This document shows, piece by piece, positions 1-64,000 of a stretch of DNA of 64,000 bases (position 1 is its first letter; the number at the start of each line of letters is the position of its first letter). Position numbers and translations under genes: made by a program. The notes below the pieces were generated by a model. It searched no databases. It was given only the letters and a program-made list of their open reading frames with translations, and was not told where the DNA came from. This stretch comes from Mycobacteriales bacterium (GTDB lineage: Bacteria; Actinomycetota; Actinomycetes; DATLTS01). The DNA lies in the NCBI GenBank assembly GCA_035533475.1, contig DATLTS010000031.1:1-64000 (forward strand), given 5' to 3'.

Positions 1-146
1 CTTTGTCAGGGCTGCTCCCACCCACCCCGGCACCTCCCGAAGCAGGCTGCCCTCAGCTTCACCGCCCTGCTGCGACAGGGCCAGCGGCGAAGGTCTCTCA
101 CCTCCTACTCAAACAGCAGCGCCTCACGGCGCACGTGGATCGAGGC

Positions 147-938
147 TTAGCGGGTGGGATGCCTGGCGGGGCGAGAGGACAGAACTTCGTCGGGCGCCAG
201 AGCACCGAGCGTTAGGTCACGCGCAACGTCACTGAGCCGGAGATTGTGATTGCGGGCGTAGCTCCGCAGCTTGGTGAACGCCGCATCCATGTCCAGCTGA
301 CCGTGAGCGGCAAGCAATCCCTTGGCCTGCTCGATGACGACGCGGCTGTTCAGCGCGGTCTGGAGCTGCTCACCCAACACGTTCCCGGCGACGATGGCTC
401 GTTGCTGCAAGATACCTATCGTCGTCACGTCGGCCAGCGCTTGCGCCACCGGCAGATCGGCTTCCGGGATGCGTTGGCCTTCCGCATGGAAGAGGTTTAG
501 CGCGCCGATCGTGTGCGAGCGTAGTCTCATCGGCAGGGCATGTACGGTGCGGAATCCCATTGCCAGCGCTTCGGGGACGAACCTGGGCCAGCGCGAAGCC
601 TCAGCATTGAGATCTTCAACCGTGACCGGCATCCCACTCCGGTAGCACTCCAGGCAAGGTCCTTCATCGCTTTGCAGCTGGAAGACCTCGAGCAGGTGTG
701 TCTGCTCGCTCGAGGATGCCATGACGCGCAAGTTTCCGCGTTGGTCACCGAGCAGCAGCCCGGCGGCGGTGGAATTCAGCACATCGACACAGGAGCGGAC
801 CAGCAGGTCGAGGACCTCCAGGACATCGAAATCCGCGACCAACGTGTCGGCCAGGCTCACGAAGGCCTCGGCGAGCTGCCGTTCCCGGGGAATGTCCGCT
901 GCCTCGGTCACTTGACGAGCGTGGGAATCGTCGCTCAT
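147..938 (-). CDS. GAF-ANTAR signal-response protein
   Basis: A 263-residue protein with an N-terminal GAF sensor domain (about residues 25-180) and a C-terminal ANTAR RNA-binding domain (about 195-250, with the typical VIEQAKGLL and LSDVARDL segments). ANTAR proteins bind paired hairpins in nascent mRNA and prevent transcription termination; here the GAF domain presumably controls that activity. The GAF contains a DEGPC segment shared with the GAF domains of the genes at 944-1651 and 5048-6934. It lies 5 bp downstream of the next GAF-ANTAR gene on the same strand, so the two are probably co-transcribed. Start is ATG at 938. Family assignment is firm; the ligand and RNA target are unknown. 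Confidence 0.9.
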   Translation of the reverse strand: MSDDSHARQVTEAADIPRERQLAEAFVSLADTLVADFDVLEVLDLLVRSCVDVLNSTAAGLLLGDQRGNLRVMASSSEQTHLLEVFQLQSDEGPCLECYRSGMPVTVEDLNAEASRWPRFVPEALAMGFRTVHALPMRLRSHTIGALNLFHAEGQRIPEADLPVAQALADVTTIGILQQRAIVAGNVLGEQLQTALNSRVVIEQAKGLLAAHGQLDMDAAFTKLRSYARNHNLRLSDVARDLTLGALAPDEVLSSRPARHPTR

Positions 939-943
939 CGTGC

Positions 944-1651
944 CTATCCGTCCTCGAGATGGAACTGAATCATACCGGCGACGATGTCGCGCGCCAGGTC
1001 GGCCACCGAAATGTCACGGGCGAAGGCATACCCCCGCAGCCGGACAAAGGCCTCATCAATCCCCACCCCCAGCTGGGCCATCACCATCCCGGTGGCCTGG
1101 TGCACCTCCAGTCGGTAGGAGGCTCCGACCGGTCCGCCGTCACCACGGGCCGTCGTGTTTCCGGAGCGGAGGTCCAACAGCGAGACAGCCACCACGTCGG
1201 AGAGCTTCAGTGCGGCGGATAGCTGGGCCGGAGTCAGGGCGGTCGGCTCGACCCGGTAGAGATCGAGAGCGCCGATCCGGATCGCACCTATCTGGATCGG
1301 GAACGCGAACAGCGCCCGTACCCCGGCGACCACCGCGGCGCGACTGAACACCGGCCACCTGGATGCGTTTTCCGAACTCCTGGCGAGATCAGAGATCAAA
1401 ACCGGGCCGCCGCTGTTGAACGCATCGATGCAGGGACCCTCCCCAAGGGTGAACTGCAATTCCTCCACCTGCGACGCAACCTGGTCACTCGCGCAGACCG
1501 TGCCACGGTGTCCCGCCGGCGTCATAACCGAGATGCCCGCGCCGCTCATCCCAAGCGTGCGCACTGCCGCGCGGCAGACGAGTTCTGGCCCCGACAAGGC
1601 CCACGCGTCATCATCGGGCGGTTCTTCCAGGTCACCTAGCGTGGCGCTCAC
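944..1651 (-). CDS. GAF-ANTAR signal-response protein
   Basis: A 235-residue paralogue of the gene just downstream. The GAF domain (about 20-160) contains LGEGPC, and the C-terminal ANTAR helix bundle (about 170-228) begins near HQATGMVMAQL and includes YAFARDISVADLARDI. It would act as a cytoplasmic antiterminator responding to a small ligand or stress. GTG start at 1651, preceded on the minus strand by a G-rich ribosome-binding region. Only 5 bp separate its stop from the next start, which suggests one transcript and possible hetero-oligomers, but that is inference. Overall length is typical for actinobacterial GAF-ANTAR proteins. Confidence 0.9.
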   Translation of the reverse strand: MSATLGDLEEPPDDDAWALSGPELVCRAAVRTLGMSGAGISVMTPAGHRGTVCASDQVASQVEELQFTLGEGPCIDAFNSGGPVLISDLARSSENASRWPVFSRAAVVAGVRALFAFPIQIGAIRIGALDLYRVEPTALTPAQLSAALKLSDVVAVSLLDLRSGNTTARGDGGPVGASYRLEVHQATGMVMAQLGVGIDEAFVRLRGYAFARDISVADLARDIVAGMIQFHLEDG

Positions 1652-2019
1652 CAGACCCCCGTTCGGCCCGGGCCGGATGCCGGGTCGGCCGAGGACGGCA
1701 CCGGATCCGGAGCCGGGCGGAGCTTGGGAGGGTCACCGGGTTCGCCACCGTCCTGACGGTAGTGTCGTGGGCTCCGGCGGCCCCACAGGGTCTGGGTCGG
1801 TGCGACCGACCGCACCTCGAAGCGAACGCTCTCCGCGTGCGGGAAACCCCACCATACCCCGGCCCCGCCCGACCCTGAGTCCGGCCGACCGCTCAAGAGC
1901 AATCCCGGCACCCAACGCGCGAGGATCCCGGTGGCAGTCCGAACCGCCCGTAACCCTCGCCCGGACGCCCGAAGCGTCGATTGCGCCGCAGCCCTCCGTC
2001 CGGAGGCAGTCGGAGAGGT
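1652..2019. other. Intergenic region, no gene seen
   Basis: About 370 bp between the GAF-ANTAR pair and the membrane protein gene, all transcribed leftward. Open frames here are GC-rich shadow frames without family signatures or ribosome-binding sites. It probably holds the promoter and leader of the GAF-ANTAR pair. I looked for but could not establish a paired-hairpin ANTAR target. Confidence 0.5.
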
Positions 2020-2805
2020 CTAACTGGGCGGCGCGAAGGTGGCCGTGGTGGCGAGCGCGAGGGCGGCCACGCCGGCGATCACGGCGCACACCGGGGAGAG
2101 GGCTGCCCGGCGGACCGCCGGCCGCGAGCTGAGCGAATGACGCAACAGGATCAGCATGCCGGCCGCGGCCGCTACGGCCTCGAACGTGCTGGCCAAAATG
2201 TCTAACCCACCGAAGCCTTCGGTGCTGCCCGCTGCTGGGCCGAGCGGAATCGCGACCGTCCTCGTGAGCAGCCAGAGCAACACGATCGTCAGATTGCCAG
2301 CCACACCTACGACGATCAGTGGGCGGGACGCCCGAGTGATTAACAGCCCGGCGTAGCCCAGCTGGACAGTGGCGGCGAGAGCGAAGAAGACGCCGTAGAG
2401 GGTCGCCTCGCGGAAGTGGGCTGGCATGACCACGTAGTGCACTCCCGCAGCCGCGGCACTAGCCACCGCCATCAACGTGAGCAGGATGGCTCCCCACTCG
2501 ACTCCGCCCCCAGTTTCCCCAGGCGTCACGACCGTTGGGGGCCTCTGCCGGTTCGACGGCGACATCTCGCCTTCAGGGCCGTTCGTAGCGCGGGTGTGAA
2601 GGTTTAGCTGCCCGGCGGCGGTCGTTGCCGCCTTTGAGGCTCGCCGATGTCTGCGCTCGACATGCTCGCCGGCCGCGATTCCGATCAGAGCGGTGACGAG
2701 GAACCCGGCTCCTTCGAGCAGATGCCAGAGATGACTAGCGAGCGGGAGGCGCGCGGATGCCGCGATGACGACGACGGCGGTTGCGGAGCCGAACACATCA
2801 GTCAC
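2020..2805 (-). CDS. Multi-pass membrane protein, unknown function
   Basis: A 261-residue protein with about seven hydrophobic segments: two near the N-terminus (residues 5-45), a basic/polar loop with ERRHRR, and a C-terminal group (about 105-255). I recognise no family. The GTG start at 2805 shares its first base with the stop of the GGDEF-EAL gene upstream (TAGTG), so the two are translationally coupled and this protein is probably linked to c-di-GMP signalling or membrane sensing. That link is by position only; no catalytic motif is visible. Confidence 0.7.
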   Translation of the reverse strand: MTDVFGSATAVVVIAASARLPLASHLWHLLEGAGFLVTALIGIAAGEHVERRHRRASKAATTAAGQLNLHTRATNGPEGEMSPSNRQRPPTVVTPGETGGGVEWGAILLTLMAVASAAAAGVHYVVMPAHFREATLYGVFFALAATVQLGYAGLLITRASRPLIVVGVAGNLTIVLLWLLTRTVAIPLGPAAGSTEGFGGLDILASTFEAVAAAAGMLILLRHSLSSRPAVRRAALSPVCAVIAGVAALALATTATFAPPS

Positions 2806-4934
2806 TAACTACTAGTTTGGCGAAGTTCGGCGTGAGCCCGGTCGTGTGTGCCGGGCCGTGGCATGGGCGGCTGAACCGTCGCAGCTGGGAGTGCGTCGAG
2901 GATGTGACCGATCTCGCCACCAGGCATGGGGCGGCCCAGCAGGTAGCCTTGCACCTGGTCGCTGTGCATCGCTTTGAGCACGCTGAGTTGGGTCGTTGTC
3001 TCCGCTCCTTCCGCGGTGACGGACATGCCAAGGGCGTGGGCCAGTTCGATGATCGCTAGCACGATCTGGGCGTTCGGACTGTCGGTGTCCAGGTCGCCGA
3101 CGAACGACCGGTCGATCTTGACCGACGTAACCGGAAGCTGCCTGAGATAGCTCAACGAGGAGTACCCGGTGCCGAAATCGTCGAGGGCGAGGGAGACCCC
3201 CAGGACGCGCAGCGCGTTGAGTGTGGGCATGGTGGCGTCGAAGTCCCGAATCACGGACCCTTCGGTGATCTCCAGGCACAAGGACCACGGATGGAGGCCG
3301 CTCTCTTGCAGCGCCTCAGCCACTGTGTCGACCAGGGTGCGATCTACGAGCTGGCGTGGGGAGAGATTCACCGCGATGGTCAGCGGTGTCCGGTCCGGAG
3401 CCAGGGCGTGCCAGGCGGCGGTCTGTCGGCACGCGGCCCTAATCACCCACGCCCCGAGGGGCATGATCAGGCCGGATTGTTCCGCCGCCGTGATGAATTC
3501 TGCCGGTGGGAGGAGTCCCCGGGTGGGATGGGCCCACCGGAGCAGCGCTTCGGTGCCGACCAGCCGTTGGGTCGGGAGGTCGAAGATCGGCTGGTAATGC
3601 AGCTCGAACTGCTGCTCGTCGAGGGCAATGCGCAGTTCCGCTTCCAGCTCGGTGCGACGAAGGGCCGCGGAGTGCAGCATCGGCTTGTATTCAGCGACTT
3701 GGCCGCCTCCGCTGCGCTTTGCTTCGTACATCGCCAGATCGGCATTGCGCAGCAGGTCCGCGGCGGAGCTGGTATCCGGCTCAGCAAACGCCAGTCCGAT
3801 GCTGGCGAAGGAGGCCAGCGTGATCTCTCCGATTCCTACCGGTTCCTGGAATGCATCCAGGATCCGTCGGGCGGTGTCCGTCGCGGCTTGGCGACAGCTC
3901 ACGCCGGTCAGGACGACCGCGAACTCATCTCCGCCGAGGCGGGCCAGCAGATCCCCCACGCGCAACTGGCTTCGCAGGCGCTGTGACAGGGCTTGGAGCA
4001 GTAGATCTCCGACGTGGTGACCGAACCCATCATTGGCGTCTTTGAAATTGTCGAGGTCGACGAAGAGCACCGCGGTCGTTCCGCGCGCACGCCCATCGAG
4101 GAGCTTGTCGAGTGCGTCCAGCAGACACACCCGGTTCGGTAGCCCGGTCAAGCCGTCGTGTAACGCTTCCTGCTCGGTGAGACGCCAGCTCAGGACATTC
4201 GCGATGCTGGCGGCGAGGACGAACCCGCCGTGGATGGCGGCCCATTTCCACGGGTGGGCGATGTCCGCTGCGTTGTTGTAGACCGCACGGGGGTCCAGCG
4301 CGCCGACCACCCCGTGTTCGACCACGACGTAGGCGAGGGCGAGTAGGAACGGCAGCCATGCCTGGTACAGGGTTAGGAAGGCAAGGATGACAAAGAACTG
4401 GAAATGGGCCTCGATCGACCCACCGGATAGGTGGACCAATACCGATGCTGCGATCACGAGGCCGATCGAAGTGCTGGCGGACCGGATATTGCGGCTGAGC
4501 CGGGGCACCATGGCCACCGACGCCGGTAGAATCAGGACGGCCACCTGCACCGCTGCGCCGAGCGGGCCGTAGCCACGGATCAGTGCGAAGAGGTACAGCG
4601 CTGGAAGGTGGCCCCAGAGGAGCCAGGTCAGGCCGCGGTGGCGTTGCTGCCACACTTCGTCCGACAGCCGGCGACCCTCCGGTAAGAAGTGTGGCCGGTG
4701 CGGCGGCCAGAAGCGCGCGGGAACCGGCATGCCGCCGCGGTCCTCCGACTGCGCGACGGCATGCTCGGCGGGCGAGCTGGTCTGCCGGTTCAATGCATCG
4801 CCTCCCCGGCCGCGCCGGTTCCAAGCCGTCGAGGGCTCTTCCAGCTGGGTCGGTCCCTCGGAGTCCCCGCTGAAGCAACCGGTGGCATAACCGCTCAAAA
4901 TGACTACTTCTGGGCATGTCCGCTCGGCTTCCAC
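2805..4934 (-). CDS. Membrane-bound GGDEF-EAL c-di-GMP enzyme
   Basis: Bifunctional diguanylate cyclase/phosphodiesterase architecture, 709 residues from the longest start. Six or so membrane segments (about 103-250) precede a GGDEF domain with intact LGGDEF at 333-338 and an inhibitory RxxD site (RVGD, 325-328), followed by an EAL domain (EAL at 462-464) with NLSPRQL, LEITEG, DDFGTGYSSL, VKIDRS, AEGAET and QGYLLGRP segments. Both active sites look complete, so it could make and degrade cyclic di-GMP. The first 68 residues are low in family character; an internal ATG at 4730 may be the true start. Coupled to the following membrane-protein gene by a one-base overlap. Confidence 0.92.
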   Translation of the reverse strand: MEAERTCPEVVILSGYATGCFSGDSEGPTQLEEPSTAWNRRGRGGDALNRQTSSPAEHAVAQSEDRGGMPVPARFWPPHRPHFLPEGRRLSDEVWQQRHRGLTWLLWGHLPALYLFALIRGYGPLGAAVQVAVLILPASVAMVPRLSRNIRSASTSIGLVIAASVLVHLSGGSIEAHFQFFVILAFLTLYQAWLPFLLALAYVVVEHGVVGALDPRAVYNNAADIAHPWKWAAIHGGFVLAASIANVLSWRLTEQEALHDGLTGLPNRVCLLDALDKLLDGRARGTTAVLFVDLDNFKDANDGFGHHVGDLLLQALSQRLRSQLRVGDLLARLGGDEFAVVLTGVSCRQAATDTARRILDAFQEPVGIGEITLASFASIGLAFAEPDTSSAADLLRNADLAMYEAKRSGGGQVAEYKPMLHSAALRRTELEAELRIALDEQQFELHYQPIFDLPTQRLVGTEALLRWAHPTRGLLPPAEFITAAEQSGLIMPLGAWVIRAACRQTAAWHALAPDRTPLTIAVNLSPRQLVDRTLVDTVAEALQESGLHPWSLCLEITEGSVIRDFDATMPTLNALRVLGVSLALDDFGTGYSSLSYLRQLPVTSVKIDRSFVGDLDTDSPNAQIVLAIIELAHALGMSVTAEGAETTTQLSVLKAMHSDQVQGYLLGRPMPGGEIGHILDALPAATVQPPMPRPGTHDRAHAELRQTSS

Positions 4935-5047
4935 CGCAGCGGCTTGGCTCGCCGGTGGCGTGAAGACCGCTGCTGCCGCATGCCGGCCGGCACCGCCGTC
5001 GGCGACGTGCCTTCCTGGCCCCCCCGGGCGGCGGGCCGCACTCGGAA

Positions 5048-6934
5048 TCAGGTGTACAGCATGCGGCCCGGTGCGAGGAGTTGCTCGGAATCCGGGTAGA
5101 TCTGCCGTGGCCCATCCGTCTGGTCCGACATCAATGGGGCGAGCCCGGCGGCGGACCTGGGTTGGGAGAAGTGGAAGCCTTGGTAGGCGTCACACCCGAG
5201 CGCCAAGATCGTTTGGTACTGGCTGCTGGTCTCGACACCTGCGGCCACGATGGTCATGTCCAGGCCGTGGGCCAGCCCGACGATCGCCGTGACCATGAGG
5301 CGAGTTGTTGGGTCGCGGTCGAGGTCCGCGGTTATCGACCGATCGATCTTGACGACGTCGAACGGGAACTTTCTGAGATAGCCGAGTGACGAGTATCCGG
5401 CGCCGAAGTCGTCGAGCGCCAGCCGCAGGCCGAGACGTTTGAGTTGGTCGAGCACGACGAGTGCTCGGGCGCTGTCCTGGATGAAGACGCTCTCGGTCAC
5501 CTCGAGCGTCACCAAGCCGGGCTCGGTGCGCGTGTCGGCGAGCAGCGTGCTAATCGCGGCAGCTAGCCCAGGGGCCATGAGTTGGTGGGCGGAGACGTTG
5601 ACCCAGATTCCAAGCTTTTGGGGGTCCCGACCCTGCCAACGGCTCCGGTCCCGGCAGGCGCGGTCCAGTACCCAGCGCCCGATCTCGGCGATGAGGCCGG
5701 ATCGCTCCGCGAGGGGGACAACCGTTTCGGGCGGCAGGATACCGAGAACCGGATGATGCCAGCGGAGGAGGGCTTCGACACCGATGATTCGGCCCGCCGC
5801 CGTCGCCACGATCGGCCGGTACTCCGTGCGCAGCTCTCCGCGGGCCAATGCGCCGTGTAGATCGTGGCGCAGGCTAGCTCTCTCGTTCGCGGCGCGGTCG
5901 TCGCGTAGGTCGATGGTGGCGTGGCAGGCGCCACCCTTGCGCTTGACCTGGTACATCGCCATGTCCGCGTCTTGAAGCACTCGTTCCGGGAAATCGTCAT
6001 CCCGGTCGCTGAAGGCGATGCCGACGCTGGCGCTTACCTGGACCTGGATACCGGACAACACGAAACTCCGGGCCAACGCCCGATCGATCCGGGCGGCGAG
6101 GGGTTCGACCTGCGCTGGCCCGTCGAGGTCCTCGCACAGAATGACGAACTCGTCACCGGCCAGGCGCGCCAGGGTGTCGCCGGGCCTTAGCAGCCCGGTC
6201 AGCCGCTCGGCGACGGCGATGAGCAGCTCATCACCCACATGGTGCCCATAGGCATCATTGATCAACTTGAACTTGTCGAGATCGGCGAACAGGACCGCCA
6301 GCGTCTTTTCGGAACGGCGGCCGCGCAGAATCGCGTGGTCGAGTCTCTGAAGGAGAAGCGCCCGGTTCGGCAATCCGGTCAATGCGTCGTGGAGGGAGCT
6401 TTGCTTAGCGCGTTCGGACGCTTCCCGAAGGTCGTTGCGCGCCCTAGCGTTCAAAAGGTATGCGGTGGCTACATCGGCCAACGTTTGGGCCGCCGCCATT
6501 TCCTCGGCGGTCAACGACCCGGCGCTCGTCCGGTACAGGTCGAGGGCTCCGAGCGGCTGGTCGCCATGGCGGAGTGGAAAGGTGAAGACCGCCACGAGGC
6601 CTTCCTCGAGTGCGCGAGACGCGAACACCGGAAACCGGTCATCCTCGTTCAGATCGGGAACTGCGACTGCCTCCCCCGATCCGTAGGCTGCAAGGCACGG
6701 CCCCTCGCCCAGCTCGGTTTGGAGTCGCTCGAAGCGCAGTGCTGAGTCGTCCGAAGCGGCCACATACCGGGGATCCGCGCCGGGCGAGATCAACGTCACC
6801 CCCGCCGCGCTGATCGGCAGTATCTCGACGATCCGAGCGACCAGGTGATCGAGGATGGCCTGGATTGGGAAGTCCGTCACCAAGGTCCGGGCGAACTCGC
6901 TGAGCACGTCGGAAAGTTGTCGCCTAGCTTCCAT
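5048..6934 (-). CDS. GAF-GGDEF-EAL protein
   Basis: Cytoplasmic c-di-GMP protein with a GAF domain, then GGDEF and EAL domains. I chose ATG at 6934 because GGAGGGGG lies just before it; a start at 6985 would add 17 residues. Numbering from that longer start, the GAF carries LGEGPC near 92-97, as in the two ANTAR proteins. The cyclase motif is AGDEF (276-280), with Ala replacing the first Gly, although RPGD is kept upstream. The EAL domain keeps EAL (404-406), NVSAHQL, LEVTES, DDFGAGYSSL and KIDRS, but the usual AEGVE segment reads AAGVE (about 581). Reduced activity of either domain is possible. Confidence 0.92.
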   Translation of the reverse strand: MEARRQLSDVLSEFARTLVTDFPIQAILDHLVARIVEILPISAAGVTLISPGADPRYVAASDDSALRFERLQTELGEGPCLAAYGSGEAVAVPDLNEDDRFPVFASRALEEGLVAVFTFPLRHGDQPLGALDLYRTSAGSLTAEEMAAAQTLADVATAYLLNARARNDLREASERAKQSSLHDALTGLPNRALLLQRLDHAILRGRRSEKTLAVLFADLDKFKLINDAYGHHVGDELLIAVAERLTGLLRPGDTLARLAGDEFVILCEDLDGPAQVEPLAARIDRALARSFVLSGIQVQVSASVGIAFSDRDDDFPERVLQDADMAMYQVKRKGGACHATIDLRDDRAANERASLRHDLHGALARGELRTEYRPIVATAAGRIIGVEALLRWHHPVLGILPPETVVPLAERSGLIAEIGRWVLDRACRDRSRWQGRDPQKLGIWVNVSAHQLMAPGLAAAISTLLADTRTEPGLVTLEVTESVFIQDSARALVVLDQLKRLGLRLALDDFGAGYSSLGYLRKFPFDVVKIDRSITADLDRDPTTRLMVTAIVGLAHGLDMTIVAAGVETSSQYQTILALGCDAYQGFHFSQPRSAAGLAPLMSDQTDGPRQIYPDSEQLLAPGRMLYT

Positions 6935-7012
6935 CGGCCCCCTCCGGCACGCGAGACGCGCGCCGCTGGGACCAGGCGACGACAATCGACAGTTACGACG
7001 AAAAGTGTACTC

Positions 7013-7810
7013 CTACGTGTCGAGTTGTGCCCGAGTGACGCTTTCCGCACGAGGCGCCCCGGGCCGGTCCCGTCCGACCTGCGGCCCGCGGGTGTCGGCG
7101 GCCACCTCGCCGCTGCGTAGACGTACCCGCCGCCGCGCCCGGCAGGCGACCTCCTCGTCGTGGGTGACGAGGACGACGGTGACCCCCTGGTCCTCGGACA
7201 GGCGGACCAGAAGATCGACGATTTCCCCTGCGGTCGCCGAGTCCAGATTGCCGGTTGGTTCGTCGGCGAGCACGACCCGGGGCCGGTTCGCTAGGGCGCG
7301 TGCGATCGCGACGCGTTGTTGTTCCCCGCCGGAGAGCCGGGACGGCAGGTGGCCGCGACGGTCGGCAAGTCCGACCTGATCGAGCAACTCACTGACGCGG
7401 GCCGCCCGCTCCTCCCGGGAACCCCCACGCGGCAACATCGGCACCTCGACGTTCTCCGCGGCGGTGAGCGTCGGGATCAGGTTGAACTGCTGGAAGACGA
7501 AACCGATCGCCTCGCTGCGCAGCCGGGTGAGGGTCCGGTCGCCGGCGTCAGCGAGCTCGTGTCCGTCGAATCCGACCCTTCCCGATGTCGGGGTGTCCAG
7601 CGCACCCAAAAGCTGCAGCAGCGTGCTCTTACCTGAGCCGCTCGGCCCTTCGACCGCGAGGAGCTCGCCCCGGTCGATCGTCAGGTCCACCTTGCGAAGC
7701 GCGTGCACGGTGGCCCCACCTCGGTCGTATCGACGTTCGACCCCCTCCAGCACGTAGAGCGGACCGTCGGTCACCGTTGGCTCCCCATCGCGGGATCGAT
7801 CGCTACTCAT
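7013..7810 (-). CDS. ABC transporter ATP-binding protein, MacB/LolD class
   Basis: A 265-residue ATPase for the adjacent permease. Walker A is GPSGSGKST, the Q-loop is in FVFQQFNL, the signature is LSGGEQQR, Walker B is VVLADEPTG followed by the D-loop region, and the switch histidine is in LVTHD. The ATG at 7810 overlaps the permease stop in ATGA, which fixes the start and shows translational coupling. The FQQFNLIP and AENVEVPM segments are typical of the MacB/LolD/FtsE branch that works with MacB-like permeases rather than importers. The C-terminal 30 residues are basic and extend beyond the conserved domain. Substrate unknown. Confidence 0.93.
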   Translation of the reverse strand: MSSDRSRDGEPTVTDGPLYVLEGVERRYDRGGATVHALRKVDLTIDRGELLAVEGPSGSGKSTLLQLLGALDTPTSGRVGFDGHELADAGDRTLTRLRSEAIGFVFQQFNLIPTLTAAENVEVPMLPRGGSREERAARVSELLDQVGLADRRGHLPSRLSGGEQQRVAIARALANRPRVVLADEPTGNLDSATAGEIVDLLVRLSEDQGVTVVLVTHDEEVACRARRRVRLRSGEVAADTRGPQVGRDRPGAPRAESVTRAQLDT

Positions 7811-9606
7811 CCGAGGTCCCGCAGAGCGACCACCGGCGAGAGCCGGGCGGCCCGCCAGCCGCCGACCGAGCCGGCGAGGAGTCCGCCCATCACCGCACAC
7901 CCCATCCCGAGCGCGATCGTGGCCAACGAGATCGGTGCCGTTAGGTGAATGATTGTCGTCACGGCCGTGGGCGGTGCCTGGTGGAACAGCGCCGACACCG
8001 AGGACGCGCCCGCCGCGACGCCGGTGCTCGACGCCGTCAAAGCCGGCGAGAAGGCATGCACCGCGGCGGCCACGACAAAGCCAGCAGCGACGCCGATCGC
8101 CCCCCCGAGCACCCCGATACCGACCGTCTCGGCAAGCACCTGCCGAACGACTCGCCCGCGCGACCACCCGAGTGCGCGGAGAGTGCCGATCTCGCGTACC
8201 CGTTTGGCCACCGAGGAGAGCGTAAGTAGCACCGCGATGACGAAGGCAGCGGCAAGGACGATGAGCGCAAGCGCGCCGCCGAGGCGGGAGGCGAGCTGCT
8301 GCGCGTTGTGCAGGCTGCCGGTGACGCCATCGGCGAGGCTCTTGGCGGTCACCACCTGGGCACCGGGCAAGAGGGCGGCAAGGCGGGCAGCGACCCGGTC
8401 GACGTCGGAGGCGCTTGCCACCTTCACGAGCACCTCGTTGACCCGCCCGGATTTGCTCGACAGCGACTGTAGGGTCGACAGCGGGAAATACAGATCGGCG
8501 GTGTTCCCGGTGAGGGTGGGGTTAACCAGACCCACGACCCGGTAGGACTGCCCGTTGATCGGCAGATCAGCCCCGACGGCGAGGGCCTTTTTGGTCGCGT
8601 AGGCCGTGTTGACTAGAACCTCGTCGGGTGCGGAAACCGACAACCACGAGCCCGCCGCGAGCTGCGCTCGGGTCACCAGACCCGCGTCCGGTGAGGCCGG
8701 GTCGATGCCGGCGGCGGTGTAGCTCTGACTGGCCGTGTCGGTTGAGGGGGGGTTGACGATCTGCTGGATAGTACGAAGCGGCGCCGTGACGGTGGCGTTG
8801 TACTGCTGGAAACGCGCCGGCAGGCACTTTTCGAACGCCCCGGCACCGAAGCCGCCGAGGCCGCCGCCCCCTTTCCGACCGCCCCCGGCAGGCGCCGGGC
8901 CAGCCCCCCCGCCGCCGGTTCCCCCGCCGAAACCGCCGCTCGCCTCGATGCAGCTTCGCAGCGCGGCCCGTTCGGCGTCGGTGAGCGGCGCGGGGCGAGC
9001 GGTGGCGGTGAGCGTCTCACCACCGGTGCGGATGCTGGCGACGATTTTAGGCACGGTGCCCGTCTCGTGCTGTGCCAACAAGGTCAGCCCGCCGACGGCT
9101 GAGGTTACGCCGGGCACCGAAGCGACCTCTGCGATCGCGGCCGACGGGAACGTCAGCAAGGTCCCGGGTAGGAAGAAGTCGCGGGTGAACCGGGTGCCCG
9201 GTTTACCGAGCTTCGACAAGTCCGTGATGACCGAGCTGTTCTCGCTGAGCAGCGCCGCGGTGTCCGCGGCATTGAGCGAGGCGAGGGCCCCCCCGCCGGC
9301 ACGCCCGCCTCCCGGGCCACCGCCCTGGGCGAAGAATCCGCCGCCACCCGCCTGGTTCGGCGCGGGCGAGGCCGGAGTGCTTGGCGTTGCGCCGCTCGCG
9401 GTTGGTGCGACCGTTCGGGTCACCAGGATGTCGGTCCCAACCGATGCCAGGGGCGACAGCACCTTGTGCTGCGCCTGATCGAGCCCCTGCGAGACCCCGA
9501 CGATGCCCATCACGAGGCCGACCCCGGACGCGAGGCCGAGCGCGGTGAGAATCGTCCGGGATCTGCGACGGCGAAGTTCATTCATGGCGTAGCTGAAGCG
9601 GCGCAC
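7807..9606 (-). CDS. MacB/FtsX-type ABC permease with Gly-rich periplasmic region
   Basis: Permease partner of the downstream ATPase. One N-terminal membrane helix after MNELRRRRSRTILTALG, a large extracytoplasmic region of about 360 residues, then three C-terminal helices, which is the MacB/FtsX layout. I place the start at GTG 9606 (VRRFSYAMNELR), preceded by GGAGGACCGGAG; this gives 599 residues. The extracytoplasmic part contains two long Gly-rich stretches (minus-strand 9250-9360 and 8830-8950), unusual for this family and possibly disordered linkers. It ends with the characteristic PVVALRDLG. Likely a mechanotransmission exporter or lipoprotein/peptide extruder; substrate not inferable. 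Confidence 0.9.
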   Translation of the reverse strand: MRRFSYAMNELRRRRSRTILTALGLASGVGLVMGIVGVSQGLDQAQHKVLSPLASVGTDILVTRTVAPTASGATPSTPASPAPNQAGGGGFFAQGGGPGGGRAGGGALASLNAADTAALLSENSSVITDLSKLGKPGTRFTRDFFLPGTLLTFPSAAIAEVASVPGVTSAVGGLTLLAQHETGTVPKIVASIRTGGETLTATARPAPLTDAERAALRSCIEASGGFGGGTGGGGAGPAPAGGGRKGGGGLGGFGAGAFEKCLPARFQQYNATVTAPLRTIQQIVNPPSTDTASQSYTAAGIDPASPDAGLVTRAQLAAGSWLSVSAPDEVLVNTAYATKKALAVGADLPINGQSYRVVGLVNPTLTGNTADLYFPLSTLQSLSSKSGRVNEVLVKVASASDVDRVAARLAALLPGAQVVTAKSLADGVTGSLHNAQQLASRLGGALALIVLAAAFVIAVLLTLSSVAKRVREIGTLRALGWSRGRVVRQVLAETVGIGVLGGAIGVAAGFVVAAAVHAFSPALTASSTGVAAGASSVSALFHQAPPTAVTTIIHLTAPISLATIALGMGCAVMGGLLAGSVGGWRAARLSPVVALRDLG

Positions 9607-9724
9607 GTGTACTCCGGTCCTCCGAAAGGGCACCAGAGGTGTTCGTACAGCGGATTCCTGAGCCGAACCTGAATTCAGCCGGCAGGGTCGGTCGATCAGG
9701 CGACGGACGCCGATTCGCGCCCGG

Positions 9725-10531
9725 TCAACGTCGGAGGTTCCAACGGAAAGTGACATTGGTCGATCGCGATCCGGCCGCCACCCACCGGTCCTGGCCGGCG
9801 GCCCATCGACGCCCGGCGAAATCCACCTGGCTCAAGCCGAATTCCGCAGCGTGTCCGACGAGCCAGCTGGCCACCGTCCACCCGCGGGCGGCTGGGAGGG
9901 GCGTCCCCAGGGTGGCCGAGCCCAACTCGTCGGACATTGCGGTCGCGAGCGCGGTTGCAGCACCGGGGGGCGGGCTCGTGGGCGGGATCGAACAGCTGAA
10001 CGCCGCCGGGACCTCCCCGGTCAGCGCTTCGGCGAGGGTGCGGGCCTCGGCTTCCCAGACGGCGTAGGCGTCCGGGGTGGCGCTGTGCTGCACCAGTTGG
10101 GCGGCCTCGGTGACGGGTAGGGTCTCCCAACCGGTGACCAGCGCGAGATGTTGGTAGAACGCGGAGGCCGCATAGACCGGGTTGAGCAACTCCGGCTTGC
10201 TGCCCCAGCCCTGCGAGGGACGCTGTTGGAACAGGCCCACCGAATCCCGGTCGCCACTTCCTAGATCGTGCAAGCCGGATTCCTGCAGCGCCGCGGCGAG
10301 TGCCACGGTCACCGCGTGGTCCGGTAACCCCCGGCTCTTGCCGATCGCCGCAATCGTCGTCGCGTATCTCGCTTGCTCCTGGTCGAGCAGATAGCCCGCC
10401 GACCCGGTCGTGACCCGGCAGAACGGGGCTTCGTGGGGGCCACGGTTATCCAGCACGAGCACGCCCGCTATGGCTGCCGCCACCGCGACAGCGGAGGCGA
10501 GGAGGAGCCTCGTTCGTCCCCGGCGCGGCAC
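9725..10531 (-). CDS. Secreted or membrane-anchored lysozyme-like protein
   Basis: A 268-residue protein with an N-terminal basic patch and a hydrophobic segment (about 8-26), consistent with a signal anchor. The segment AAALQESGLHDLGSGD followed by SVGLFQQRPSQGWG resembles the catalytic region of transglycosylase/lysozyme-fold proteins (Glu followed by the GLFQ stretch). Actinobacterial relatives are often carried under vague names. It starts with GTG at 10531 and reads toward the ABC exporter genes. Cell-wall glycan cleavage is plausible but inferred only from the motif; the C-terminal 80 residues match nothing I know. Confidence 0.7.
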   Translation of the reverse strand: MPRRGRTRLLLASAVAVAAAIAGVLVLDNRGPHEAPFCRVTTGSAGYLLDQEQARYATTIAAIGKSRGLPDHAVTVALAAALQESGLHDLGSGDRDSVGLFQQRPSQGWGSKPELLNPVYAASAFYQHLALVTGWETLPVTEAAQLVQHSATPDAYAVWEAEARTLAEALTGEVPAAFSCSIPPTSPPPGAATALATAMSDELGSATLGTPLPAARGWTVASWLVGHAAEFGLSQVDFAGRRWAAGQDRWVAAGSRSTNVTFRWNLRR

Positions 10532-10760
10532 TCGCTCAGGCTAGGTGGCGTCGCCGCGGTTCTCGACGATGGCCCCGGGCTCGCCGGCACCGATCGGGCT
10601 GCGATTACGCCAACCGGCGTAGCTGCCAAGCCCGAGAGGTGATCTCTTCTAGTCATTCTCGCGGGCAGGGCTGGCCCTCGGGGTGCCCGGTGCGCCACAG
10701 TTTGGCCTGTCAGCCTAAAACGTAACTGTTCCGGCGCCCACTCCGGGGAGAGGAAACAAC

Positions 10761-11216
10761 GTGATCACCTCGCGGCGCCGCGAGCTGTCCTCGGACGAGT
10801 CCGGGTTCACCTTGGTGGAGGTGCTGGTCGTCGTAGTCATCATCGGCATCCTGGCCAGTATCGCCATCGCGGCGTTCCTCAAGACCCGCGAGAATGCCTA
10901 TGCCGGCCAGGCCAAGAGCGACCTGCGCAACCTGGCCTCCGCCGAGGAGTTCTACCTCGGCGACCACGACCAGTACATCAGCGGCGGGGCCGCCGAGCTG
11001 GCCGCGGAGGGCTTCAGGCAGACGGTCGGCATCAAGCTCGGTGTCGGCGTAGTCGCGAACACCGGGTACTGCGCGGCCGCCCTGGCCCCGGACGGCAGTT
11101 ACTACTGGTGGGACAGCGAGGCCGGTGGCCTCCAGTCGGTAGCCACGCCGAGCCTGTCACCACCGGCCACGGCCGGCGGAGCCTGCGCAGCCGCCCCACC
11201 GACCAGCTTGGGCTAG
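10761..11216 (+). CDS. Type IV pilin-like prepilin
   Basis: A 151-residue class III-type prepilin: a short charged leader, then the prepilin peptidase site G15/F16 in GFTLVEVL with Glu at +5 of the mature protein, and a 20-residue hydrophobic helix. The remainder forms a small globular domain with two Cys near the C-terminus, typical of pseudopilins. GTG start at 10761 with GGAGAGG upstream. No pilus assembly ATPase, platform protein or prepilin peptidase lies nearby, so it would depend on machinery encoded elsewhere. Identification as a prepilin is secure; its role (major pilin, pseudopilin, DNA uptake) is not. Confidence 0.88.
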   Translation: MITSRRRELSSDESGFTLVEVLVVVVIIGILASIAIAAFLKTRENAYAGQAKSDLRNLASAEEFYLGDHDQYISGGAAELAAEGFRQTVGIKLGVGVVANTGYCAAALAPDGSYYWWDSEAGGLQSVATPSLSPPATAGGACAAAPPTSLG

Positions 11217-11249
11217 CGGCCGACGGGCGGTCCGTCATACCCCGGCCGT

Positions 11250-11855
11250 TCATCTGCGCGTGCTCGCGCCGATCGGGACCCGACGCGGATTCGGCTCGAT
11301 GAACGCCCGGGTCGTGGGAGTCAGCAGACAGGCGAGGATGCCCAGCAGCACAACGAGCTGCACGGCCTGCTCGGCGTGGAAGACAGCCGGATAGGGCCTG
11401 GTCAACAGAAACAGCATGCCTAGCGCCCCTGCCCCGGACAGCCACACCATCCGGCGCCAGACCCGCCAGCGACCCTGGCGGAGCCGAACGATGAGGAAGA
11501 CGTAGAGCACACCCACCGCGACGTTGGCCACCACGCGCACGTACAGGGCGGTACGAAACGTCTGCCGCGCCAGCCGCAAGTCCGTTCCGGCGGCGAGGTG
11601 CCGGAGAGCCACCCGCGCGAGTTGGTCGAAGTCGGCGAGTGCGAGAACCGTCACCGACACGCTCAATAGCAGGTTGACGACGAGAAGCAGCGACGCGACC
11701 GACACGGCGGTCGGCACTGGTCCAGGCGACGCGTGCCCGCTCCGCTCGCGGGGGGAGGAGTCCCACGTCGGCCCGGACCAGGGTTGAAGGCCCGAACCGG
11801 CGGGACCCGGCGCCGGCTGGGGGTCGGGTGGCCGCGGGTCGTCGCCAAAGGACAT
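11250..11855 (-). CDS. Pro-rich N-terminus, four-helix membrane protein
   Basis: A 201-residue protein with a proline-rich cytoplasmic-looking N-terminus (residues 1-48) and four hydrophobic helices (about 50-75, 105-128, 137-155 and 163-184). Actinobacteria carry many such small membrane proteins with Pro-rich tails; I cannot assign this one. ATG start at 11855. It is divergent from the MFS exporter gene and convergent with the prepilin gene. The codon pattern is coding-like. No enzymatic motif is visible. Confidence 0.7.
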   Translation of the reverse strand: MSFGDDPRPPDPQPAPGPAGSGLQPWSGPTWDSSPRERSGHASPGPVPTAVSVASLLLVVNLLLSVSVTVLALADFDQLARVALRHLAAGTDLRLARQTFRTALYVRVVANVAVGVLYVFLIVRLRQGRWRVWRRMVWLSGAGALGMLFLLTRPYPAVFHAEQAVQLVVLLGILACLLTPTTRAFIEPNPRRVPIGASTRR

Positions 11856-11969
11856 GCCGGGAGCGTACGGGCCGGAGGTGGCTGATCGCGGGCGGCGGGC
11901 GTGGGCTGTCGGGACGAGCTACCGCGAAACCCGGTAGCGGCGGCGACACCCGGTGCCTACGGTGGCCAG

Positions 11970-13304
11970 GTGGGCCTCCCGAAAAGCTTGGCGGCGCTCC
12001 GGGAGCGGAACTACCGGCTGCTGTTCTTCGGTCAGGTCGCCTCGGTCGTCGGCGACAACATGACGCCGGTGGCGCTGAGCTTCGCCATTCTCGACCGGTC
12101 CGGCAATGCCCGCCAGGTCGGCGTGGTGCTGGGCGCGTCCACCGTCGCCATGATCGTCTTTTTGCTCGGCGGCGGAATCATCGCCGATCGGATCCCCCGC
12201 CGGCTGGTCATGTTGAGCTCCGACGTCCTGCGATTCCTGGCCCAGTCGCTGACCGCTGCGCTGCTCATCGACGGGCACTGGCACCTGTGGCAGCTCGTCG
12301 CGCTACAAGTGGTCTGGGGCGCGGCGGCGGCGTTCTTCTTCCCGGCCATGACCGGCCTGGTGCCCGAGGTGGTCAGTCAGCACCGGCTCCAGCAGGCCAA
12401 CGCCCTGCAGAACCTGTCCTGGTCGATCGGTGCGGTCGCGGGGCCGGGTCTGGCCGGCCTGCTGGTCGCGACCACCGGAGCCGGCGCCGCGGTTGCGGTA
12501 GACGCGGCTACCTTTCTGGTCAGTGCCGGCACGCTGTTCCGGCTCCGGCTGCCTGCGCGGACCGCCCGGAACGGGAGGTCCACCGCGCTCGGCGACTTGC
12601 GGGACGGTTGGCGGCTCTTCCGCTCGAAGACCTGGCTCTGGGTCATCGTCCTGCAGTTCTCGTTGTGGCACATGCTCGTCTACGCCCCGGTCATCGTGCT
12701 CGGCGCGGTTGTCGCCAAGGAGCATCTGGGAGGGGCGGCTGCGTGGGGCACGATCCTCGCCGTCTTCGGGATCGGCTCGGTGCTCGGCGGCGTGGTGGCG
12801 CTGCACGTGCGCCCGCGCCGCCCGCTGCTCGTCGCGACGTTGTGCACGTTGGGGTTCGCTCCGACGCCGGCGCTCTTGGCGGCCGTCGCCCCGGTCCCGG
12901 TGATCGCCGCGGGGGCCCTGCTCGGCGGCGCTGGTTTCGCCATGTTCGGCACGCTGTGGGACACGACCCTGCAGCGGGAGATCCCGCGCGAGATGCTGTC
13001 CCGGGTCAGCTCCTACGACTGGCTCGGATCACTCGCCCTGCTGCCGGTCGGCTACGCGCTGGCCGGCCCCATCGCGGCGACACTCGGGGTGTCCACCACC
13101 TTGTGGTTGGCAACCGGCTGGCTGGTCGCGACCACCCTTGGCGTTCTGGCGGTTCCGGCGGTCACCGGTCTGCGCTGGTCACCCCCGATCGCGACGGTGA
13201 CCCCACATGCGGCTCGGGCCAACCCGCTCTGGCCCCGGCCCGAGGAGCCCGGTGCCCGCCAGGACGGGCCATCGTCGGGCGACGAGGTCGCCGCCGCTGA
13301 CTGA
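11970..13304 (+). CDS. MFS exporter
   Basis: Major facilitator superfamily protein of about 444 residues with 12 predicted membrane segments. The N-terminal LRERNYRLLFFGQVASVVGDNM and the A-like motif GGGIIADRIPRR are typical of the enterobactin-exporter/drug-efflux branch. I place the start at GTG 11970 (GLPKSLAALRERNYR follows) because upstream residues, open to GTG 11901, do not look like this family; this start is uncertain. The C-terminal 40 residues are hydrophilic. A drug or siderophore export role is possible, but no neighbouring gene suggests a substrate. Confidence 0.88.
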   Translation: MGLPKSLAALRERNYRLLFFGQVASVVGDNMTPVALSFAILDRSGNARQVGVVLGASTVAMIVFLLGGGIIADRIPRRLVMLSSDVLRFLAQSLTAALLIDGHWHLWQLVALQVVWGAAAAFFFPAMTGLVPEVVSQHRLQQANALQNLSWSIGAVAGPGLAGLLVATTGAGAAVAVDAATFLVSAGTLFRLRLPARTARNGRSTALGDLRDGWRLFRSKTWLWVIVLQFSLWHMLVYAPVIVLGAVVAKEHLGGAAAWGTILAVFGIGSVLGGVVALHVRPRRPLLVATLCTLGFAPTPALLAAVAPVPVIAAGALLGGAGFAMFGTLWDTTLQREIPREMLSRVSSYDWLGSLALLPVGYALAGPIAATLGVSTTLWLATGWLVATTLGVLAVPAVTGLRWSPPIATVTPHAARANPLWPRPEEPGARQDGPSSGDEVAAAD

Positions 13305-13562
13305 CGGTGGAGGTCCGCGGTCGACCTGCGCGGACGAATTGCCGTCCGGCTGGAACCGATCGTCTGAGAGGATCCGCCAACGCGCTCCCGAGGCTGAAGG
13401 TCGTGGCCGGTTGGTGCGCCGAGTGAGAGAGAGGGCGACCGGATGCACAGTGACGGGCAGCGGGCCGGGCCGGGTTCGGTCGGGCGCGATGCCCGGAATC
13501 AGGAGACGCCCAACCTCGTGCCGGCGGCCACTTGCCCGTCGGTGGCCGAAGCGGGCTGATCC

Positions 13563-14303
13563 GTGGCTGCCGGAGCCCCGACGATCGTCGCGACGAGCAT
13601 CGGATTCTTCTCACGGGAGCGCAATCCGTGGGATTGGCGCCCCGGCCCGATTTTCGACCTGACCTTCGATCTCGCCGGGCGGCCGGACCGGCCGCGACTG
13701 TGCTTTCTCGGCACTGCGACTGGCGACAACCCGCTCTACATCAGCGCCGTCTACGGAGCGTTCGCTGGCAGCGACGTTCGGGTTTCGCACCTCACGCTGT
13801 TCGCAATGCCCAACGTCGAGGACGTCCGTTCGTACCTGCTCGCTCAGGACGTCATCTGGGTCGGCGGTGGAAGTGTGGCCAACCTGCTCGCGGTGTGGCG
13901 AACACACGGCCTCGACGAGGTGCTGCGCGAGGCGTGGCAGTCCGGTGTCGTCCTAGGTGGGGTGTCGGCTGGATCGCTGTGCTGGCACGTCGGAGGGACA
14001 ACGGACTCCTTCGGACCGGAGTTGCGTCCGGTGACTAACGGCCTCGCCTTCCTCCCGACCTCGAATGGCGTGCACTACGACAGCGAGGAGCAGCGGCGCC
14101 CGCTCTACCACCAGCTGGTCGCCGACGGGACGCTGCCGTCCGGCTACGCCACCGACGACGGCGTCGGCCTTGTCTACGTCGAGGAGACCCTCGCCGAGGT
14201 GGTCGCGGACCGCCCGAACGTCGCGGCCTACCACGTGTACCGGGATCGCGATGGTCGGGCGAAGGAGGAGGCGATCACGCCTCGCCTGCTGCCGGGCGAC
14301 TAG
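13563..14303 (+). CDS. Peptidase E-like serine peptidase (family S51)
   Basis: A 246-residue protein matching the S51 peptidase E family: GGGSVANL forms the substrate loop, and the nucleophile elbow is GGVSAGS with Ser135, followed by Cys-Trp as in family members. The usual GVHYD segment is also present. Members cleave Asp-X dipeptides or act on small peptides in the cytoplasm; this actinobacterial branch is slightly longer than E. coli PepE. GTG start at 13563. The gene stands alone, with ohr convergent to it. Function beyond peptidase activity is not inferable. Confidence 0.88.
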   Translation: MAAGAPTIVATSIGFFSRERNPWDWRPGPIFDLTFDLAGRPDRPRLCFLGTATGDNPLYISAVYGAFAGSDVRVSHLTLFAMPNVEDVRSYLLAQDVIWVGGGSVANLLAVWRTHGLDEVLREAWQSGVVLGGVSAGSLCWHVGGTTDSFGPELRPVTNGLAFLPTSNGVHYDSEEQRRPLYHQLVADGTLPSGYATDDGVGLVYVEETLAEVVADRPNVAAYHVYRDRDGRAKEEAITPRLLPGD

Positions 14304-14316
14304 GCCCGCGACAGCC

Positions 14317-14364
14317 CGCGCCCGGACGGTCACCCGACGGTCCGCGCCCGGACGGTCACCCGAC
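14317..14364. repeat. 22-bp direct repeat at the end of ohr
   Basis: The unit CGCGCCCGGACGGTCACCCGAC occupies 14317-14338 and 14343-14364, with a 4-bp spacer. The second copy covers the last codons and stop of the ohr gene, so the first looks like a local duplication of the ohr 3' end. Confidence 0.85.
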
Positions 14365-14784
14365 TTCCAGCGTGACCTCGACATTCCCGCGCGTCGCATT
14401 GGAGTACGGGCAGACCGCGTGCGCCGCCTCGACGAGGGTGCGGGCTGTGTCGGCGTCGAGGCCCGGGATGGTGACCCGCAGGTTCACGGCGAGGCCGAAG
14501 GCGCCGCCCTCGATGGTGCCGAGCGTGACGGAGCACTCAACCGTCGAGTCACCGGTCTCAACCTTCTGCCGCCGCGCGACCGTGGACAGCGCGCTCTGGA
14601 AGCACGAGCCGTACCCGGCCGCGAACAGTTGCTCGGGGTTGGTGCCCTCGCCGGGGCCGCCAAGTTCCTTAGGTGGCTTGATCGCGACGTCGAGCGAACC
14701 GTCGTCGGTTATGGCGCGGCCGTCCCGGCCGCCTACGACGGTGGCTCGCGCGGTGTACAGCGGCTTGATCAGGGAAGTGGTCAC
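14356..14784 (-). CDS. ohr: Organic hydroperoxide resistance protein (OsmC/Ohr)
   Basis: A 142-residue thiol peroxidase of the Ohr subfamily that reduces organic and fatty-acid hydroperoxides using lipoyl- or thiol-based reductants. The two redox cysteines are visible in GYGSCFQSAL and HAVCPYSNATRGN, and the Arg/Glu environment (NPEQLFAAGY) is conserved. Length is standard. GTG start at 14784 with GGAGG upstream. No OhrR-type MarR repressor is adjacent. It is convergent with the peptidase E gene and divergent from the acyltransferase gene. Confident assignment. Confidence 0.95.
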   Translation of the reverse strand: MTTSLIKPLYTARATVVGGRDGRAITDDGSLDVAIKPPKELGGPGEGTNPEQLFAAGYGSCFQSALSTVARRQKVETGDSTVECSVTLGTIEGGAFGLAVNLRVTIPGLDADTARTLVEAAHAVCPYSNATRGNVEVTLEVG

Positions 14785-14861
14785 GTCATCCTCCGGATAC
14801 CTCGGCTGAACGGTAAGCCTCGCACGATCGCGGCACCCGGCCGTGTGCGAGGCTCTAGCCC

Positions 14862-15608
14862 GTGGCCGAGCTCGTCTACCCTCCGGTGATCGCGGCTGCG
14901 CGCGGCGCCTTCCGGGCGCTCGGCCTGCACTTCGACCTCGGCGGCTGCGAGCAAATCCCGAGCACCGGCGGGGCGGTCCTGGCGAGCAACCACGTGAGCT
15001 ACCTGGACTTCCTGTTTTGCGGGTTCGCGGCGCGCCCCTCCCGGCGGCTGGTTCGCTTCATGGCCAAAGACGAGGTGTTCCGCCACCGGATCGCCGGGCC
15101 GTTGATGCGCGGGATGCACCACATTGCGGTTGACCGCTCGGCGGGTGCGGGTTCCTACCTGGCCGCCGTCTGCGCGCTGCGCGCCGGGGAGATCGTGGGG
15201 GTCTTCCCCGAGGCCACGATCAGCCGGTCGTTCACTCTCAAGGAGTTCCGCAGTGGGGCCGCCCGGATGGCTTCGGAGGCGAACGTCCCGTTGATTCCAA
15301 TGGTCACCTGGGGCGGCCAGCGGCTGCTGACGAAGGGGCGCCCACGCGACTTCACCCGCGGGCGCACTGTCGTGGTCCGGGTGGGCGCGCCCATCCCTCC
15401 CGGATCGCCCGATCCGGCTGCGGTCATGGTCGAGCTCCGGGAGCGCATGCAGGCGCTGCTGGTGGACGCCCAGCACGCGCATCCGGACCGGGCGGTCCCC
15501 GGCGAGGACTCGTGGTGGATGCCGGTCCACCTCGGCGGCACCGCGCCGACTCCGGAAGAGGCGGCCGCGCTGGACGGCGCGTCCCGGCGGACCCCTCCTC
15601 CCGGGTAG
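14862..15608 (+). CDS. 1-acyl-glycerol-3-phosphate acyltransferase-like protein (PlsC family)
   Basis: A 248-residue acyltransferase with the catalytic NHxxxxD motif (N43-H44...D49 in NHVSYLD) and the second motif FPEATISRS in place of the common FPEGTRS. It would transfer an acyl chain to lysophosphatidate or a related acceptor at the inner membrane face. GTG start at 14862. The Ala in motif FPEAT is frequent in actinobacterial PlsC paralogues and may indicate another acceptor. A strong inverted repeat 13 bp past the stop could act as its terminator. Confidence 0.9.
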   Translation: MAELVYPPVIAAARGAFRALGLHFDLGGCEQIPSTGGAVLASNHVSYLDFLFCGFAARPSRRLVRFMAKDEVFRHRIAGPLMRGMHHIAVDRSAGAGSYLAAVCALRAGEIVGVFPEATISRSFTLKEFRSGAARMASEANVPLIPMVTWGGQRLLTKGRPRDFTRGRTVVVRVGAPIPPGSPDPAAVMVELRERMQALLVDAQHAHPDRAVPGEDSWWMPVHLGGTAPTPEEAAALDGASRRTPPPG

Positions 15609-15620
15609 GCCCTGGACCAC

Positions 15621-15688
15621 CGAGTGTGCAATTTCCGACGGTTTTCGACCCGGCCCCAGCGTGGGCGTCGGCGGAAATTGCACACTCG
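15621..15688. repeat. Perfect 17-bp inverted repeat, hairpin or small mobile palindrome
   Basis: CGAGTGTGCAATTTCCG (15621-15637) is exactly mirrored by CGGAAATTGCACACTCG (15672-15688), separated by 34 bp. It is AT-richer than the surroundings and lies 13 bp beyond the acyltransferase stop. It can act as an intrinsic-terminator-like hairpin on both strands, but the length of the perfect arms and the loop also fit a dispersed palindromic repeat. Confidence 0.85.
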
Positions 15689-15738
15689 CGGGGGAGCGGG
15701 GCGGTGTCAGGACCCGTCCGTCGGGGAAAAGGCTGGGC

Positions 15739-16101
15739 GTGTCCACTGTGCTCGGCTTCGCGGCCCGGCTGCCCACGCTCGTCCTGCGGACCGGCTGGCG
15801 GGTTGCCGCGAGCGGTGTCTCCCTGGGTGGTTTCGCGATCCAACTGAGGCGTTCCGTGGTCGCCGGCCAGGCGACGAGCCGGCCGGGGGAGTGGCCCCCG
15901 CCGCGAACCCCGGGCGCCCGGCCACCGAACGAGCAAGCCGCTCGCCCGTCGGCGCGACGGCTTACCCCCGGGCCGACCGAGTCGGAGCCGGGCGGACCGG
16001 GCGCCGGTACTGACCGTCCTGGAGAACCAGATCTCCCGCCGAGCGGCCGAGCGGCCCAGCGGCCGAGCCGCCGAGCCAACCGAACACGAGGACCCGGCTA
16101 G
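15739..16101 (+). CDS. Possible small protein, hydrophobic start and Pro-rich tail
   Basis: GTG at 15739, preceded by GGGGAAAAGG, opens 120 codons with coding-like third positions for the first 50: a moderately hydrophobic segment (STVLGFAARLPTLVLRTGW, then VAASGVSLGGFAIQL) followed by a long Pro/Arg/Gly-rich tail. The stop falls inside a 9-bp hairpin. I recognise no family. The hydrophobic part could be a membrane-associated helix. It may be spurious, since GC-rich DNA yields such frames. Confidence 0.35.
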   Translation: MSTVLGFAARLPTLVLRTGWRVAASGVSLGGFAIQLRRSVVAGQATSRPGEWPPPRTPGARPPNEQAARPSARRLTPGPTESEPGGPGAGTDRPGEPDLPPSGRAAQRPSRRANRTRGPG

Positions 16102-16116
16102 CCGCTGAGCCGGGTC
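16091..16116. terminator. GC-rich hairpin between converging frames
   Basis: GACCCGGCT (16091-16099) pairs perfectly with AGCCGGGTC (16108-16116) around an 8-nt loop. There is no T-tract, as is common in actinobacteria. It lies between a rightward frame ending at 16101 and leftward coding-like sequence, so it could work as a bidirectional terminator. Confidence 0.5.
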
Positions 16117-16297
16117 CCCGCGGTATCCGGGGAAGTAGCGCTCGATCTCGTCGAGCCGGAAGGCGCGCAGGATCGACGTCGCCGGCTCGCGGGCCAGCAG
16201 GAACTCGAACGACGCCCTGACCAGCCGCGCATCGGCAGTGACCTCGAGGACGAGGTCGACCGGCAGGCGCCGGGGTCTGCACCGCGTGCTCCGTCAC
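16117..16297 (-). pseudogene. Probable frameshifted small gene, unknown family
   Basis: On the minus strand, GTG at 16297 starts MTEHAVQTPAPA. From 16260 leftward, a different frame reads VDLVLEVTADARLVRASFEF and continues through LLAREPATSILRAFRLDEIERYFPGY with almost all third positions G or C. A stop immediately precedes this second frame and it has no start of its own. Removing one G near 16262 would join the two into a continuous protein. I do not recognise the family. It is either a real frameshift or a sequence error. It would be divergent from the DUF3145 gene. Confidence 0.45.
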
Positions 16298-16456
16298 GCG
16301 ACCGGACTGACCGATCGTGACCAGGTAGCCGCCGACCAAGCAGGATCTCGACATCCACCAATCCAGCATGGCAGCGCCGATCTGGTGCACAATGGTGGGG
16401 CTACGGGCTGGAACGAGGCCGTCGGGGAAGGCGTCCCTCGTTCTCAGGAGGTTGTG

Positions 16457-16948
16457 GTGCCCGCTCGTGGCGTCCTCTACGTGCACTCCTGCCCTCCGGT
16501 GCTGTGCCCACATGTGGAATGGGCGGTGGCCGGCGTGCTCGGCGTGCCCGTCGAGCTCGCCTGGACCCCGCAGCCGGCTGCCCCCGGAGAACTGCGCGGA
16601 GAGGCCGGCTGGCGCGGTCGGGCCGGCACGGCGGGACGTATCGCCGCCGCGTTGCGGGGCTGGACGTTGCTGCGTTTCGAGATCACCGAGGAGCCGTCCG
16701 AGGGCGGCGATGGGGAGCGGTATGCGGTCACGCCCGATCTCGGTGTCTACCGCAGCGCCATGAGCGCCAGCGGTGACGTGCTCGTGCACGAGGAACGGTT
16801 GCGGTCGCTGCTGGGGATCGGCGGCACGGCGGTGGACCTCGTCGCCGGCCTGCACCGGTTGCTCGGCCGCCCGTGGGATGACGAGCTGGAGGTGTTCCGG
16901 CACGCCGGGGCCGGATCACCGGTGCGCTGGCTGACCCAGGCCGGCTGA
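16457..16948 (+). CDS. DUF3145 family protein
   Basis: A 163-residue protein that I recognise as DUF3145 from RGVLYVHSCPPVLCPHVEWAV followed by the WTLLRFEITEEPSEG region and TPDLGVY. In Streptomyces it also neighbours the fatty-acid synthesis operon. Function is unknown. The start is GTG at 16457, five bases after AGGAGG (16446-16451); longer upstream frames lack family similarity. The gene is convergent with accD. Its stop lies in a 14-bp tandem repeat. Conservation with the FAS genes suggests a link to lipid metabolism or its control, but this is positional inference. Confidence 0.88.
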   Translation: MPARGVLYVHSCPPVLCPHVEWAVAGVLGVPVELAWTPQPAAPGELRGEAGWRGRAGTAGRIAAALRGWTLLRFEITEEPSEGGDGERYAVTPDLGVYRSAMSASGDVLVHEERLRSLLGIGGTAVDLVAGLHRLLGRPWDDELEVFRHAGAGSPVRWLTQAG

Positions 16949-16966
16949 CCCAGGCCGGCTGACCCA
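16929..16966. repeat. 14-bp tandem repeat over a stop codon
   Basis: GGCTGACCCAGGCC occurs at 16929-16942 and 16943-16956, with a partial third copy to 16966. It includes the DUF3145 stop codon and repeats in-frame-like stops downstream, and is most easily explained by replication slippage. Confidence 0.8.
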
Positions 16967-16976
16967 GCCGCCGCGG

Positions 16977-18392
16977 CTACAGCGGGATGTTCCCGTGCCG
17001 CCCCCGCGGCGCCCTGGGGTCCCCCGTGCGCAGCGCCGCGGCCAGCTCGCTGCGGGTTCGGTCCGGGTCGATGATGGCGTCGAGGACGCCGAGCTCCATC
17101 GCCCGGGTGGTGCCACCGGCGAGCTGTTCGTGCTCGACCGCGAGCTCGGCTTCGAGGCCGGCCCGCTCCCCCTCGGCAAGCTCGGCCAGCCGCCGCCGGT
17201 GCAGGATCCGGACGGCGGCGACCGCGCCCATCACGGCGACCTCGGCGCCCGGCCAGGCCAGTACCTTCGTCGCACCGAGCGAGCGCGAGTTCATCGCGAT
17301 GTACGCGCCGCCATAGGCCTTGCGGGTGACGACGGTTACCCGCGGCACGACCGCCTCGGCGAACGCGTGCAGCAGCTTCGCGCCGCGCCGGACCACCCCG
17401 TCCCATTCCTGCCCGACCCCGGGCAGGTAGCCCGGCACGTCGACCAGAACGACGAGCGGCAGCCCGAGGCTGTCGCACATCCGGACGAAGCGCGCGCCCT
17501 TCTCGGCCGCGGTGGCGTCGAGGCAGCCACCGAGCCGGAGCGGGTTGTTGGCGATCACACCGACGGCCCGGCCGCCGAACCGACCGAGGGTCGTGACGAG
17601 GTTCGCCCCCCACCTGGGGTGCAGTTCTACGCCGGGGGCGTCGAGCACGGTGTCGACGACCGGATGCACGTCGTAGGCGCGGCGCGCTGATGCGGGCAGC
17701 AGTCCGCGAAATCGGCGGTCGTCGACCACCCCGAGCGCACCCGGCCGGCCGAGCAGGCCGACGAGCCGGCGGGCCGACGCGCAGGCCGCGTCGTCGGTGT
17801 CCGACACCAGGTGGACGACTCCGCTGCGCCGGCCGTGGGGTTCCGGGCCGCCTAGTCGCAGCATGTCGACATCCTCGCCGGTGACGCTGCGCACCACGTC
17901 CGGGCCGGTGACGAAGATCCGCCCCGCCGGGCCGAGGATGACGACGTCGGTGAGGGCGGGTCCGTAGGCCGCCCCGCCGGCGGCCGGCCCGAGCACCACG
18001 GAGATCTGCGGGATCCGCCCGGAGGCCCGGGTCATCGCCGCGAAGACGCGGCCGACCCCGTCGAGGGACGCGACACCTTCGGCCAGCCGTGCCCCCCCGG
18101 AGTGCCAGAGCCCGACGATCGGCGCGCCCTGGGCGAGCGCGAGGTCGTAGGCCGCGCAGACGGTCGCGCATCCCTCCCGCCCCAGGGCGCCGCCCTGGAT
18201 CGACGGCTCGGCGGCGAACACGACCGCGTCGACGCCGTCCATTCGGCCGAGGCCGGCGACCACGCCGCTGCCCGGCGTGTCCCAGATCGGCCGGAGCGAT
18301 CCCTCGTCGCAGGCGGCGGCGAGACGGCTGTGCGCGGAGCGTGGGTCGGCGCCGCGACCGAGCAGCGCGGCCCCCGGCAGGGTGGCCGTCAC
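16977..18392 (-). CDS. accD: Acyl-CoA carboxylase beta (carboxyltransferase) subunit
   Basis: A 471-residue carboxyltransferase that moves CO2 from carboxybiotin to acetyl- or propionyl-CoA, giving malonyl-CoA for the FAS enzymes encoded upstream. Oxyanion and CoA-site segments are present: GPAAGGAAYGPA in the N-half, and DVPGYLPGVGQE plus TRKAYGGAYIAM in the C-half. It ends with the typical RGRHGNIPL. Its start overlaps the fabF stop by four bases, placing it last in the fasR-fabD-fabH-acpP-fabF-accD order, equivalent to accD6 in the mycobacterial FAS-II operon. The biotinylated alpha subunit is not in this window. Confidence 0.93.
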   Translation of the reverse strand: MTATLPGAALLGRGADPRSAHSRLAAACDEGSLRPIWDTPGSGVVAGLGRMDGVDAVVFAAEPSIQGGALGREGCATVCAAYDLALAQGAPIVGLWHSGGARLAEGVASLDGVGRVFAAMTRASGRIPQISVVLGPAAGGAAYGPALTDVVILGPAGRIFVTGPDVVRSVTGEDVDMLRLGGPEPHGRRSGVVHLVSDTDDAACASARRLVGLLGRPGALGVVDDRRFRGLLPASARRAYDVHPVVDTVLDAPGVELHPRWGANLVTTLGRFGGRAVGVIANNPLRLGGCLDATAAEKGARFVRMCDSLGLPLVVLVDVPGYLPGVGQEWDGVVRRGAKLLHAFAEAVVPRVTVVTRKAYGGAYIAMNSRSLGATKVLAWPGAEVAVMGAVAAVRILHRRRLAELAEGERAGLEAELAVEHEQLAGGTTRAMELGVLDAIIDPDRTRSELAAALRTGDPRAPRGRHGNIPL

Positions 18393-19621
18393 CCGGCCGG
18401 CCGGAACAGCAGGCTGACGTTGTGCCCCCCGAAGCCGAACGAGTTCGACAGGGCGGCCGCCCCCGGCGGTAACGATCGCGGGTCGACCCGCACGAGGTCG
18501 AGGTCGATCTCGTCGTCCGGGTCGTCGAGGTTGCGGATCGCCGGTGCCCGCCCATCGCGGAGCGCGAGGATCGTCGCGATGGCCTCCACCGCCCCGGCCG
18601 CGCCGAGCAGGTGACCGGTCATGGATTTCGTGGCGCTGACGACCGCGCGGTCGGCGCCGGCGCCCAGCGCGGAGCGGATCGCCCGGGCTTCCGCGACGTC
18701 GCCGATCGGCGTCGATGTCGCGTGCGCGTTGACGTGCCCGACGTCGCCGGGCGCCGCCTCGGCGTCGGCCAGGGCCAGGCTCATCGCCCGGGCCGCACCG
18801 CGGCCCGTGGGCTCCGGCGCGGCGACGTGGTGGGCATCCGCGGTGATGCCCGCCCCGGCGAGCTCGGCGTAGACCGGCTGCCCCCGGGCAGCGGCGTGCT
18901 CGGCGGATTCGAGGACGAGAACCCCGGCCCCCTCACCGAGGACGAAGCCGTCGCGGGCCTTGTCGTAGGGCCGGGAGGCACGGTCCGGCTCGTCGTTGCG
19001 GATCGACAGCGCCCGCATCGCCGCGAAACCGGCGATCGGCAGCGCATGGATCGCCGCTTCGGTGCCCCCCGCGACGACCACGTCCGCCCGGCCGGCCCGG
19101 ATCAGGTCGAGCCCGAGCGCGATCGCCTCGGCGCCGGACGCGCAGGCGGACACCGGGGCGTGCACCCCGGCCCGGGCCCCGAGCGCCAAACCGACGGTGG
19201 CCGCGGGGCCGTTGGGCATGAGCATCGGCACCGTGTGCGGGGAGACCCGGCGGGGCCCGAGCTCGCGGAGCACATCGTACTGGGCGAGCAGTGTCAGCAC
19301 CCCGCCGATGCCGGAGGCGATCACAACCGCGAGTCGTTCCGGTTCCGCCTCCGGGCTCCCGGCGTCGGTCCAGGCCTCCCGGGCCGCGAGCAGCGCCAGC
19401 TGCTGGGACCGGTCGAGCGTGCGTGCTTCCACCCGGTCGAGCCGTTCGAGCGGCTCGACCGCGACCGGTGCGGCGATCCGGACCGGCAGGTCAGCGACCC
19501 AGTCGGTGTCCAGGGCCCGGACGCCGGACGCGCCGGCGAGCAGGGCGGCCCAGGTGGAGGGGGCGTCCGGGCCGATCGGCGTGAATGCGCCGAGGCCGGT
19601 GACGGCGACCGCGCGGGTCAC
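18389..19621 (-). CDS. fabF: Beta-ketoacyl-ACP synthase II (KAS II)
   Basis: A 410-residue condensing enzyme that elongates acyl-ACP with malonyl-ACP. The Cys-His-His triad is visible: Cys160 in VSACASGAEAI, His in NAHATSTPIGD and His in GHLLGAAGAVE, with the C-terminal NSFGFGGHN loop. GTG start at 19621 overlaps the acpP stop in GTGA, and its end overlaps the accD start by four bases, so acpP-fabF-accD are translationally coupled. Length and motifs are standard for FabF. Confidence 0.96.
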   Translation of the reverse strand: MTRAVAVTGLGAFTPIGPDAPSTWAALLAGASGVRALDTDWVADLPVRIAAPVAVEPLERLDRVEARTLDRSQQLALLAAREAWTDAGSPEAEPERLAVVIASGIGGVLTLLAQYDVLRELGPRRVSPHTVPMLMPNGPAATVGLALGARAGVHAPVSACASGAEAIALGLDLIRAGRADVVVAGGTEAAIHALPIAGFAAMRALSIRNDEPDRASRPYDKARDGFVLGEGAGVLVLESAEHAAARGQPVYAELAGAGITADAHHVAAPEPTGRGAARAMSLALADAEAAPGDVGHVNAHATSTPIGDVAEARAIRSALGAGADRAVVSATKSMTGHLLGAAGAVEAIATILALRDGRAPAIRNLDDPDDEIDLDLVRVDPRSLPPGAAALSNSFGFGGHNVSLLFRPAG

Positions 19622-19866
19622 GCCGAGACGCTGGAACGGCTGATGTAGGACACGGCGTCCCCGACGGTGCGCAGGTCCTTGACGTCGTCGTCCGGGATCC
19701 GGACGTCGAAGCGCTCTTCGGCCGCGACCACGATCTCGACCATGGACAGCGAGTCGATGTCGAGGTCGTCGCTGAACGCCGCCTCCACGACGACCCGGTC
19801 GGCGGGGACTCCGGTGATCTCGTGCACGATCTCGGCGAGCCCGGTGAGGATCTCCTGTTGCGACAT
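19618..19866 (-). CDS. acpP: Acyl carrier protein
   Basis: An 82-residue acidic carrier of the type II fatty-acid system. Ser39 in DIDSLSMVE is the 4'-phosphopantetheine attachment site. ATG at 19866 is preceded by AGGAAGG. It lies 28 bp downstream of fabH and its TGA overlaps the fabF GTG start. Its size, charge and position between fabH and fabF match actinobacterial AcpP. Confidence 0.97.
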   Translation of the reverse strand: MSQQEILTGLAEIVHEITGVPADRVVVEAAFSDDLDIDSLSMVEIVVAAEERFDVRIPDDDVKDLRTVGDAVSYISRSSVSA

Positions 19867-19894
19867 TTCGATGCCTTCCTGTTGGGTGTTGCGG

Positions 19895-20851
19895 TCAGGG
19901 AACGCGGACGACCTGTCCGGCGTAACTGAGGCCGGCCCCGAAGGCCAGCAGAAGCGCGAGGCTGCCGGCCGGCAGCTGACCGTCGGCGAGCAGCCGGCAG
20001 AGCGCGAGGGGCACCGAGGCCGCGGAGGTGTTCCCGGCCTCGACGATGTCCCGGGCAACGACCGCGCGCGGCGCGTCGAGGGCCCGCGCCAGGGCTTCGA
20101 TGACCCGCAGGTTGGCCTGGTGCGGGACGATCGCCGAAAGGTCGCCGGGGGCGATCCCGGCGAGTTCGCAGGCCTGGCGGGCCACCGGCGCGAGCGCGGA
20201 CGTCGCCCAGCGGTAAACCGGCTGGCCGTCCATCTGCAGGAATCGCCCGTCGGCGGGGACGCCGATCAGGCCCGCCCGTCCGCCGTCGCTGCCCCAGGCC
20301 ACCGGCCCGATCCCGGGCTGCTCTGCCGGCCCGACGACCGCGGCCGCAGCCCCGTCGCCGAACAGAATGGCCGTGGACCGGTCTTCCCAGTCGACCCAGT
20401 CGGACATGCGTTCGGACCCGATCACGACAGCGTGCCGGGCGGAGCCACCGCGCACCGCGTCGGCGGCGACCGACAGCGCGTAGCAGAAGCCGCCACAAGC
20501 CGCGTTGATGTCGAAGGCGGCGATCCCGTTGACGCCCAGCAGGTGAGCCACCTGCGGTGCGCCGCCGGGGATCGGCGTCGCCATGGTGCAGGTCGCGAGC
20601 ACGAGGAGGTCGACGTCCGCCGGCGCGAGCCCGGACTCGGCGATCGCCTTCCCAGCCGCCGCGGCGGCCATCGCCACCACGCTCTCGCCCGGGCCGGCGA
20701 TCCGCCGTGAGCTGATCCCGGTGCGGCTGCGGATCCACCCGTCGCTGGTGTCGAGGCGACCGGCGAGCTCGAGGTTGGTGACAACCCGGGTCGGCCGATA
20801 GTCGCCGAGACCGAGCAGCCGGGTGTGCGGCGCCCCGGCGCTGACCCTCAC
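19895..20851 (-). CDS. fabH: Beta-ketoacyl-ACP synthase III (KAS III)
   Basis: A 318-residue enzyme that starts fatty-acid chains by condensing an acyl-CoA primer with malonyl-ACP. Catalytic Cys119 is in NAACGGFCY, His is in VPHQANLRV and Asn is in EAGNTSAAS, so the triad is complete. The GTG start at 20851 overlaps the fabD stop in GTGA. A much longer frame runs upstream through fabD but has no similarity there. Actinobacterial FabH often prefers branched primers, which is family knowledge and not visible here. Confidence 0.96.
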   Translation of the reverse strand: MRVSAGAPHTRLLGLGDYRPTRVVTNLELAGRLDTSDGWIRSRTGISSRRIAGPGESVVAMAAAAAGKAIAESGLAPADVDLLVLATCTMATPIPGGAPQVAHLLGVNGIAAFDINAACGGFCYALSVAADAVRGGSARHAVVIGSERMSDWVDWEDRSTAILFGDGAAAAVVGPAEQPGIGPVAWGSDGGRAGLIGVPADGRFLQMDGQPVYRWATSALAPVARQACELAGIAPGDLSAIVPHQANLRVIEALARALDAPRAVVARDIVEAGNTSAASVPLALCRLLADGQLPAGSLALLLAFGAGLSYAGQVVRVP

Positions 20852-22068
20852 AGCCCGACCGGCTCGGGGTGCAGCCGGGCGAGCGGTTGGCCGGGGCCCA
20901 CCGGGTCGCCGTCCTCGGCGAGCCATTCGAGGAGAACCCCGCCGTGCGCGCTTGCGACCGGCACGGTTTCCCGCCGGGCCTCGACCGACCCGACGACCGA
21001 CCCGACGTCGAGCCGGGTCCCGGGGACGAGCGGATCGGGGCGGAAGGTGCCGCCGAGCGGGGCGACGACGACCCGCCAGGCCGGACCGGGCTCCCCGCGC
21101 ACGCCGCGGTGGGATTCGATCAGACCGTCGGCGGCCGCCAGGTCCTCCGGGGTCCGGATGGCGAGGGTCACGACATCGGGGAGTGCTCGGCGGATCAGCC
21201 CGGTGAGGGTCCCGGCCGGCGGGAGCTCGAGCACCGCGGTGACCCCGAGGGCGCCGAGGGTGGCCATGCAGGCGTCCCAACGGACCGGGGCGCTGACCTG
21301 CGCGATCAGCCGCCCGAGGAGCTCGGGCCCGGAGGTGACCACCGCGCCGTCGGCGTTCGACACGACGGGGATCCGTGGATCGGCGACCGGCAGCGCGCCC
21401 GCCAGGTGCTCGAGGGTCCGCCGGGCGGGCTCCATAGCCGCGGTGTGGAAGGCCCCGGCTACGGCGAGCCGGCGGAGCCGGGCCCGGGCCGGCGGGTCGG
21501 CGGCAAGCTCGTCGAGAGCGGTGACCGGGCCGGCGGCGACGACCTGTCCGGCGCCGTTGACATTGGCCGCGATCAGGCCGAGCCGGGCGAGGGCCCCGGC
21601 CACCTCGTCGGGGTCTCCACCGAGGATCGCGGTCATCCCGGTGGGCGTCAGCGCGGCGGCGGCGGCCATCGCCCGGCCGCGGGCTGCGACCAGCCCCAGC
21701 GCGGTGTCGTCGCTGAGTGCACCGGACAGGGCGGCCGCCGTCAGCTCGCCGACGCTGTGCCCGGAAACGGCACCGAGACCTTCCGGCCAGTCCGGTGCAC
21801 CGAGCTCCGCGGCGACCGCGAGGGCGCTGGCCACGAGCAACGGCTGGGCCACCGAGGTGTCGCGGATCTCCTCGTCGCCGGCCACCGTTCCGGCCCGGCG
21901 CAGGTCTACGCCGGTGAGCGCGCTCGCCCAGTCCAGTCGGGTGGCGACCCCGGGGAGTTCGAGCCACGGGTCGAGGAAGCCCGGGGTCTGGGCGCCTTGC
22001 CCCGGGCAGACGATGGCGAGCACAGGGTCCAGCCCATCGGACCTGGCGTGCCGGGGCAACCTCGACAC
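20848..22068 (-). CDS. fabD: Malonyl-CoA:ACP transacylase fused to a biotinyl/lipoyl-like domain
   Basis: The N-terminal 315 residues are a normal FabD: PGQGAQTPGF, nucleophile Ser105 in SGHSVGE, His208 in AGAFHT and the GTLTGLIRRALP segment. It charges ACP with malonate. Typical FabD would end near residue 316. Here residues about 331-402 form a domain resembling biotinyl/lipoyl carriers (VVAPLGGTF..., VEARRETVPVASAHGGVLLEW, DGDPVGPGQPLARL), but the acceptor motif EAMKM reads EARRE, so the modified Lys is Arg (366). Homology suggests the start could be GTG 22023 rather than 22068. It is GTGA-coupled to fabH. Confidence 0.92.
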   Translation of the reverse strand: MSRLPRHARSDGLDPVLAIVCPGQGAQTPGFLDPWLELPGVATRLDWASALTGVDLRRAGTVAGDEEIRDTSVAQPLLVASALAVAAELGAPDWPEGLGAVSGHSVGELTAAALSGALSDDTALGLVAARGRAMAAAAALTPTGMTAILGGDPDEVAGALARLGLIAANVNGAGQVVAAGPVTALDELAADPPARARLRRLAVAGAFHTAAMEPARRTLEHLAGALPVADPRIPVVSNADGAVVTSGPELLGRLIAQVSAPVRWDACMATLGALGVTAVLELPPAGTLTGLIRRALPDVVTLAIRTPEDLAAADGLIESHRGVRGEPGPAWRVVVAPLGGTFRPDPLVPGTRLDVGSVVGSVEARRETVPVASAHGGVLLEWLAEDGDPVGPGQPLARLHPEPVGL

Positions 22069-22101
22069 CCACGAAGTCGAGCGAGGCTCTTTGGAGGTTT
22101 C

Positions 22102-23256
22102 CTACAAAACTGGCTTCTCGCCCGCCAGCCGGCCGAAGGCCAGGGCCAGCCGCAGGACGAATGCGGAACGAGGGTCCGAGGGGGAGTGCCCGGTGATCTC
22201 GGCCGACCGGCGGAGCCGGTAACGCACGGTATTCGGATGCACGAACAGCAGGCGGGCGGTGGCCTCGAGGGAGCCGGCGGATTCCAGATAGGCCGCCACG
22301 GTGTCTAAGAGGTGGCCGCCGGCGTCGGCCAACGGGGTGTAGACCTCCTCCAGGAGCGCCGTGACCGCCCCCGGGTCCCCGGCCAACGCCCGCTCGGCGA
22401 GCAACTCGGTCGCGGGAACGGGACGGGGGGCCCCGGGCCAGGCGGCGGCCGCCCGGAGCCCGCCGATCGCCGCGGCGGCCGAGGTCTCGGCCGTGGCCAG
22501 GTCGCTCACCGTGGGTCCGAGAACCACCGGTCCGTCGCCGAACTCGCCGGCCAGCAGGTCGGCCGCTCCGACCGGGTCGGCGGCGCCGACGATCACCACC
22601 AGCCGATCTCCCTGGAACCCGCCGAGGGCGTAGGCCCCGGCCCGGCGGGCCGCCCGCGCGATCGCGTCGAGGACGGCTTCCGGCTCGCCGGCCGGGGCGT
22701 GCCCGGCGAGCACCGCCACCGGGGTCCCGGCGCTCCAGCCGAGGGCCGCGGCCCGGGAGAGCAGGCCGGCGTCGGCCTCGCCCCGGAGCACCGCGTCGAC
22801 CACCAGGGCCTCGAGCCGGGCGTCCCAGGCGCCGCGCTCTTCGGCGGTCCGGGCGTAAACGAGGGCGGTGGCGAAGGCGATCTCCCGGGAGTAGCGGAGC
22901 ACGGCGACGCGGAGCAGGGCCTCGTCGCCCGGCGCCGCCAGGGTGGCGACGTGCTCCTCGATCGTGTCGATCGCGGCCCGGACCAGTTCGACGGTCTGCT
23001 GCAACGTCACCGATCTCGCCAACGCGCGGGGGGCGGTGCCGAATACATCGCCCGGCAGGCCGGTCCCTGGGGAGGGTCGGCGCAACCAGACGACGAAGCT
23101 GGCGATCCCGGCCTGCACGACGAGGCCGACCCAGGCCCGCTGGTCGGCGGGCATGGCCCGAAACCACGGCAGCGTCGCGTCCATCCGGGTGACCGCCTGG
23201 GTCGCGATCTTCCCGGCGGCCCGCTCGATTCGACGGGCGGTGCCGGCGGCGGTCAT
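22102..23256 (-). CDS. fasR: FAS operon transcriptional activator, PucR/CdaR family (FasR)
   Basis: A 384-residue regulator with a central GGDEF-like/CdaR region and a C-terminal PucR-type helix-turn-helix (SLEATARLLFVHPNTVRYRL, then RRSAEITG). In Streptomyces the orthologue sits immediately upstream of fabD and activates the operon; the same arrangement is seen here, with 33-78 bp to the fabD start depending on which start is used. GTG or ATG start near 23256. It is divergent from the PHP-domain gene with about 50 bp between them, so that short region must hold both promoters. Confidence 0.92.
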   Translation of the reverse strand: MTAAGTARRIERAAGKIATQAVTRMDATLPWFRAMPADQRAWVGLVVQAGIASFVVWLRRPSPGTGLPGDVFGTAPRALARSVTLQQTVELVRAAIDTIEEHVATLAAPGDEALLRVAVLRYSREIAFATALVYARTAEERGAWDARLEALVVDAVLRGEADAGLLSRAAALGWSAGTPVAVLAGHAPAGEPEAVLDAIARAARRAGAYALGGFQGDRLVVIVGAADPVGAADLLAGEFGDGPVVLGPTVSDLATAETSAAAAIGGLRAAAAWPGAPRPVPATELLAERALAGDPGAVTALLEEVYTPLADAGGHLLDTVAAYLESAGSLEATARLLFVHPNTVRYRLRRSAEITGHSPSDPRSAFVLRLALAFGRLAGEKPVL

Positions 23257-23305
23257 CGGCCCCCTCCCTGGCGTGGCTGCGCCCGTAGTGCATCACGATC
23301 TGAGG

Positions 23306-24352
23306 ATGACCCCACGCCGGGACCCGGTGGCCGACCTGCGGCGGATCGCCTTCCTGCTCGAGCGGGCGCAGGAACCGACCTACCGGGTACGGGCCTTCCG
23401 CCGGGCCGCGGCGGCGGTCGCCGGACTGGGGGCGGACGAGCTGGACAGCCGGCTGGGGCTGGGGTCGCTAACCGAGTTGCCCGGAATCGGCGAGGTCACC
23501 GCCCGGTGCGTGCAGGAATCCGCCGCCGGCGAGGTCCCGGTCTACCTCCGCCGCCTCGAGGCCACCGGGGGACGCCCGGTCGCCGAGGGGGGAGCCGAGC
23601 TCCGGCAGGCGTTGCGCGGCGACCTCCATACGCACTCCGACTGGTCCGACGGCGGCAGCCCGATCGCCGAGATGGCCGGGGCCGCCCGCGATCTGGGGCA
23701 CGGCTACCTCGCCCTGACCGACCACTCGCCCCGGCTGACGGTGGCCCGCGGGTTGTCTCCGCAGCGGCTCCGCGAGCAACTGCGGGTCGTCGCCGGGTTG
23801 AACGAAAAGCTTGCCCCGTTCCGGATTCTCACCGGGATCGAGGTCGACATACTCGACGACGGCGGGCTGGACCAGGAGCCGGAACTGCTCGACCGGCTCG
23901 ACGTCGTCGTGGCCAGCGTGCACTCGAAGCTACGGATGCCGGCCGCCGAGATGACCCGGCGGATGGTCGTCGCGATCGCCAACCCGCGGGTCGACGTGCT
24001 CGGGCACTGCACCGGCCGGCTGATCGTCGGGCGCGGTCGCCCCGAGTCGGCGTTCGACGCTGAGCTCGTCTTCGAGGCCTGCCGCCGATTCGGCGTCGCG
24101 GTGGAGGTGAACAGCCGCCCGGAGCGTCTCGACCCGCCGAAGCGGCTGCTGCGGTTGGCGGTCGAGGCCGGCTGCCTGGTCGCCATCGACACCGACGCGC
24201 ACGCGCCCGGCCAGCTCGACTGGCAGCCCTACGGCTGCGAGCGGGCGGCTGCCTGCGGGGTGCCGGCGGACCTCGTGGTCAACTCGTGGCCGGCCGACCG
24301 GCTGCTCGCCTGGACGGCGCGGGCGTCCGACTCAGGAGCTGCTCCGGGGTGA
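23306..24352 (+). CDS. HhH plus PHP-domain hydrolase, PolX C-terminal type
   Basis: A 348-residue protein with a helix-hairpin-helix region (about 12-85, LPGIGEVTARC) and a PHP phosphoesterase domain (about 105-335). Metal ligands appear in DLHTHSDWSDG, LTDHS, GIEVDIL, ASVHSK, LGHCTGR and IDTDAHAPGQL. It corresponds to the 3' part of bacterial PolX without the polymerase core, so a nuclease or phosphatase role in DNA repair is likely. The ATG at 23306 follows TGAGG and is where family similarity begins. Its 3' end overlaps the convergent gene by 21 bp. Confidence 0.9.
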   Translation: MTPRRDPVADLRRIAFLLERAQEPTYRVRAFRRAAAAVAGLGADELDSRLGLGSLTELPGIGEVTARCVQESAAGEVPVYLRRLEATGGRPVAEGGAELRQALRGDLHTHSDWSDGGSPIAEMAGAARDLGHGYLALTDHSPRLTVARGLSPQRLREQLRVVAGLNEKLAPFRILTGIEVDILDDGGLDQEPELLDRLDVVVASVHSKLRMPAAEMTRRMVVAIANPRVDVLGHCTGRLIVGRGRPESAFDAELVFEACRRFGVAVEVNSRPERLDPPKRLLRLAVEAGCLVAIDTDAHAPGQLDWQPYGCERAAACGVPADLVVNSWPADRLLAWTARASDSGAAPG

Positions 24353-25177
24353 CGGGATGAGCTCACGGAGCGGGAGCACGAGGGCATCGGTGAGGTTGTC
24401 GTCGACCGTATCGGCGACGAGGAGGGCGCAGGCCGCGTCGAGGCACAGGGCAAGCACCTGTTGCTCGGCGTCGGGGTCCTGGCGCACCCGACCGGCGGGT
24501 GGGCAGGTCAGGCAGATCCGGCCGATGCCCTGTGCCCCGCTGCGTCGGACCAGCATCCACAACCGCCGGCGAGACGTCAGGCAGGCGGCCTGCCAGGTCT
24601 CGTCCCGGGCCGCCTCCCGGACCCGGTCGTCGAAGCGCCCGGCTCGCTCCTTGAGGGTGCTGAACAGTTCCGCGGCCGCGGCGTCGTGGCAGCGGGTGGC
24701 AAGCAGCGGAAGCGTCGCGAGCACCGATTTCACCTGGGCCGCGTTCGGGCCCAGGTCCGGCTCGTCGACCGCGCTCACCGGGTAGACCGAACGCCAGGCC
24801 CGCATCAGGGCGAGGTACTCACCCCGGCTGAGGATCGGCCGGGCGTAGGCACCGGCGATCGCGTCGCGAACCGCCTTGAGGGCGACGGTCGTGACCTGCG
24901 GGTCGACACTGATGTAGTGCTCCTCGCCGGCGAGGTCGTCGGCGAACAACGCCTGGACCGCCTCGAAAGCGGCGAGGACCTCGAGGACGAGCGGGCTGTC
25001 GGCGTCCAGGGCCCGGCTGCGGGCGTCGGCGAGATAGACCGTGTTGTGCCACCCCGCGGCCAGCGCCGGAAGCTCGGCGTCGGTGACGTGCGGCAACTGG
25101 GCGAGCACGCCGAGGATCTCCGCGAGGTTGGGGTGTTCCTCGAGCGAGCTGGGGGCGGAGCGTCGCCGAACTGCCAT
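24332..25177 (-). CDS. Conserved alpha-helical protein, unknown function
   Basis: A 281-residue protein without signal peptide or membrane segments, predicted largely helical (Ala/Leu/Asp-rich). The start at 25177 is supported by CAGGAGGCACG immediately upstream; a longer frame to 25318 is unlikely. It has a small number of Cys (CLTSRRR, CLTCPPAG, CLDAACALL), and CLTCPP could contribute to metal binding. I recognise no family. It lies between a PHP repair protein and aceE, convergent with the former by 21 bp and downstream of the latter. Confidence 0.75.
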   Translation of the reverse strand: MAVRRRSAPSSLEEHPNLAEILGVLAQLPHVTDAELPALAAGWHNTVYLADARSRALDADSPLVLEVLAAFEAVQALFADDLAGEEHYISVDPQVTTVALKAVRDAIAGAYARPILSRGEYLALMRAWRSVYPVSAVDEPDLGPNAAQVKSVLATLPLLATRCHDAAAAELFSTLKERAGRFDDRVREAARDETWQAACLTSRRRLWMLVRRSGAQGIGRICLTCPPAGRVRQDPDAEQQVLALCLDAACALLVADTVDDNLTDALVLPLRELIPSPRSSS

Positions 25178-25338
25178 CGTGCCTCCTGTGCCGGAGACCA
25201 TCGTGGGAGATGCCGGAGCCCGCTGACGGCAACTTGTCCCGACTCGCCCGAAAACCGCCCGGTCGGGCCACCCGGCATCCCCCGACCGGGCCATGTCCGG
25301 CGCCGCGCGGCTGGGCAATCGCTCCGGGGAGGAGCCCG

Positions 25339-28044
25339 TCAGAGCCCGTAGGAAGCCGCGGCCCGGGCCGGTAGTTCCGCCTTGACCTCACCGCGGCGGG
25401 CGAGCTGGGACAGGACGATGACGGTGAGCGACTCGGCGTCGACACCGAAGTGCCGGCGCAGCGCGGGCCGGGTGTCGGAGCGGCCGAATCCATCCGTCCC
25501 CAACGACGTCCAGTCCCCGGGAACCCAGGGGGCGATCTGGTCGGGGACGGCCCGCATCCAGTCGGAGACCGCGACCACCGGACCGGGGGCGCCGTCGAGG
25601 GCCTTCGTCACGTAGGGCACCTTGACCTCGCCGACCCGGTGCCTGCGGTTGTAGTCCTCGCAGGCCAGCGCGTCGCGGCGCAGCTCGGTCCACGACGTCG
25701 CCGACCAGACGTCCGCGGCCACCCCCCATTCGTCGGCCAACCGCCGTTGCGCGTCGAGGGCCCAGCTGATCGCGGTGCCGGACGCGAGCAGTTGGGCGCG
25801 CGGGGGAGGCTCGTTGGAGATGTCGATCGGCGGTGCGGTCCGGTACCGGTACAGGCCGCGGAGCACGCCCTCCCGGATGCCGTCCGCCTCCGGCACGGCC
25901 GGCTGCGGACCGGGCTCGTTGTAGACCGTCAGGTAGTAGAAGACCGGCTCCGGATCCTTCCCATACATCCGCTTCAACGCGTCTTCCACGATGAACGAGA
26001 TCTCGTATGCCCAGGCGGGGTCGTAGGACACGCAGGCCGGATTGGTCGACGCGAGCAGGTGCGAATGCCCGTCCTCGTGTTGCAGGCCCTCGCCGTTCAA
26101 GGTGGTGCGCCCGGCCGTCGCACCGAGCAGGAAGCCGTGCCCCATCTGGTCGGCGAACGCCCAGATCAGGTCTCCGACCCGCTGGAAGCCGAACATCGAG
26201 TAGAAGATGAACACCGGGATCATGTGCTCGCCGTGCGTTGCGTACGTCGTCCCGGCGGCAATCGTCGACGCCATCGAGCCGGCCTCGCTGATCCCTTCGT
26301 GCAGGATCTGGCCCTGGCGGTCCTCCCGGTAGGAAAGCAGGAGCTCCTTGTCCACCGGGTCGTACTGCTGACCGTGCGGCGAGTAGATCTTCGCGGTCGG
26401 GAAGAGCGAGTCCATCCCGAACGTGCGGGCCTCGTCCGGGATGACCGGCACGAAACGCGGGCCGATGGCCTTGTCCTTCATCAGGTCCTTGAGCAGCCGG
26501 ACGAACGCCATCGTCGTCGCCATCGGCTGATCGCCGGATCCCTTGCGCAGCCGCTCGTATGCCTTCTCCGCGGGTAGCGCGAGCGGCTTGGCGCGGACCC
26601 GGCGTTCCGGCAGGAAACCGCCCAGCGCCTGCCGGCGCTCGAGCATGTAGGCGATCTCCTCGGAGTCCTTCCCCGGGTGGTAGTACGGCGGCAACTCCGC
26701 GGCGAGGTCCTCGTCGGAGATGTCGAGGTAGAGCCGGTCCCGGAAGGTCTTGAGCTCCGCCTTCGTCAGTTTCTTCATCTGGTGCGTCGCGTTCCGCGCC
26801 TCGAAGTCCGGACCGAGCGTCCAACCCTTGATGGTCTGGGCGAGGATGACCGTCGGCTGACCGACGTGCTCGCGCGAGGCCTTGAACGCGGCATACACCT
26901 TGCGATAGTCGTGACCGCCCCGGGAGAGTCGGGTGATCTGCTCGTCGGAGAGCCGATCGACCATCTTGCGCAGTCGAGGGTCGCGGCCGAAGAAGTCCTC
27001 GCGGATGAACGCGCCGTCGCTCACCGAGTAGGTCTGGAACTGGCCGTCCGGCGTCGTGTTCATCGCGTTGACCAGCACGCCATCCGCGTCGCGCGCCAGC
27101 AGGTCGTCCCACTCCCGGCCCCAGACCACCTTGATGACGTGCCAGCCGGCGCCGCGGAAGATGCTCTCCAACTCCTGGATGATTTTGCCGTTGCCCCGGA
27201 CCGGACCGTCGAGGCGCTGGAGGTTGCAGTTGACGACGAACGTCAGGTTGTCGAGCTCCTCGCGGGCGGCGACGCCGAGCGCGCCGAGCGACTCGGGCTC
27301 GTCCATCTCGCCGTCGCCGAGGAACGCCCAGACATGCGACCGCGAGGTGTCCTTGATCTGTCGGGCCAGCAGGTAGCGGTTGAACCTTGCCTGATAGATC
27401 GCCTGGAGCGGCGAGAGCCCCATCGAGACGGTCGGGAATTCCCAGAACTTCGGCATCAGCCGCGGGTGCGGATAGGACGGCAGGCCGCCGCCCGGGTGCG
27501 AGAGCTCCTGGCGGAACCCGTCGAGCTCGGTCTCGGAGAGTCGGCCTTCGAGGAACGCCCGGGCATAGATCCCCGGTGAGGCGTGGCCCTGGAAGTACAC
27601 CTGGTCGCCGGACTCCCCGCCCTCCTTGCCACGGAAGAAGTGGTTGAACCCGACCTCGTAGAGCGAGGCGGCCGAGGCGTAGGTCGCGATGTGGCCGCCG
27701 ACGTTGGTCCGGGCGTTGGCCCGGGTCACCATCACCGCGGCGTTCCAGCGGATGTAGGCGCGGATCCGCCGCTCCGCATGCTCGTCGCCGGGGAACCACG
27801 GCTCGTCCTCCGCGGGGATCGTGTTGACGTAGTCGGTGCTGCGCAGGGCCGGCACCCCGACCTGACGTTCCCGGGCCCGCTCGAGCAGCTTGAGCATGAG
27901 GAAACGGGCCCGCCGCGGACCCGCGTCGTCGATCACCCCGTCGAGAGACTCGATCCACTCCGCGGTCTCCTGCGGGTCGACGTCGGGGATCTGGCTCGGC
28001 ATTCCGTCGGTGATTACGGTGTACCGGTCCCGGCTCGACGCCAC
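25339..28044 (-). CDS. aceE: Pyruvate dehydrogenase E1 component (homodimeric)
   Basis: A 901-residue thiamine-diphosphate enzyme that decarboxylates pyruvate and acetylates the lipoyl domain of the E2 component. The ThDP motif is [12 protein letters not shown]... followed by NCNLQRLDG, and the C-terminal half has the transketolase pyrimidine domain ([27 protein letters not shown]). Start is GTG 28044 with GAGGAG upstream; the next ATG at 28002 would shorten it by 14 residues. Length matches the AceE family. The E2 and E3 genes are not adjacent. It is divergent from the DUF3052 gene. Confidence 0.96.
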
Positions 28045-28446
28045 GCTGCTCCTCGCGCTTTCGGCCGGTCGCTGGCCCGTTCCAGGGCCGGTCCGCCTCC
28101 CATCGTGGTACTTCGAAGCCCCGCCGTCACCTGGTGGGGCTCCCGCGGGACCGGTCGGGAGCAGGTCGGCGTTCCTGCCACCCACCCTTTGTCTTCCCTT
28201 CAACGAGGCCCTCCCCCTCATCGGTGCCTGGCAGTCGACTGTGGTCCCGATCTCCTCGCCGACAACCCGCGCCGCATCGTGCGGGTCTCGCTGGCGGCGG
28301 GCTTTCGGGGTGCCGTTTCGGGCCGAGCGGGTGGATGGAATCGGCCGAGGACTTGCGCGACCGCCTCGGACCGGGTGGACTACCGGCACCGCCCCGCGCC
28401 GGGGCGGTCGGCGCCCCATCGCCGATCCTCGAGGGAGGCAGCAGCC
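28045..28446. other. Divergent promoter region between aceE and DUF3052 gene
   Basis: About 400 bp with no convincing gene; frames here are Arg/Pro-rich shadows. It must contain the leftward aceE promoter and rightward promoter for the DUF3052-peroxiredoxin genes. I could not identify a conserved operator or riboswitch. Confidence 0.5.
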
Positions 28447-28884
28447 GTGAGCGCCACCGCGGACCCCGCGGAAGGTCACCGGAGCTTGGCCGACAAGCTC
28501 GTGACACCCGGCTCGATCGTGCAGGAGATCGGCTACGACGACGACGTCGACGAGGACCTTCGCCGAGCCGTGCAGGAGCGGTGCGGGTCGCCGCTCGTTG
28601 GGGACGACTATGACGATGTCGTCGACACCGTGCTGTTGTGGTGGCGCGACGACGACGGGGATCTGGTCGACGTCCTGGTCGACGCGCTCGGCCCGCTGGC
28701 CGAGAACGGCGTCATCTGGCTCTTCACCCCGAAGTCCGGGCGCCCGGGGCACGTCGAGCCGAGCGACATCAACGAGGCCGCCCCGACCGCGGGGTTGACC
28801 CAGACGACCAGCCTCAGCGCCGGCCGCGACTGGTCCGGAGCCCGGTTGGTGTCGCCCCGGACCTCCCGATCGAGCCGTCGCTAG
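28447..28884 (+). CDS. DUF3052 family protein
   Basis: A 145-residue acidic protein that I recognise as DUF3052 from [19 protein letters not shown], the Asp-rich run, [18 protein letters not shown] and [16 protein letters not shown]-like text near the C-terminus. In Streptomyces it likewise sits beside aceE. Function is unknown. GTG at 28447 follows GAGGGAGGCAGC. The peroxiredoxin gene starts 12 bp after its stop, so the pair is probably one transcript. Confidence 0.9.
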
Positions 28885-28896
28885 CCCGGTTACCGG

Positions 28897-29355
28897 ATGA
28901 CGACGGACATCGGCGCGCCCGCCCCGGAGTTCAGCCTGCGGGACAGCAACCTCGCCGAAGTCCGGCTGACCGACTTCCGCGATCGGCGGGCGGTCGTTCT
29001 GGTCTTCTACCCGTTCGCGTTCACCCCGACGTGCACGGGGGAGCTCTGCGCGATCCGGGACGACCTGGCCAGCCTGGAGAACGATCGGGTCCAGGTTCTC
29101 GCGGTCTCCTGCGACCCGCCGGCGACCCTGCGCGCTTTCGCGTCGTCGCAGTCGCTGAGCTACCCGTTGCTGTCTGACTTCTGGCCACACGGTGCGGCGG
29201 CGCGCGCCTACGGGGTGTTCAACGAAACGATCGGCGCGGCGGTGCGCGGCACCTTCATCATCGACCGGGAGGGGCTGCTGCGTTGGCAGGTCGTGAACGC
29301 GATCCCCGACCCGCGCGACGTCGCCGAGTACAAGACGGCGCTGGCGGCGCTGTGA
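28897..29355 (+). CDS. AhpE/Bcp-type peroxiredoxin
   Basis: A 152-residue thiol peroxidase. The peroxidatic Cys46 is in [10 protein letters not shown] (P-x3-T-x2-C context), and a second Cys51 five residues later is typical of AhpE-like members. It reduces H2O2, organic peroxides or peroxynitrite with a thiol partner such as mycoredoxin. ATG start at 28897. It sits between the DUF3052 gene and a small zinc-ribbon gene, the arrangement seen in other actinobacteria. AhpE is the closest subgroup in my judgement, but Bcp-like membership is not excluded. Confidence 0.93.
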
Positions 29356-29377
29356 CCCGGTCGGGCCTGGCGCCCTG

Positions 29378-29704
29378 ATGCCCTGCTACCGGTGCGGGGC
29401 CCGGCAAACCGACCCGGTTCGGGGGGCCAGCCCGTGGAAGCGCGGCGTCCATCTCGGGGGCCAGGTGCTCGTCTGCCCGGACTGCCAGCAGGGCCGGGAC
29501 TGGACCGCCGACCTCGACCGTTGCCCGCAGTGCGGGTCGACGATGCTGGTCCGGGCGCTCGGCCAGACCACGTGCCGGGGCTGCGCCGCGGTCGTCGAGG
29601 TGCCGTCCGCGCCGCCCTCCGACGATGCGGCCGGCGGGCCGGCGGCGCTTTCCGACGAGGTCGCGCGGGCGCTGGAACGGGTGCTCCGGGCGCCACCGGC
29701 GTGA
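29378..29704 (+). CDS. Small zinc-ribbon protein
   Basis: A 108-residue protein with four CxxC pairs: CYRC near the start, CPDC, CPQC and CRGC, enough for two zinc sites. Between the first two pairs is a [13 protein letters not shown] loop typical of this actinobacterial family. The last 35 residues form a short helix. Function unknown; members resemble nucleic-acid-binding ribbons. ATG start at 29378, 22 bp after the peroxiredoxin stop, and followed by tRNA-Val 38 bp downstream. Confidence 0.85.
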
Positions 29705-29741
29705 CGGTTGGCCCCGCCGGGGCGCGGTACCGTGGCCGGCC

Positions 29742-29813
29742 GGGCGCGTAGCTCAGCGGCAGAGCTCTCGCCTTACAAGCGAGCGGCCGTAGGTTCGACT
29801 CCTACCGCGCCCA
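29742..29813 (+). tRNA. tRNA-Val (anticodon TAC)
   Basis: A 72-nt cloverleaf: acceptor stem GGGCGCG/CGCGCCC, D-arm with AGCTCAGCGGCAGAGC, anticodon stem CTCGC/GCGAG around loop CTTACAA (anticodon TAC), and T-arm with GGTTCGACTCC. Discriminator is A; the 3' CCA is not encoded. It is not inside a gene and precedes the Nif3-like gene by 44 bp. Confidence 0.97.
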
Positions 29814-29857
29814 CGCATCGGCAGCGGCGCGTCGTGGCCCGGATAGCCTGCTCCGCA

Positions 29858-31063
29858 ATGGGAGACACCGGCGTGGCGCGCGACACCGCTTTGCTGCGCG
29901 ACATCGTCGCGGTCCTCGACGCGCTCTACGACCCGGCCTGGGCCGAGCCGTGGGATGCGGTGGGCCTGGTCTGCGGGGACCCGGCGGCCGAGGTGTCGAA
30001 GGTGCTGTTCGCCGTCGATCCGGTCGGCGCGGTCGTGGAGGAGGCCATCGCGAGTGGCGCCGGCCTGCTCGTCACCCACCATCCGCTGTTCCTCGAGCCG
30101 GTCCACACGGTGGCCGCCACCGATGCCCGGGGCCGGCTCGTGCATCGGTTGATCGAGTCCGGGCTCGGGTTGTTCGTGGCCCACACAAACGCCGACGTCG
30201 CCCGCCCCGGCGTCTCCGACGCCCTGGCCGGGGCGCTCGGACTCGAGCGGACCGAGCCGTTGCGACCCCTCGCCGAGGGCTCGGACAAGCTCGTCGCATT
30301 CGTGCCGCCGGCGGACGTAGACCGAGTCGTCGACGCGCTCACCGCGGCCGGTGCCGGCGGCATCGGGGACTACACCAGGTGCGCGTTCTGGGGTCCCGGT
30401 ACCGGCACGTTCCGGCCGGGTGCGGCGGCGAACCCCGCGATCGGCCGGCCGGGCCGGGTCGAGAAGGTCGAGGAGGTCCGGGTCGAGATCCCGGTTCCGC
30501 GGCACCTGCGCAACCAGGTTCTCGCGGCCCTGCGCGCGGCGCATCCGTACGAGGAGCCGGCGTTCGACGTCTACGAGCCGGCCCGGATGTCCGGGGCTGC
30601 CGGTCTCGGTCTCGGTCTCGGTCGGGTCGGGGAGCTCGCGGTGCCCGAGCCGCTCGGCGACTTCGTCCACCGGGTCGCCCGGGCGTTGCCGAGCACCGCC
30701 GGCGGGGTCCGCGCGACCGGTGACCGGGCCACCCCGGTGCGCCGGGTGGCCGTGTGCGGTGGTTCCGGCGGTGAACTGGCCGGGGCTGCCGCATCGGCCG
30801 GCGCGGACGTGCTCGTCACCGCCGATTTGCGCCACCACATGGCGTCGGACACGGTCGAGGACCGCGGCGTCGGTCTTGTCGACGTCCCGCATTGGGCGAG
30901 TGAGTGGCCCTGGCTCGCAGACGCCGCCGCGCGGGTGAGGGCTGAACTGCCGGTCGGGTCTACGGTGGATACCGCCGTGTCGTACCGCCGCACCGACCCG
31001 TGGACCATTCACGCCGGTTCCGACCGACCGGCCCGTGCCGATCGACGCGACGAGGAAACGTGA
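29858..31063 (+). CDS. Nif3-like dinuclear metal centre protein (GTP cyclohydrolase 1 type 2 family)
   Basis: A 401-residue NIF3/YqfO family protein. Metal ligands are visible as H74-H75 in THHPLF, H109 and D113 in AHTNADVA, and the C-terminal DVPHWASEWPW. The middle contains the PII-like insertion typical of the long form (EEVRVEIPVPRHLRNQV... HPYEEPAFDVYE). Biochemical role is unsettled despite the family name. ATG at 29858. Its TGA overlaps the GTG of the next gene (GTGA), so the two are coupled. The short GLGLGLGR run reflects a local GGTCTC-type repeat. Confidence 0.9.
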   Translation: MGDTGVARDTALLRDIVAVLDALYDPAWAEPWDAVGLVCGDPAAEVSKVLFAVDPVGAVVEEAIASGAGLLVTHHPLFLEPVHTVAATDARGRLVHRLIESGLGLFVAHTNADVARPGVSDALAGALGLERTEPLRPLAEGSDKLVAFVPPADVDRVVDALTAAGAGGIGDYTRCAFWGPGTGTFRPGAAANPAIGRPGRVEKVEEVRVEIPVPRHLRNQVLAALRAAHPYEEPAFDVYEPARMSGAAGLGLGLGRVGELAVPEPLGDFVHRVARALPSTAGGVRATGDRATPVRRVAVCGGSGGELAGAAASAGADVLVTADLRHHMASDTVEDRGVGLVDVPHWASEWPWLADAAARVRAELPVGSTVDTAVSYRRTDPWTIHAGSDRPARADRRDEET

Positions 31064-31803
31064 ACGCCGACTCCGAGGTCCAACTCAGCCTGCTCGACCT
31101 CCAGGCCCTGGACTCCGCGCTCGATCGGCTGGCCCACCGGCGTCGCAACCTGCCCGAGCTCGCCCGGATCGACGAGCTCGACGCACAGCTGAGCGGCATC
31201 GACGGCGAGTTGGTGAACGTCGAGACCGACGATCGCGACCTGGGCCGGCAGCAGCTGAAGATCGAAGCCGACATCGACCAGGTGCGCACCCGGGTCACCC
31301 GGGATCAGGCCCGGCTCGACAACGGCCAGGTGAGCTCGCCGAAGGAACTCGAGAACCTGCAGTCGGAGCTGGCCTCGTTGGGCCGTCGTCAATCCGATCT
31401 CGAGGATCAGGTTCTCGATGTGATGGAGCGCCGGGAGGCGGTGCAGGCCCGGCTCGGCGAGATCCGGCTGGCGCGCGACGGTGTCGTCGCCGAGCAGACT
31501 GCCGCGGAGGAACGCCGGGACGCGACGCTCGCCGAGATCGACCACGAGGCCGGGCAGGCCAGCCAGCGCCGCAAGGAGTTGGCCGGCGGGCTCCCGGCGG
31601 AACTGACCGCGCTCTACGAGAAGATCCGGGCGTCGGCCGGGGGAGTCGGGGCGGCTGCGCTGCACCGGGGACGTTGCGAAGGCTGCCACCTCCAGCTCAA
31701 CACGGTGGAGCTCAATGCGCTTCGCGCCGCCGCTCCGGAAGCGGTGTTGCGCTGCGAAGAGTGCCGACGGATCCTCGTTCGCACCGCCGACTCCGGGCTG
31801 TAG
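31060..31803 (+). CDS. Coiled-coil zinc-ribbon protein (CT398/C4-type family)
   Basis: A 247-residue protein with a long antiparallel coiled coil (about residues 15-175) and a C-terminal zinc ribbon with CEGCHLQL and CEECRRIL. The family is conserved in actinobacteria downstream of the Nif3-like gene and just upstream of the RNase H fusion gene; a nucleic-acid or protein-secretion adaptor role has been suggested for relatives, but none is established here. GTG at 31060 overlaps the preceding stop, and the next gene begins 15 bp after its end. Confidence 0.9.
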   Translation: MNADSEVQLSLLDLQALDSALDRLAHRRRNLPELARIDELDAQLSGIDGELVNVETDDRDLGRQQLKIEADIDQVRTRVTRDQARLDNGQVSSPKELENLQSELASLGRRQSDLEDQVLDVMERREAVQARLGEIRLARDGVVAEQTAAEERRDATLAEIDHEAGQASQRRKELAGGLPAELTALYEKIRASAGGVGAAALHRGRCEGCHLQLNTVELNALRAAAPEAVLRCEECRRILVRTADSGL

Positions 31804-31818
31804 GAGCGCCCGGCGCCC

Positions 31819-32943
31819 GTGGTGCGGCTCAGGGTCGAGGCCGACGGCGGCTCCCGTGGCAACCCAGGGCCGGCCGGCTACGGCGCGGTCGTGCGCGACG
31901 CCGATACCGGCGAGGTGCTCCGCGAGCTGGCCGGTGCGATCGGGCGGGCGACCAACAACGTCGCGGAATACCGGGGTCTCATCGCCGGCCTGGCCGGGGC
32001 CCGGGAGATCGACCCGCACGCCGAGGTGGAGGCGCGGCTCGACTCCAAGCTGGTGGTCGAGCAGATGGCCGGCCGCTGGCGGGTCAAGCACGTGGACATG
32101 CGGGCCCTCGCCGCCGAGGCCGCGGGCCTGGTACGTGGTTTTGCCAGCGTGCGCTTCGTCCACGTGCCGCGTGAACAGAACTCTCACGCCGACCGACTGG
32201 CCAACGAGGCGATGGACGCGGCCGCACGCGGGGAGACGTGGCGGGTCGGAGACCAGGCGTCTCCCGGGGCCGAGCCGACGTTGCCACAGCCGCCCAACCG
32301 GCTCTCCGGCTGGATGGCCGCATCGGCGCCGCCGACCGCGGTCCTGCTCCTCCGCCATGGCGCCACCGCCCACTCCGGACAGATGCGTTTCAGTGGCATC
32401 GGTGACATTCCCTTGAGCCCGCTCGGCGAGGAGCAGATCCGCCGAGCGGCTTCCCGGCTGGCCGGTGAGTCCGTCCAGGCGATCGTCAGTTCGCCGTTGC
32501 CGAGGGCCCGCGCGTCGGCCGACCTCGTCTCGGGCCTGACCGGGCTGACGGTCAGCCTGGACGACGACGCCCGCGAGACCGATTTCGGCGACTGGGAGGG
32601 CCGGACCTTCACCGAGGTGCGCGAGCATTGGCCAGCCGATCTCGAGCGCTGGCTGGCCGATCCGGAGGTCTCGCCGCCGGGTGGGGAGAGTTTCGCCGAG
32701 ACCGCCCGGCGGGTGGCCCGGGTCCGCGAGCGGCTCGTCGCGGCCTACCCGGGTGGCCGGGTTCTCCTCGTCAGCCATGTGACACCGATCAAAACGCTCG
32801 TTCAGCAGGCCCTGGAGGCACCCCCGCGGGCCCTGTTCCGGCTGCACCTCGACGTGGCGTCGCTGACTGTCCTGGACTTGCACGCCGACGGACCGGCCGT
32901 CCTCCGGCTGTTCAACGACACCGGGCACCTGGCCGGGTGCTGA
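31819..32943 (+). CDS. Bifunctional RNase HI / histidine phosphatase (CobC-like)
   Basis: A 374-residue fusion, as in Mycobacterium Rv2228c. The N-terminal RNase H domain has Asp9 (EADGGSRGNPGP), Glu50 (NNVAEYRG), Asp75 (LDSKLVVEQ) and a final Asp in NSHADRLANEA. The C-terminal phosphoglycerate-mutase-like domain begins at LLRHGAT with the catalytic RHG and contains ETDFGDWEG and SHVTPI. It would remove RNA from RNA:DNA hybrids and dephosphorylate a small substrate, possibly alpha-ribazole phosphate. GTG start at 31819; its 3' end overlaps the following transporter start. Confidence 0.94.
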   Translation: MVRLRVEADGGSRGNPGPAGYGAVVRDADTGEVLRELAGAIGRATNNVAEYRGLIAGLAGAREIDPHAEVEARLDSKLVVEQMAGRWRVKHVDMRALAAEAAGLVRGFASVRFVHVPREQNSHADRLANEAMDAAARGETWRVGDQASPGAEPTLPQPPNRLSGWMAASAPPTAVLLLRHGATAHSGQMRFSGIGDIPLSPLGEEQIRRAASRLAGESVQAIVSSPLPRARASADLVSGLTGLTVSLDDDARETDFGDWEGRTFTEVREHWPADLERWLADPEVSPPGGESFAETARRVARVRERLVAAYPGGRVLLVSHVTPIKTLVQQALEAPPRALFRLHLDVASLTVLDLHADGPAVLRLFNDTGHLAGC

Positions 32944-34196
32944 GCTCGACACCCGCGGAGGCGCTGTCCGTCGCGGCGCTGCTGGTCACCCTGGTCGCCG
33001 CGAGCCGGCGCCCGCGCGGCCTGTCGGAGGCCGTGGTCGCGGTGCCGGCGGCCGGTGTGGTCATCCTCGCCGGCGCGATCTCGGCCGGGCATATCGGGGC
33101 AGAGCTGCGCCGCATCGGCCCGGTGATCGGCTTCCTCGTCGCGGTCCTCGTCCTGGCCAGGCTCTGCGACGAGGACGGGCTGTTCACTGCCGCCGGCGCG
33201 CTGCTCGCCGCTCGGACCCATGGCCGATCACGGTCGTTGTTGGCGGGTGTGTTCGTTCTCGCTTCGGTCACTACGGCTGTGCTCAGTCTCGACACCACGG
33301 TCGTCCTGCTGACTCCCGTCGTCCTGGTCACCGCGGGTCGGGTCCGCATCTCCCCTCGGCCGCCGATGTACGCGTGCGCCCATCTCGCCAACACCGGATC
33401 GCTGCTTCTGCCGGTGTCGAACCTCACCAACCTGCTGGTCTACTCGGCGAGCGGGCTGTCCTTCACCCGCTTCGCTCTGCTCATGACGTTGCCGTGGCTG
33501 GCCGCGATCGGCGTGGAGTTCCTCGTGTTTCGCCGGTTCTTCGCCACCGACCTGGGGGCGGCTCCGGTGGCGGATGCGCACATCGGCACCGTCCCCGTAC
33601 CCCGGTTCTGCCTGGCCGTCGTCCTGCTCACCCTCGGCGGTTTCGTTCTGACCTCCGCCGTCGGCGTCAACCCGGCATGGGCGGCGGGCGTCGGGGCCGC
33701 GGTGCTCGCCGTGCGGGCTCTCGCGCGACGCCAGGCGACCGTTGCGGACATCGCGGGCGCGGCGTCCATCCCGTTCTGCCTGTTCGTGCTCGCGTTGGGC
33801 CTGATCGTGCGGGCGGTGTCGGATGACGGGTTGGGTAGAGCCGTTCGCCATCTTGTTCCCGGCGGAACCGGTCTAGCCGCCCTCCTCGCGATCGCCGGCC
33901 TCGGGGCGGCCCTCGCCAACATCGTGAACAACCTGCCGGCCGTGCTGCTCCTGGCCCCGGTGGCAGCACTCGCCGGGCCTGGACCGGTTCTGGCGCTTCT
34001 CGTCGGCGTCAACATCGGCCCCAACCTCACCTACATCGGTTCGCTTGCCACGCTGCTATGGCGGCGGGTGCTCGCGGATCACGGCGAGTCGGTGTCCGCG
34101 AGCACATTCACCCGGCTCGGGATCCGCACCGTGCCACCCGCCCTGGTTGCTTCCGTCCTGGCGCTCTGGGGTGGGCTGCGGGTGATCGGTAGTTGA
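32937..34196 (+). CDS. Ion transporter of the ArsB/NhaD/SLC13 superfamily
   Basis: A 419-residue integral membrane protein with about 11 hydrophobic helices. NTGSLLLPVSNLTNLLV and NIGPNLTYIGSLATLLW are the re-entrant, substrate-site segments of the ion-transporter superfamily, with a Asn-Asn-Leu-Pro (NNLPAVLL) element. Arsenite, citrate-like anions or Na+ are all possible substrates; no arsenic genes are near. GTG at 32937 overlaps the RNase H fusion stop (TGA 32941-32943). rnpB follows on the same strand 52 bp after its stop. Confidence 0.85.
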   Translation: MLSSTPAEALSVAALLVTLVAASRRPRGLSEAVVAVPAAGVVILAGAISAGHIGAELRRIGPVIGFLVAVLVLARLCDEDGLFTAAGALLAARTHGRSRSLLAGVFVLASVTTAVLSLDTTVVLLTPVVLVTAGRVRISPRPPMYACAHLANTGSLLLPVSNLTNLLVYSASGLSFTRFALLMTLPWLAAIGVEFLVFRRFFATDLGAAPVADAHIGTVPVPRFCLAVVLLTLGGFVLTSAVGVNPAWAAGVGAAVLAVRALARRQATVADIAGAASIPFCLFVLALGLIVRAVSDDGLGRAVRHLVPGGTGLAALLAIAGLGAALANIVNNLPAVLLLAPVAALAGPGPVLALLVGVNIGPNLTYIGSLATLLWRRVLADHGESVSASTFTRLGIRTVPPALVASVLALWGGLRVIGS

Positions 34197-34234
34197 CCTG
34201 GCGGTTCGCCCCAGCGGGTCGGCGGTCGGTCGCG

Positions 34235-34240
34235 TACGCT
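34235..34240 (+). promoter_or_regulatory. Possible rnpB -10 element
   Basis: TACGCT lies 9 bp before the first paired base of RNase P RNA, a position suitable for a sigma70-type -10 box. No good -35 is seen at the usual spacing (the nearest TTGACC, 34194, is too distant). Confidence 0.35.
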
Positions 34241-34248
34241 GATCGCGG

Positions 34249-34654
34249 CGGACGAGCCGGCCGGGCGGCCGCGTCGGGGTCGCGAGATCCCGCCGAGGAA
34301 AGTCCGGGCTCCACAGGGCAAGGTGGTGGGTAACGCCCACCCGGGGTGACCCGCGGGACAGTGCCACAGAAAGCAAACCGCCGGAGCCAGGTGTTCCGGT
34401 AAGGGTGAAAGGGTGGTGTAAGAGACCACCAGCGCCCCGGGTGACCGGGGCGGCTCGGTAAACCCCACCTGGAGCAAGGTCGAAAGGCAGCCGGTTTCGG
34501 CCGGCGGCTGCGCAGGCGTTCGAGGGCGGCCCGCCCGAGTCTGCGGGTGGACTGCTGGAGGTTGCCGGCAACGGCAATCGGAGAGAGATGGTCGCCGCCC
34601 GGGAGCCGCAAGGCGCCCGGGGCACAGAACCCGGCTTACAGGCCGGCTCGTCCG
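34249..34654 (+). ncRNA. rnpB: RNase P RNA (type A)
   Basis: A roughly 406-nt catalytic RNA for 5' processing of tRNA precursors. The ends pair (CGGACGAGCCGG with CCGGCTCGTCCG) to form P1. Conserved core segments include GAGGAAAGTCCGGGCTCC, CAGGGCAAGGTGGTGGGTAAC, GGTAAGGGTGAAAGGGTG, AGAGACCACC and the 3' ACAGAACCCGGCTTACAG. These are diagnostic; ends are set from the outer helix and could differ by a few bases. It sits between an ion transporter gene and the sulfur cluster. Confidence 0.97.
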
Positions 34655-34863
34655 TCGCCCCGGTAAAACTGAACGCTGGCTCCGATGAGTCAGTCTTGAC
34701 GGGAGCTACCGACAGACCGGCCCGTTCTGCGGCGGTGTCGGGAGGGTTGATCCGGCATCCAACTCGAGGGCCTCATCGGCCGTGGTTTCCATCAGCGCGC
34801 CCAGGTCAGGCCCAGGGCTGGAAAGGATCCCGCGAGGCGCACGAAGCAGCCCTCGGAGCCCGC

Positions 34864-35139
<276 letters not shown>

Positions 35140-35186
35140 CTATTAGCCGTCGCGTGGCCTATGGGCATCGACTCATGCCAACGCGG

Positions 35187-35202
35187 GTACCCCTCGGCGT
35201 AT
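35187..35202. promoter_or_regulatory. Candidate CstR-type operator 1
   Basis: GTACCCCTCGGCGTAT, 57 bp before the repressor start. It shares TACCCC and GTAT with the second site at 35281-35296 and resembles the C-tract plus GTAT layout of CsoR-family operators. Proposed site for autoregulation. Confidence 0.5.
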
Positions 35203-35280
35203 GCCCGGACACCGCGGCCGAGGATGGCCACGAGCCTCCTCCCGGAATACTCAGCGGCGGCCACTGGCTATGGTACCGAA

Positions 35281-35296
35281 ATACCCCCCCTCGTAT
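35281..35296. promoter_or_regulatory. Candidate CstR-type operator 2
   Basis: ATACCCCCCCTCGTAT has ATAC/GTAT inverted ends and a C-run, as in CsoR/CstR operators. It lies 14 bp before the rhodanese start codon and just upstream of its GAAGGAG ribosome-binding site, so binding would block transcription or initiation of the sulfur operon. Confidence 0.6.
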
Positions 35297-35310
35297 CGAA
35301 GGAGCCATGG

Positions 35311-35655
35311 ATGGTGGTCGAGGTAGACACCGCCGCACTCGCCTTAGCGCATGCGCACGGTCTCCGCGTGGTGGACGTTCGCGAGCCCGCCGAATTCGGG
35401 GCCGGCCACGTCCCAGGTGCGGAGAACATCCCGCTGGCCGCGGTGCCGACGCGCTTGTCGGAATTTCCGAGAGACGAACGCGTGTTCGTCGTCTGCGCCT
35501 CCGGGGGGCGCAGCTACCAGGCCGCGGAGTTCCTCGTCCAGGCCGGAGTGGATGCGGTCAGCGTTTCCGGTGGCACGACGGCGTGGATGCGGGCGGGTCA
35601 TCCGGTTGTGGTCGAGCCTTCGGATGACGGAACTGCCGGGGGAGCCCCGCGATGA
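35311..35655 (+). CDS. Single-domain rhodanese
   Basis: A 114-residue sulfurtransferase with active Cys62 in VVCASGGRSYQAA and the DVREPAEF structural motif. It would carry sulfane sulfur as an enzyme persulfide, for example between thiosulfate or polysulfide and a thiol. The ATG at 35311 follows GAAGGAG and fits homologous N-termini; upstream frame has no similarity. First gene of the operon; the next gene starts within its stop (ATGA). Confidence 0.92.
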   Translation: MVVEVDTAALALAHAHGLRVVDVREPAEFGAGHVPGAENIPLAAVPTRLSEFPRDERVFVVCASGGRSYQAAEFLVQAGVDAVSVSGGTTAWMRAGHPVVVEPSDDGTAGGAPR

Positions 35656-37034
35656 GTGTGCAGATCGTCCCGTTGGACAGCAAGAACTTGGGCAATCGCT
35701 CGTACCTCGCGCACGACGGCGCCCTCGCGGTGGCAGTGGACGTGCCACGGGACGTCGATCGGATGATCGAGCTGGCCGCCGTCCACTCTGTGCGCATCGA
35801 CCTCGTCGTGGATACCCACGGCCATGGGGACTGGCTTACCGGCGGCCCGGAGCTCGCCCGTCTCGTCGGGGCGCGCTATGCCGCGCCGGCGGAGATCGGC
35901 GGCGCTCATCGCGAAACCCTGGTGATGGATGGAACCCGGTTGACCGTCGGGGCGCTCGAGCTTCGGGCGCGCCACTCTCCGGGTCACACGCCGGGTCACA
36001 TCAGCTACGAGCTCCTTGAGAATGACCAGACGGTCGGGGTGTTCACCGGGGGCTCGATGTTGCATGGCGCGGTGGGCCGCCCGGACCTCAACGGTGCGGA
36101 GCACACCGAGGCACTGGCCCATGCCCAGTACGTCAGCGTGCGTACGCTTGCCGAGCAGCTTCCTGCCGAGGCGCACGTGCTGCCGATGCACGGATTCGGG
36201 TCGTTCTGCTCGGCTACCCCCACCTCCGGGGACTCCTCCAGGATCGACGACGAGCGGCGGGTCAACCCGGCGCTCACCCAAAGCGAGGGCAGTTTCGTCG
36301 CCGAACTGCTCGCCGGGTTGGACGCCTATCCGGCCTATTACGCACGGATGGCTCCGGCGAACGCCGCCGGTCCGGATCCGGTCGACCTCTCCCGACCCCC
36401 CGCGGTCGGCCGGGCCGAGATTCACCGGCGGATCTCCGCCGGGGAGTGGGTGGTGGACCTCCGCAACCGGGAGCTCTTCGCGGCCGCCCATCTCGCGGGT
36501 ACCTACAACTTCGACGGGGCGGAGAACGCGGTCACCTACCTGGGTTGGCTGATGCCCGCCGGGGCCGCGCTCACGCTGCTCGGTGAATCGGTCGAACAGG
36601 TCGCGCGCGTGCAGCGGGAGTTGGCCCTGATCGGGGTGGACCGGCCGCGGGGGATGGCTGCCGGGCGGGTCGAGGACTGGGTAGACGGGTCCGAGCTGCG
36701 CAGCTACCGGCGAGTCAGGTTCACCGACCTCGCCACGCAGGTCGGTACCCACCCGCGGACTTCGGTGCTCGACGTGCGGAGAACCCTTGAGTGGCGCACG
36801 TCGCACCTGGCCGGGGCCACGCACATTCCCCTTCACGAGTTGCCGGGGCGGTTGGACGAGGTGCCTGACGGGGAACTGTGGGTGCACTGCGGCAGCGGTT
36901 TTCGGGCGTCGATCGCCGCGTCGATCCTCGACCGGACCGGGCGGCACACGGTCGTGGCGGTTGACGACGACTTTGCCAACGCCGAGCCGGCCGGTTGCCG
37001 GATCGTTCGCCCGCAGTCGGTGCCGGTCGCCTGA
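35652..37034 (+). CDS. MBL-fold protein fused to two rhodanese domains (persulfide dioxygenase-like, altered metal site)
   Basis: A 460-residue protein with an N-terminal metallo-beta-lactamase domain (about 1-250) and two rhodanese domains (about 263-350, no Cys; 360-455, active Cys413 in VHCGSGFRAS). The layout resembles CstB, which oxidises persulfide and recycles thiosulfate. In the MBL domain the usual HxHxDH is H56-G-H58-G-D60-W61, and the position of the third iron ligand (Asp in TGD) reads TGGS, so the persulfide dioxygenase iron site is not complete in the usual form. Other His (112, 116, 180) remain. Activity must therefore be considered open. Confidence 0.88.
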   Translation: MSVQIVPLDSKNLGNRSYLAHDGALAVAVDVPRDVDRMIELAAVHSVRIDLVVDTHGHGDWLTGGPELARLVGARYAAPAEIGGAHRETLVMDGTRLTVGALELRARHSPGHTPGHISYELLENDQTVGVFTGGSMLHGAVGRPDLNGAEHTEALAHAQYVSVRTLAEQLPAEAHVLPMHGFGSFCSATPTSGDSSRIDDERRVNPALTQSEGSFVAELLAGLDAYPAYYARMAPANAAGPDPVDLSRPPAVGRAEIHRRISAGEWVVDLRNRELFAAAHLAGTYNFDGAENAVTYLGWLMPAGAALTLLGESVEQVARVQRELALIGVDRPRGMAAGRVEDWVDGSELRSYRRVRFTDLATQVGTHPRTSVLDVRRTLEWRTSHLAGATHIPLHELPGRLDEVPDGELWVHCGSGFRASIAASILDRTGRHTVVAVDDDFANAEPAGCRIVRPQSVPVA

Positions 37035-37396
37035 TGAGACTCTTCGGCAAACTGCGTCGAAGCGGAGCTGCCTCGATCGGCCCGCACGAGGCGAAGCGGC
37101 TGCTCGCCCAAGGGGCGGTCCTTCTCGACGTTCGTGAACCTGCCGAATGGGCCGCCGGACATGCGCCTGAAGCTGTGCACGTTCCGCTGGGTCAGCTCCT
37201 CGCCGGGAAGGCTGCGGTTCCCGCGGACCGTCGGGTGGTTACCGTCTGCCGGAGCGGGGCACGTTCGAGCCGAGCCGCGAAGTACCTCTCCGGGCAGGCC
37301 GTGCACGTGGTGAACCTGCGCGGCGGTATGACGGCCTGGGCTGCCGCCGGCCTTCCGGTGGTCGACGGCAAAGGTCGGTCCGGAACCATCGCATGA
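37034..37396 (+). CDS. Single-domain rhodanese
   Basis: A 120-residue rhodanese with DVREPAEWAAGH and active Cys72 in VCRSGARSS. The ATG overlaps the last base of the preceding stop (TGATG) and its end overlaps the TauE gene in ATGA, so translation is coupled through the operon. With the gene at 35311 and the Cys413 domain it makes three potentially active sulfurtransferases in one unit. It probably passes sulfane sulfur to an acceptor such as a thiol or sulfite; donors are not known. Confidence 0.92.
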   Translation: MRLFGKLRRSGAASIGPHEAKRLLAQGAVLLDVREPAEWAAGHAPEAVHVPLGQLLAGKAAVPADRRVVTVCRSGARSSRAAKYLSGQAVHVVNLRGGMTAWAAAGLPVVDGKGRSGTIA

Positions 37397-38247
37397 TCGC
37401 GCTTGCGATCGCGTTCGGACTGGCCATCGGCGTGGCCCTGGGCGCCCTCGGGGGCGGCGGCTCGATCCTCACGGTTCCGGCACTGGTTTACGCCCTCGGC
37501 CAGTCTGCACGCGCCGCCACCGCCGGCAGCCTCGTCATTGTGGGCATCGCAGCCATCGCGGGGACAGCGGGACATGCCCGCGCCGGCCGGGTCCGCTGGC
37601 GGGCCGGCACCGGATTCGGCGTCGCGGGCGTAGCTGCCAGCTTCGCCGGCGCGTGGGCCAACCGAGCCGTGAACCCCAACGTGCTGCTGCTCGCGTTCGC
37701 CGGTCTCATGCTCGTCGCGGCCGCGGGCATGCTGCGCCGTTCGGGTCGGGCAAGCTCGCCCGCGGCGGTAGCAGGTGCCGAGCCGGGCGCGGCCGGTCCG
37801 ACAGGTCGGGTTCCGGTGCGTGCGGACGGCGGAGTTCGCCAGGACCGCCGGACGCACGCCCGGCCCAGTACGGCCGCAACAATCGCAAGGGTCGTGGGGG
37901 CGGGCCTGGTGGTCGGGTTCCTCACCGGCTTTTTCGGCGTGGGGGGCGGCTTCGTCATCGTGCCCGGTCTGATCTTCTCGTTGGGCTACCGGATGCCAGA
38001 GGCGGTCGCCACCTCGTTGCTCGTGATCGCGATCAATTCGGCAGCCGCGCTACTTGCCCGGGTCGGCCATGTCACCTTCAACTGGGCGGTGATCGTGCCG
38101 TTCACCCTCGCCGCCGTCGCCGGTTCGGTTGGCGGGAAGCGGATCTCCGAATGGCTGTCCGCCACCATGCTCACGCGTGCGTTCGTCGGGTTGCTGCTCG
38201 CGGTGGCCGGTTACGTGGCGGCCCGGAGCATCGCCGGGCTCGCCTGA
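37393..38247 (+). CDS. TauE/SafE-family sulfite/sulfur-compound exporter
   Basis: A 284-residue membrane protein with eight helices in two halves and the family repeat GALGGGGSILTVPAL (near residue 17) and GFFGVGGGFVIVPGL (near 178). A hydrophilic loop of about 55 residues separates the halves. In this operon it most likely exports sulfite, thiosulfate or sulfoacetate-like products, as in CstA-independent cst systems. ATG overlaps the preceding rhodanese stop. It is the last gene of the cluster. Confidence 0.9.
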   Translation: MIALAIAFGLAIGVALGALGGGGSILTVPALVYALGQSARAATAGSLVIVGIAAIAGTAGHARAGRVRWRAGTGFGVAGVAASFAGAWANRAVNPNVLLLAFAGLMLVAAAGMLRRSGRASSPAAVAGAEPGAAGPTGRVPVRADGGVRQDRRTHARPSTAATIARVVGAGLVVGFLTGFFGVGGGFVIVPGLIFSLGYRMPEAVATSLLVIAINSAAALLARVGHVTFNWAVIVPFTLAAVAGSVGGKRISEWLSATMLTRAFVGLLLAVAGYVAARSIAGLA

Positions 38248-38270
38248 CCGTCTACTCGGTCCGGCCCACG

Positions 38271-39044
38271 GTGCCGCTGTGGTCGGCTGCCGAGGGGTCA
38301 CCAAATAGTCTGGCTTCCGTCGGACGGGCAGTTCGGCCGGCGCGAGCGTGGCCCCGGTGGGCCCGGAACGGAACGTCCATCCACGAATCGCGAGCACCGG
38401 ACCGGCAGGAAGCATCGGCACGCGCCGAGTGGCGTCTGCGAGCTGTTCCCGCTTCCCGACGTCGCTTAGTCGGCTTTGCTGCGCTGCTCCGCCAGCTGTC
38501 CGCGCTATGGGGGCGAAGACGTGCCTTGAAACGTGCCGGTGACGTGCATGCAGCACTTCCGCCGGTGTTGCGCGAGGCGGTGGCGGTCGGGGTGTCGCGG
38601 GCTAATGAATGCAGCGCCTGCAGCTACGCCCATCACCGGTTCGCGCTGAACGCTGGCTTAACTCCAGCCCAGCTGGCGCAACTTGAGGGACTGGATGGCG
38701 AGGAGCTGGACGAGGATCTGTGGGTGGCCGTGGCCTGGGCCCGGCGGCAGGCTGTCACCGGCTTCTCCGCTCCTGAGGCGGATGAGCTCGATGCAGCCCT
38801 TGCCGCGCGGTACGACCTACCGACTCGGCACGCCGTGGAGCTACTGGCTCGGCGCGTGTCGGTGATCAACGCGGCAGGTAACGCGGTGGCCGCCCTGAGC
38901 AGCCGGGCACGTGGCCGGCCGGTCCCCGGCAGTCGCGTGCTCGACGAGCTCGCGATCACGCTTCTGCTGGTCTCCTGCGCCCCCCTACTCGCGGCATGCA
39001 CGCTGGGCCGGCGGCTTGCGGCCGCTGGCCCATTTCGTCGCTGA
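38271..39044 (+). CDS. AhpD/carboxymuconolactone-decarboxylase-like protein
   Basis: The core, [24 protein letters not shown], has the Cys-x-x-Cys plus His triad of the AhpD/CMD family, which act as alkylhydroperoxidase partners or decarboxylases. About 258 residues from GTG 38271; the N-terminal 70 are basic and low in family similarity, so the start could be downstream although no obvious start exists before [21 protein letters not shown]-terminal hydrophobic stretch ([17 protein letters not shown]) could associate with membrane. It follows the sulfur operon by 23 bp, but is not obviously part of it, and it overlaps a decayed methyltransferase. Confidence 0.75.
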
Positions 39045-39450
39045 CGGCGTCGCGGACGGTGAGCGGATGGCGTCAATGCGCTGGATGACCCCGCCGAGGC
39101 GCTCGCGATGCTCGGTCACGGTGAACCCGCTGGCGGCGAGGGGGCGTCGGGTGAAGTGTTCACCGCAGGTCGGCGCGGTCACTGATTCGAGCAACGCCTG
39201 AGCCATGCGGAGCGGCCGCCAGCGCGCGGCCACGTGCTCGACCATGAGCAGCCTCCCGCCGGGCCGCAGAACGCGGTGGACTTCCCGGAGCAGAACTCCC
39301 GGGTCATTGACTTCGCAGAACGTGAACGTGGAGAGGACTCGTGTCGAACGAGGCATCCGAAAACGGCAGCCGGGTCATGTCGGTCCGGACCGGTACCGCC
39401 GTCCCTGATCGGTGGGAACGCGCTCGGGCGTACCGGAGCCGATCGAGGTC
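38985..39450 (-). pseudogene. Class I SAM methyltransferase, frameshifted and N-terminally lost
   Basis: Reading leftward, one frame encodes DLDRLRYARARSHRSG followed by [18 protein letters not shown], and another continues with [37 protein letters not shown] and [11 protein letters not shown]. These are consecutive parts of a UbiE-like methyltransferase. Deleting one A near 39341 (in ACGAGTCC on the minus strand) restores a single frame. A TAG at 39475-39477 lies upstream in that frame and the SAM-binding glycine motif is not seen. It is convergent with, and overlaps, the AhpD-like gene. Either a decaying gene or a sequence error plus truncation. Confidence 0.75.
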
Positions 39451-39677
39451 CCGGCCGTTTGCGCCGCGCCGCTGCTATTGCCCGGCGAATCCGCGCAGCT
39501 TCACGACCCCATCATGGCGGAGCAGCCCCTCCTGGCTGAGCCGGGTAGGAGATCGCGACGAACGGCCACCCGCTCTCGGCACCCCCGGATCGGCGTCTCC
39601 GCGAACGCTGATCCGTCCGGCCAGACCGGAAGGGCGGGCCGGACACCCGGTATGGGGCGGCCCTTTCGGTTAGGGAA

Positions 39678-39860
39678 TCACCCTCGACCCCGGGCTGCCG
39701 CCGCGGCGAGCACAGGGGCGCAAATGCATCCGCGTGGCAGCTGGCCGGCCAGTGTGGCCGCGCAGTAACGGGTGGCGATGTGATCATGCTTTTCAAGCTC
39801 GTGCCCGCACGGGCAGCACGTCTGCGTCGCAGTTTCGAGGTGCGCCGTGGACGGGCTCAC
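39678..39860 (-). CDS. Small Cys-rich protein of the RGCIC type
   Basis: A 60-residue protein from GTG 39860 with CCPCGHELEKHDHIATRYC and a C-terminal RGCIC motif. The arrangement of CPCGH, HD and RGCIC recalls a family of small actinobacterial proteins with probable zinc binding. Its GTG overlaps the stop of the upstream small gene in GTGA, which is the main support for both start and reality. Alternative upstream start (39941) would overlap the neighbour by 85 bp. Function unknown. Confidence 0.7.
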   Translation of the reverse strand: MSPSTAHLETATQTCCPCGHELEKHDHIATRYCAATLAGQLPRGCICAPVLAAAAARGRG

Positions 39861-40114
39861 CGGGTCACCGGTCCCGCCCGCGTGCACCAGCGCCGCCAGG
39901 TCGATGACGCCAACGTGGTCCGCCGCCCGCACGTGGAACACGATGCGGACAGCAGTCGTTTGGCGGGGGACCAGTAGACAAAGGAGTCAGCCTGTATCGG
40001 TTCTTTGCAGTAGGCGCAGGGCACCCGGGCCACGACTTCGGCTTCCGGATCCGGTCGATCGGCCGAACGCAATACGGTCGCAGTGGTGACGGCGCTCGCC
40101 ACGGATTGCCTCAT
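39857..40114 (-). CDS. Small zinc-ribbon-like protein
   Basis: An 85-residue protein with a CAYC...CSTC pair (VPCAYCKEPI, YWSPAKRLLSASC), followed by RRTTLASSTWRRW. The Cys spacing and the AKRLLSA segment match small uncharacterised actinobacterial proteins that I have seen in similar form. It is likely cytoplasmic and may bind zinc and nucleic acid. Coupled by GTGA to the RGCIC protein downstream. The promoter would be in the 400-bp region to the right. Confidence 0.7.
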   Translation of the reverse strand: MRQSVASAVTTATVLRSADRPDPEAEVVARVPCAYCKEPIQADSFVYWSPAKRLLSASCSTCGRRTTLASSTWRRWCTRAGPVTR

Positions 40115-40517
40115 CGGTCTCGCCGCCTTCGGCTAGATGATACGGCGGCGAGGGAGCACATGGTCCGGACCGGTCCAGGCACGCTGTAGTTGAGTCTTGC
40201 ACGAAACGGCAACAAAAGAAATCCGTTCGCGGGGTGCGTCGATCCTTGGGGCACCGCAGCCGGTCACTGTCCGCCGATCGATCCGCTGAACGCGGTCCCG
40301 AACCTAATTTAGGCGCCGGCCCTCCCCTCCCGCATCCTCAGCGAAGGAACCGCCGGATCCAGCGCGAGCTAATCCCAACGCCGGCGATGTCGCCGCCGAA
40401 TTCTCCGCAACGCCGAATGGCGATGGTCATCCGTTCGCCGATCAGGCATGCTTTCGGGGTCGCTCCGGTCCGGACCCCCGGCCGTGCCCGACGCCCGTCT
40501 TGGCTGAAGGGACGCCT
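40115..40517. other. Intergenic region
   Basis: About 400 bp with no supported gene. It includes AT-richer patches, notably CCTAATTTAGG (40303-40313), a near-palindrome that could be a regulator site. It should contain promoters for the leftward small genes and the rightward cytochrome b unit. Confidence 0.5.
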
Positions 40518-40730
40518 ATGTCCGGGTCGGCACCGCTGAGAACTGCGCTGGCTGTCCCGGACCGCCGGGACGGCCCCGGGGCCCCGTGGGGGATCAGGGC
40601 CTGCCGCCCCGCGCTGACCCATTTCGACGATCGGCAGGGCGAGCCGGTCATCGACTGGAGGCGCACCGGAACCGCGCCGGGTCGCAGATGCGCGAGTCCC
40701 CAGCAGAAGTGCGGAGGGTGTAGGTCTTGA
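40518..40730 (+). CDS. Small Cys-containing protein coupled to cytochrome b
   Basis: ATG at 40518, with GAAGGGA 7 bp upstream, opens 70 codons, mostly G/C at third position, ending CASPQQKCGGCRS. Its TGA overlaps the TTG start of the cytochrome b gene (TTGA), an arrangement that implies coupled translation and supports both genes. The segment LTHFDDRQGEPVIDWRRT is protein-like but of no family known to me. Two-to-four Cys near the C-terminus could bind a metal or haem precursor. Treat as a probable gene. Confidence 0.5.
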   Translation: MSGSAPLRTALAVPDRRDGPGAPWGIRACRPALTHFDDRQGEPVIDWRRTGTAPGRRCASPQQKCGGCRS

Positions 40731-42652
40731 CAGTCGTGAGCTCCGGGGTGGTGAACATCAACGGTCCCGGCACCTACCTGCACTGGAGCATCTTCACCAT
40801 TTCCGAGGCCAACCTCGCGGTCATCGTCGGGATGCTGCTGATCTTCTTCATCGCGCTGTTGCTGCCTTTTCCAGGCAGTGGGCCAGCGGCCACCGAGGCG
40901 CTGCTCCCAGCCGAACCGGTGGCAGAGGTGTCGACGTCACCGGTCGCGACCGGGCGATCTTGGACCGGCCGGGTTCGTGCCGCGGGCCTGCGCTGGTTAC
41001 CCCCGGAGCGACTGCTTCCCGAGGCCCAGCCCAGCTACGTCGCCTCGTGGATCTACGTGTTCGGGGTGGCGAGTCTGGCCGCACTGGGCGTGGCGATCGC
41101 CTCGGGCTTCGCGATCGCGCTCGGGGGTGTGGATTGGTGGCACACCAATCCGCTGGGGCATTTCTTCAATAGCTGCCACCTGTGGAGCGTGGAACTGTTC
41201 TTTGCCTTCATGGTGATTCATTTGTGGGCCAAATTCTTCATGGCCGCCTGGCGGGGTGGCCGTGCGCGGACCTGGATCACCGGGGTGCTGGCGTTCCTCG
41301 CCTCGATCGGGGAGGCTTTCACCGGCTACCTTTCCCAGACCAACTTCGACTCGCAGTGGATCGCCGTCAACGGCAAAGACGCGTTCAACGCGACTGGCAT
41401 CGGCGGCTTCTTCAACGTGTTGAGCTCCGGACAGATGCTGCTCTGGCATGTGGTTCTGCTGCCGCTGGTGCTGGTTGCCGTGGTCGGGATCCACGTGCTG
41501 TTCGTCCGTTACCGGGGCGTGGTGCACCCCTTCCCGGCCCGCGGCGGTCGGGACCCGATCGGCAGGTTGCTGGTCGAGGATGGCGGCGGGGCCCAGCCAC
41601 CCGGGGGACAGCCGCGCCGGGGGTCGGCTAGAGCCGCCGATGCCGCCGAGTGGCGCGGACCGAAGCGCCGGTACGACCTGGTCAGGGAAGCCGCCGCGGC
41701 CACCGCGGTCGTGCTGGCCGCCACGGTGGCGCTGGCGGGGTTGCTGTCATCTCCGGATGTCGCGCCGGTCACGATCCGCACTTGGGCAACCGCGGACCCC
41801 GGGGATTTCCTCGCCACCGTGGCTGCCGAGCTTGCCGGCACCTCGGAGACTGCCACGTATGGACCGCCCTACAACCACGGCAGTGCATTCGTGCAGCGGA
41901 TCGGCGTGTCCTGGCAGAGCCTTGCCGGGGTGCGGGAACGGATCGATCCGGCGCAAGCATTCGTGCTCGGCCCGCTGGCGGCCGCGGCCGGGGAGAACCC
42001 GGCCCTGGTCGACGCGCTGACGGCGTACCGGTCAGCACCGACCGCCCAGCGCACGGCCTGGCTGAGCAGCTACTCGACCGCCCTGGCCAAGGCGAGCGTT
42101 GTGTCCGGTCAGGTAACGGTGCCCGGCAGCGGCTTCGGGCCGATCGCCACGATGATCTCCGCCGAGCTCACGCTGGCCCAGGCGGGTGGCCTGGATGCCA
42201 GCCTTCTGGCCAAGCAACCGTTTTACGGCACGAACCTCACCAAACCGCTGCTCTTCCTCGAAGACGGAACGTATTTCGGGGCGCGTGCGGAGGCCGAGCA
42301 TCTGCAAGGCAACCAGTGGGGGGTGATGAACGAGACCGGGAGTTATCCCGGCCAGCCCTGGCTCTGGCTCTATCAACTCTGGTACCACCTGCCCGGCTTC
42401 CGAACCTCCACCAACGTGGACCTGATCGCCGTCTACCTGATCGGCCTCGCTACCCTGCTCCTCCTCCTCGTCCCGTTCGTTCCCGGGCTGCGGTCGCTAC
42501 CGCGCTGGCTGCGGGTCTACCGCCTGATCTGGCGCCCGTACTACCGGGAGGCTGAGGGTCGGACAGGCACCGCTTCCGGGAGTTCCCCCCCGGGCCGGAA
42601 CTCCCCGGAGTCCAGCGGCACCGACGCCAACGGTCGAGCGGGCGCCGACTGA
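40727..42652 (+). CDS. Cytochrome b (diheme) with large extracytoplasmic C-terminal domain
   Basis: A 641-residue membrane protein. One N-terminal helix (28-48), then four helices with the b-type haem ligands H151/H165 (CHLWSVELFFAFMVIHLW) and H241/H256 (WHVVLLPLVLVAVVGIHV), spacing 14/15 as in b6f-type cytochromes. After a helix near 320-345, a hydrophilic region of about 220 residues faces the outside, then a final helix (about 565-590). No Rieske protein, cytochrome c or oxidase lies nearby. TTG start at 40727 with GGAGG 9 bp away. Quinol oxidation is possible, but electron acceptor is unknown. Confidence 0.88.
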   Translation: MTVVSSGVVNINGPGTYLHWSIFTISEANLAVIVGMLLIFFIALLLPFPGSGPAATEALLPAEPVAEVSTSPVATGRSWTGRVRAAGLRWLPPERLLPEAQPSYVASWIYVFGVASLAALGVAIASGFAIALGGVDWWHTNPLGHFFNSCHLWSVELFFAFMVIHLWAKFFMAAWRGGRARTWITGVLAFLASIGEAFTGYLSQTNFDSQWIAVNGKDAFNATGIGGFFNVLSSGQMLLWHVVLLPLVLVAVVGIHVLFVRYRGVVHPFPARGGRDPIGRLLVEDGGGAQPPGGQPRRGSARAADAAEWRGPKRRYDLVREAAAATAVVLAATVALAGLLSSPDVAPVTIRTWATADPGDFLATVAAELAGTSETATYGPPYNHGSAFVQRIGVSWQSLAGVRERIDPAQAFVLGPLAAAAGENPALVDALTAYRSAPTAQRTAWLSSYSTALAKASVVSGQVTVPGSGFGPIATMISAELTLAQAGGLDASLLAKQPFYGTNLTKPLLFLEDGTYFGARAEAEHLQGNQWGVMNETGSYPGQPWLWLYQLWYHLPGFRTSTNVDLIAVYLIGLATLLLLLVPFVPGLRSLPRWLRVYRLIWRPYYREAEGRTGTASGSSPPGRNSPESSGTDANGRAGAD

Positions 42653-42784
42653 GGCATCGGCAAATCCCCCCCGATGCGTCACTCGAGCGCTGAATCGAGC
42701 CTGGCGCCAACGCGGCTATCGATAACCTGTATGCGGCTTGCGCCGGCCGCCGTCCGGCCGCAGCCGGGCTGTGCTCCGGAGATC

Positions 42785-43189
42785 TCAACCAGGCGCGAGC
42801 TCCCGAGTGCAAAAGGCGCAGGCGGTTGCGGCCACCGGCACGGAGGACAGGCAGTGCGGGCAGTCCTGCACCGGCCGAGGCTCTTCGGTGGTTGGTTTGA
42901 ACCGCTGGAGAAGTCGGCTGAACGGCATGACTACGAAGAAGTAGATGACCGCAGCCAGGATCACGAATGCGATCAACGCGTTCAGGAAGTCGCCGTAGAC
43001 GAACCTGGACTTGTTGACGGTGAAACTCAGCTTGCTGAAATCCGCCTTCCCGCCGATCGCCGCGAGCAGGGGAGTGATGAAGTCCTTGGTGAGGGACACC
43101 ACTAGCGCGCCGAACGCCGTTCCGATGACGACCGCCACGGCGAGATCGACGAGGTTGCCACGCAGCAGGAACTTCTTGAATCCACCCAC
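42785..43189 (-). CDS. mscL: Large-conductance mechanosensitive channel with C-terminal zinc ribbon
   Basis: A 134-residue MscL: FKKFLLRGNLVDLAVAVVIG is the signature N-terminal helix, followed by the periplasmic loop (TKDFITPLLAAIGGK) and second helix (LNALIAFVILAAVIYFFVV). It opens under membrane tension to release solutes in osmotic downshock. Beyond the usual end, CPHC...CAFCTREL forms a zinc-ribbon tail. GTG at 43189 follows AAAGGAG. Single gene, convergent with the cytochrome b gene and downstream of a surface-protein gene on the same strand. Confidence 0.95.
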   Translation of the reverse strand: MGGFKKFLLRGNLVDLAVAVVIGTAFGALVVSLTKDFITPLLAAIGGKADFSKLSFTVNKSRFVYGDFLNALIAFVILAAVIYFFVVMPFSRLLQRFKPTTEEPRPVQDCPHCLSSVPVAATACAFCTRELAPG

Positions 43190-43373
43190 GGTTGCTCCTT
43201 TCCCGGATGCATCAGGGGATGAGACTCGTCCCGAGCCCAGGCCGCAGTTGCGGCCGCCTCGCTTGGCCCGGAACGCGGGACCGATCATCGTCCAACGTCG
43301 GCCGAGCCGTCCAGACGCAGCCTGACGCCTCGCCGGGAGGGGGAGGCGGCGCGGCCGGGCGGTTCCGCAGCGG

Positions 43374-44693
43374 TTACGGCCGGTGCGGCCTCGCACGGCG
43401 TCGGGGCCCGGCCGCCGCGATCGTGAGCGCCCCGCAGCAGACGAGACCGGCCGCGATCCCGAGGGCCTCGCCCGGCGCCACCGGGGGACCGGTGAAAGGC
43501 AGCGTGGCGCGCTCGCCGAGCGCGGAGCTCGCAGGGGTGGACCGGTTACCGGGAACCGTGACGGCGGGGGTGCTCCGGGTGACCTTCTCGCCCAGCACGG
43601 CGACCACCGATGTGATCACAGTGTTCGACGACGTCGTCGGCGTTTGCGTGGACGACACGAGACCGGCGTTCGGGATGTTGAACGCCGGCAGCCCGCCGTC
43701 CGCATTTGCCTTCGGCCTGATCACGGTCACCGCGAAGGTCAAACGGGGGCTTGCCGGGCCCTGCTCGAGGTTTCCCACCCGCCAGCTGATCAATCCGCTC
43801 GAGGCCACGTAGCTCGCGGTGCATGGCGAGACACAGCTGGCCGAGTCGGGTACGTAGCTGGTGTGCGCGGGCGCCCGGTCCGTGACCAGGACATCCGTCT
43901 GAGCCCGCGTGCCGCGCGCGGAGGCGACGAGGGTGTAGGTCAGTCGGTCCCCGTAACCCGCAACCGTGGAGTCGACCGACTTGTCGAGGACCAGTGAGGC
44001 GTCCGCGCTCGTGCAGGTGCTGTCGAAGGTCCCGGTCAAGGGGCTGAAGTTCGGTGCGCTGACCGAGATCTGCTGCCCAGTGGTAGCCCGGTACGCGTAC
44101 GCGTCGCCGGTGCTCCGCGCAGTCCGCCCCGGCACGGTGAACTGATGCTTGCCGTCGGGCGCCGTCACGGTGAACCGCACGGGCTGACCGCCGGTGTTCC
44201 ACAGGGTGGCGTCGAGCCCGGTGGCGCAGCTTTCGGACACGGCTGCCCGCGGGTCGGCCGGAGGCGTCCCACCGCAGATCACGTAGTTGTTCAGCGCCGC
44301 CGGTGTGCGCCGGGCGCCGGCCGCGGGAGGTTCGAGGTTGCTCATCGGGTTGCCGATCGAGCCGGGGTAGGCGTTGTATCCGCCGCCGCCATCCACGTAG
44401 GCGCGCTCGATCGGGTGCCCGCTTTTCGCGGTGACGTCGATGTGCGTGTCGTCAGAGTGGACGACGACCGTCACGTCGGCGTTGTCCAGAGTGCGCGCAC
44501 CGTTCGCGAGCAGCGCGTCGCCGGGCGGGCAGCTCTGGATGCCGCCGGTGTAGAGCGCGGCCCGCGCGTCGTCCGGGTACACGTTGGAGCGGCCGCCGGC
44601 TAGGGCCGGTCCGGACAGGGCGAACACCCCTAGCAGGGAGGCGGAGATGACCAGCGCCCCGACCGCAGCGCACGTTGAGCGTGGACGAGCCAT
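43374..44693 (-). CDS. Secreted DUF11 protein with LPxTG anchor
   Basis: A 439-residue exported protein: signal peptide (1-33, ending ALAGG-type site), a middle region containing two Cys pairs, a DUF11/isopeptide-like repeat (about 250-345, with DVLVTDRAPAHTSYVPDSA), and a C-terminal sorting signal LPFTG followed by a hydrophobic helix and basic tail. A sortase would link it to peptidoglycan. ATG at 44693 faces the divergent ECF sigma factor gene 155 bp away. Substrate-binding or adhesion role is unknown. No sortase gene is nearby. Confidence 0.85.
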   Translation of the reverse strand: MARPRSTCAAVGALVISASLLGVFALSGPALAGGRSNVYPDDARAALYTGGIQSCPPGDALLANGARTLDNADVTVVVHSDDTHIDVTAKSGHPIERAYVDGGGGYNAYPGSIGNPMSNLEPPAAGARRTPAALNNYVICGGTPPADPRAAVSESCATGLDATLWNTGGQPVRFTVTAPDGKHQFTVPGRTARSTGDAYAYRATTGQQISVSAPNFSPLTGTFDSTCTSADASLVLDKSVDSTVAGYGDRLTYTLVASARGTRAQTDVLVTDRAPAHTSYVPDSASCVSPCTASYVASSGLISWRVGNLEQGPASPRLTFAVTVIRPKANADGGLPAFNIPNAGLVSSTQTPTTSSNTVITSVVAVLGEKVTRSTPAVTVPGNRSTPASSALGERATLPFTGPPVAPGEALGIAAGLVCCGALTIAAAGPRRRARPHRP

Positions 44694-44848
44694 GGTGAGC
44701 CTCTCCGCGAGCCCGGCTGCGCTGAGTTTAGCCCGCGAGCACCCGATCGGGCCGCTTCCGCGAGGCTTCTCGCCGGCCGGCGCGCCCCAGCGGAAGGGGG
44801 CGGCGTGGCCGGCTTCACGTGGCGGCCTCGCGAGCCGACAATAGGTCG

Positions 44849-45400
44849 GTGACCAGTTTTGCCGAGGTTCTCGAGAGCGCCCAGTCGGGCGACGCAGGGG
44901 CCTTCGGGGTGCTCTGGCGGGAGACCCAGCCGATCCTGCTCCGTTACCTTCGCACCCTCACCACCGAGGGCGAGGACGTCGCCTCGGAAACCTGGCTCCA
45001 GGTTGTCCGGGGGCTGTCCCGGTTCCGCGGCGGAGAGGCCGCATTCCGAGCCTGGGTGTGCACGATCGGCCGATGCCGGGCCGTGGACGCGATGCGTGCC
45101 GGCAGCCGCCGCCCGGAAATCCCGGTAAGCGAGCTTCCGGAGCCCCTGACTGGGGCGACCGCACCGGACGCCGCCGCCGAGGCGATGGAGCACTGGTCCA
45201 CAGATCGGGCGATCCAGCTGATCGCGAGTCTTCCCAGCGAGCAGGCCGAAGCGGTCATGCTCCGTGTCGTCGCCGGGCTCGACGTCGCGTCAGTCGCGAA
45301 GATCACCGGGCGCAGCGCCGGGGCGGTCCGGGTCGCTGCCCATCGCGGCCTGCGCCGGTTGGCGGCCCAGCTCGAGCCGGCGTCGGCTGTAACGCTGTGA
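44849..45400 (+). CDS. ECF sigma factor
   Basis: Sigma-70 family ECF factor of 183 residues from GTG 44849 (193 from GTG 44819; the shorter form agrees better with ECF N-termini, FAEVLESAQSGD). Region 2 includes LLRYLRTLTTEGEDVASETWLQV and region 4 has [44 protein letters not shown]. It would direct RNA polymerase to a stress or envelope regulon. Its stop overlaps the next gene in GTGA; that gene encodes a membrane protein in the usual anti-sigma position. Divergent from an LPxTG surface protein gene. Confidence 0.92.
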   Translation: MTSFAEVLESAQSGDAGAFGVLWRETQPILLRYLRTLTTEGEDVASETWLQVVRGLSRFRGGEAAFRAWVCTIGRCRAVDAMRAGSRRPEIPVSELPEPLTGATAPDAAAEAMEHWSTDRAIQLIASLPSEQAEAVMLRVVAGLDVASVAKITGRSAGAVRVAAHRGLRRLAAQLEPASAVTL

Positions 45401-46140
45401 GCGCCTCCAACGGTTATCCGGGTGAGATGAACAATCCACCCGATGAGCCGCTCCCCGGGCAGCCGACTCCGGACTCCGCTCCGCTCCGTGACCTGCTCGC
45501 CGCTGCCCGCGGCGCGGGGACCGCGGCCGAGCTCGCCGGCGCCGAAGCCGCGATCGCGATGTTCGCGGCGCACCGCCCGGGCAGCAGTCGACCGCAAAGG
45601 ATGCGCCGCATGATCTCGTCCCTGACCGCCTCATTGGCCGGCAAGCTGGCCCTCACCGGGGTGGCGGCCGCGGCTGCCACCGGTGGCCTCGCCGCCGCTG
45701 GCTTTGCCGGCGTGCTCCCGGCGTCCCTCCAGACCGTCGCGCACGACACGCTCGGCGCTCCGGCGCCCACCGCGACGCACCCGGGTCATGCCGCCCATGG
45801 CGCCAAGCCCACCGGGGACCTCGCTTCGGCGCAGCCCCAGCCGTCCGTGACGGCGAGTCCGGTTGGACCGGACGCGACCGGGCCCGCAGCGTTCGGGCTG
45901 TGCACGGCCTACACCGCGGGCGGGTTGTCGACTCACTCAATCGCGTACCGGAATCTTGCGTCGGCGGCCGGCGGCGCCTCGGGCCTTCAGGCCTACTGCA
46001 CCGCGGTGATCGCCAAGCACGCGGCCAGCCAGCCCTCGGACGCCGGGAAGCCCTCGGACGCCGGGAAGCCGTCGACTGCCGGGAAGCCCTCGGACGCCGG
46101 GAAGCCGTCGACTGCCGGGTCCAACCCCTCAGGGCACTGA
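45397..46140 (+). CDS. Single-pass membrane protein coupled to ECF sigma, possible anti-sigma factor
   Basis: A 247-residue protein. N-terminal cytoplasmic helix (about 25-70, Ala/Glu-rich), one membrane helix (about 78-105, LALTGVAAAAATGGLAAAGFAGVL), and a Pro/Ser/Thr-rich extracellular tail ending in repeats of PSDAGKPSTAG. Two Cys lie outside. The GTG start overlaps the sigma-factor stop, and the topology resembles ECF anti-sigma factors, though no zinc-binding ZAS motif is present. A second ATG at 45427 is possible. Anti-sigma role is inferred from position and topology. Confidence 0.75.
   Translation: MSASNGYPGEMNNPPDEPLPGQPTPDSAPLRDLLAAARGAGTAAELAGAEAAIAMFAAHRPGSSRPQRMRRMISSLTASLAGKLALTGVAAAAATGGLAAAGFAGVLPASLQTVAHDTLGAPAPTATHPGHAAHGAKPTGDLASAQPQPSVTASPVGPDATGPAAFGLCTAYTAGGLSTHSIAYRNLASAAGGASGLQAYCTAVIAKHAASQPSDAGKPSDAGKPSTAGKPSDAGKPSTAGSNPSGH
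46021..46120 (+). repeat. Coding tandem repeat, DAGKPS/TAGKPS
   Basis: About five 18-bp units of the CCCTCGGACGCCGGGAAG type encode PSDAGK and PSTAGK in the tail of the preceding membrane protein. Units differ by few bases, so length variation between strains is likely. Confidence 0.8.
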
Positions 46141-46159
46141 TCGGAAGCTAGCCGAACAG

Positions 46160-47389
46160 CTAATCCGTGGTGGGGGTCGTTTCCTGCCGGCGCCGGATGG
46201 CGCCGAGGGAGACGGCCCCCACCACGATTGCGGTCAAGCTGAGCAACGCCCAGGCCCCCCGCGAGCTACCCCCCGTCGCCAGGCGGCGGACCAGCACGAA
46301 TCCGGTGTCCCCGGTGAACGTCGCGGTCCATTGGCCGGGCGAAGTCGAGCCGGTCTGTGGGCCGATCCCGGCGACCCCGACCCGGTAGAGCGCGTCGGCA
46401 GCCGTGGCGTCGGGATCGCTGACGGTAAGCGTGATCGGCTCGTGCGCGTTCCTGCTGGCCCCGTCCGGCTCCACCCACCCGACCGCGTACCCGTCGACGA
46501 ACCGTTCGGATACCGGCAGCAGGCCGTCCATGACCGCCGGATCGGCCGCGGAGAGGGTGAGCGTGGTCCCTGCCGGGAGGGCGCCGGCCGGAATGCGCAG
46601 GCTGAGACGACCGTTGTCGGCCACCGCATGACTGGCCGTCGAGGTCAGCCGAAAGGTCGCGATGGCTACGGAGAAGCTGCCGAGCGGCACCTCGGGCGCG
46701 GACAGCAACCCCGGGGTGCCTAGTGACGGCAGCGAGACCGGCCCCAGCGCCGTCGGTGACGGGCCAGGCGAACGGGACCGTCGCCGCGGCCCGCTCGCGG
46801 ACGGTGACGGAGACGCGTCCCCGGTCGCGGTGGGAGATCGGTCCGCGAACGGCGCCGGCGTGCTCGATGCCGTCGCAGGTGCGGTTGGGGTCGGTGAGGT
46901 ACCGATCGGTGTCGTCACCTGGGCGCTGTTGTCCGGCGGCCCCGGGTCGGTCGTCGATCCGCTCGGGTCCGTCACGGTTGCGGAGCTGGTGGCGTTCGTG
47001 CCCGGGACCGCAGTCTGCGCGACGCCTACGTTGAGGATGACCGAGCTCTGCGCTCCCGCAGCGAGGCCTGGGAGCGTGCATTCGACGGTGTTGGGGCTCT
47101 GCGCGGTGCACTGCCAGAGGTCACTGGAGGAGTAGCTGAGGAAGCTCAGGCTCGGATCGAGGGTGACGTCGAGCCGGACCGCGCTGACGGCCGAGTAGGC
47201 CGGGTCATTGGTGACGGTCACCGTGTAGGAATCGGTGCCTCCCGGTTCGAAGACAGCCGGGCCACCAATCGCCACGTCCAGATCCGCTTGGGCGGCGGCC
47301 GCTCGCGCTACCGGCGTCACGAGCAAAATCGTGATCACCGGTATCGCCAGTGTGGTCGCCGTCAGCAGACTGCGGATACGAGCGCTCAC
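46160..47389 (-). CDS. Secreted DUF11-type membrane-anchored protein
   Basis: A 409-residue surface protein: signal peptide (1-35), a DUF11-like beta domain (about 40-150, DLDVAIGGPAVFEPGGTDSY), a Pro/Ser/Thr-rich linker with charged RRRSRS, a second beta domain (about 230-370), and a C-terminal helix followed by RRRQE. No LPxTG motif; the terminal helix would anchor it in the membrane. GTG at 47389. It lies downstream of and convergent with the ECF sigma/partner unit, and a second DUF11 protein lies left of that unit, so one or both could be targets of that sigma factor. Confidence 0.8.
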   Translation of the reverse strand: MSARIRSLLTATTLAIPVITILLVTPVARAAAAQADLDVAIGGPAVFEPGGTDSYTVTVTNDPAYSAVSAVRLDVTLDPSLSFLSYSSSDLWQCTAQSPNTVECTLPGLAAGAQSSVILNVGVAQTAVPGTNATSSATVTDPSGSTTDPGPPDNSAQVTTPIGTSPTPTAPATASSTPAPFADRSPTATGDASPSPSASGPRRRSRSPGPSPTALGPVSLPSLGTPGLLSAPEVPLGSFSVAIATFRLTSTASHAVADNGRLSLRIPAGALPAGTTLTLSAADPAVMDGLLPVSERFVDGYAVGWVEPDGASRNAHEPITLTVSDPDATAADALYRVGVAGIGPQTGSTSPGQWTATFTGDTGFVLVRRLATGGSSRGAWALLSLTAIVVGAVSLGAIRRRQETTPTTD

Positions 47390-47561
47390 GACGATCCAGG
47401 TTACCGGCCGGTCCAGTGCCGGGTGGGGTGGTCTAGCGTCGAGGCACTGCATTCCGCGGCTGGCGGAGCGGGCTTCGCTCGATGTTGACCACGCGCGGGA
47501 CCAGGCGGACGAGAGCGAGCGATGTGGATGAGCGAGCGACGCGGATGAAGGGACCTCGCTG

Positions 47562-48299
47562 ATGACCGAGGCCATGCCGACCCGGGTGGCCCTGGTGACG
47601 GGCTCGTCGGCAGGGATCGGGGCTGCGATCGCGCGCCGCCTCGGTAGTTCGGACTGGACCGTCGTCGTCAACTCCCATCGTTCGGTCGAGGCGGGTCGGT
47701 CCCTCGCCGCCGAACTTCCGTCGGCCACCTACATCCAGGCCGACGTCGCCGACGCCGCCGAGGCGGAGCGGCTGATCGCCGAGACCGTTGTGCGCTACGG
47801 GCGACTCGATCTCCTCGTCAATAACGCCGGCGCCACGCGGGTGATACCGCATGGCGATCTCGGTGCCGCGACGCCGGAGGTGTGGCGGGAGCTCTACGCC
47901 GTCAACGTCATCGGCCCATGGCAACTCATCGTCGCCGCGGTTCCCCATCTCCGCGAGCATGGCGACGGCTGCGTGATCAACATTTCGTCGATCGCCGGTG
48001 TGCGACCGCTCGGCAGTTCGATCCCCTACGCGGTGAGCAAGGCCGCGCTCAACCACCTCACCCGGCTGCTCGCGGCCACTCTCGGACCGGAGATCCGGGT
48101 CAACGCGGTTGCCCCCGGCTTGGTCGACACGGACTGGACGGCGGACTGGGACGAGGTCCGCGAGATGGTCCGCGCTACCACCCCAGCCCGCCGCTCGGGC
48201 CTCCCGGACGACGTCGCCGGGGTGGTCGAGGCGCTGGTCCGGGCCCGGTACACGACCGGTGAGATTTGGCTGGTCGACGGCGGGCTGCATCTGCGCTGA
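47562..48299 (+). CDS. Short-chain dehydrogenase/reductase (FabG-like)
   Basis: A 245-residue Rossmann-fold oxidoreductase. Cofactor motif TGSSAGIG near residue 14, NNAG at about 87, and catalytic Ser-Tyr-Lys in NISSIAG/IPYAVSKAAL. Members use NAD(P)H for ketone reduction, including 3-oxoacyl-ACP. ATG at 47562, or at 47574 by comparison. The gene stands alone and is divergent from the DUF11 gene. FabG is the nearest named branch, but a dedicated substrate is not inferable. Confidence 0.92.
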   Translation: MTEAMPTRVALVTGSSAGIGAAIARRLGSSDWTVVVNSHRSVEAGRSLAAELPSATYIQADVADAAEAERLIAETVVRYGRLDLLVNNAGATRVIPHGDLGAATPEVWRELYAVNVIGPWQLIVAAVPHLREHGDGCVINISSIAGVRPLGSSIPYAVSKAALNHLTRLLAATLGPEIRVNAVAPGLVDTDWTADWDEVREMVRATTPARRSGLPDDVAGVVEALVRARYTTGEIWLVDGGLHLR

Positions 48300-48439
48300 G
48301 CACCTTTCAGGTTTCGTTCAGCAGCAGGGGGTTGGTTGTGGGGGCAGGGCGCGCTGGGCACCACCCGATCCGGTGACCGGCGCCAATCCCCCCGTTCGGC
48401 GTCCATGCCCGGCGCGCCCTGTCCAATCCGCGGACGGAG

Positions 48440-48865
48440 TCAGGGCGCGGACCCCGCCTTGGTGATCCGCAGCAGGGCCCGCTGCACGGCCATGCAGCGA
48501 TCCTGGACGTAGAGCAGCCCGGCGTCCGCAGCGATCCGGCCGGCTTCGGCAGAGCGCAGATGCAGTTGCAGCCAGACGGCTTTGGCGCCGATGGCGACCG
48601 CGTCCCGGACGATTGCCGGCGCTTCGTCGGCGGGGCGGAACACCTCGACGACCTGCACTGGAACGGGGATGTCTGCCAGCGATCGGTAGGCCGGCTCACC
48701 GAGGATCCGTTCCGCGGTCGGATGCACCGGGATCACGCGATAACCGACCGCCTGCAGGGCGGCTGGGATCGCATGCGCGGCCTTGCTCGGGTTCGTGGAC
48801 AGACCGACGACGGCAATCGTGTCGTAATCGGTGAGGATGCGCCGCTCGGTCTCGAGGTCGTTCAC
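48440..48865 (-). CDS. CoA-binding protein (YccU-like)
   Basis: A 141-residue Rossmann-like CoA-binding domain. The dinucleotide-type loop is VVGLSTNPSKAAH, followed by GYRVIPVHPTAERILGEPAYRSL and AVWLQLHLRSAEAG with a conserved DRCMAV near the end. Such proteins bind CoA or acyl-CoA, with a Cys that may form CoA disulfides; role uncertain. GTG start at 48865 agrees with family N-termini; a longer frame to 48916 is open. Divergent from a small zinc-ribbon gene 33 bp away. Confidence 0.9.
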   Translation of the reverse strand: MNDLETERRILTDYDTIAVVGLSTNPSKAAHAIPAALQAVGYRVIPVHPTAERILGEPAYRSLADIPVPVQVVEVFRPADEAPAIVRDAVAIGAKAVWLQLHLRSAEAGRIAADAGLLYVQDRCMAVQRALLRITKAGSAP

Positions 48866-48898
48866 CCGACGATGGTGCCACGTACCCTGATCAGCACC

Positions 48899-49054
48899 AT
48901 GACCGGCGCCGAGCACGACGCAACGGCCGAGCCCGAGCCGCTCGGTGGCGACCCAGCGTGCTGGGCGAACCGCGTCTGCCCATCGTGTGGACGGTTCGCG
49001 GAGGGCGACGTTCCCGAACGATGCTCGAGCTGTGGCACGGCCTTCGCGGGATGA
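48899..49054 (+). CDS. Small zinc-ribbon protein
   Basis: A 51-residue protein with a single ribbon, CPSCGRFAEGDVPERCSSCG, after WANR. ATG at 48899; this size and arrangement are typical of small actinobacterial zinc-ribbon proteins of unknown function. The gene lies between two leftward genes and may be too short for automatic calling. Confidence 0.65.
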   Translation: MTGAEHDATAEPEPLGGDPACWANRVCPSCGRFAEGDVPERCSSCGTAFAG

Positions 49055-49061
49055 GGACGCG

Positions 49062-49244
49062 CTAACCGGGCGGTGGCCGCCACAACGTGTAGCCGAAGGT
49101 GAGGCAGCCGCCGGCCGCCGCCAGCGCGATGGCGCCGGGCCCGGCGAAACCCTGACCGGCGAAGAGCAGACCCACGACGATGCACCCGATCGAGGCGAAG
49201 AACAACAGGATGGAAAACAGCCGCCGGCGAGCCTGGCGGCTCAC
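49062..49244 (-). CDS. Small membrane protein
   Basis: A 60-residue protein with a basic N-terminus (MSRQARRRL) and two hydrophobic helices (about 9-28 and 33-54). ATG at 49244, just downstream of the H1-like gene on the same strand with 28 bp between them. No family is apparent; DNA composition is coding-like. Possibly cotranscribed with the H1-like gene. Confidence 0.6.
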   Translation of the reverse strand: MSRQARRRLFSILLFFASIGCIVVGLLFAGQGFAGPGAIALAAAGGCLTFGYTLWRPPPG

Positions 49245-49272
49245 CGGCGGCTGTGGACATGCACCGAGTGGA

Positions 49273-49704
49273 TCAGCCCTTCTTGGCGGCGGGCTTCCGC
49301 GCCGGGGCCCTGCGAGCTGTCGTCTTGCGTACGGTCGTGGTGCGGGCGGCCGTGGTCTTCTTGGCCGCGGTCTTCCTCGCTGCCGGCCGCTTCGCCGCGG
49401 GCCGCTTCGCTGTGGTCTTGCGGGCAGCGGTGGTCTTCTTGGCTGCGGTCTTCTTCGCCGCCGGCCGCTTCGCTGTGGTCTTGCGGGCAGCGGTCTTCTT
49501 CGCTGTGGTCTTGCGGGCAGCGGTGGTCTTCTTGGCTGCGGTCTTCTTGGCCGCGGGCCGCTTCGCTGTGGTCTTGCGGGCAGCGGTGGTCTTCTTCGCC
49601 GCGGGCCGCTTCGCTGTGGTCTTGCGGGCAGCGGTGGTCTTCTTCGCCGCCGGCCGCTTTGCAGTGGTCTTCGTCGCCTTCTTAGCTACAGCTTTTGCCG
49701 GCAC
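49273..49704 (-). CDS. Histone H1-like Lys/Ala tail protein
   Basis: A 143-residue protein consisting almost entirely of KTTAKRPAAKK and KTTAARKTTAK-type repeats, extremely basic, with no folded HU domain. Start is GTG 49704 because AAGGAGG precedes it and lysine-rich sequence begins there. Actinobacteria fuse such tails to HU (HupS/Hlp) or carry tail-only proteins; they bind and compact DNA non-specifically. The DNA repeats (five copies of a 36-bp unit) make copy number likely to vary. No partner HU gene is near. Confidence 0.85.
   Translation of the reverse strand: MPAKAVAKKATKTTAKRPAAKKTTAARKTTAKRPAAKKTTAARKTTAKRPAAKKTAAKKTTAARKTTAKKTAARKTTAKRPAAKKTAAKKTTAARKTTAKRPAAKRPAARKTAAKKTTAARTTTVRKTTARRAPARKPAAKKG
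49405..49644 (-). repeat. Coding repeats in the H1-like gene
   Basis: The 36-bp forward-strand unit beginning CTTCGCTGTGGTCTTGCGGG starts at 49405, 49468, 49498, 49561 and 49609 (the copy at 49468 lacks 3 bp). It encodes the Lys/Ala/Thr tail repeats; recombination between copies is expected. Confidence 0.8.
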
Positions 49705-49977
49705 GCTGCCTCCTTGGCCGCCTTGGAGTCCGACGCCGCGCCGGACCTTTTGCGCGGACTGTCGCATCATCAGCGCCCTACCGCTAGTACCGAAGGCCGT
49801 GTCGGCGGGAAATTTTCTGACCACCGTTGCGGCGTGTCCGGCGAATGCACATTCCACATCGCGTGACGGCCGTCGGATTTCCCTTGTGGAGTAAGCGTTA
49901 TAGCCCATGCTCGAGCTGTCGCAACAGACTTCATTCGCGTGGATTGCGGAACAGAAAACTTCGCCGATTGCGAGTGA

Positions 49978-50961
49978 CTAATGACCGCCGAGCTGTTTGC
50001 TGGCAGCGCCGAACAGCAACGGGATCCCGGACGGACTCGGCGACGGAGACGACGAACCGGACGGTGTCGTCGATGGTTTCGTCGATGGTTTCGTCGAGGG
50101 GGAGGGGGAGGGCTTGCCCGACGGGGACGGCGACGGCGACGTCTTGGGTCGGGTCGACGGCGACGGACTCGACTGGCTGTTCGGCGACGGCGTTGGTGTC
50201 GGAGCGAGCAGGTCGAGATGCGTTGTCCGGTCGAGGATGATCGCGTGGCTGTCGGCCCGGACGCTGTTCTGCAGCGCTGCCACCAGCGCCTGTACCTGAC
50301 TCAGGAGCTCGGCCGCGCCCTGCGGCTGGTCGGCGACGAGAACGCTCTGCTCCGCCTGGAGCACCTCGAGCGCTTGCGCGGCTGCCGCGGGGTCGTGGGG
50401 TGCGGCCGCGAGCAGTGGCTGAAGAGAGACGCTGACCTGGTTGGCGGCCGCGATAATTGCGGCCGCGCCCTCGCGGTCAGCGATCGCCTGGGCGAACGCG
50501 TCGAACGAGGCGACTAGTTGCTGGTTGGTCACCGGCGCCGACTGGTGGTTGGTCGCCGGCAGCGGGATCAGGCCGATCGCGATGGCGGCGGCGGCGGCAG
50601 CGGCCGTGGTCAAGGGGGCCATCGTGAGTAGGCGACGCGGGCGCCCCGATGTCGCAACCGGCCGGACGGGCTCGGCGGCCAGCGACGGGGACAGCGACGG
50701 GAACGGGCCGGCGGCGCCGAGGTGGCCGAGCGCGCGCCGGCTGAAGTCGGCGACCTCGGCACGATCCGCGGCGACGATGTCCGCCGCGATGTCGGGGTGG
50801 TCGTCGTCGACGGCGGCTGCCGCGACGGTGAGATCGGAGCACAGCGCGAGCCGCAGCTGCCGGACGTCGCGGACGAACTCGTCGAGGTCGGCCGCCGATG
50901 GTCGGTCCCCCGGATACACCGAGTCTGAGCGGGCAGGGGAGACCGTGCGGCGATGCCACAT
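49978..50961 (-). CDS. Single-pass membrane protein with Pro/Ser-rich tail
   Basis: A 327-residue protein: N-terminal cytoplasmic part (1-110) with short helices, a hydrophobic helix near 115-135 (TTAAAAAAAIAIGLIPL), an extracellular helical part (145-245), and a long Pro/Ser/Thr/Lys tail (from about 250). ATG at 50961 is preceded by AGGAGGTGACC; a GTG two codons before is also possible. It resembles sigma/anti-sigma-linked membrane proteins such as the one at 45397, but no sigma factor is adjacent. Family unknown. Confidence 0.75.
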   Translation of the reverse strand: MWHRRTVSPARSDSVYPGDRPSAADLDEFVRDVRQLRLALCSDLTVAAAAVDDDHPDIAADIVAADRAEVADFSRRALGHLGAAGPFPSLSPSLAAEPVRPVATSGRPRRLLTMAPLTTAAAAAAAIAIGLIPLPATNHQSAPVTNQQLVASFDAFAQAIADREGAAAIIAAANQVSVSLQPLLAAAPHDPAAAAQALEVLQAEQSVLVADQPQGAAELLSQVQALVAALQNSVRADSHAIILDRTTHLDLLAPTPTPSPNSQSSPSPSTRPKTSPSPSPSGKPSPSPSTKPSTKPSTTPSGSSSPSPSPSGIPLLFGAASKQLGGH

Positions 50962-51156
50962 GGTCACCTCCTACCTCGCTCGCCGGGCGCACTGCAGGTC
51001 CGACCCAGCTCCCATCCGGCTCACCGTCCATCTTCGCCGTGGACCGGCGACTTCCTGCCTGTCATCCGGCCGGGTCCGGGCCGCCCGATCGACGGGGGCA
51101 CGGTGGGTGATCTGCGACGATGCGGGCCGGCGGCGCAGCGACCAGCGGGAGGGACC

Positions 51157-51837
51157 ATGTCGACCGAGCCCGGGTCGAGCGGCGCCATGCGGATCGGTGT
51201 CCTCGGCGGCACCGGACCGCAGGGCCGGGGGCTGGCGTTGCGCTTGGCCGTCGCCGGTCATCGGATCGCCATCGGTTCGCGGGATGGCGAACGGGCCGCG
51301 TCCTGCGCCGCCGAGCTCGCCGCGGTCCGTCCCGGACTCGACGTGACCGGTCTCGGGAACGCCGGCGCGGCCGAGCACTCCGAGCTCGTCATCGTCGCCG
51401 TGCCTTGGGCGGGTCATGCGGAGCTTCTGACCGGGCTCGGTTCCGAGCTGGCCGGCAAGATCGTGGTCGACTGCGTCAACCCGCTCGGCTTCGACGAGCG
51501 GGGCGCGCACCGGCTCGAGGTGGCCGAGGGCAGCGCGGCCGAACAGGCGGCCGCCCTGCTGCCGGGCAGCCGGGTGGTCGCCGCCTTTCACCACGTGTCC
51601 GCCGTGCTGCTCCTGGACCCGGCGCTGGCCGACGTGGACACGGACGTGCTCGTCCTCGGCGACGACCGCGACGCCACCGACGCGGTGCAGGCCCTCGCCG
51701 CGCAGATCCCGGGCATCCGCGGGGTCTATGGCGGCCGGCTGCGCAACGCCGGCCAGGTGGAGACCCTCACCGCGAACCTGATCGAGGTCAACCGTCGCTA
51801 CAAGACGCATGCCGGGATCCGGGTCACGGGTCTGTGA
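51157..51837 (+). CDS. npdG: F420-dependent NADP reductase
   Basis: A 226-residue NADPH:F420 oxidoreductase. The N-terminal GVLGGTGPQGRGLALRLA binds NADP(H), followed by IAIGSRDGERA, VPWAGHAELL and a C-terminal helical domain (VNRRYKTHAGIRVTG). It links the NADPH and coenzyme F420 pools, consistent with an F420-using actinomycete. ATG at 51157 follows GGAGGGACC. Its stop overlaps the next gene in GTGA. Confidence 0.93.
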   Translation: MSTEPGSSGAMRIGVLGGTGPQGRGLALRLAVAGHRIAIGSRDGERAASCAAELAAVRPGLDVTGLGNAGAAEHSELVIVAVPWAGHAELLTGLGSELAGKIVVDCVNPLGFDERGAHRLEVAEGSAAEQAAALLPGSRVVAAFHHVSAVLLLDPALADVDTDVLVLGDDRDATDAVQALAAQIPGIRGVYGGRLRNAGQVETLTANLIEVNRRYKTHAGIRVTGL

Positions 51838-52619
51838 CCCGATCCGTCGACGACCTCGGCCGGGCGGTGCAGCTGCCCGCGCAGGTCGAGCGGATCGTCT
51901 CCCTCGTCCCGTCGCTCACCGAATCCGTGGCCGCCACCGCGGCGCACCTGCTCGTCGGCGCCACCGACTACTGCACGCACCCGGCCGGCTTGGCGGCCCG
52001 GCGGATTGGCGGGACGAAGAACCCGGACGTGGCGGCGGTCGTCGCCCTGCGGCCCGACCTGGTCCTCGCGAACGAGGAGGAGAACCGCGAGACCGACCTG
52101 GCACAGCTCCGGTCGGCCGGCCTGCCGGTCTGGGTGACCGCGCCGCGGACCGTGCCGGAGGCGCTGGCGTCGCTGCGCCGGATGCTGTCCGCCTGCGGCC
52201 TGGCGGAGCCGGCTTGGCTGCGGAGCGCCGTAACCGTCTGGCAGGGACCGCCGCCGGTCCCGAACCGCCGCGCGTTCGTTCCGATCTGGCGCCGGCCCTG
52301 GATGTCCCTCGGCCACGGCACGTTCGCGGGAGACCTGTTGGGGCGATTGGGCGTTCTCAATATTCATAACGACAATCCGCTCCGCTACCCCCGGGTGAGC
52401 CTGGGGGAGCTGCGGGGCCGGCCGCTCGACCTCGTCGTGTTGCCCGACGAGCCCTACCGGTTCACGGCCGCGGATCTCGACGCGTTCGTCGGCTGGCCGG
52501 TGCGGATCGCGTTCGTATCCGGCCGGCATCTCACCTGGTACGGGCCCTCACTGGTGGAGGCCCGGGAGGTGCTCGCCGGCCAGCTGGCGCGGGCGGCGCC
52601 GGCGCCGGTTCAGGTGTAG
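51834..52619 (+). CDS. Helical-backbone metal receptor (BtuF-like), cytoplasmic
   Basis: A 261-residue BtuF/FhuD-fold protein (about 20-245) with [28 protein letters not shown] as N-lobe start. No signal peptide or lipobox is visible, so unlike transport-associated members it would be cytoplasmic or need another export route. It may bind cobalamin, haem or iron complexes. GTG at 51834 overlaps the npdG stop, so the two are coupled. Overlaps the convergent panB end by 10 bp. Confidence 0.82.
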
Positions 52620-53455
52620 CCGTGCTCCGGGCCTGGATACTGCCCGGAGCGCACGTCCTGTGCATAGGCCCGCGCGGCGGCGTCCAGGATCCCGCGCACG
52701 TCGGCGTAACGCCGGACGAACTTCGGCGCCCCGGCGGTCAGCCCGGCCATGTCCTGCCAGACGAGGACCTGCGCGTCGCAGTCCGGACCGGCGCCGATCC
52801 CGATGGTCGGGATGGCGAGCGATTCGGTGACCCGGGTGGCGAGCTCGGCGGGCACGACCTCGAGGACGACGGCGAACGCGCCGGCCGCCTGGAGGGATTT
52901 GGCGTCGGCCATCAGCCGCTCGCCGTCCTCGCCGCGGCCCTGGACCCGGTAGCCGCCGAAGACGTTGACGCTCTGCGGCGTGAGGCCCAGGTGCGCCATG
53001 ACCGGCACGCCGGCCCCGACCAGGGCCTCGACCTGCGGGAGCACCCGGGCGCCGCCCTCGAGCTTGACCGCCTGCGCGCCGCCCTCCTTGAGGAACCGGG
53101 CGGCGGTCTCGAGCGCCTGCTCGGGGGAGCCCTGGTAGGACCCGAACGGCAGGTCGGCGACGACCATCGCCCGGCGGGTTCCGCGCGCGACGGCGGCGAC
53201 CAGCGGGACGAGCTCCTCGACCCGGACCGGAAGGGTGGTCGTGTGCCCGTAGACGACGTTGGCCGCGCTGTCGCCGACGAGCAGGACGGGGATGCCGGCC
53301 TCGTCGAAGACACCGGCGGTGAGGGCGTCGTACGCGGTGAGCATCGGCCATCGCTCGCCGCGGCGCTTTGCGGCGAGTAGGTCGCGGACCGTGACCCGGC
53401 GATCCGGCGGGCCGCCGTAGAGGGGGGGTTCGACAGGATTCGGTGAACCGCTCAT
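52610..53455 (-). CDS. panB: 3-methyl-2-oxobutanoate hydroxymethyltransferase
   Basis: A 281-residue enzyme of pantothenate synthesis, adding a hydroxymethyl group from methylene-tetrahydrofolate to ketoisovalerate. The metal and substrate sites are [28 protein letters not shown] and [10 protein letters not shown], with the C-terminal [20 protein letters not shown] at 53455. Length is normal for actinobacteria. It lies downstream of nadE on the same strand with an 79-bp gap, so both may be expressed together, but panC/panD are not present. Confidence 0.96.
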
Positions 53456-53534
53456 CGCAGCGCTCCCATCTCGAGGCGCCGCGCGGCGTCCCCGGACCGT
53501 TTCATCGTCCCACGCCCGCCCGATTTCCGCGCGT

Positions 53535-55316
53535 TCAGGGGCCGGCCGGTTCCCGCCAGCTGTTCGTGATCGGCAGCCGCCGGTCGCGGCCGAACGCCTT
53601 GAGCGAGATCTTCGGCCCGGGGGGGTACTGGCGGCGTTTGTACTCCGCGGTGTCGACCAGCCGGATGACGCGGTCCACGATGCCGGGGTCGTGCCCGGCG
53701 GCGAGCAGGTCGCCGCGTCCCCGGTCGTAGGAGACGTAGAGCTCGAGCACCTCGTCGAGCACCGCGTAGTCGGGTAGGCGGTCGGCGTCGAGCTGATCCG
53801 GCGCGAGTTCGGCGGAGGGCGCCTTGGTGATGCTGCTCTCCGGGATCGGTGCGGGGAGCCCCTGTTCCGCGGCGTGCGCGTTGCGCCAGCGGGCCAGCTG
53901 CCAGACCAGCGTCTTCGGCACGTCCTTGAGCGGGGCGAACCCGCCGGCCGAGTCGCCGTAGAGGGTGGAGAAGCCGGTCGCCAGCTCGCTCTTGTTGCCG
54001 GTCGTGAGGACGAGGTGGCCGGCCTCGTTCGACAGCGCCATGAGGATGGTGCCGCGGATCCGCGCCTGGAGGTTTTCCTCGGCTAGCCCGTGCAGCCCAC
54101 CCGCGTCCGCGAACGCCTTCTCGTAGCCGTCGACGATCCCGGCGATCGGCATCTGCTGCCAGTGCAGACCCTGGCGTCTGGCCAGGTCCTCCGCGTCGAG
54201 CAGCGAGTGCTCGGAGGAGTAGCGGCTCGGCAGGCCGACGACGTGGACCGCGCCCGGGCCGAGCGCGTCGGCCGCGATCGTCGCCGTGAGCGCCGAGTCG
54301 ATACCTCCGGAAAGCCCGACGACGACCGTGGTGAAGCCGTTCTTGCGGGCGTAGTCCCGGGTGCCGGTGACCAGGGCGGTGTAGACCTCGGCGTCCTCGG
54401 GTAGCCGGGCGGCCACCCCGGCGGCCTCGGGCGGATACGGGGGAAGCGCGGATTCCGAGACCAGCAGGCGTGACACCGTCATGGTCGTACCGTCACCGAC
54501 GTCCACCGCGATCGCGTCGTCGCGCCGGTCCGCCAGCGGCAGGTCGAGATCGACCAGAAGGCAGCCTTCGGTGAACTGCGGTGCGCGACCGAGCACGCTG
54601 CCCCGGGCGTCGACGACCAGCGAACCGCCGTCGAAGACCAGCTCGTCCTGACCGCCGACCAGGTTGACGTACGCAAGGGTGGCTCCGGCCTGGGCGGCCC
54701 GGCGCCGGGCCAGCGCGACCCGGAAATCCTCTTTGGCCCGCTCGTAGGGCGAGCCGTTGATGCAGACGACGAGACCGGCTCCGGCCGCGCGGGCGGCGAC
54801 GATCGGCCCGCCCTCCTGCCAGAGGTCCTCGCAGATGGTCATCGCGATGTCGACGCCGTGCAGCCGGATCACCGGGAGGGTGTCGCCCGGCACGAAGTAA
54901 CGGAACTCGTCGAACACGCCGTAGTTCGGCAGGTGATGCTTCGCGTAGCTGGCGACGACCCGGCCGCCGTGCACGAAGGCAGACGCGTTCTGCGGTTCCC
55001 CGGCCGGGCGGCCGAGCATCGGCGTGGGGTCGGGGTTGCGGTCGAGGTAGCCGACGACGACCGCGACGTCGCCGACCCCCTCGTCGACCAGCCGGCCGGC
55101 GAGCCGCTCGAGGCCGGCGCGGGAGGCTTCCACGAAGGACCTGCGCAGCACCAGGTCCTCGGGCGGATAGCCGGTCAGGGCCATCTCCGGAAACAGCACG
55201 AGATGCGCGCCACGCCCGGCCGCGTGCCGGGTCCAGCGGACGACGAGGTCCGTGTTACCCGTGAGATCGCCGACCGTCAGGTCGATCTGCGCGAGGGCGA
55301 CCCGTAGCTGCGCCAT
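53535..55316 (-). CDS. nadE: Glutamine-dependent NAD+ synthetase
   Basis: A 593-residue two-domain enzyme. The N-terminal glutaminase (nitrilase fold) has Glu44 (FPEMALTG), Lys126 (YAKHHLP) and Cys162 (ICEDLW), delivering ammonia to the C-terminal synthetase with its ATP pyrophosphatase loop [11 protein letters not shown]. It amidates deamido-NAD+ as the last step of NAD synthesis. ATG start 55316 fits homologues; upstream frame to 55370 lacks similarity. It is divergent from glnA2 with 77 bp between starts. Confidence 0.97.
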
Positions 55317-55393
55317 CCGGCCATTGTCACCCGCCCAGCCCGTACCGTGGTCCGGCGGTGGACAACCCACCCGCGACCTGACGGAATAGGCAG

Positions 55394-56734
55394 ATGGACA
55401 AGCAGCAGGAATTCGTTCTACGGACCCTCGAGGAGCGGGACATCCGCTTCATCCGGCTCTGGTTCACCGACGTGCTGGGTTTCCTGAAGTCGGTCGCGGT
55501 GGCCCCGGCCGAGTTGGAGGGCGCGTTCGGTGAGGGGATCGGTTTCGACGGTTCCGCCATCGAGGGCTTCGCGCGGGTGCACGAGTCGGACATGCTGGTC
55601 CGGCCCGATCCGGCGACCTTCCAGGTCCTGCCGTGGCGGGGGGAGTCACCGGCCACCGCCCGGATGTTCTGCGACATCCTGCTGCCCGATGGGGCCCCGT
55701 CCTACGCCGATCCGCGGCACGTGCTGCGCCGTGCGCTCGGCCGCGCCGCGGAGCTCGGTTTCACCTTCTACACCCACCCCGAGGTCGAGTTCTTCCTGTT
55801 CCGCGAACGCCCCGACGGTGCGGGCTACGTCCCGCAGCCGGTCGACCATGGTGGGTATTTCGACCACACGCCCCATGACGTCGGGCACGACTTCCGGCGG
55901 GCCGCGATCACGATGCTCGAGCGGATGGGCATCTCCGTCGAGTACTCGCACCACGAGTGCGCACCGGGGCAGCAGGAGATCGACCTGCGCTACGCCGACG
56001 CGCTGACCACCGCGGACAACCTGATGACCTTCCGGCTGGTGGTCAAGGAGGTCGCCCTCGACCAGGGGGTGTTCGCCTCCTTCATGCCCAAGCCGTTCGC
56101 CGACCAGCCCGGTTCGGCGATGCACACCCACCTGTCGCTGTTCGAGGGCGACCGCAACGCCTTCCACGACGCGAGCGACCCGCTGCACCTGTCCAAGGTC
56201 GGTCGGGCGTTCGTCGCCGGGCTGCTCGTGCACGCCGCGGAGATCACCGCGGTGACCAACCAGTGGGTGAACTCCTACAAGCGGCTGTGGGGCGGCGGTG
56301 AGGCGCCGGCCTACGTCTCCTGGGGACACAACAACCGGTCGGCGCTGGTCCGGGTGCCGATGTACAAGCCGCAGAAGGGCCAGGCCACCCGGATCGAGGT
56401 CCGCTCCCCGGACAGTGCCTGCAACCCCTACCTCACCTTCGCCGTCCTGCTGGCCGCCGGCCTCAAGGGAATCGAGCAGGGCTACGAGTTGCCGGACGGT
56501 GCGGAGGACGACGTCTGGTCGCTGACCGACGCCGAGCGGCGGGCGCTGGGGATCGCGGCGCTGCCCGGCTCGCTGGCCGACGCGATCACGGTCATGGAGC
56601 GCTCCGAGCTGGTCGCCGAAACCCTCGGCGAGCACGTCTTCGACTTCTTCCTGCGCAACAAGCGCGCCGAGTGGGAGGACTACCGGCGCACCATCACCCC
56701 GTTCGAGCTCGAGCGCTACCTCCCCGTCCTCTGA
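55394..56734 (+). CDS. glnA: Glutamine synthetase, GlnA2 type
   Basis: A 446-residue class I-alpha glutamine synthetase. Active-site segments are present: FDGSAIEGFARVHESDM, HPEVEFFLF, the CAPGQQEIDLRY region, HTHLSLFEG, NSYKRL and EVRSPDSACNPYL. The NLYDLP adenylylation loop of the longer GS I-beta is absent and length equals mycobacterial GlnA2, so regulation by the downstream GlnE is unlikely for this isoenzyme. ATG at 55394. Neighbouring nadE, amidotransferase and glnE genes agree with conserved actinobacterial order. Ribosome-binding site is weak (GGAATAGGC). Confidence 0.96.
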   Translation: MDKQQEFVLRTLEERDIRFIRLWFTDVLGFLKSVAVAPAELEGAFGEGIGFDGSAIEGFARVHESDMLVRPDPATFQVLPWRGESPATARMFCDILLPDGAPSYADPRHVLRRALGRAAELGFTFYTHPEVEFFLFRERPDGAGYVPQPVDHGGYFDHTPHDVGHDFRRAAITMLERMGISVEYSHHECAPGQQEIDLRYADALTTADNLMTFRLVVKEVALDQGVFASFMPKPFADQPGSAMHTHLSLFEGDRNAFHDASDPLHLSKVGRAFVAGLLVHAAEITAVTNQWVNSYKRLWGGGEAPAYVSWGHNNRSALVRVPMYKPQKGQATRIEVRSPDSACNPYLTFAVLLAAGLKGIEQGYELPDGAEDDVWSLTDAERRALGIAALPGSLADAITVMERSELVAETLGEHVFDFFLRNKRAEWEDYRRTITPFELERYLPVL

Positions 56735-56739
56735 GCCCG

Positions 56740-57486
56740 ATGCCGACGGCCCGGGCGCTCGTCGTCCAGCACGCCGAGCAGGAGGGTCCGGACCGGCTGG
56801 CCGAGTGGCTGCCGGCCGCCGGCGTCGAACTGGACATCCGCCACGCCTACGCCGGAGACCAGGTTCGCCTGCCGGCCGGGAGCGTCGCCGGCCTGCTCGT
56901 CATGGGCGGCCCGATGGGAGCCACCGACGACGCCGACGCGCCCTGGTTGCCGGACACCCGCCGGATCCTCACCGAAGCGGTGGCCACCGGGCTGCCGACC
57001 CTCGCCATCTGCCTCGGCGCCCAGCTGCTCGCGGTCGCCGCCGGGGGGGCGGTGCGGCGCGGCTCGGCGGGTCCGGAGCTCGGGCTGGACGCCGTGGCGC
57101 CCAGCCCGGCGGCGGCCGAGGACCGGTTGCTGTCCTCGACCGGCCCGGTCCCGGTCCCGGTGGTGCAGTGGCACTGGGACGAGGTTGCCGAGCTGCCGCC
57201 GGGCTCGGTGCTGCTCGCCGGGTCGGCGAGGTACCCAAACCAGGCGTTCCGGGTCGGGCGGCTGGCCTGGGGCCTTCAGTTCCATCTCGAGTCCAGCGCC
57301 CGGACGGTGGCGGACTGGGCGCGGATCGACGCCGACGGGGTCCGGGCCGCCGGGTTCGATCCGGCGGCGCTCGCGGCCGGGGTGGCGGCCGGCGAGCAGC
57401 GGCTCCGCGAGGTCTGGCAGCCGGTCGCCGAGCGGTTCGCCGGCCTGGTCCGGGACCGTGCGGCGGACCGCCCGTCGCCGCCGTGA
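56740..57486 (+). CDS. Class I glutamine amidotransferase-like protein
   Basis: A 248-residue GATase1 domain of the GuaA-like branch. The nucleophile Cys is in LAICLGAQLLA, and His/Glu are in LQFHLESS, giving the full Cys-His-Glu triad, with GGPMGATDD as the oxyanion region. It would hydrolyse glutamine or a gamma-glutamyl compound, perhaps in polyamine/glutamine catabolism. ATG at 56740, 5 bp after the glnA2 stop, and its stop overlaps glnE in GTGA, so all three may form one operon. Confidence 0.9.
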   Translation: MPTARALVVQHAEQEGPDRLAEWLPAAGVELDIRHAYAGDQVRLPAGSVAGLLVMGGPMGATDDADAPWLPDTRRILTEAVATGLPTLAICLGAQLLAVAAGGAVRRGSAGPELGLDAVAPSPAAAEDRLLSSTGPVPVPVVQWHWDEVAELPPGSVLLAGSARYPNQAFRVGRLAWGLQFHLESSARTVADWARIDADGVRAAGFDPAALAAGVAAGEQRLREVWQPVAERFAGLVRDRAADRPSPP

Positions 57487-60479
57487 CCGCCGGCCGCCCC
57501 CCGGCCGACCGGGCGAGCAGCCTGGAGGGCCGGCTGTCCCGGCTCGGCTTCACCGACACCACCCGGGTCGGCGCCACCCTGACCCGCCTCGGCCTGCTCG
57601 ATGAGCCCGCGGTCCTGGACGCCCTGGCCGACGGCGCCGACCCGGATCGCGCGGTGGCGGGGCTCGGCCGGATCGTCGAGGCGGCGGGGGACCGGGCCGA
57701 GCTTCTCGAGGCCTTGCGCTCCCAGGCCGGGTTCCGGTCCCGCCTGATCGGCGTTCTCGGCGCGAGTGCCGCGCTGGCCGAGCACCTGGCCCGGCACCCG
57801 ACCGACTGGCGGGCCCTGCTCGTCGACGCGACCACGGCCCGCCCCAGCCTGTACGGGTTGCAGCGCTCGCTGCTGGAGGCGGTCGGCGCGAGCGGCCCGG
57901 ACGGCACGGCCGCCGGATCCGGAACCGAGGTGCTGGACGGGCTGCGCCGGGCCTACCGGCGCCAGCTGCTCACCCTGGCCGCCCGCGACCTCACCGGTTC
58001 GCTCGCCGTCGAGGACGTCGCCGGCGAGCTCGCCGACCTGGCGGCCGCGACCCTGACCGCGGCGCTCACCGTGGCCCGGGCCGGGCTGGCGGAGGGCGCC
58101 GAGCCGGCCAGGCTGGCCGTGATCGGGATGGGCAAGTGCGGCGGCCGGGAGCTCAACTACGTCAGCGACGTCGACGTCCTGTTCGTCGCGGAGCCGATGC
58201 CGGGAGGTCACGAGGAGGCGGCGCTGCGCACCGCGACCCGGCTCGCCACCGGGCTGGTCCGGGCCTGCGCGGAGACGACGTCGGAAGGCGCGATCTGGCC
58301 GGTCGACGCGGCACTGCGCCCGGAGGGCAAGTCCGGTCCGCTGGTCCGCACCCTGGCCAGCCACGAGGCCTACTACCGGCGGTGGGCTAAGACCTGGGAG
58401 TTCCAGGCGCTGCTCAAGGCCCGGCCGGTCGCGGGCGACCTGGAGCTCGGCAACGCGTTCGTCGGGACCGTCGCCCCGCTGGTGTGGACCTCGGCCGGCC
58501 GGCCGCGCCTGGTCGAGGAGATCCAGGCGATGCGCCGCCGGGTCGAGGGCACGTTGCCCCGCGCGTCGGCCGAACGGGAGGTGAAACTCGGCCCGGGTGG
58601 CCTGCGCGACGTCGAGTTCGCCGTGCAGCTGCTTCAGCTCGTCCACGGCCGGACCGATCCCACGTTGCGCAGCGGAACCACCCTGCTCGCGCTGGACACC
58701 TTGGCCACCGGCGGCTACGTCGGCCGCGACGACGCCACCCACCTCGCCGCGGCCTACCGGTTCCTCCGGCTGGTGGAGCACCGGCTCCAGCTCGAGCGTC
58801 TGCGTCGCACGCACACCGTTCCGGACGACGCGGTCGCGCTGCGCCGGCTCGGGCGGTCCCTCGGCTACCGTCGCGACCCGGTCGAGGAGTTCGCGGCCCA
58901 GCGATCGGCGCATGCCCGGGAGGTCCGCCGGCTGCACGAGAAGTTGTTCTACCGGCCGCTGCTCGGCGCGGTCGCCCGGCTGCCCGCGGAGCAGGCCGGC
59001 CTGGCCCCGGACGCGGCGCTGGCGCGGCTCGCCGCGCTCGGGTTCGCCGACCCGGCCGCGTCGCTTCGCCACCTGGAGGCGCTGACCAGCGGCGTCAGCC
59101 GGCGGGCGGCGATCCAGCGGACCCTGCTGCCGGTGATGCTCGGCTGGTTCGCGGACGCCGCCGACCCGGACGCCGGGCTGCTCGCCTTCCGCCAGGTCAG
59201 CGAGTCGCTCGGCGGAACCCCCTGGTACCTGCGCCTGCTCCGGGACGAGGGTGCGGTCGCGGAACGGCTCGCCAGGCTGCTCGCGACCAGCCGGTACGTC
59301 GCCGACCTGCTCGGCCGGGCGCCGGCGGCGGTCGCCATGCTCGGCTCGGAACCCGAGCTGCGGGCCCGGCCGCGGGCCGCCGTGCAGGCGGAGATGCTCG
59401 CGACCGTTCGGCGCAACGAGGACTGGGAGGCCGCGGTCGTCGCGGTCCGCGGGGTCCGTCGCCACGAGGTGCTGCGGATCGCCTGCGCCGACCTGCTCGG
59501 CCTCGCGGCGATCGAGGAGGTCGGCCCGGCGCTGTCCGAGGTGGCGGCGGCCACCCTGGCCGCCGCCCTGGAGACCGCGACCCGGAAGTTGACCGCCGAG
59601 CGGCGCGGCCCGTTGTCGGCCCGGCTCGCGGTCATCGGCATGGGCCGGCTCGGTGGCCGGGAGCAGGGTTACGGCAGCGATGCCGACGTCCTGTTCGTCT
59701 ACGAACCGCTGGCCGGTGCGGGCGACTCGCCCCAGGTCACCCAGGACGCCCACGACCTCGCCCAGGAGCTGCGCCGGCTGCTCGCGCTGCCCGCGCTCGA
59801 CCCGTCGGTCGTCGTCGACGCCGACCTGCGTCCGGAGGGTCGGCAGGGTCCGCTGGTCCGCAGCCTCGACTCCTACGCGGCCTACTACCGGCGGTGGGCG
59901 AAGACCTGGGAGGTGCAGGCGTTGCTCCGCGCCAGCCCGGTCGCCGGAGACGAGGACCTCGGACGCCGCTTCGGGGAGTTGGCCGACACCTACCGCTGGC
60001 CGGTGACCGGTCTGGACCCGACGGCCGAGCGGGAGATCCGCCGGATCAAGGCCCGGATCGAGGCCGAGCGGCTCCCCCGCGGCGCCGACCCCGGGCTGCA
60101 CATGAAACTCGGGCGCGGCGGCCTCGCCGACGTCGAGTGGACCGTGCAGCTGCTCCAGCTCCGGCACGGCCACGCGACGCCCGGGCTGCGGACCACCGGC
60201 ACCGTGCCCGCGCTCGAGGCAGCCCGGGCGGCGGGCCTGCTCGATCCGTCCGACGCCGAGAAGTTGCTGGCCGCCTGGCGACTCGCCAGCCGGGTCCGCA
60301 ACGCCGTGTTGCTCGTCCGCGGCCGGCCGGCCGACTCGGTGCCGACCGACCTGCGCACGCTGGCCGGCGTCGGCCGGGCACTTGGCTACCCCGCCGGCGA
60401 AACCGGTGCCCTGCTCGAGGACTACCTTCGGGTCACCCGCCGGGCGCGGGCCGTCGTCGAGAGGGTCTTCTTCGGATGA
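57483..60479 (+). CDS. glnE: Glutamine synthetase adenylyltransferase
   Basis: A 998-residue bifunctional enzyme with two homologous nucleotidyltransferase domains: GKCGGRELNYVSDVDVLF in the N-half and GRLGGREQGYGSDADVLF in the C-half, joined by helical regions. It adds or removes AMP on the GS tyrosine according to nitrogen status. GTG at 57483 overlaps the amidotransferase stop (GTGA) and its TGA overlaps the next ATG. Its target is probably a GS I-beta encoded elsewhere, as GlnA2 here lacks the Tyr loop. Confidence 0.96.
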   Translation: MTAGRPPADRASSLEGRLSRLGFTDTTRVGATLTRLGLLDEPAVLDALADGADPDRAVAGLGRIVEAAGDRAELLEALRSQAGFRSRLIGVLGASAALAEHLARHPTDWRALLVDATTARPSLYGLQRSLLEAVGASGPDGTAAGSGTEVLDGLRRAYRRQLLTLAARDLTGSLAVEDVAGELADLAAATLTAALTVARAGLAEGAEPARLAVIGMGKCGGRELNYVSDVDVLFVAEPMPGGHEEAALRTATRLATGLVRACAETTSEGAIWPVDAALRPEGKSGPLVRTLASHEAYYRRWAKTWEFQALLKARPVAGDLELGNAFVGTVAPLVWTSAGRPRLVEEIQAMRRRVEGTLPRASAEREVKLGPGGLRDVEFAVQLLQLVHGRTDPTLRSGTTLLALDTLATGGYVGRDDATHLAAAYRFLRLVEHRLQLERLRRTHTVPDDAVALRRLGRSLGYRRDPVEEFAAQRSAHAREVRRLHEKLFYRPLLGAVARLPAEQAGLAPDAALARLAALGFADPAASLRHLEALTSGVSRRAAIQRTLLPVMLGWFADAADPDAGLLAFRQVSESLGGTPWYLRLLRDEGAVAERLARLLATSRYVADLLGRAPAAVAMLGSEPELRARPRAAVQAEMLATVRRNEDWEAAVVAVRGVRRHEVLRIACADLLGLAAIEEVGPALSEVAAATLAAALETATRKLTAERRGPLSARLAVIGMGRLGGREQGYGSDADVLFVYEPLAGAGDSPQVTQDAHDLAQELRRLLALPALDPSVVVDADLRPEGRQGPLVRSLDSYAAYYRRWAKTWEVQALLRASPVAGDEDLGRRFGELADTYRWPVTGLDPTAEREIRRIKARIEAERLPRGADPGLHMKLGRGGLADVEWTVQLLQLRHGHATPGLRTTGTVPALEAARAAGLLDPSDAEKLLAAWRLASRVRNAVLLVRGRPADSVPTDLRTLAGVGRALGYPAGETGALLEDYLRVTRRARAVVERVFFG

Positions 60480-61405
60480 GCACAGTGTTTCCGGTCGCCC
60501 GCCAGGTCGCCGTCGAGGGCGTCCGGTTTTCCCTGCACCGGCTGGACCCGTCGCGTCGGCGCCGCACGACCCCGGTGCTGCTGCTGCACGGCGTGCCGCA
60601 GACGGCCCTCGTTTGGCGGCAAATAGCGGGAGAACTGGGCACCGATCGGACCGTGCTCGCCCCGGACCTCAAGGGCCTTGGGGCCAGCGAGTCGACCGGC
60701 CGCTACGACATCGCAACCCTGGTCCACGAACTGGCGGCGTTGGTCCTGCACGAGGTCGAAGGCCCGGTCGACGTGGTCGGGCACGACTGGGGCGGTTCGC
60801 TGGCGCTGGCCCTGTCCGCCGCCCGGCCGGAGCTCGTCCGGCGACTGGTCGTCGTGTCCGCCCCTTATCGGCACATCGATCTGCTGCACGCGTTCCACAT
60901 CCCGCTGTTCAGCCTGCCGCTGCTGCCGGAGCTCACCTTCAGGCTCGGCCGGGAGCGGTTGGTCCGGTCGATGATCCGCTACTGCTGGAAATCACCGACC
61001 GCGCTGGACCCGCAGATCATGGCGGCGTATGCGGCGGCGTACGCCGACCCGGGACGGGTCCGCGCGATGCTCGCCTACTACCGGGCGACCACCCGCCCCC
61101 GGCTCGCCTCGCTGGCGGTCGGGGCGATGGTGCCTTCCCGGCGCCGCCGGCTCCCGCCGTCGCGGGTGAACGCCGAACGCCGGCTGGTGGTCTGGGGGGC
61201 GGCCGACCCGGTGCTCCCGCTGGCGGTCGGCGAGGCGGTGGTCCGCGACCTCGGGCCGGGCACGGTCTTCGTGACCGTCCCGGGCGTGGGTCACTTCCCG
61301 GTCGAGGAGGCCCCCGAGACGGTGCTGGCGACGATCGCGGACTTCCTTCGCCAGCCGAGCAGTGCGGAGAACGGCCGGCGCGCGAGCAGCGACTCGGCCC
61401 CGTAA
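60476..61405 (+). CDS. Alpha/beta hydrolase, epoxide-hydrolase/dehalogenase type
   Basis: A 309-residue alpha/beta-hydrolase. The oxyanion segment is LLLHGVPQT, the nucleophile is Asp104 in VVGHDWGGSLAL rather than Ser, and the final His is in VPGVGHFPVEEAP. An Asp nucleophile places it with epoxide hydrolases, haloalkane dehalogenases and fluoroacetate dehalogenases. ATG at 60476 overlaps the glnE stop (ATGA). Its 3' end overlaps the convergent PAP2 gene by 115 bp. Substrate unknown. Confidence 0.9.
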   Translation: MSTVFPVARQVAVEGVRFSLHRLDPSRRRRTTPVLLLHGVPQTALVWRQIAGELGTDRTVLAPDLKGLGASESTGRYDIATLVHELAALVLHEVEGPVDVVGHDWGGSLALALSAARPELVRRLVVVSAPYRHIDLLHAFHIPLFSLPLLPELTFRLGRERLVRSMIRYCWKSPTALDPQIMAAYAAAYADPGRVRAMLAYYRATTRPRLASLAVGAMVPSRRRRLPPSRVNAERRLVVWGAADPVLPLAVGEAVVRDLGPGTVFVTVPGVGHFPVEEAPETVLATIADFLRQPSSAENGRRASSDSAP

Positions 61406-62130
61406 CCGAGGCCGATCGCGAGCACCCCGCCGGCCGCGTCGGCGAGGAAATGGTTCGCGGTGCCGATGATGACGAAGAACGTGATGAGCGGGTAGGCGAC
61501 GGCGAGCGCCTTGACCCAGCGCCGGCGCGAGAGCGTCGCGATCGTGACACCGCACCACACCGCCCAGGCGAGGTGCAGCGACGGCATGGCCGCGTACTGG
61601 TTGGACGCCTTCGCCACCGCCCCGGAACCCCACGATCCCCAGGTGTGGAACTTGAGCACGGTGTCGACGAAGCCGGCGTTCGCCAGCATCCGTGGCGGCG
61701 CCAGCGCGTAGAGGTAGAAGCCGAGCAGGCCCAGGCCGGTGGTGACGAACAGCACGGTGCGGGCCGCCCGGAAGGCCAGCGGACGCTTCGCGTATACCCA
61801 GACCAGCGCGCCGATCGTGACCACGAAGTGCGTGGTCGCGTACCAGTAGTTCGCGGCGAACGCCAGCCAGTGCACGTGGTCGACGAAGTGGTTGATCGCC
61901 AGCTCGGGATCCAGATGCAGGCGCCGCTCGACGCTGAGGATCTCGCGCGCCCGGGACATCGCCGCCCCGACATGGCTCGGCAGCGCGTTGCGGGTCAGCG
62001 TGTACAGCGCGTAGCACACCCCGATGAACAGGACCTCCTGCCACCACCGCGGCCGCCGGCGACCCGCCGGACGGACGTCGGGCACCCGCGGCGGATCGTC
62101 GACGCCCAGGCCGCCCCCCGATTCACTCAT
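61291..62130 (-). CDS. PAP2-family membrane phosphatase / inositol-phospholipid synthase-like
   Basis: A 279-residue protein with about six helices and PAP2 motifs PSLHLAWAVW (C2) and GTANHFLADAAGG (C3, His-x3-Asp). The extended N-terminal region ([19 protein letters not shown]) and LDPELAINHFVD match the InPS/PAP2_3 group that includes actinobacterial phosphoinositol enzymes. It acts on a lipid phosphate in the membrane. ATG at 62130. It overlaps the convergent hydrolase gene by 115 bp, unusual but both frames retain conserved motifs. Confidence 0.88.
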   Translation of the reverse strand: MSESGGGLGVDDPPRVPDVRPAGRRRPRWWQEVLFIGVCYALYTLTRNALPSHVGAAMSRAREILSVERRLHLDPELAINHFVDHVHWLAFAANYWYATTHFVVTIGALVWVYAKRPLAFRAARTVLFVTTGLGLLGFYLYALAPPRMLANAGFVDTVLKFHTWGSWGSGAVAKASNQYAAMPSLHLAWAVWCGVTIATLSRRRWVKALAVAYPLITFFVIIGTANHFLADAAGGVLAIGLGYGAESLLARRPFSALLGWRRKSAIVASTVSGASSTGK

Positions 62131-62150
62131 CTCCAACGAGGCCCTCGCGC

Positions 62151-62372
62151 TCACCCTGGCTGCGCCGCGTCCCGGATCCGGTGGCGGGTTTCCTGGAGCG
62201 CGCCGAGCAGCGTCCGGGCGTCCGACTTGGGGGCGCCGACCTGCTCCTCGAACGCCTCGTCGGCCAGGGCTTCCAGCGCCTCGACGACGCACTGGGCGAG
62301 GAGTAGCAGCTCGGGCTCGCTGAACTGGATGGTCGCCGAGTCGGCGGACACACTCTGCGGTTGCATGGGCAC
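62151..62372 (-). CDS. Small alpha-helical protein, unknown function
   Basis: A 73-residue protein (GTG 62372; ATG at 62366 also possible) with a hydrophobic-acidic helical core: SEPELLLLAQCVVEALEAL, then DEAFEEQVGAPKSDARTLL. No clear ribosome-binding site. It lies 20 bp upstream of the PAP2 gene on the same strand and 20 bp downstream of the ATP-grasp gene, so these could form one transcript. Coding-like codon use. Function unknown. Confidence 0.6.
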   Translation of the reverse strand: MPMQPQSVSADSATIQFSEPELLLLAQCVVEALEALADEAFEEQVGAPKSDARTLLGALQETRHRIRDAAQPG

Positions 62373-62392
62373 ATGATGCCCAACGCCGGCGG

Positions 62393-63283
62393 CTATCCCA
62401 CCCCCACCCGGGCGCTGATCGCGGCGGCGAACCCGGTCGGCCCGTCGGGGGCATGGTCGAGAAAGAGCGCGGGTTCGGTGATCTCCAGCTCGAGGAGCAC
62501 CGGTGCGCCGTCCTTGCCCGGGATCAGATCCACCCGGGCGTAGAGCAGCCGGTGGCCACCGCCCGGAACGGCATCGAGCACGCGACGAGCCACCTCCAGC
62601 TCGGTACCGGAGACGTCCCGGGGGGTGATCCGCGGTGCCGGTCGGCGGTCCGGGTCCGCAGCCCGGGCGGGCTCGAGCAGTGCCGCCTTGGTGACCGCAT
62701 GGCTGAATCGACCGCCGAGGAACACCAGGGCGGCCTCGCCGAGCTCGTCGACCCCGCCCAGATACGGCTGAAGCATGGCCGGGCGGCCGGCCGCCAGCAG
62801 GGCCTCGACGTGCCGCCGCGCGGCCTTCGCCTGGGCCGGTTCCGCGAGGTCGTACCGGGCGGTGTCCCGAGCGCCGGCGCTCACCACTGGCTTCACCACG
62901 CACTCACCATGGCGGGGCAGCTGCCGGGCCGGCCCGCCCGGTTCGAACCAGGTCGTCACGGGCACCGGGACGCCGGCCGAGCCGAGATCGCGCAGGTAGT
63001 GCTTGTCGGTGTTCCAGCGGAGCAGGTCGGCGGGGTTGGCCAGCCGGGGCACGGACTCGGCCCAGGCGACGAACTCCGCGCGCCGGCTCGGGTAGTCCCA
63101 CGGGGTGCGCACGACGACCAGGTCGTAACCCGCCCAGTCCACGCCCGGGTCGTCCCAGACCGCCGGCCGGGCCTCGATGCCGAGCTCGCGCAACGAGGCC
63201 AGCAGCGACCGGTCGTCCGGCTCGAGGTCGGCAAGCTCCGCCGAGGTGACCAGCGCGACCGTTCGGGTGCGCGCGATCGTCAC
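62393..63283 (-). CDS. ATP-grasp domain protein (RimK/glutathione-synthetase-like)
   Basis: A 296-residue ATP-grasp ligase. N-terminal Rossmann part (VALVTSAELADLEPDD, YDLVVVRTPWDYPSRR), then CVVKPVVSAGARDTARY and a C-terminal ATP-binding part with LLYARVDLIPGKDGAPVLLELEITEP, whose Asp and Glu residues are the usual Mg-ATP ligands. It would join a carboxylate to an amine or thiol; substrate unknown. GTG at 63283. It lies 56 bp divergent from the SDR gene. Confidence 0.9.
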   Translation of the reverse strand: MTIARTRTVALVTSAELADLEPDDRSLLASLRELGIEARPAVWDDPGVDWAGYDLVVVRTPWDYPSRRAEFVAWAESVPRLANPADLLRWNTDKHYLRDLGSAGVPVPVTTWFEPGGPARQLPRHGECVVKPVVSAGARDTARYDLAEPAQAKAARRHVEALLAAGRPAMLQPYLGGVDELGEAALVFLGGRFSHAVTKAALLEPARAADPDRRPAPRITPRDVSGTELEVARRVLDAVPGGGHRLLYARVDLIPGKDGAPVLLELEITEPALFLDHAPDGPTGFAAAISARVGVG

Positions 63284-63339
63284 CGGCGCAGGGTAAGGGT
63301 CGCGTCGGGCCGGCGGAGCGGCCGGGAGAGGATGTCCCC

Positions 63340-64000
63340 ATGACGCGACATCTGGACGGCACGGTGGCCCTGGTGACCGGGGCCAGCTCGGGAATCGGCG
63401 AGGCGACCGCCCTCGCCCTGGCCGAGCAGGGCGCCGCGGTGGCCCTGGTGGCCCGGCGCAAGGACCGGCTCGACGCGCTCGCCGAGCGGGTGCGCGCGGC
63501 CGGGGGAGTGGCCGAGGTGCTCGAGGCCGACGTCGTCGAACCGGCGCAGGCCCAGCACGCCGTCGAGCGCACCGTCGCCCAACTCGGCCGGCTCGACATC
63601 CTGATCAACAACGCCGGCGTGATGCTGCTCGGGCCGGCGGTCGGCGCACCGCTCGAGGAGTGGGAGCGGATGATCTCGCTCAACCTGCTCGGGCTGCTGT
63701 ACTGCTCGCACGCCGCCGTGCCGCATCTCATCGAGGCCGCCGAGACCAGCGACCGGCGGGTCGCCGATCTCGTCAACGTCAGCTCGGTCGCCGGCCGGGT
63801 CGCCCGCAGCGGGTCCGGGGTATACAACGCCACCAAGTTCGGGGTCGGGGCGTTCAGCGAGTCGCTGCGCCAGGAGGTGACCGGGCGTCACGTCCGGGTG
63901 TCGCTCGTGGAGCCGGGTGCGGTCGAGACGGAGCTGGCCGGGCACAACCGGCCGGAGGTTCTCCAAACGCTGGCCGCCCGGTTCTCCGGAATCGAGCGGA
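63340..64000 (+). CDS. Short-chain dehydrogenase/reductase (3' end beyond window)
   Basis: The first 220 codons of an SDR enzyme. Cofactor motif TGASSGIG, NNAG in ILINNAGVMLLGP, and catalytic Ser-Tyr-Lys in VNVSSVAGRV/GVYNATKFGV. ATG at 63340 with GGGAGAGGA upstream. Members of this group are NADP-dependent oxidoreductases of unknown physiological substrate; C-terminal residues are missing because the window ends, and the reading frame is open at 64000. Confidence 0.92.
   Translation, partial: MTRHLDGTVALVTGASSGIGEATALALAEQGAAVALVARRKDRLDALAERVRAAGGVAEVLEADVVEPAQAQHAVERTVAQLGRLDILINNAGVMLLGPAVGAPLEEWERMISLNLLGLLYCSHAAVPHLIEAAETSDRRVADLVNVSSVAGRVARSGSGVYNATKFGVGAFSESLRQEVTGRHVRVSLVEPGAVETELAGHNRPEVLQTLAARFSGIER

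Follow-up and report, generated by a model that had tools for sequence, protein, structure and literature searches.

The main new result of this study is a coupling between a C-terminal tail on FabD, the malonyl-CoA:ACP transacylase of fatty acid synthesis, and accD, a carboxyltransferase gene of the same operon. The tail was met in a stretch of 64,000 nucleotides from a Mycobacteriales bacterium (contig DATLTS010000031.1), hereafter the window. It has the fold of a biotin carboxyl carrier protein (BCCP) and has lost the acceptor lysine; it is strongly conserved, and it has repeatedly been lost, or has decayed, together with AccD. We lean towards reading it as a non-acylated pseudo-BCCP through which FabD docks to an AccD-based acetyl-CoA carboxylase. 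No published description of this fusion was found in the open-access literature.

The fabD gene and its operon

The fabD frame lies on the minus strand, on which a previous reading of the sequence alone had been silent, and runs from GTG 22068 to TGA 20848 (406 amino acids) with no internal stops or frameshifts (Table 1). That sequence-only reading had considered that the tail might lie past a frameshift and that FabD might in truth end near residue 316; we find a single intact frame down to the TGA. This, with the existence of orthologues carrying the same tail, rules out a frameshift, a wrong frame or a chimera as its source. Residue numbers used here are counted from the called start, GTG 22068. 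Translation probably begins at GTG 22023 (Val16) instead, because homologues have their start there and residues 1-10 have pLDDT below 50; beginning at GTG 22068 makes the protein 13-15 residues longer than most homologues, and the model predicts this extra stretch with low confidence.

Table 1. Features of the fab operon and of the FabD protein in the window
Feature	Position	Strand	Basis or remark
PucR-type regulator, upstream of fabD; control gene in coupling test	22102..23256	-	
fabD, malonyl-CoA:ACP transacylase with C-terminal pseudo-biotinyl domain	20848..22068	-	ORF, Pfam Acyl_transf_1, solved FabD relatives
FabD catalytic core, residues 16-320 (Ser105, Arg130, His208)	21109..22023	-	structure model, solved relatives, conservation
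Predicted flexible linker, residues 321-330	21079..21108	-	low pLDDT, poor conservation
Lysine-less BCCP-fold domain, residues 331-401	20866..21078	-	profiles, AlphaFold, Foldseek
Arg366 codon, biotinyl-lysine position	20971..20973	-	alignment
His400 codon, family signature residue	20869..20871	-	alignment
fabH	19895..20851	-	start codon overlapping fabD stop
acpP, acyl carrier protein, 82 aa	19618..19866	-	
fabF, beta-ketoacyl-ACP synthase II	18389..19621	-	TIGR03150 above cut-off
accD, single-chain carboxyltransferase, 471 aa	16977..18392	-	co-lost with FabD tail

Ser105 (in GHSVGE) and His208 (in GAFH), on which the earlier description of a normal transacylase had rested, are both present in the core and, like Arg130 and Gln24, invariant among relatives. 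The full-length AlphaFold model has a mean pLDDT of 91.6, and Foldseek places the core on Streptomyces coelicolor FabD (1nm2) with a TM score of 0.96 (normalised by 1nm2) at 57% identity; over the aligned core, identity to 1nm2 and to Mycobacterium tuberculosis FabD (2qc3) is 49-57%. Pfam Acyl_transf_1 is passed (63.9 bits against a cut-off of 32.7), while the NCBIfam FabD equivalog TIGR00128 is missed (155.3 against 260.9 bits). We take the operon and the identity to S. coelicolor FabD to outweigh this miss, and so regard the core as an ordinary FabD for which malonyl transfer is predicted. The NCBIfam model for MdcH, of malonate decarboxylase, outscores the FabD model with 178.7 bits, yet falls under its own cut-off; this ranking could mislead automatic naming, although the operon is clearly fab.

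The genes follow in the order fabD, fabH, acpP, fabF, accD. The fabD stop (TGA, 20850-20848) overlaps the fabH start (GTG, 20851-20849), and acpP/fabF and fabF/accD share 4-nt overlaps. Upstream, the PucR-type regulator gene occupies the position of fasR/mabR. The order pucR-fabD-(fabH)-acpP-fabF is common to the window, S. coelicolor and M. tuberculosis, and in M. tuberculosis accD6 is retained in the fab operon (PMC5311964). The FabDs of these two organisms, by contrast, end near residue 316-320, and neither solved structure has a tail, in keeping with the earlier remark that the fusion was unfamiliar from model actinobacteria.

A carrier fold with arginine in place of lysine

Core and tail are joined by a linker that is predicted to be disordered and flexible: residues 321-330 have a mean pLDDT of 55, with residues 324-329 below 50 in the full-length model. 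That model gives the tail six strands. Modelled alone, residues 331-401 reach a pLDDT of 97.9, and the structures closest to them in Foldseek are all biotin carriers, headed by solved BCCPs (2ejf, 5gu8 and 1bdo; TM 0.88 to 2ejf chain C). A profile built from 15 tails finds the transcarboxylase 1.3S BCCP (1dcz/1dd2) first in the PDB, with E=4e-9. The biotinyl-like character that the sequence-only reading had recognised in residues 331-402 is thus confirmed, and the expected barrel forms in the model. Against single-sequence profile models the result is mixed: NCBIfam PRK07051, a biotin-carrier model, matches with E=1.9e-8, under its curated cut-off, and the single tail sequence misses the gathering threshold of Pfam Biotin_lipoyl PF00364 (E 0.006; 16.9 bits against 22.1). 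The profile and Foldseek matches rule out chance likeness, and a lipoyl identity is excluded because biotin carriers lead in both sequence and structure. The tail is, as a high-confidence prediction, a flattened beta-barrel of the biotinyl (BCCP) type.

Fold and hairpin layout are therefore shared with BCCPs and the transcarboxylase 1.3S carriers of PF00364; what sets the tail apart is the missing acceptor lysine and a residue signature of its own, W331-R332, R366, H375, E381-W382, D388-P389, R398 and H400-P401. In the hairpin, where carriers have EAMKM, Arg366 aligns with the acceptor lysine, whose absence had been noted before. This position is arginine in 98 of 105 unique tails and in 120 of the 127 tailed FabDs that adjoin accD, and lysine in none of either set; no lysine-bearing member, which would have pointed to a working carrier fusion, occurs among the aligned tails. 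In four Nocardioidaceae loci that retain accD (L218, L219, L225 and L226), DGDLVxPGQP replaces DGDPV in the tail.

Tail and accD are lost together

The 137 distinct operons gathered class-wide comprise 93 with both tail and accD, 21 with neither, 18 with accD only and 5 with a tail only, a distribution for which Pagel's test gives p=0.004. A first test by independent pairs on the class-wide set favoured coupling by 5-6 pairs to 0-1 (median p 0.06) and was underpowered, for which reason three families were sampled densely. These, Nocardioidaceae, Propionibacteriaceae and Dermatophilaceae/Intrasporangiaceae, were chosen because tailed and tail-less FabDs are mixed within them, sometimes inside one genus. 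Among the resulting 100 operons, 37 have both tail and accD, 59 have neither, 4 have a tail without accD, and none has accD without a tail. Sign tests on independent pairs, with trees built from the FabD core and FabF, show tail and accD changing in the same direction by about 14:0 in the three families (median p 1.2e-4) and about 19:0.4 across all 233 operons (p ~1e-5); a tree of FabF alone gives about 19:0 (p ~4e-6).

Since the trees on which changes were counted come from genes of the operon itself, transfer of whole operons is ruled out as the source of the coupling. Nor is the tail marked by just any adjoining gene, for pucR, used as a control in the same pair test, shows no coupling (1.6:0.4, p=1). 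In the genomes tested, the AccD of tailed operons with accD is 63-69% identical to that of the window, and the tail-less genomes tested hold no operon-type AccD anywhere, their best paralogue reaching at most 48% identity. The loss of AccD is itself plausible, given that AccD6 is dispensable in Mycobacterium smegmatis, where AccD5 takes over (PMC5311964). One locus (L227, genome G064) has a second accD-like gene about 6.6 kb downstream of fabD, beyond the operon.

The association extends to the sequence of the tails that persist. In the 127 distinct tails from operons with accD the signature residues are 85-99% conserved, whereas the nine distinct tails from operons without it, which come from six separate families, retain fewer of the 16 signature residues scored (Mann-Whitney p=4e-6) and have diverged further relative to their cores (p=3e-4); both p values are optimistic, since the tails are related by descent. 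Arg366 falls from 94% to 33% (3/9), and His400, at 91% beside accD, is down to 11%; the four core catalytic residues stand at 100% in the FabDs of accD-less operons too. In two loci of family f37 (L222 and L223, from 7 Mb genomes) with no operon accD, the tail is strongly diverged, with Trp331 and His400 lost and glutamine at 366.

Individual genomes depart from this pattern. Phytoactinopolyspora halophila (L090/L244) keeps an intact tail without accD; an operon-type AccD was predicted elsewhere in its genome (L090/G018) and none was found there. This could be a recent loss of accD, which is possible in that sister species retain the gene. Genome G094, of family f37, encodes an AccD of 60% identity elsewhere, although its tail has decayed. 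The 18 operons with accD and no tail belong to other families (among them three of f16, four of f17 and two of f4) and indicate that AccD works without the tail, which is thus not obligatory. The suggestion in the sequence-only reading that the tail concerns AccD has therefore gained strong, if indirect, support from the repeated co-loss and from the decay of Arg366 and His400, but it must accommodate lineages in which the same accD stands beside a tail-less FabD.

A proposed docking role and its alternatives

In the role that we favour, the tail cannot be biotinylated and would instead be a module for docking, attached through a flexible linker. Its partner would be the acetyl-CoA carboxylase around the operon-encoded AccD, either the carboxyltransferase itself or its BC-BCCP partner, and the hairpin bearing Arg366 would be presented where a true carrier presents its biotinyl-lysine, so that FabD would be held beside its own source of malonyl-CoA. 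In true BCCPs the hairpin tip is the part that enters the carboxylase active sites, and the positions that decay upon loss of AccD include the acceptor position at this tip. Physical binding and the exact partner surface are here proposed from comparative data, and the benefit may lie either in handing over the substrate or in helping the carboxylase to assemble. That the pseudo-BCCP couples acetyl-CoA carboxylase to the entry of type II synthesis in many Actinomycetes, with malonyl-CoA handed over within the complex, is a more specific claim that we put at slightly under an even chance. Mirror-tree analysis counts against direct contact between tail and AccD: within tailed operons their rates show no covariation (partial r 0.018), and distance covariation of the tail favours ACP (0.235, the highest value) and the FabD core (0.192).

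The covariation with ACP speaks for a different partner. Arg366 and other basic residues might bind acidic ACP, as basic surfaces usually do, in docking to ACP or FabH, and the co-loss of accD would then follow indirectly from a wider change in malonyl-CoA supply. We think this distinctly unlikely. Loss of the tail nearly always leaves fabH, acpP and fabF in place, so that the tail is not explained by the presence of these genes; FabDs that have no tail work with ACP; and the decay of Arg366 and His400 follows accD and not ACP. Co-loss with AccD and a lysine-less carrier fold would fit equally well if the tail were a brake: as a decoy, it would compete with biotinylated BCCP for the carboxyltransferase or the biotin carboxylase and thereby adjust the supply of malonyl-CoA to the occupancy of FabD. 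The plant protein BADC (biotin attachment domain-containing), BCCP-like, lacking the biotinylation motif and a non-catalytic carboxylase subunit, was at first reported as an inhibitor, while later work favours a role in assembly (both discussed in PMC11926652); a decoy fused one-to-one to the enzyme that requires the product would, moreover, be an odd design, and we consider a brake unlikely. BADC, of the plastid acetyl-CoA carboxylase, is still the nearest concept to the tail, both being BCCP-like and not biotinylatable, but it stands as a protein on its own within a heteromeric carboxylase, while the tail is fused to FabD in actinobacteria, and a BADC-like working of the tail is suggested by analogy.

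Explanations that give the tail no partner, or a working chemistry, fare worse. A stabilising or vestigial domain, left by an old FabD-BCCP fusion, would suit the missing lysine, the lack of a known function and the absence of the tail from several lineages; it is very improbable given the conservation of the signature beside accD and selective decay only in its absence, and a relic would not be expected to vanish in step with accD. The retained biotinyl fold might also suggest a carrier modified at another residue or by other chemistry. With arginine at 366, variable residues on either side of it, and neither lysine nor an invariant serine or cysteine at the hairpin tip in the alignment of tails, this is barely credible.

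FabD is usually regarded as free-standing, drawing malonyl-CoA from solution. If the tail does bind the carboxylase, then in a large group of actinobacteria a single assembly would carry out both the committed step and the entry into fatty acid synthesis. A physical link between acetyl-CoA carboxylase and type II synthase, long in question, could then be tested through a single domain and two point mutants, at R366 and H400. Plant plastids have so far provided the best-known example of a lysine-less carrier domain serving as a carboxylase subunit, and the tail would then be a bacterial one.

Distribution of tailed FabD

A survey of FabD tails, which the sequence-only reading had proposed across actinobacteria, was run through the class Actinomycetes and found the tail (profile match at E <=1e-15) in 106 of 297 genomes. 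The named loci belong to Frankiaceae, Acidothermales, Jiangellaceae, Kribbella, Nocardioides, Microlunatus, Actinopolymorpha, Intrasporangiaceae and Nanopelagicales. Among 247 genomes drawn from the whole phylum, no tail occurred outside the class: the FabD-sized matches came from the genome of the window and from a single other of the same class, and two further matches fell in frames of 660-674 amino acids, the size of BC-BCCP proteins. In families f26, f42 and f33, strict cut-offs give no match to a FabD of this type in many of the Nocardioidaceae and in some members of the remaining two families; such genomes perhaps use another fatty acid synthase. Tailed loci also appear in metagenome-assembled genomes labelled Sphaerobacter (L094) and Rubrivirga (L119); as L119 branches with Nanopelagicales, L094 lying outside the tree, both contigs are probably mis-binned.
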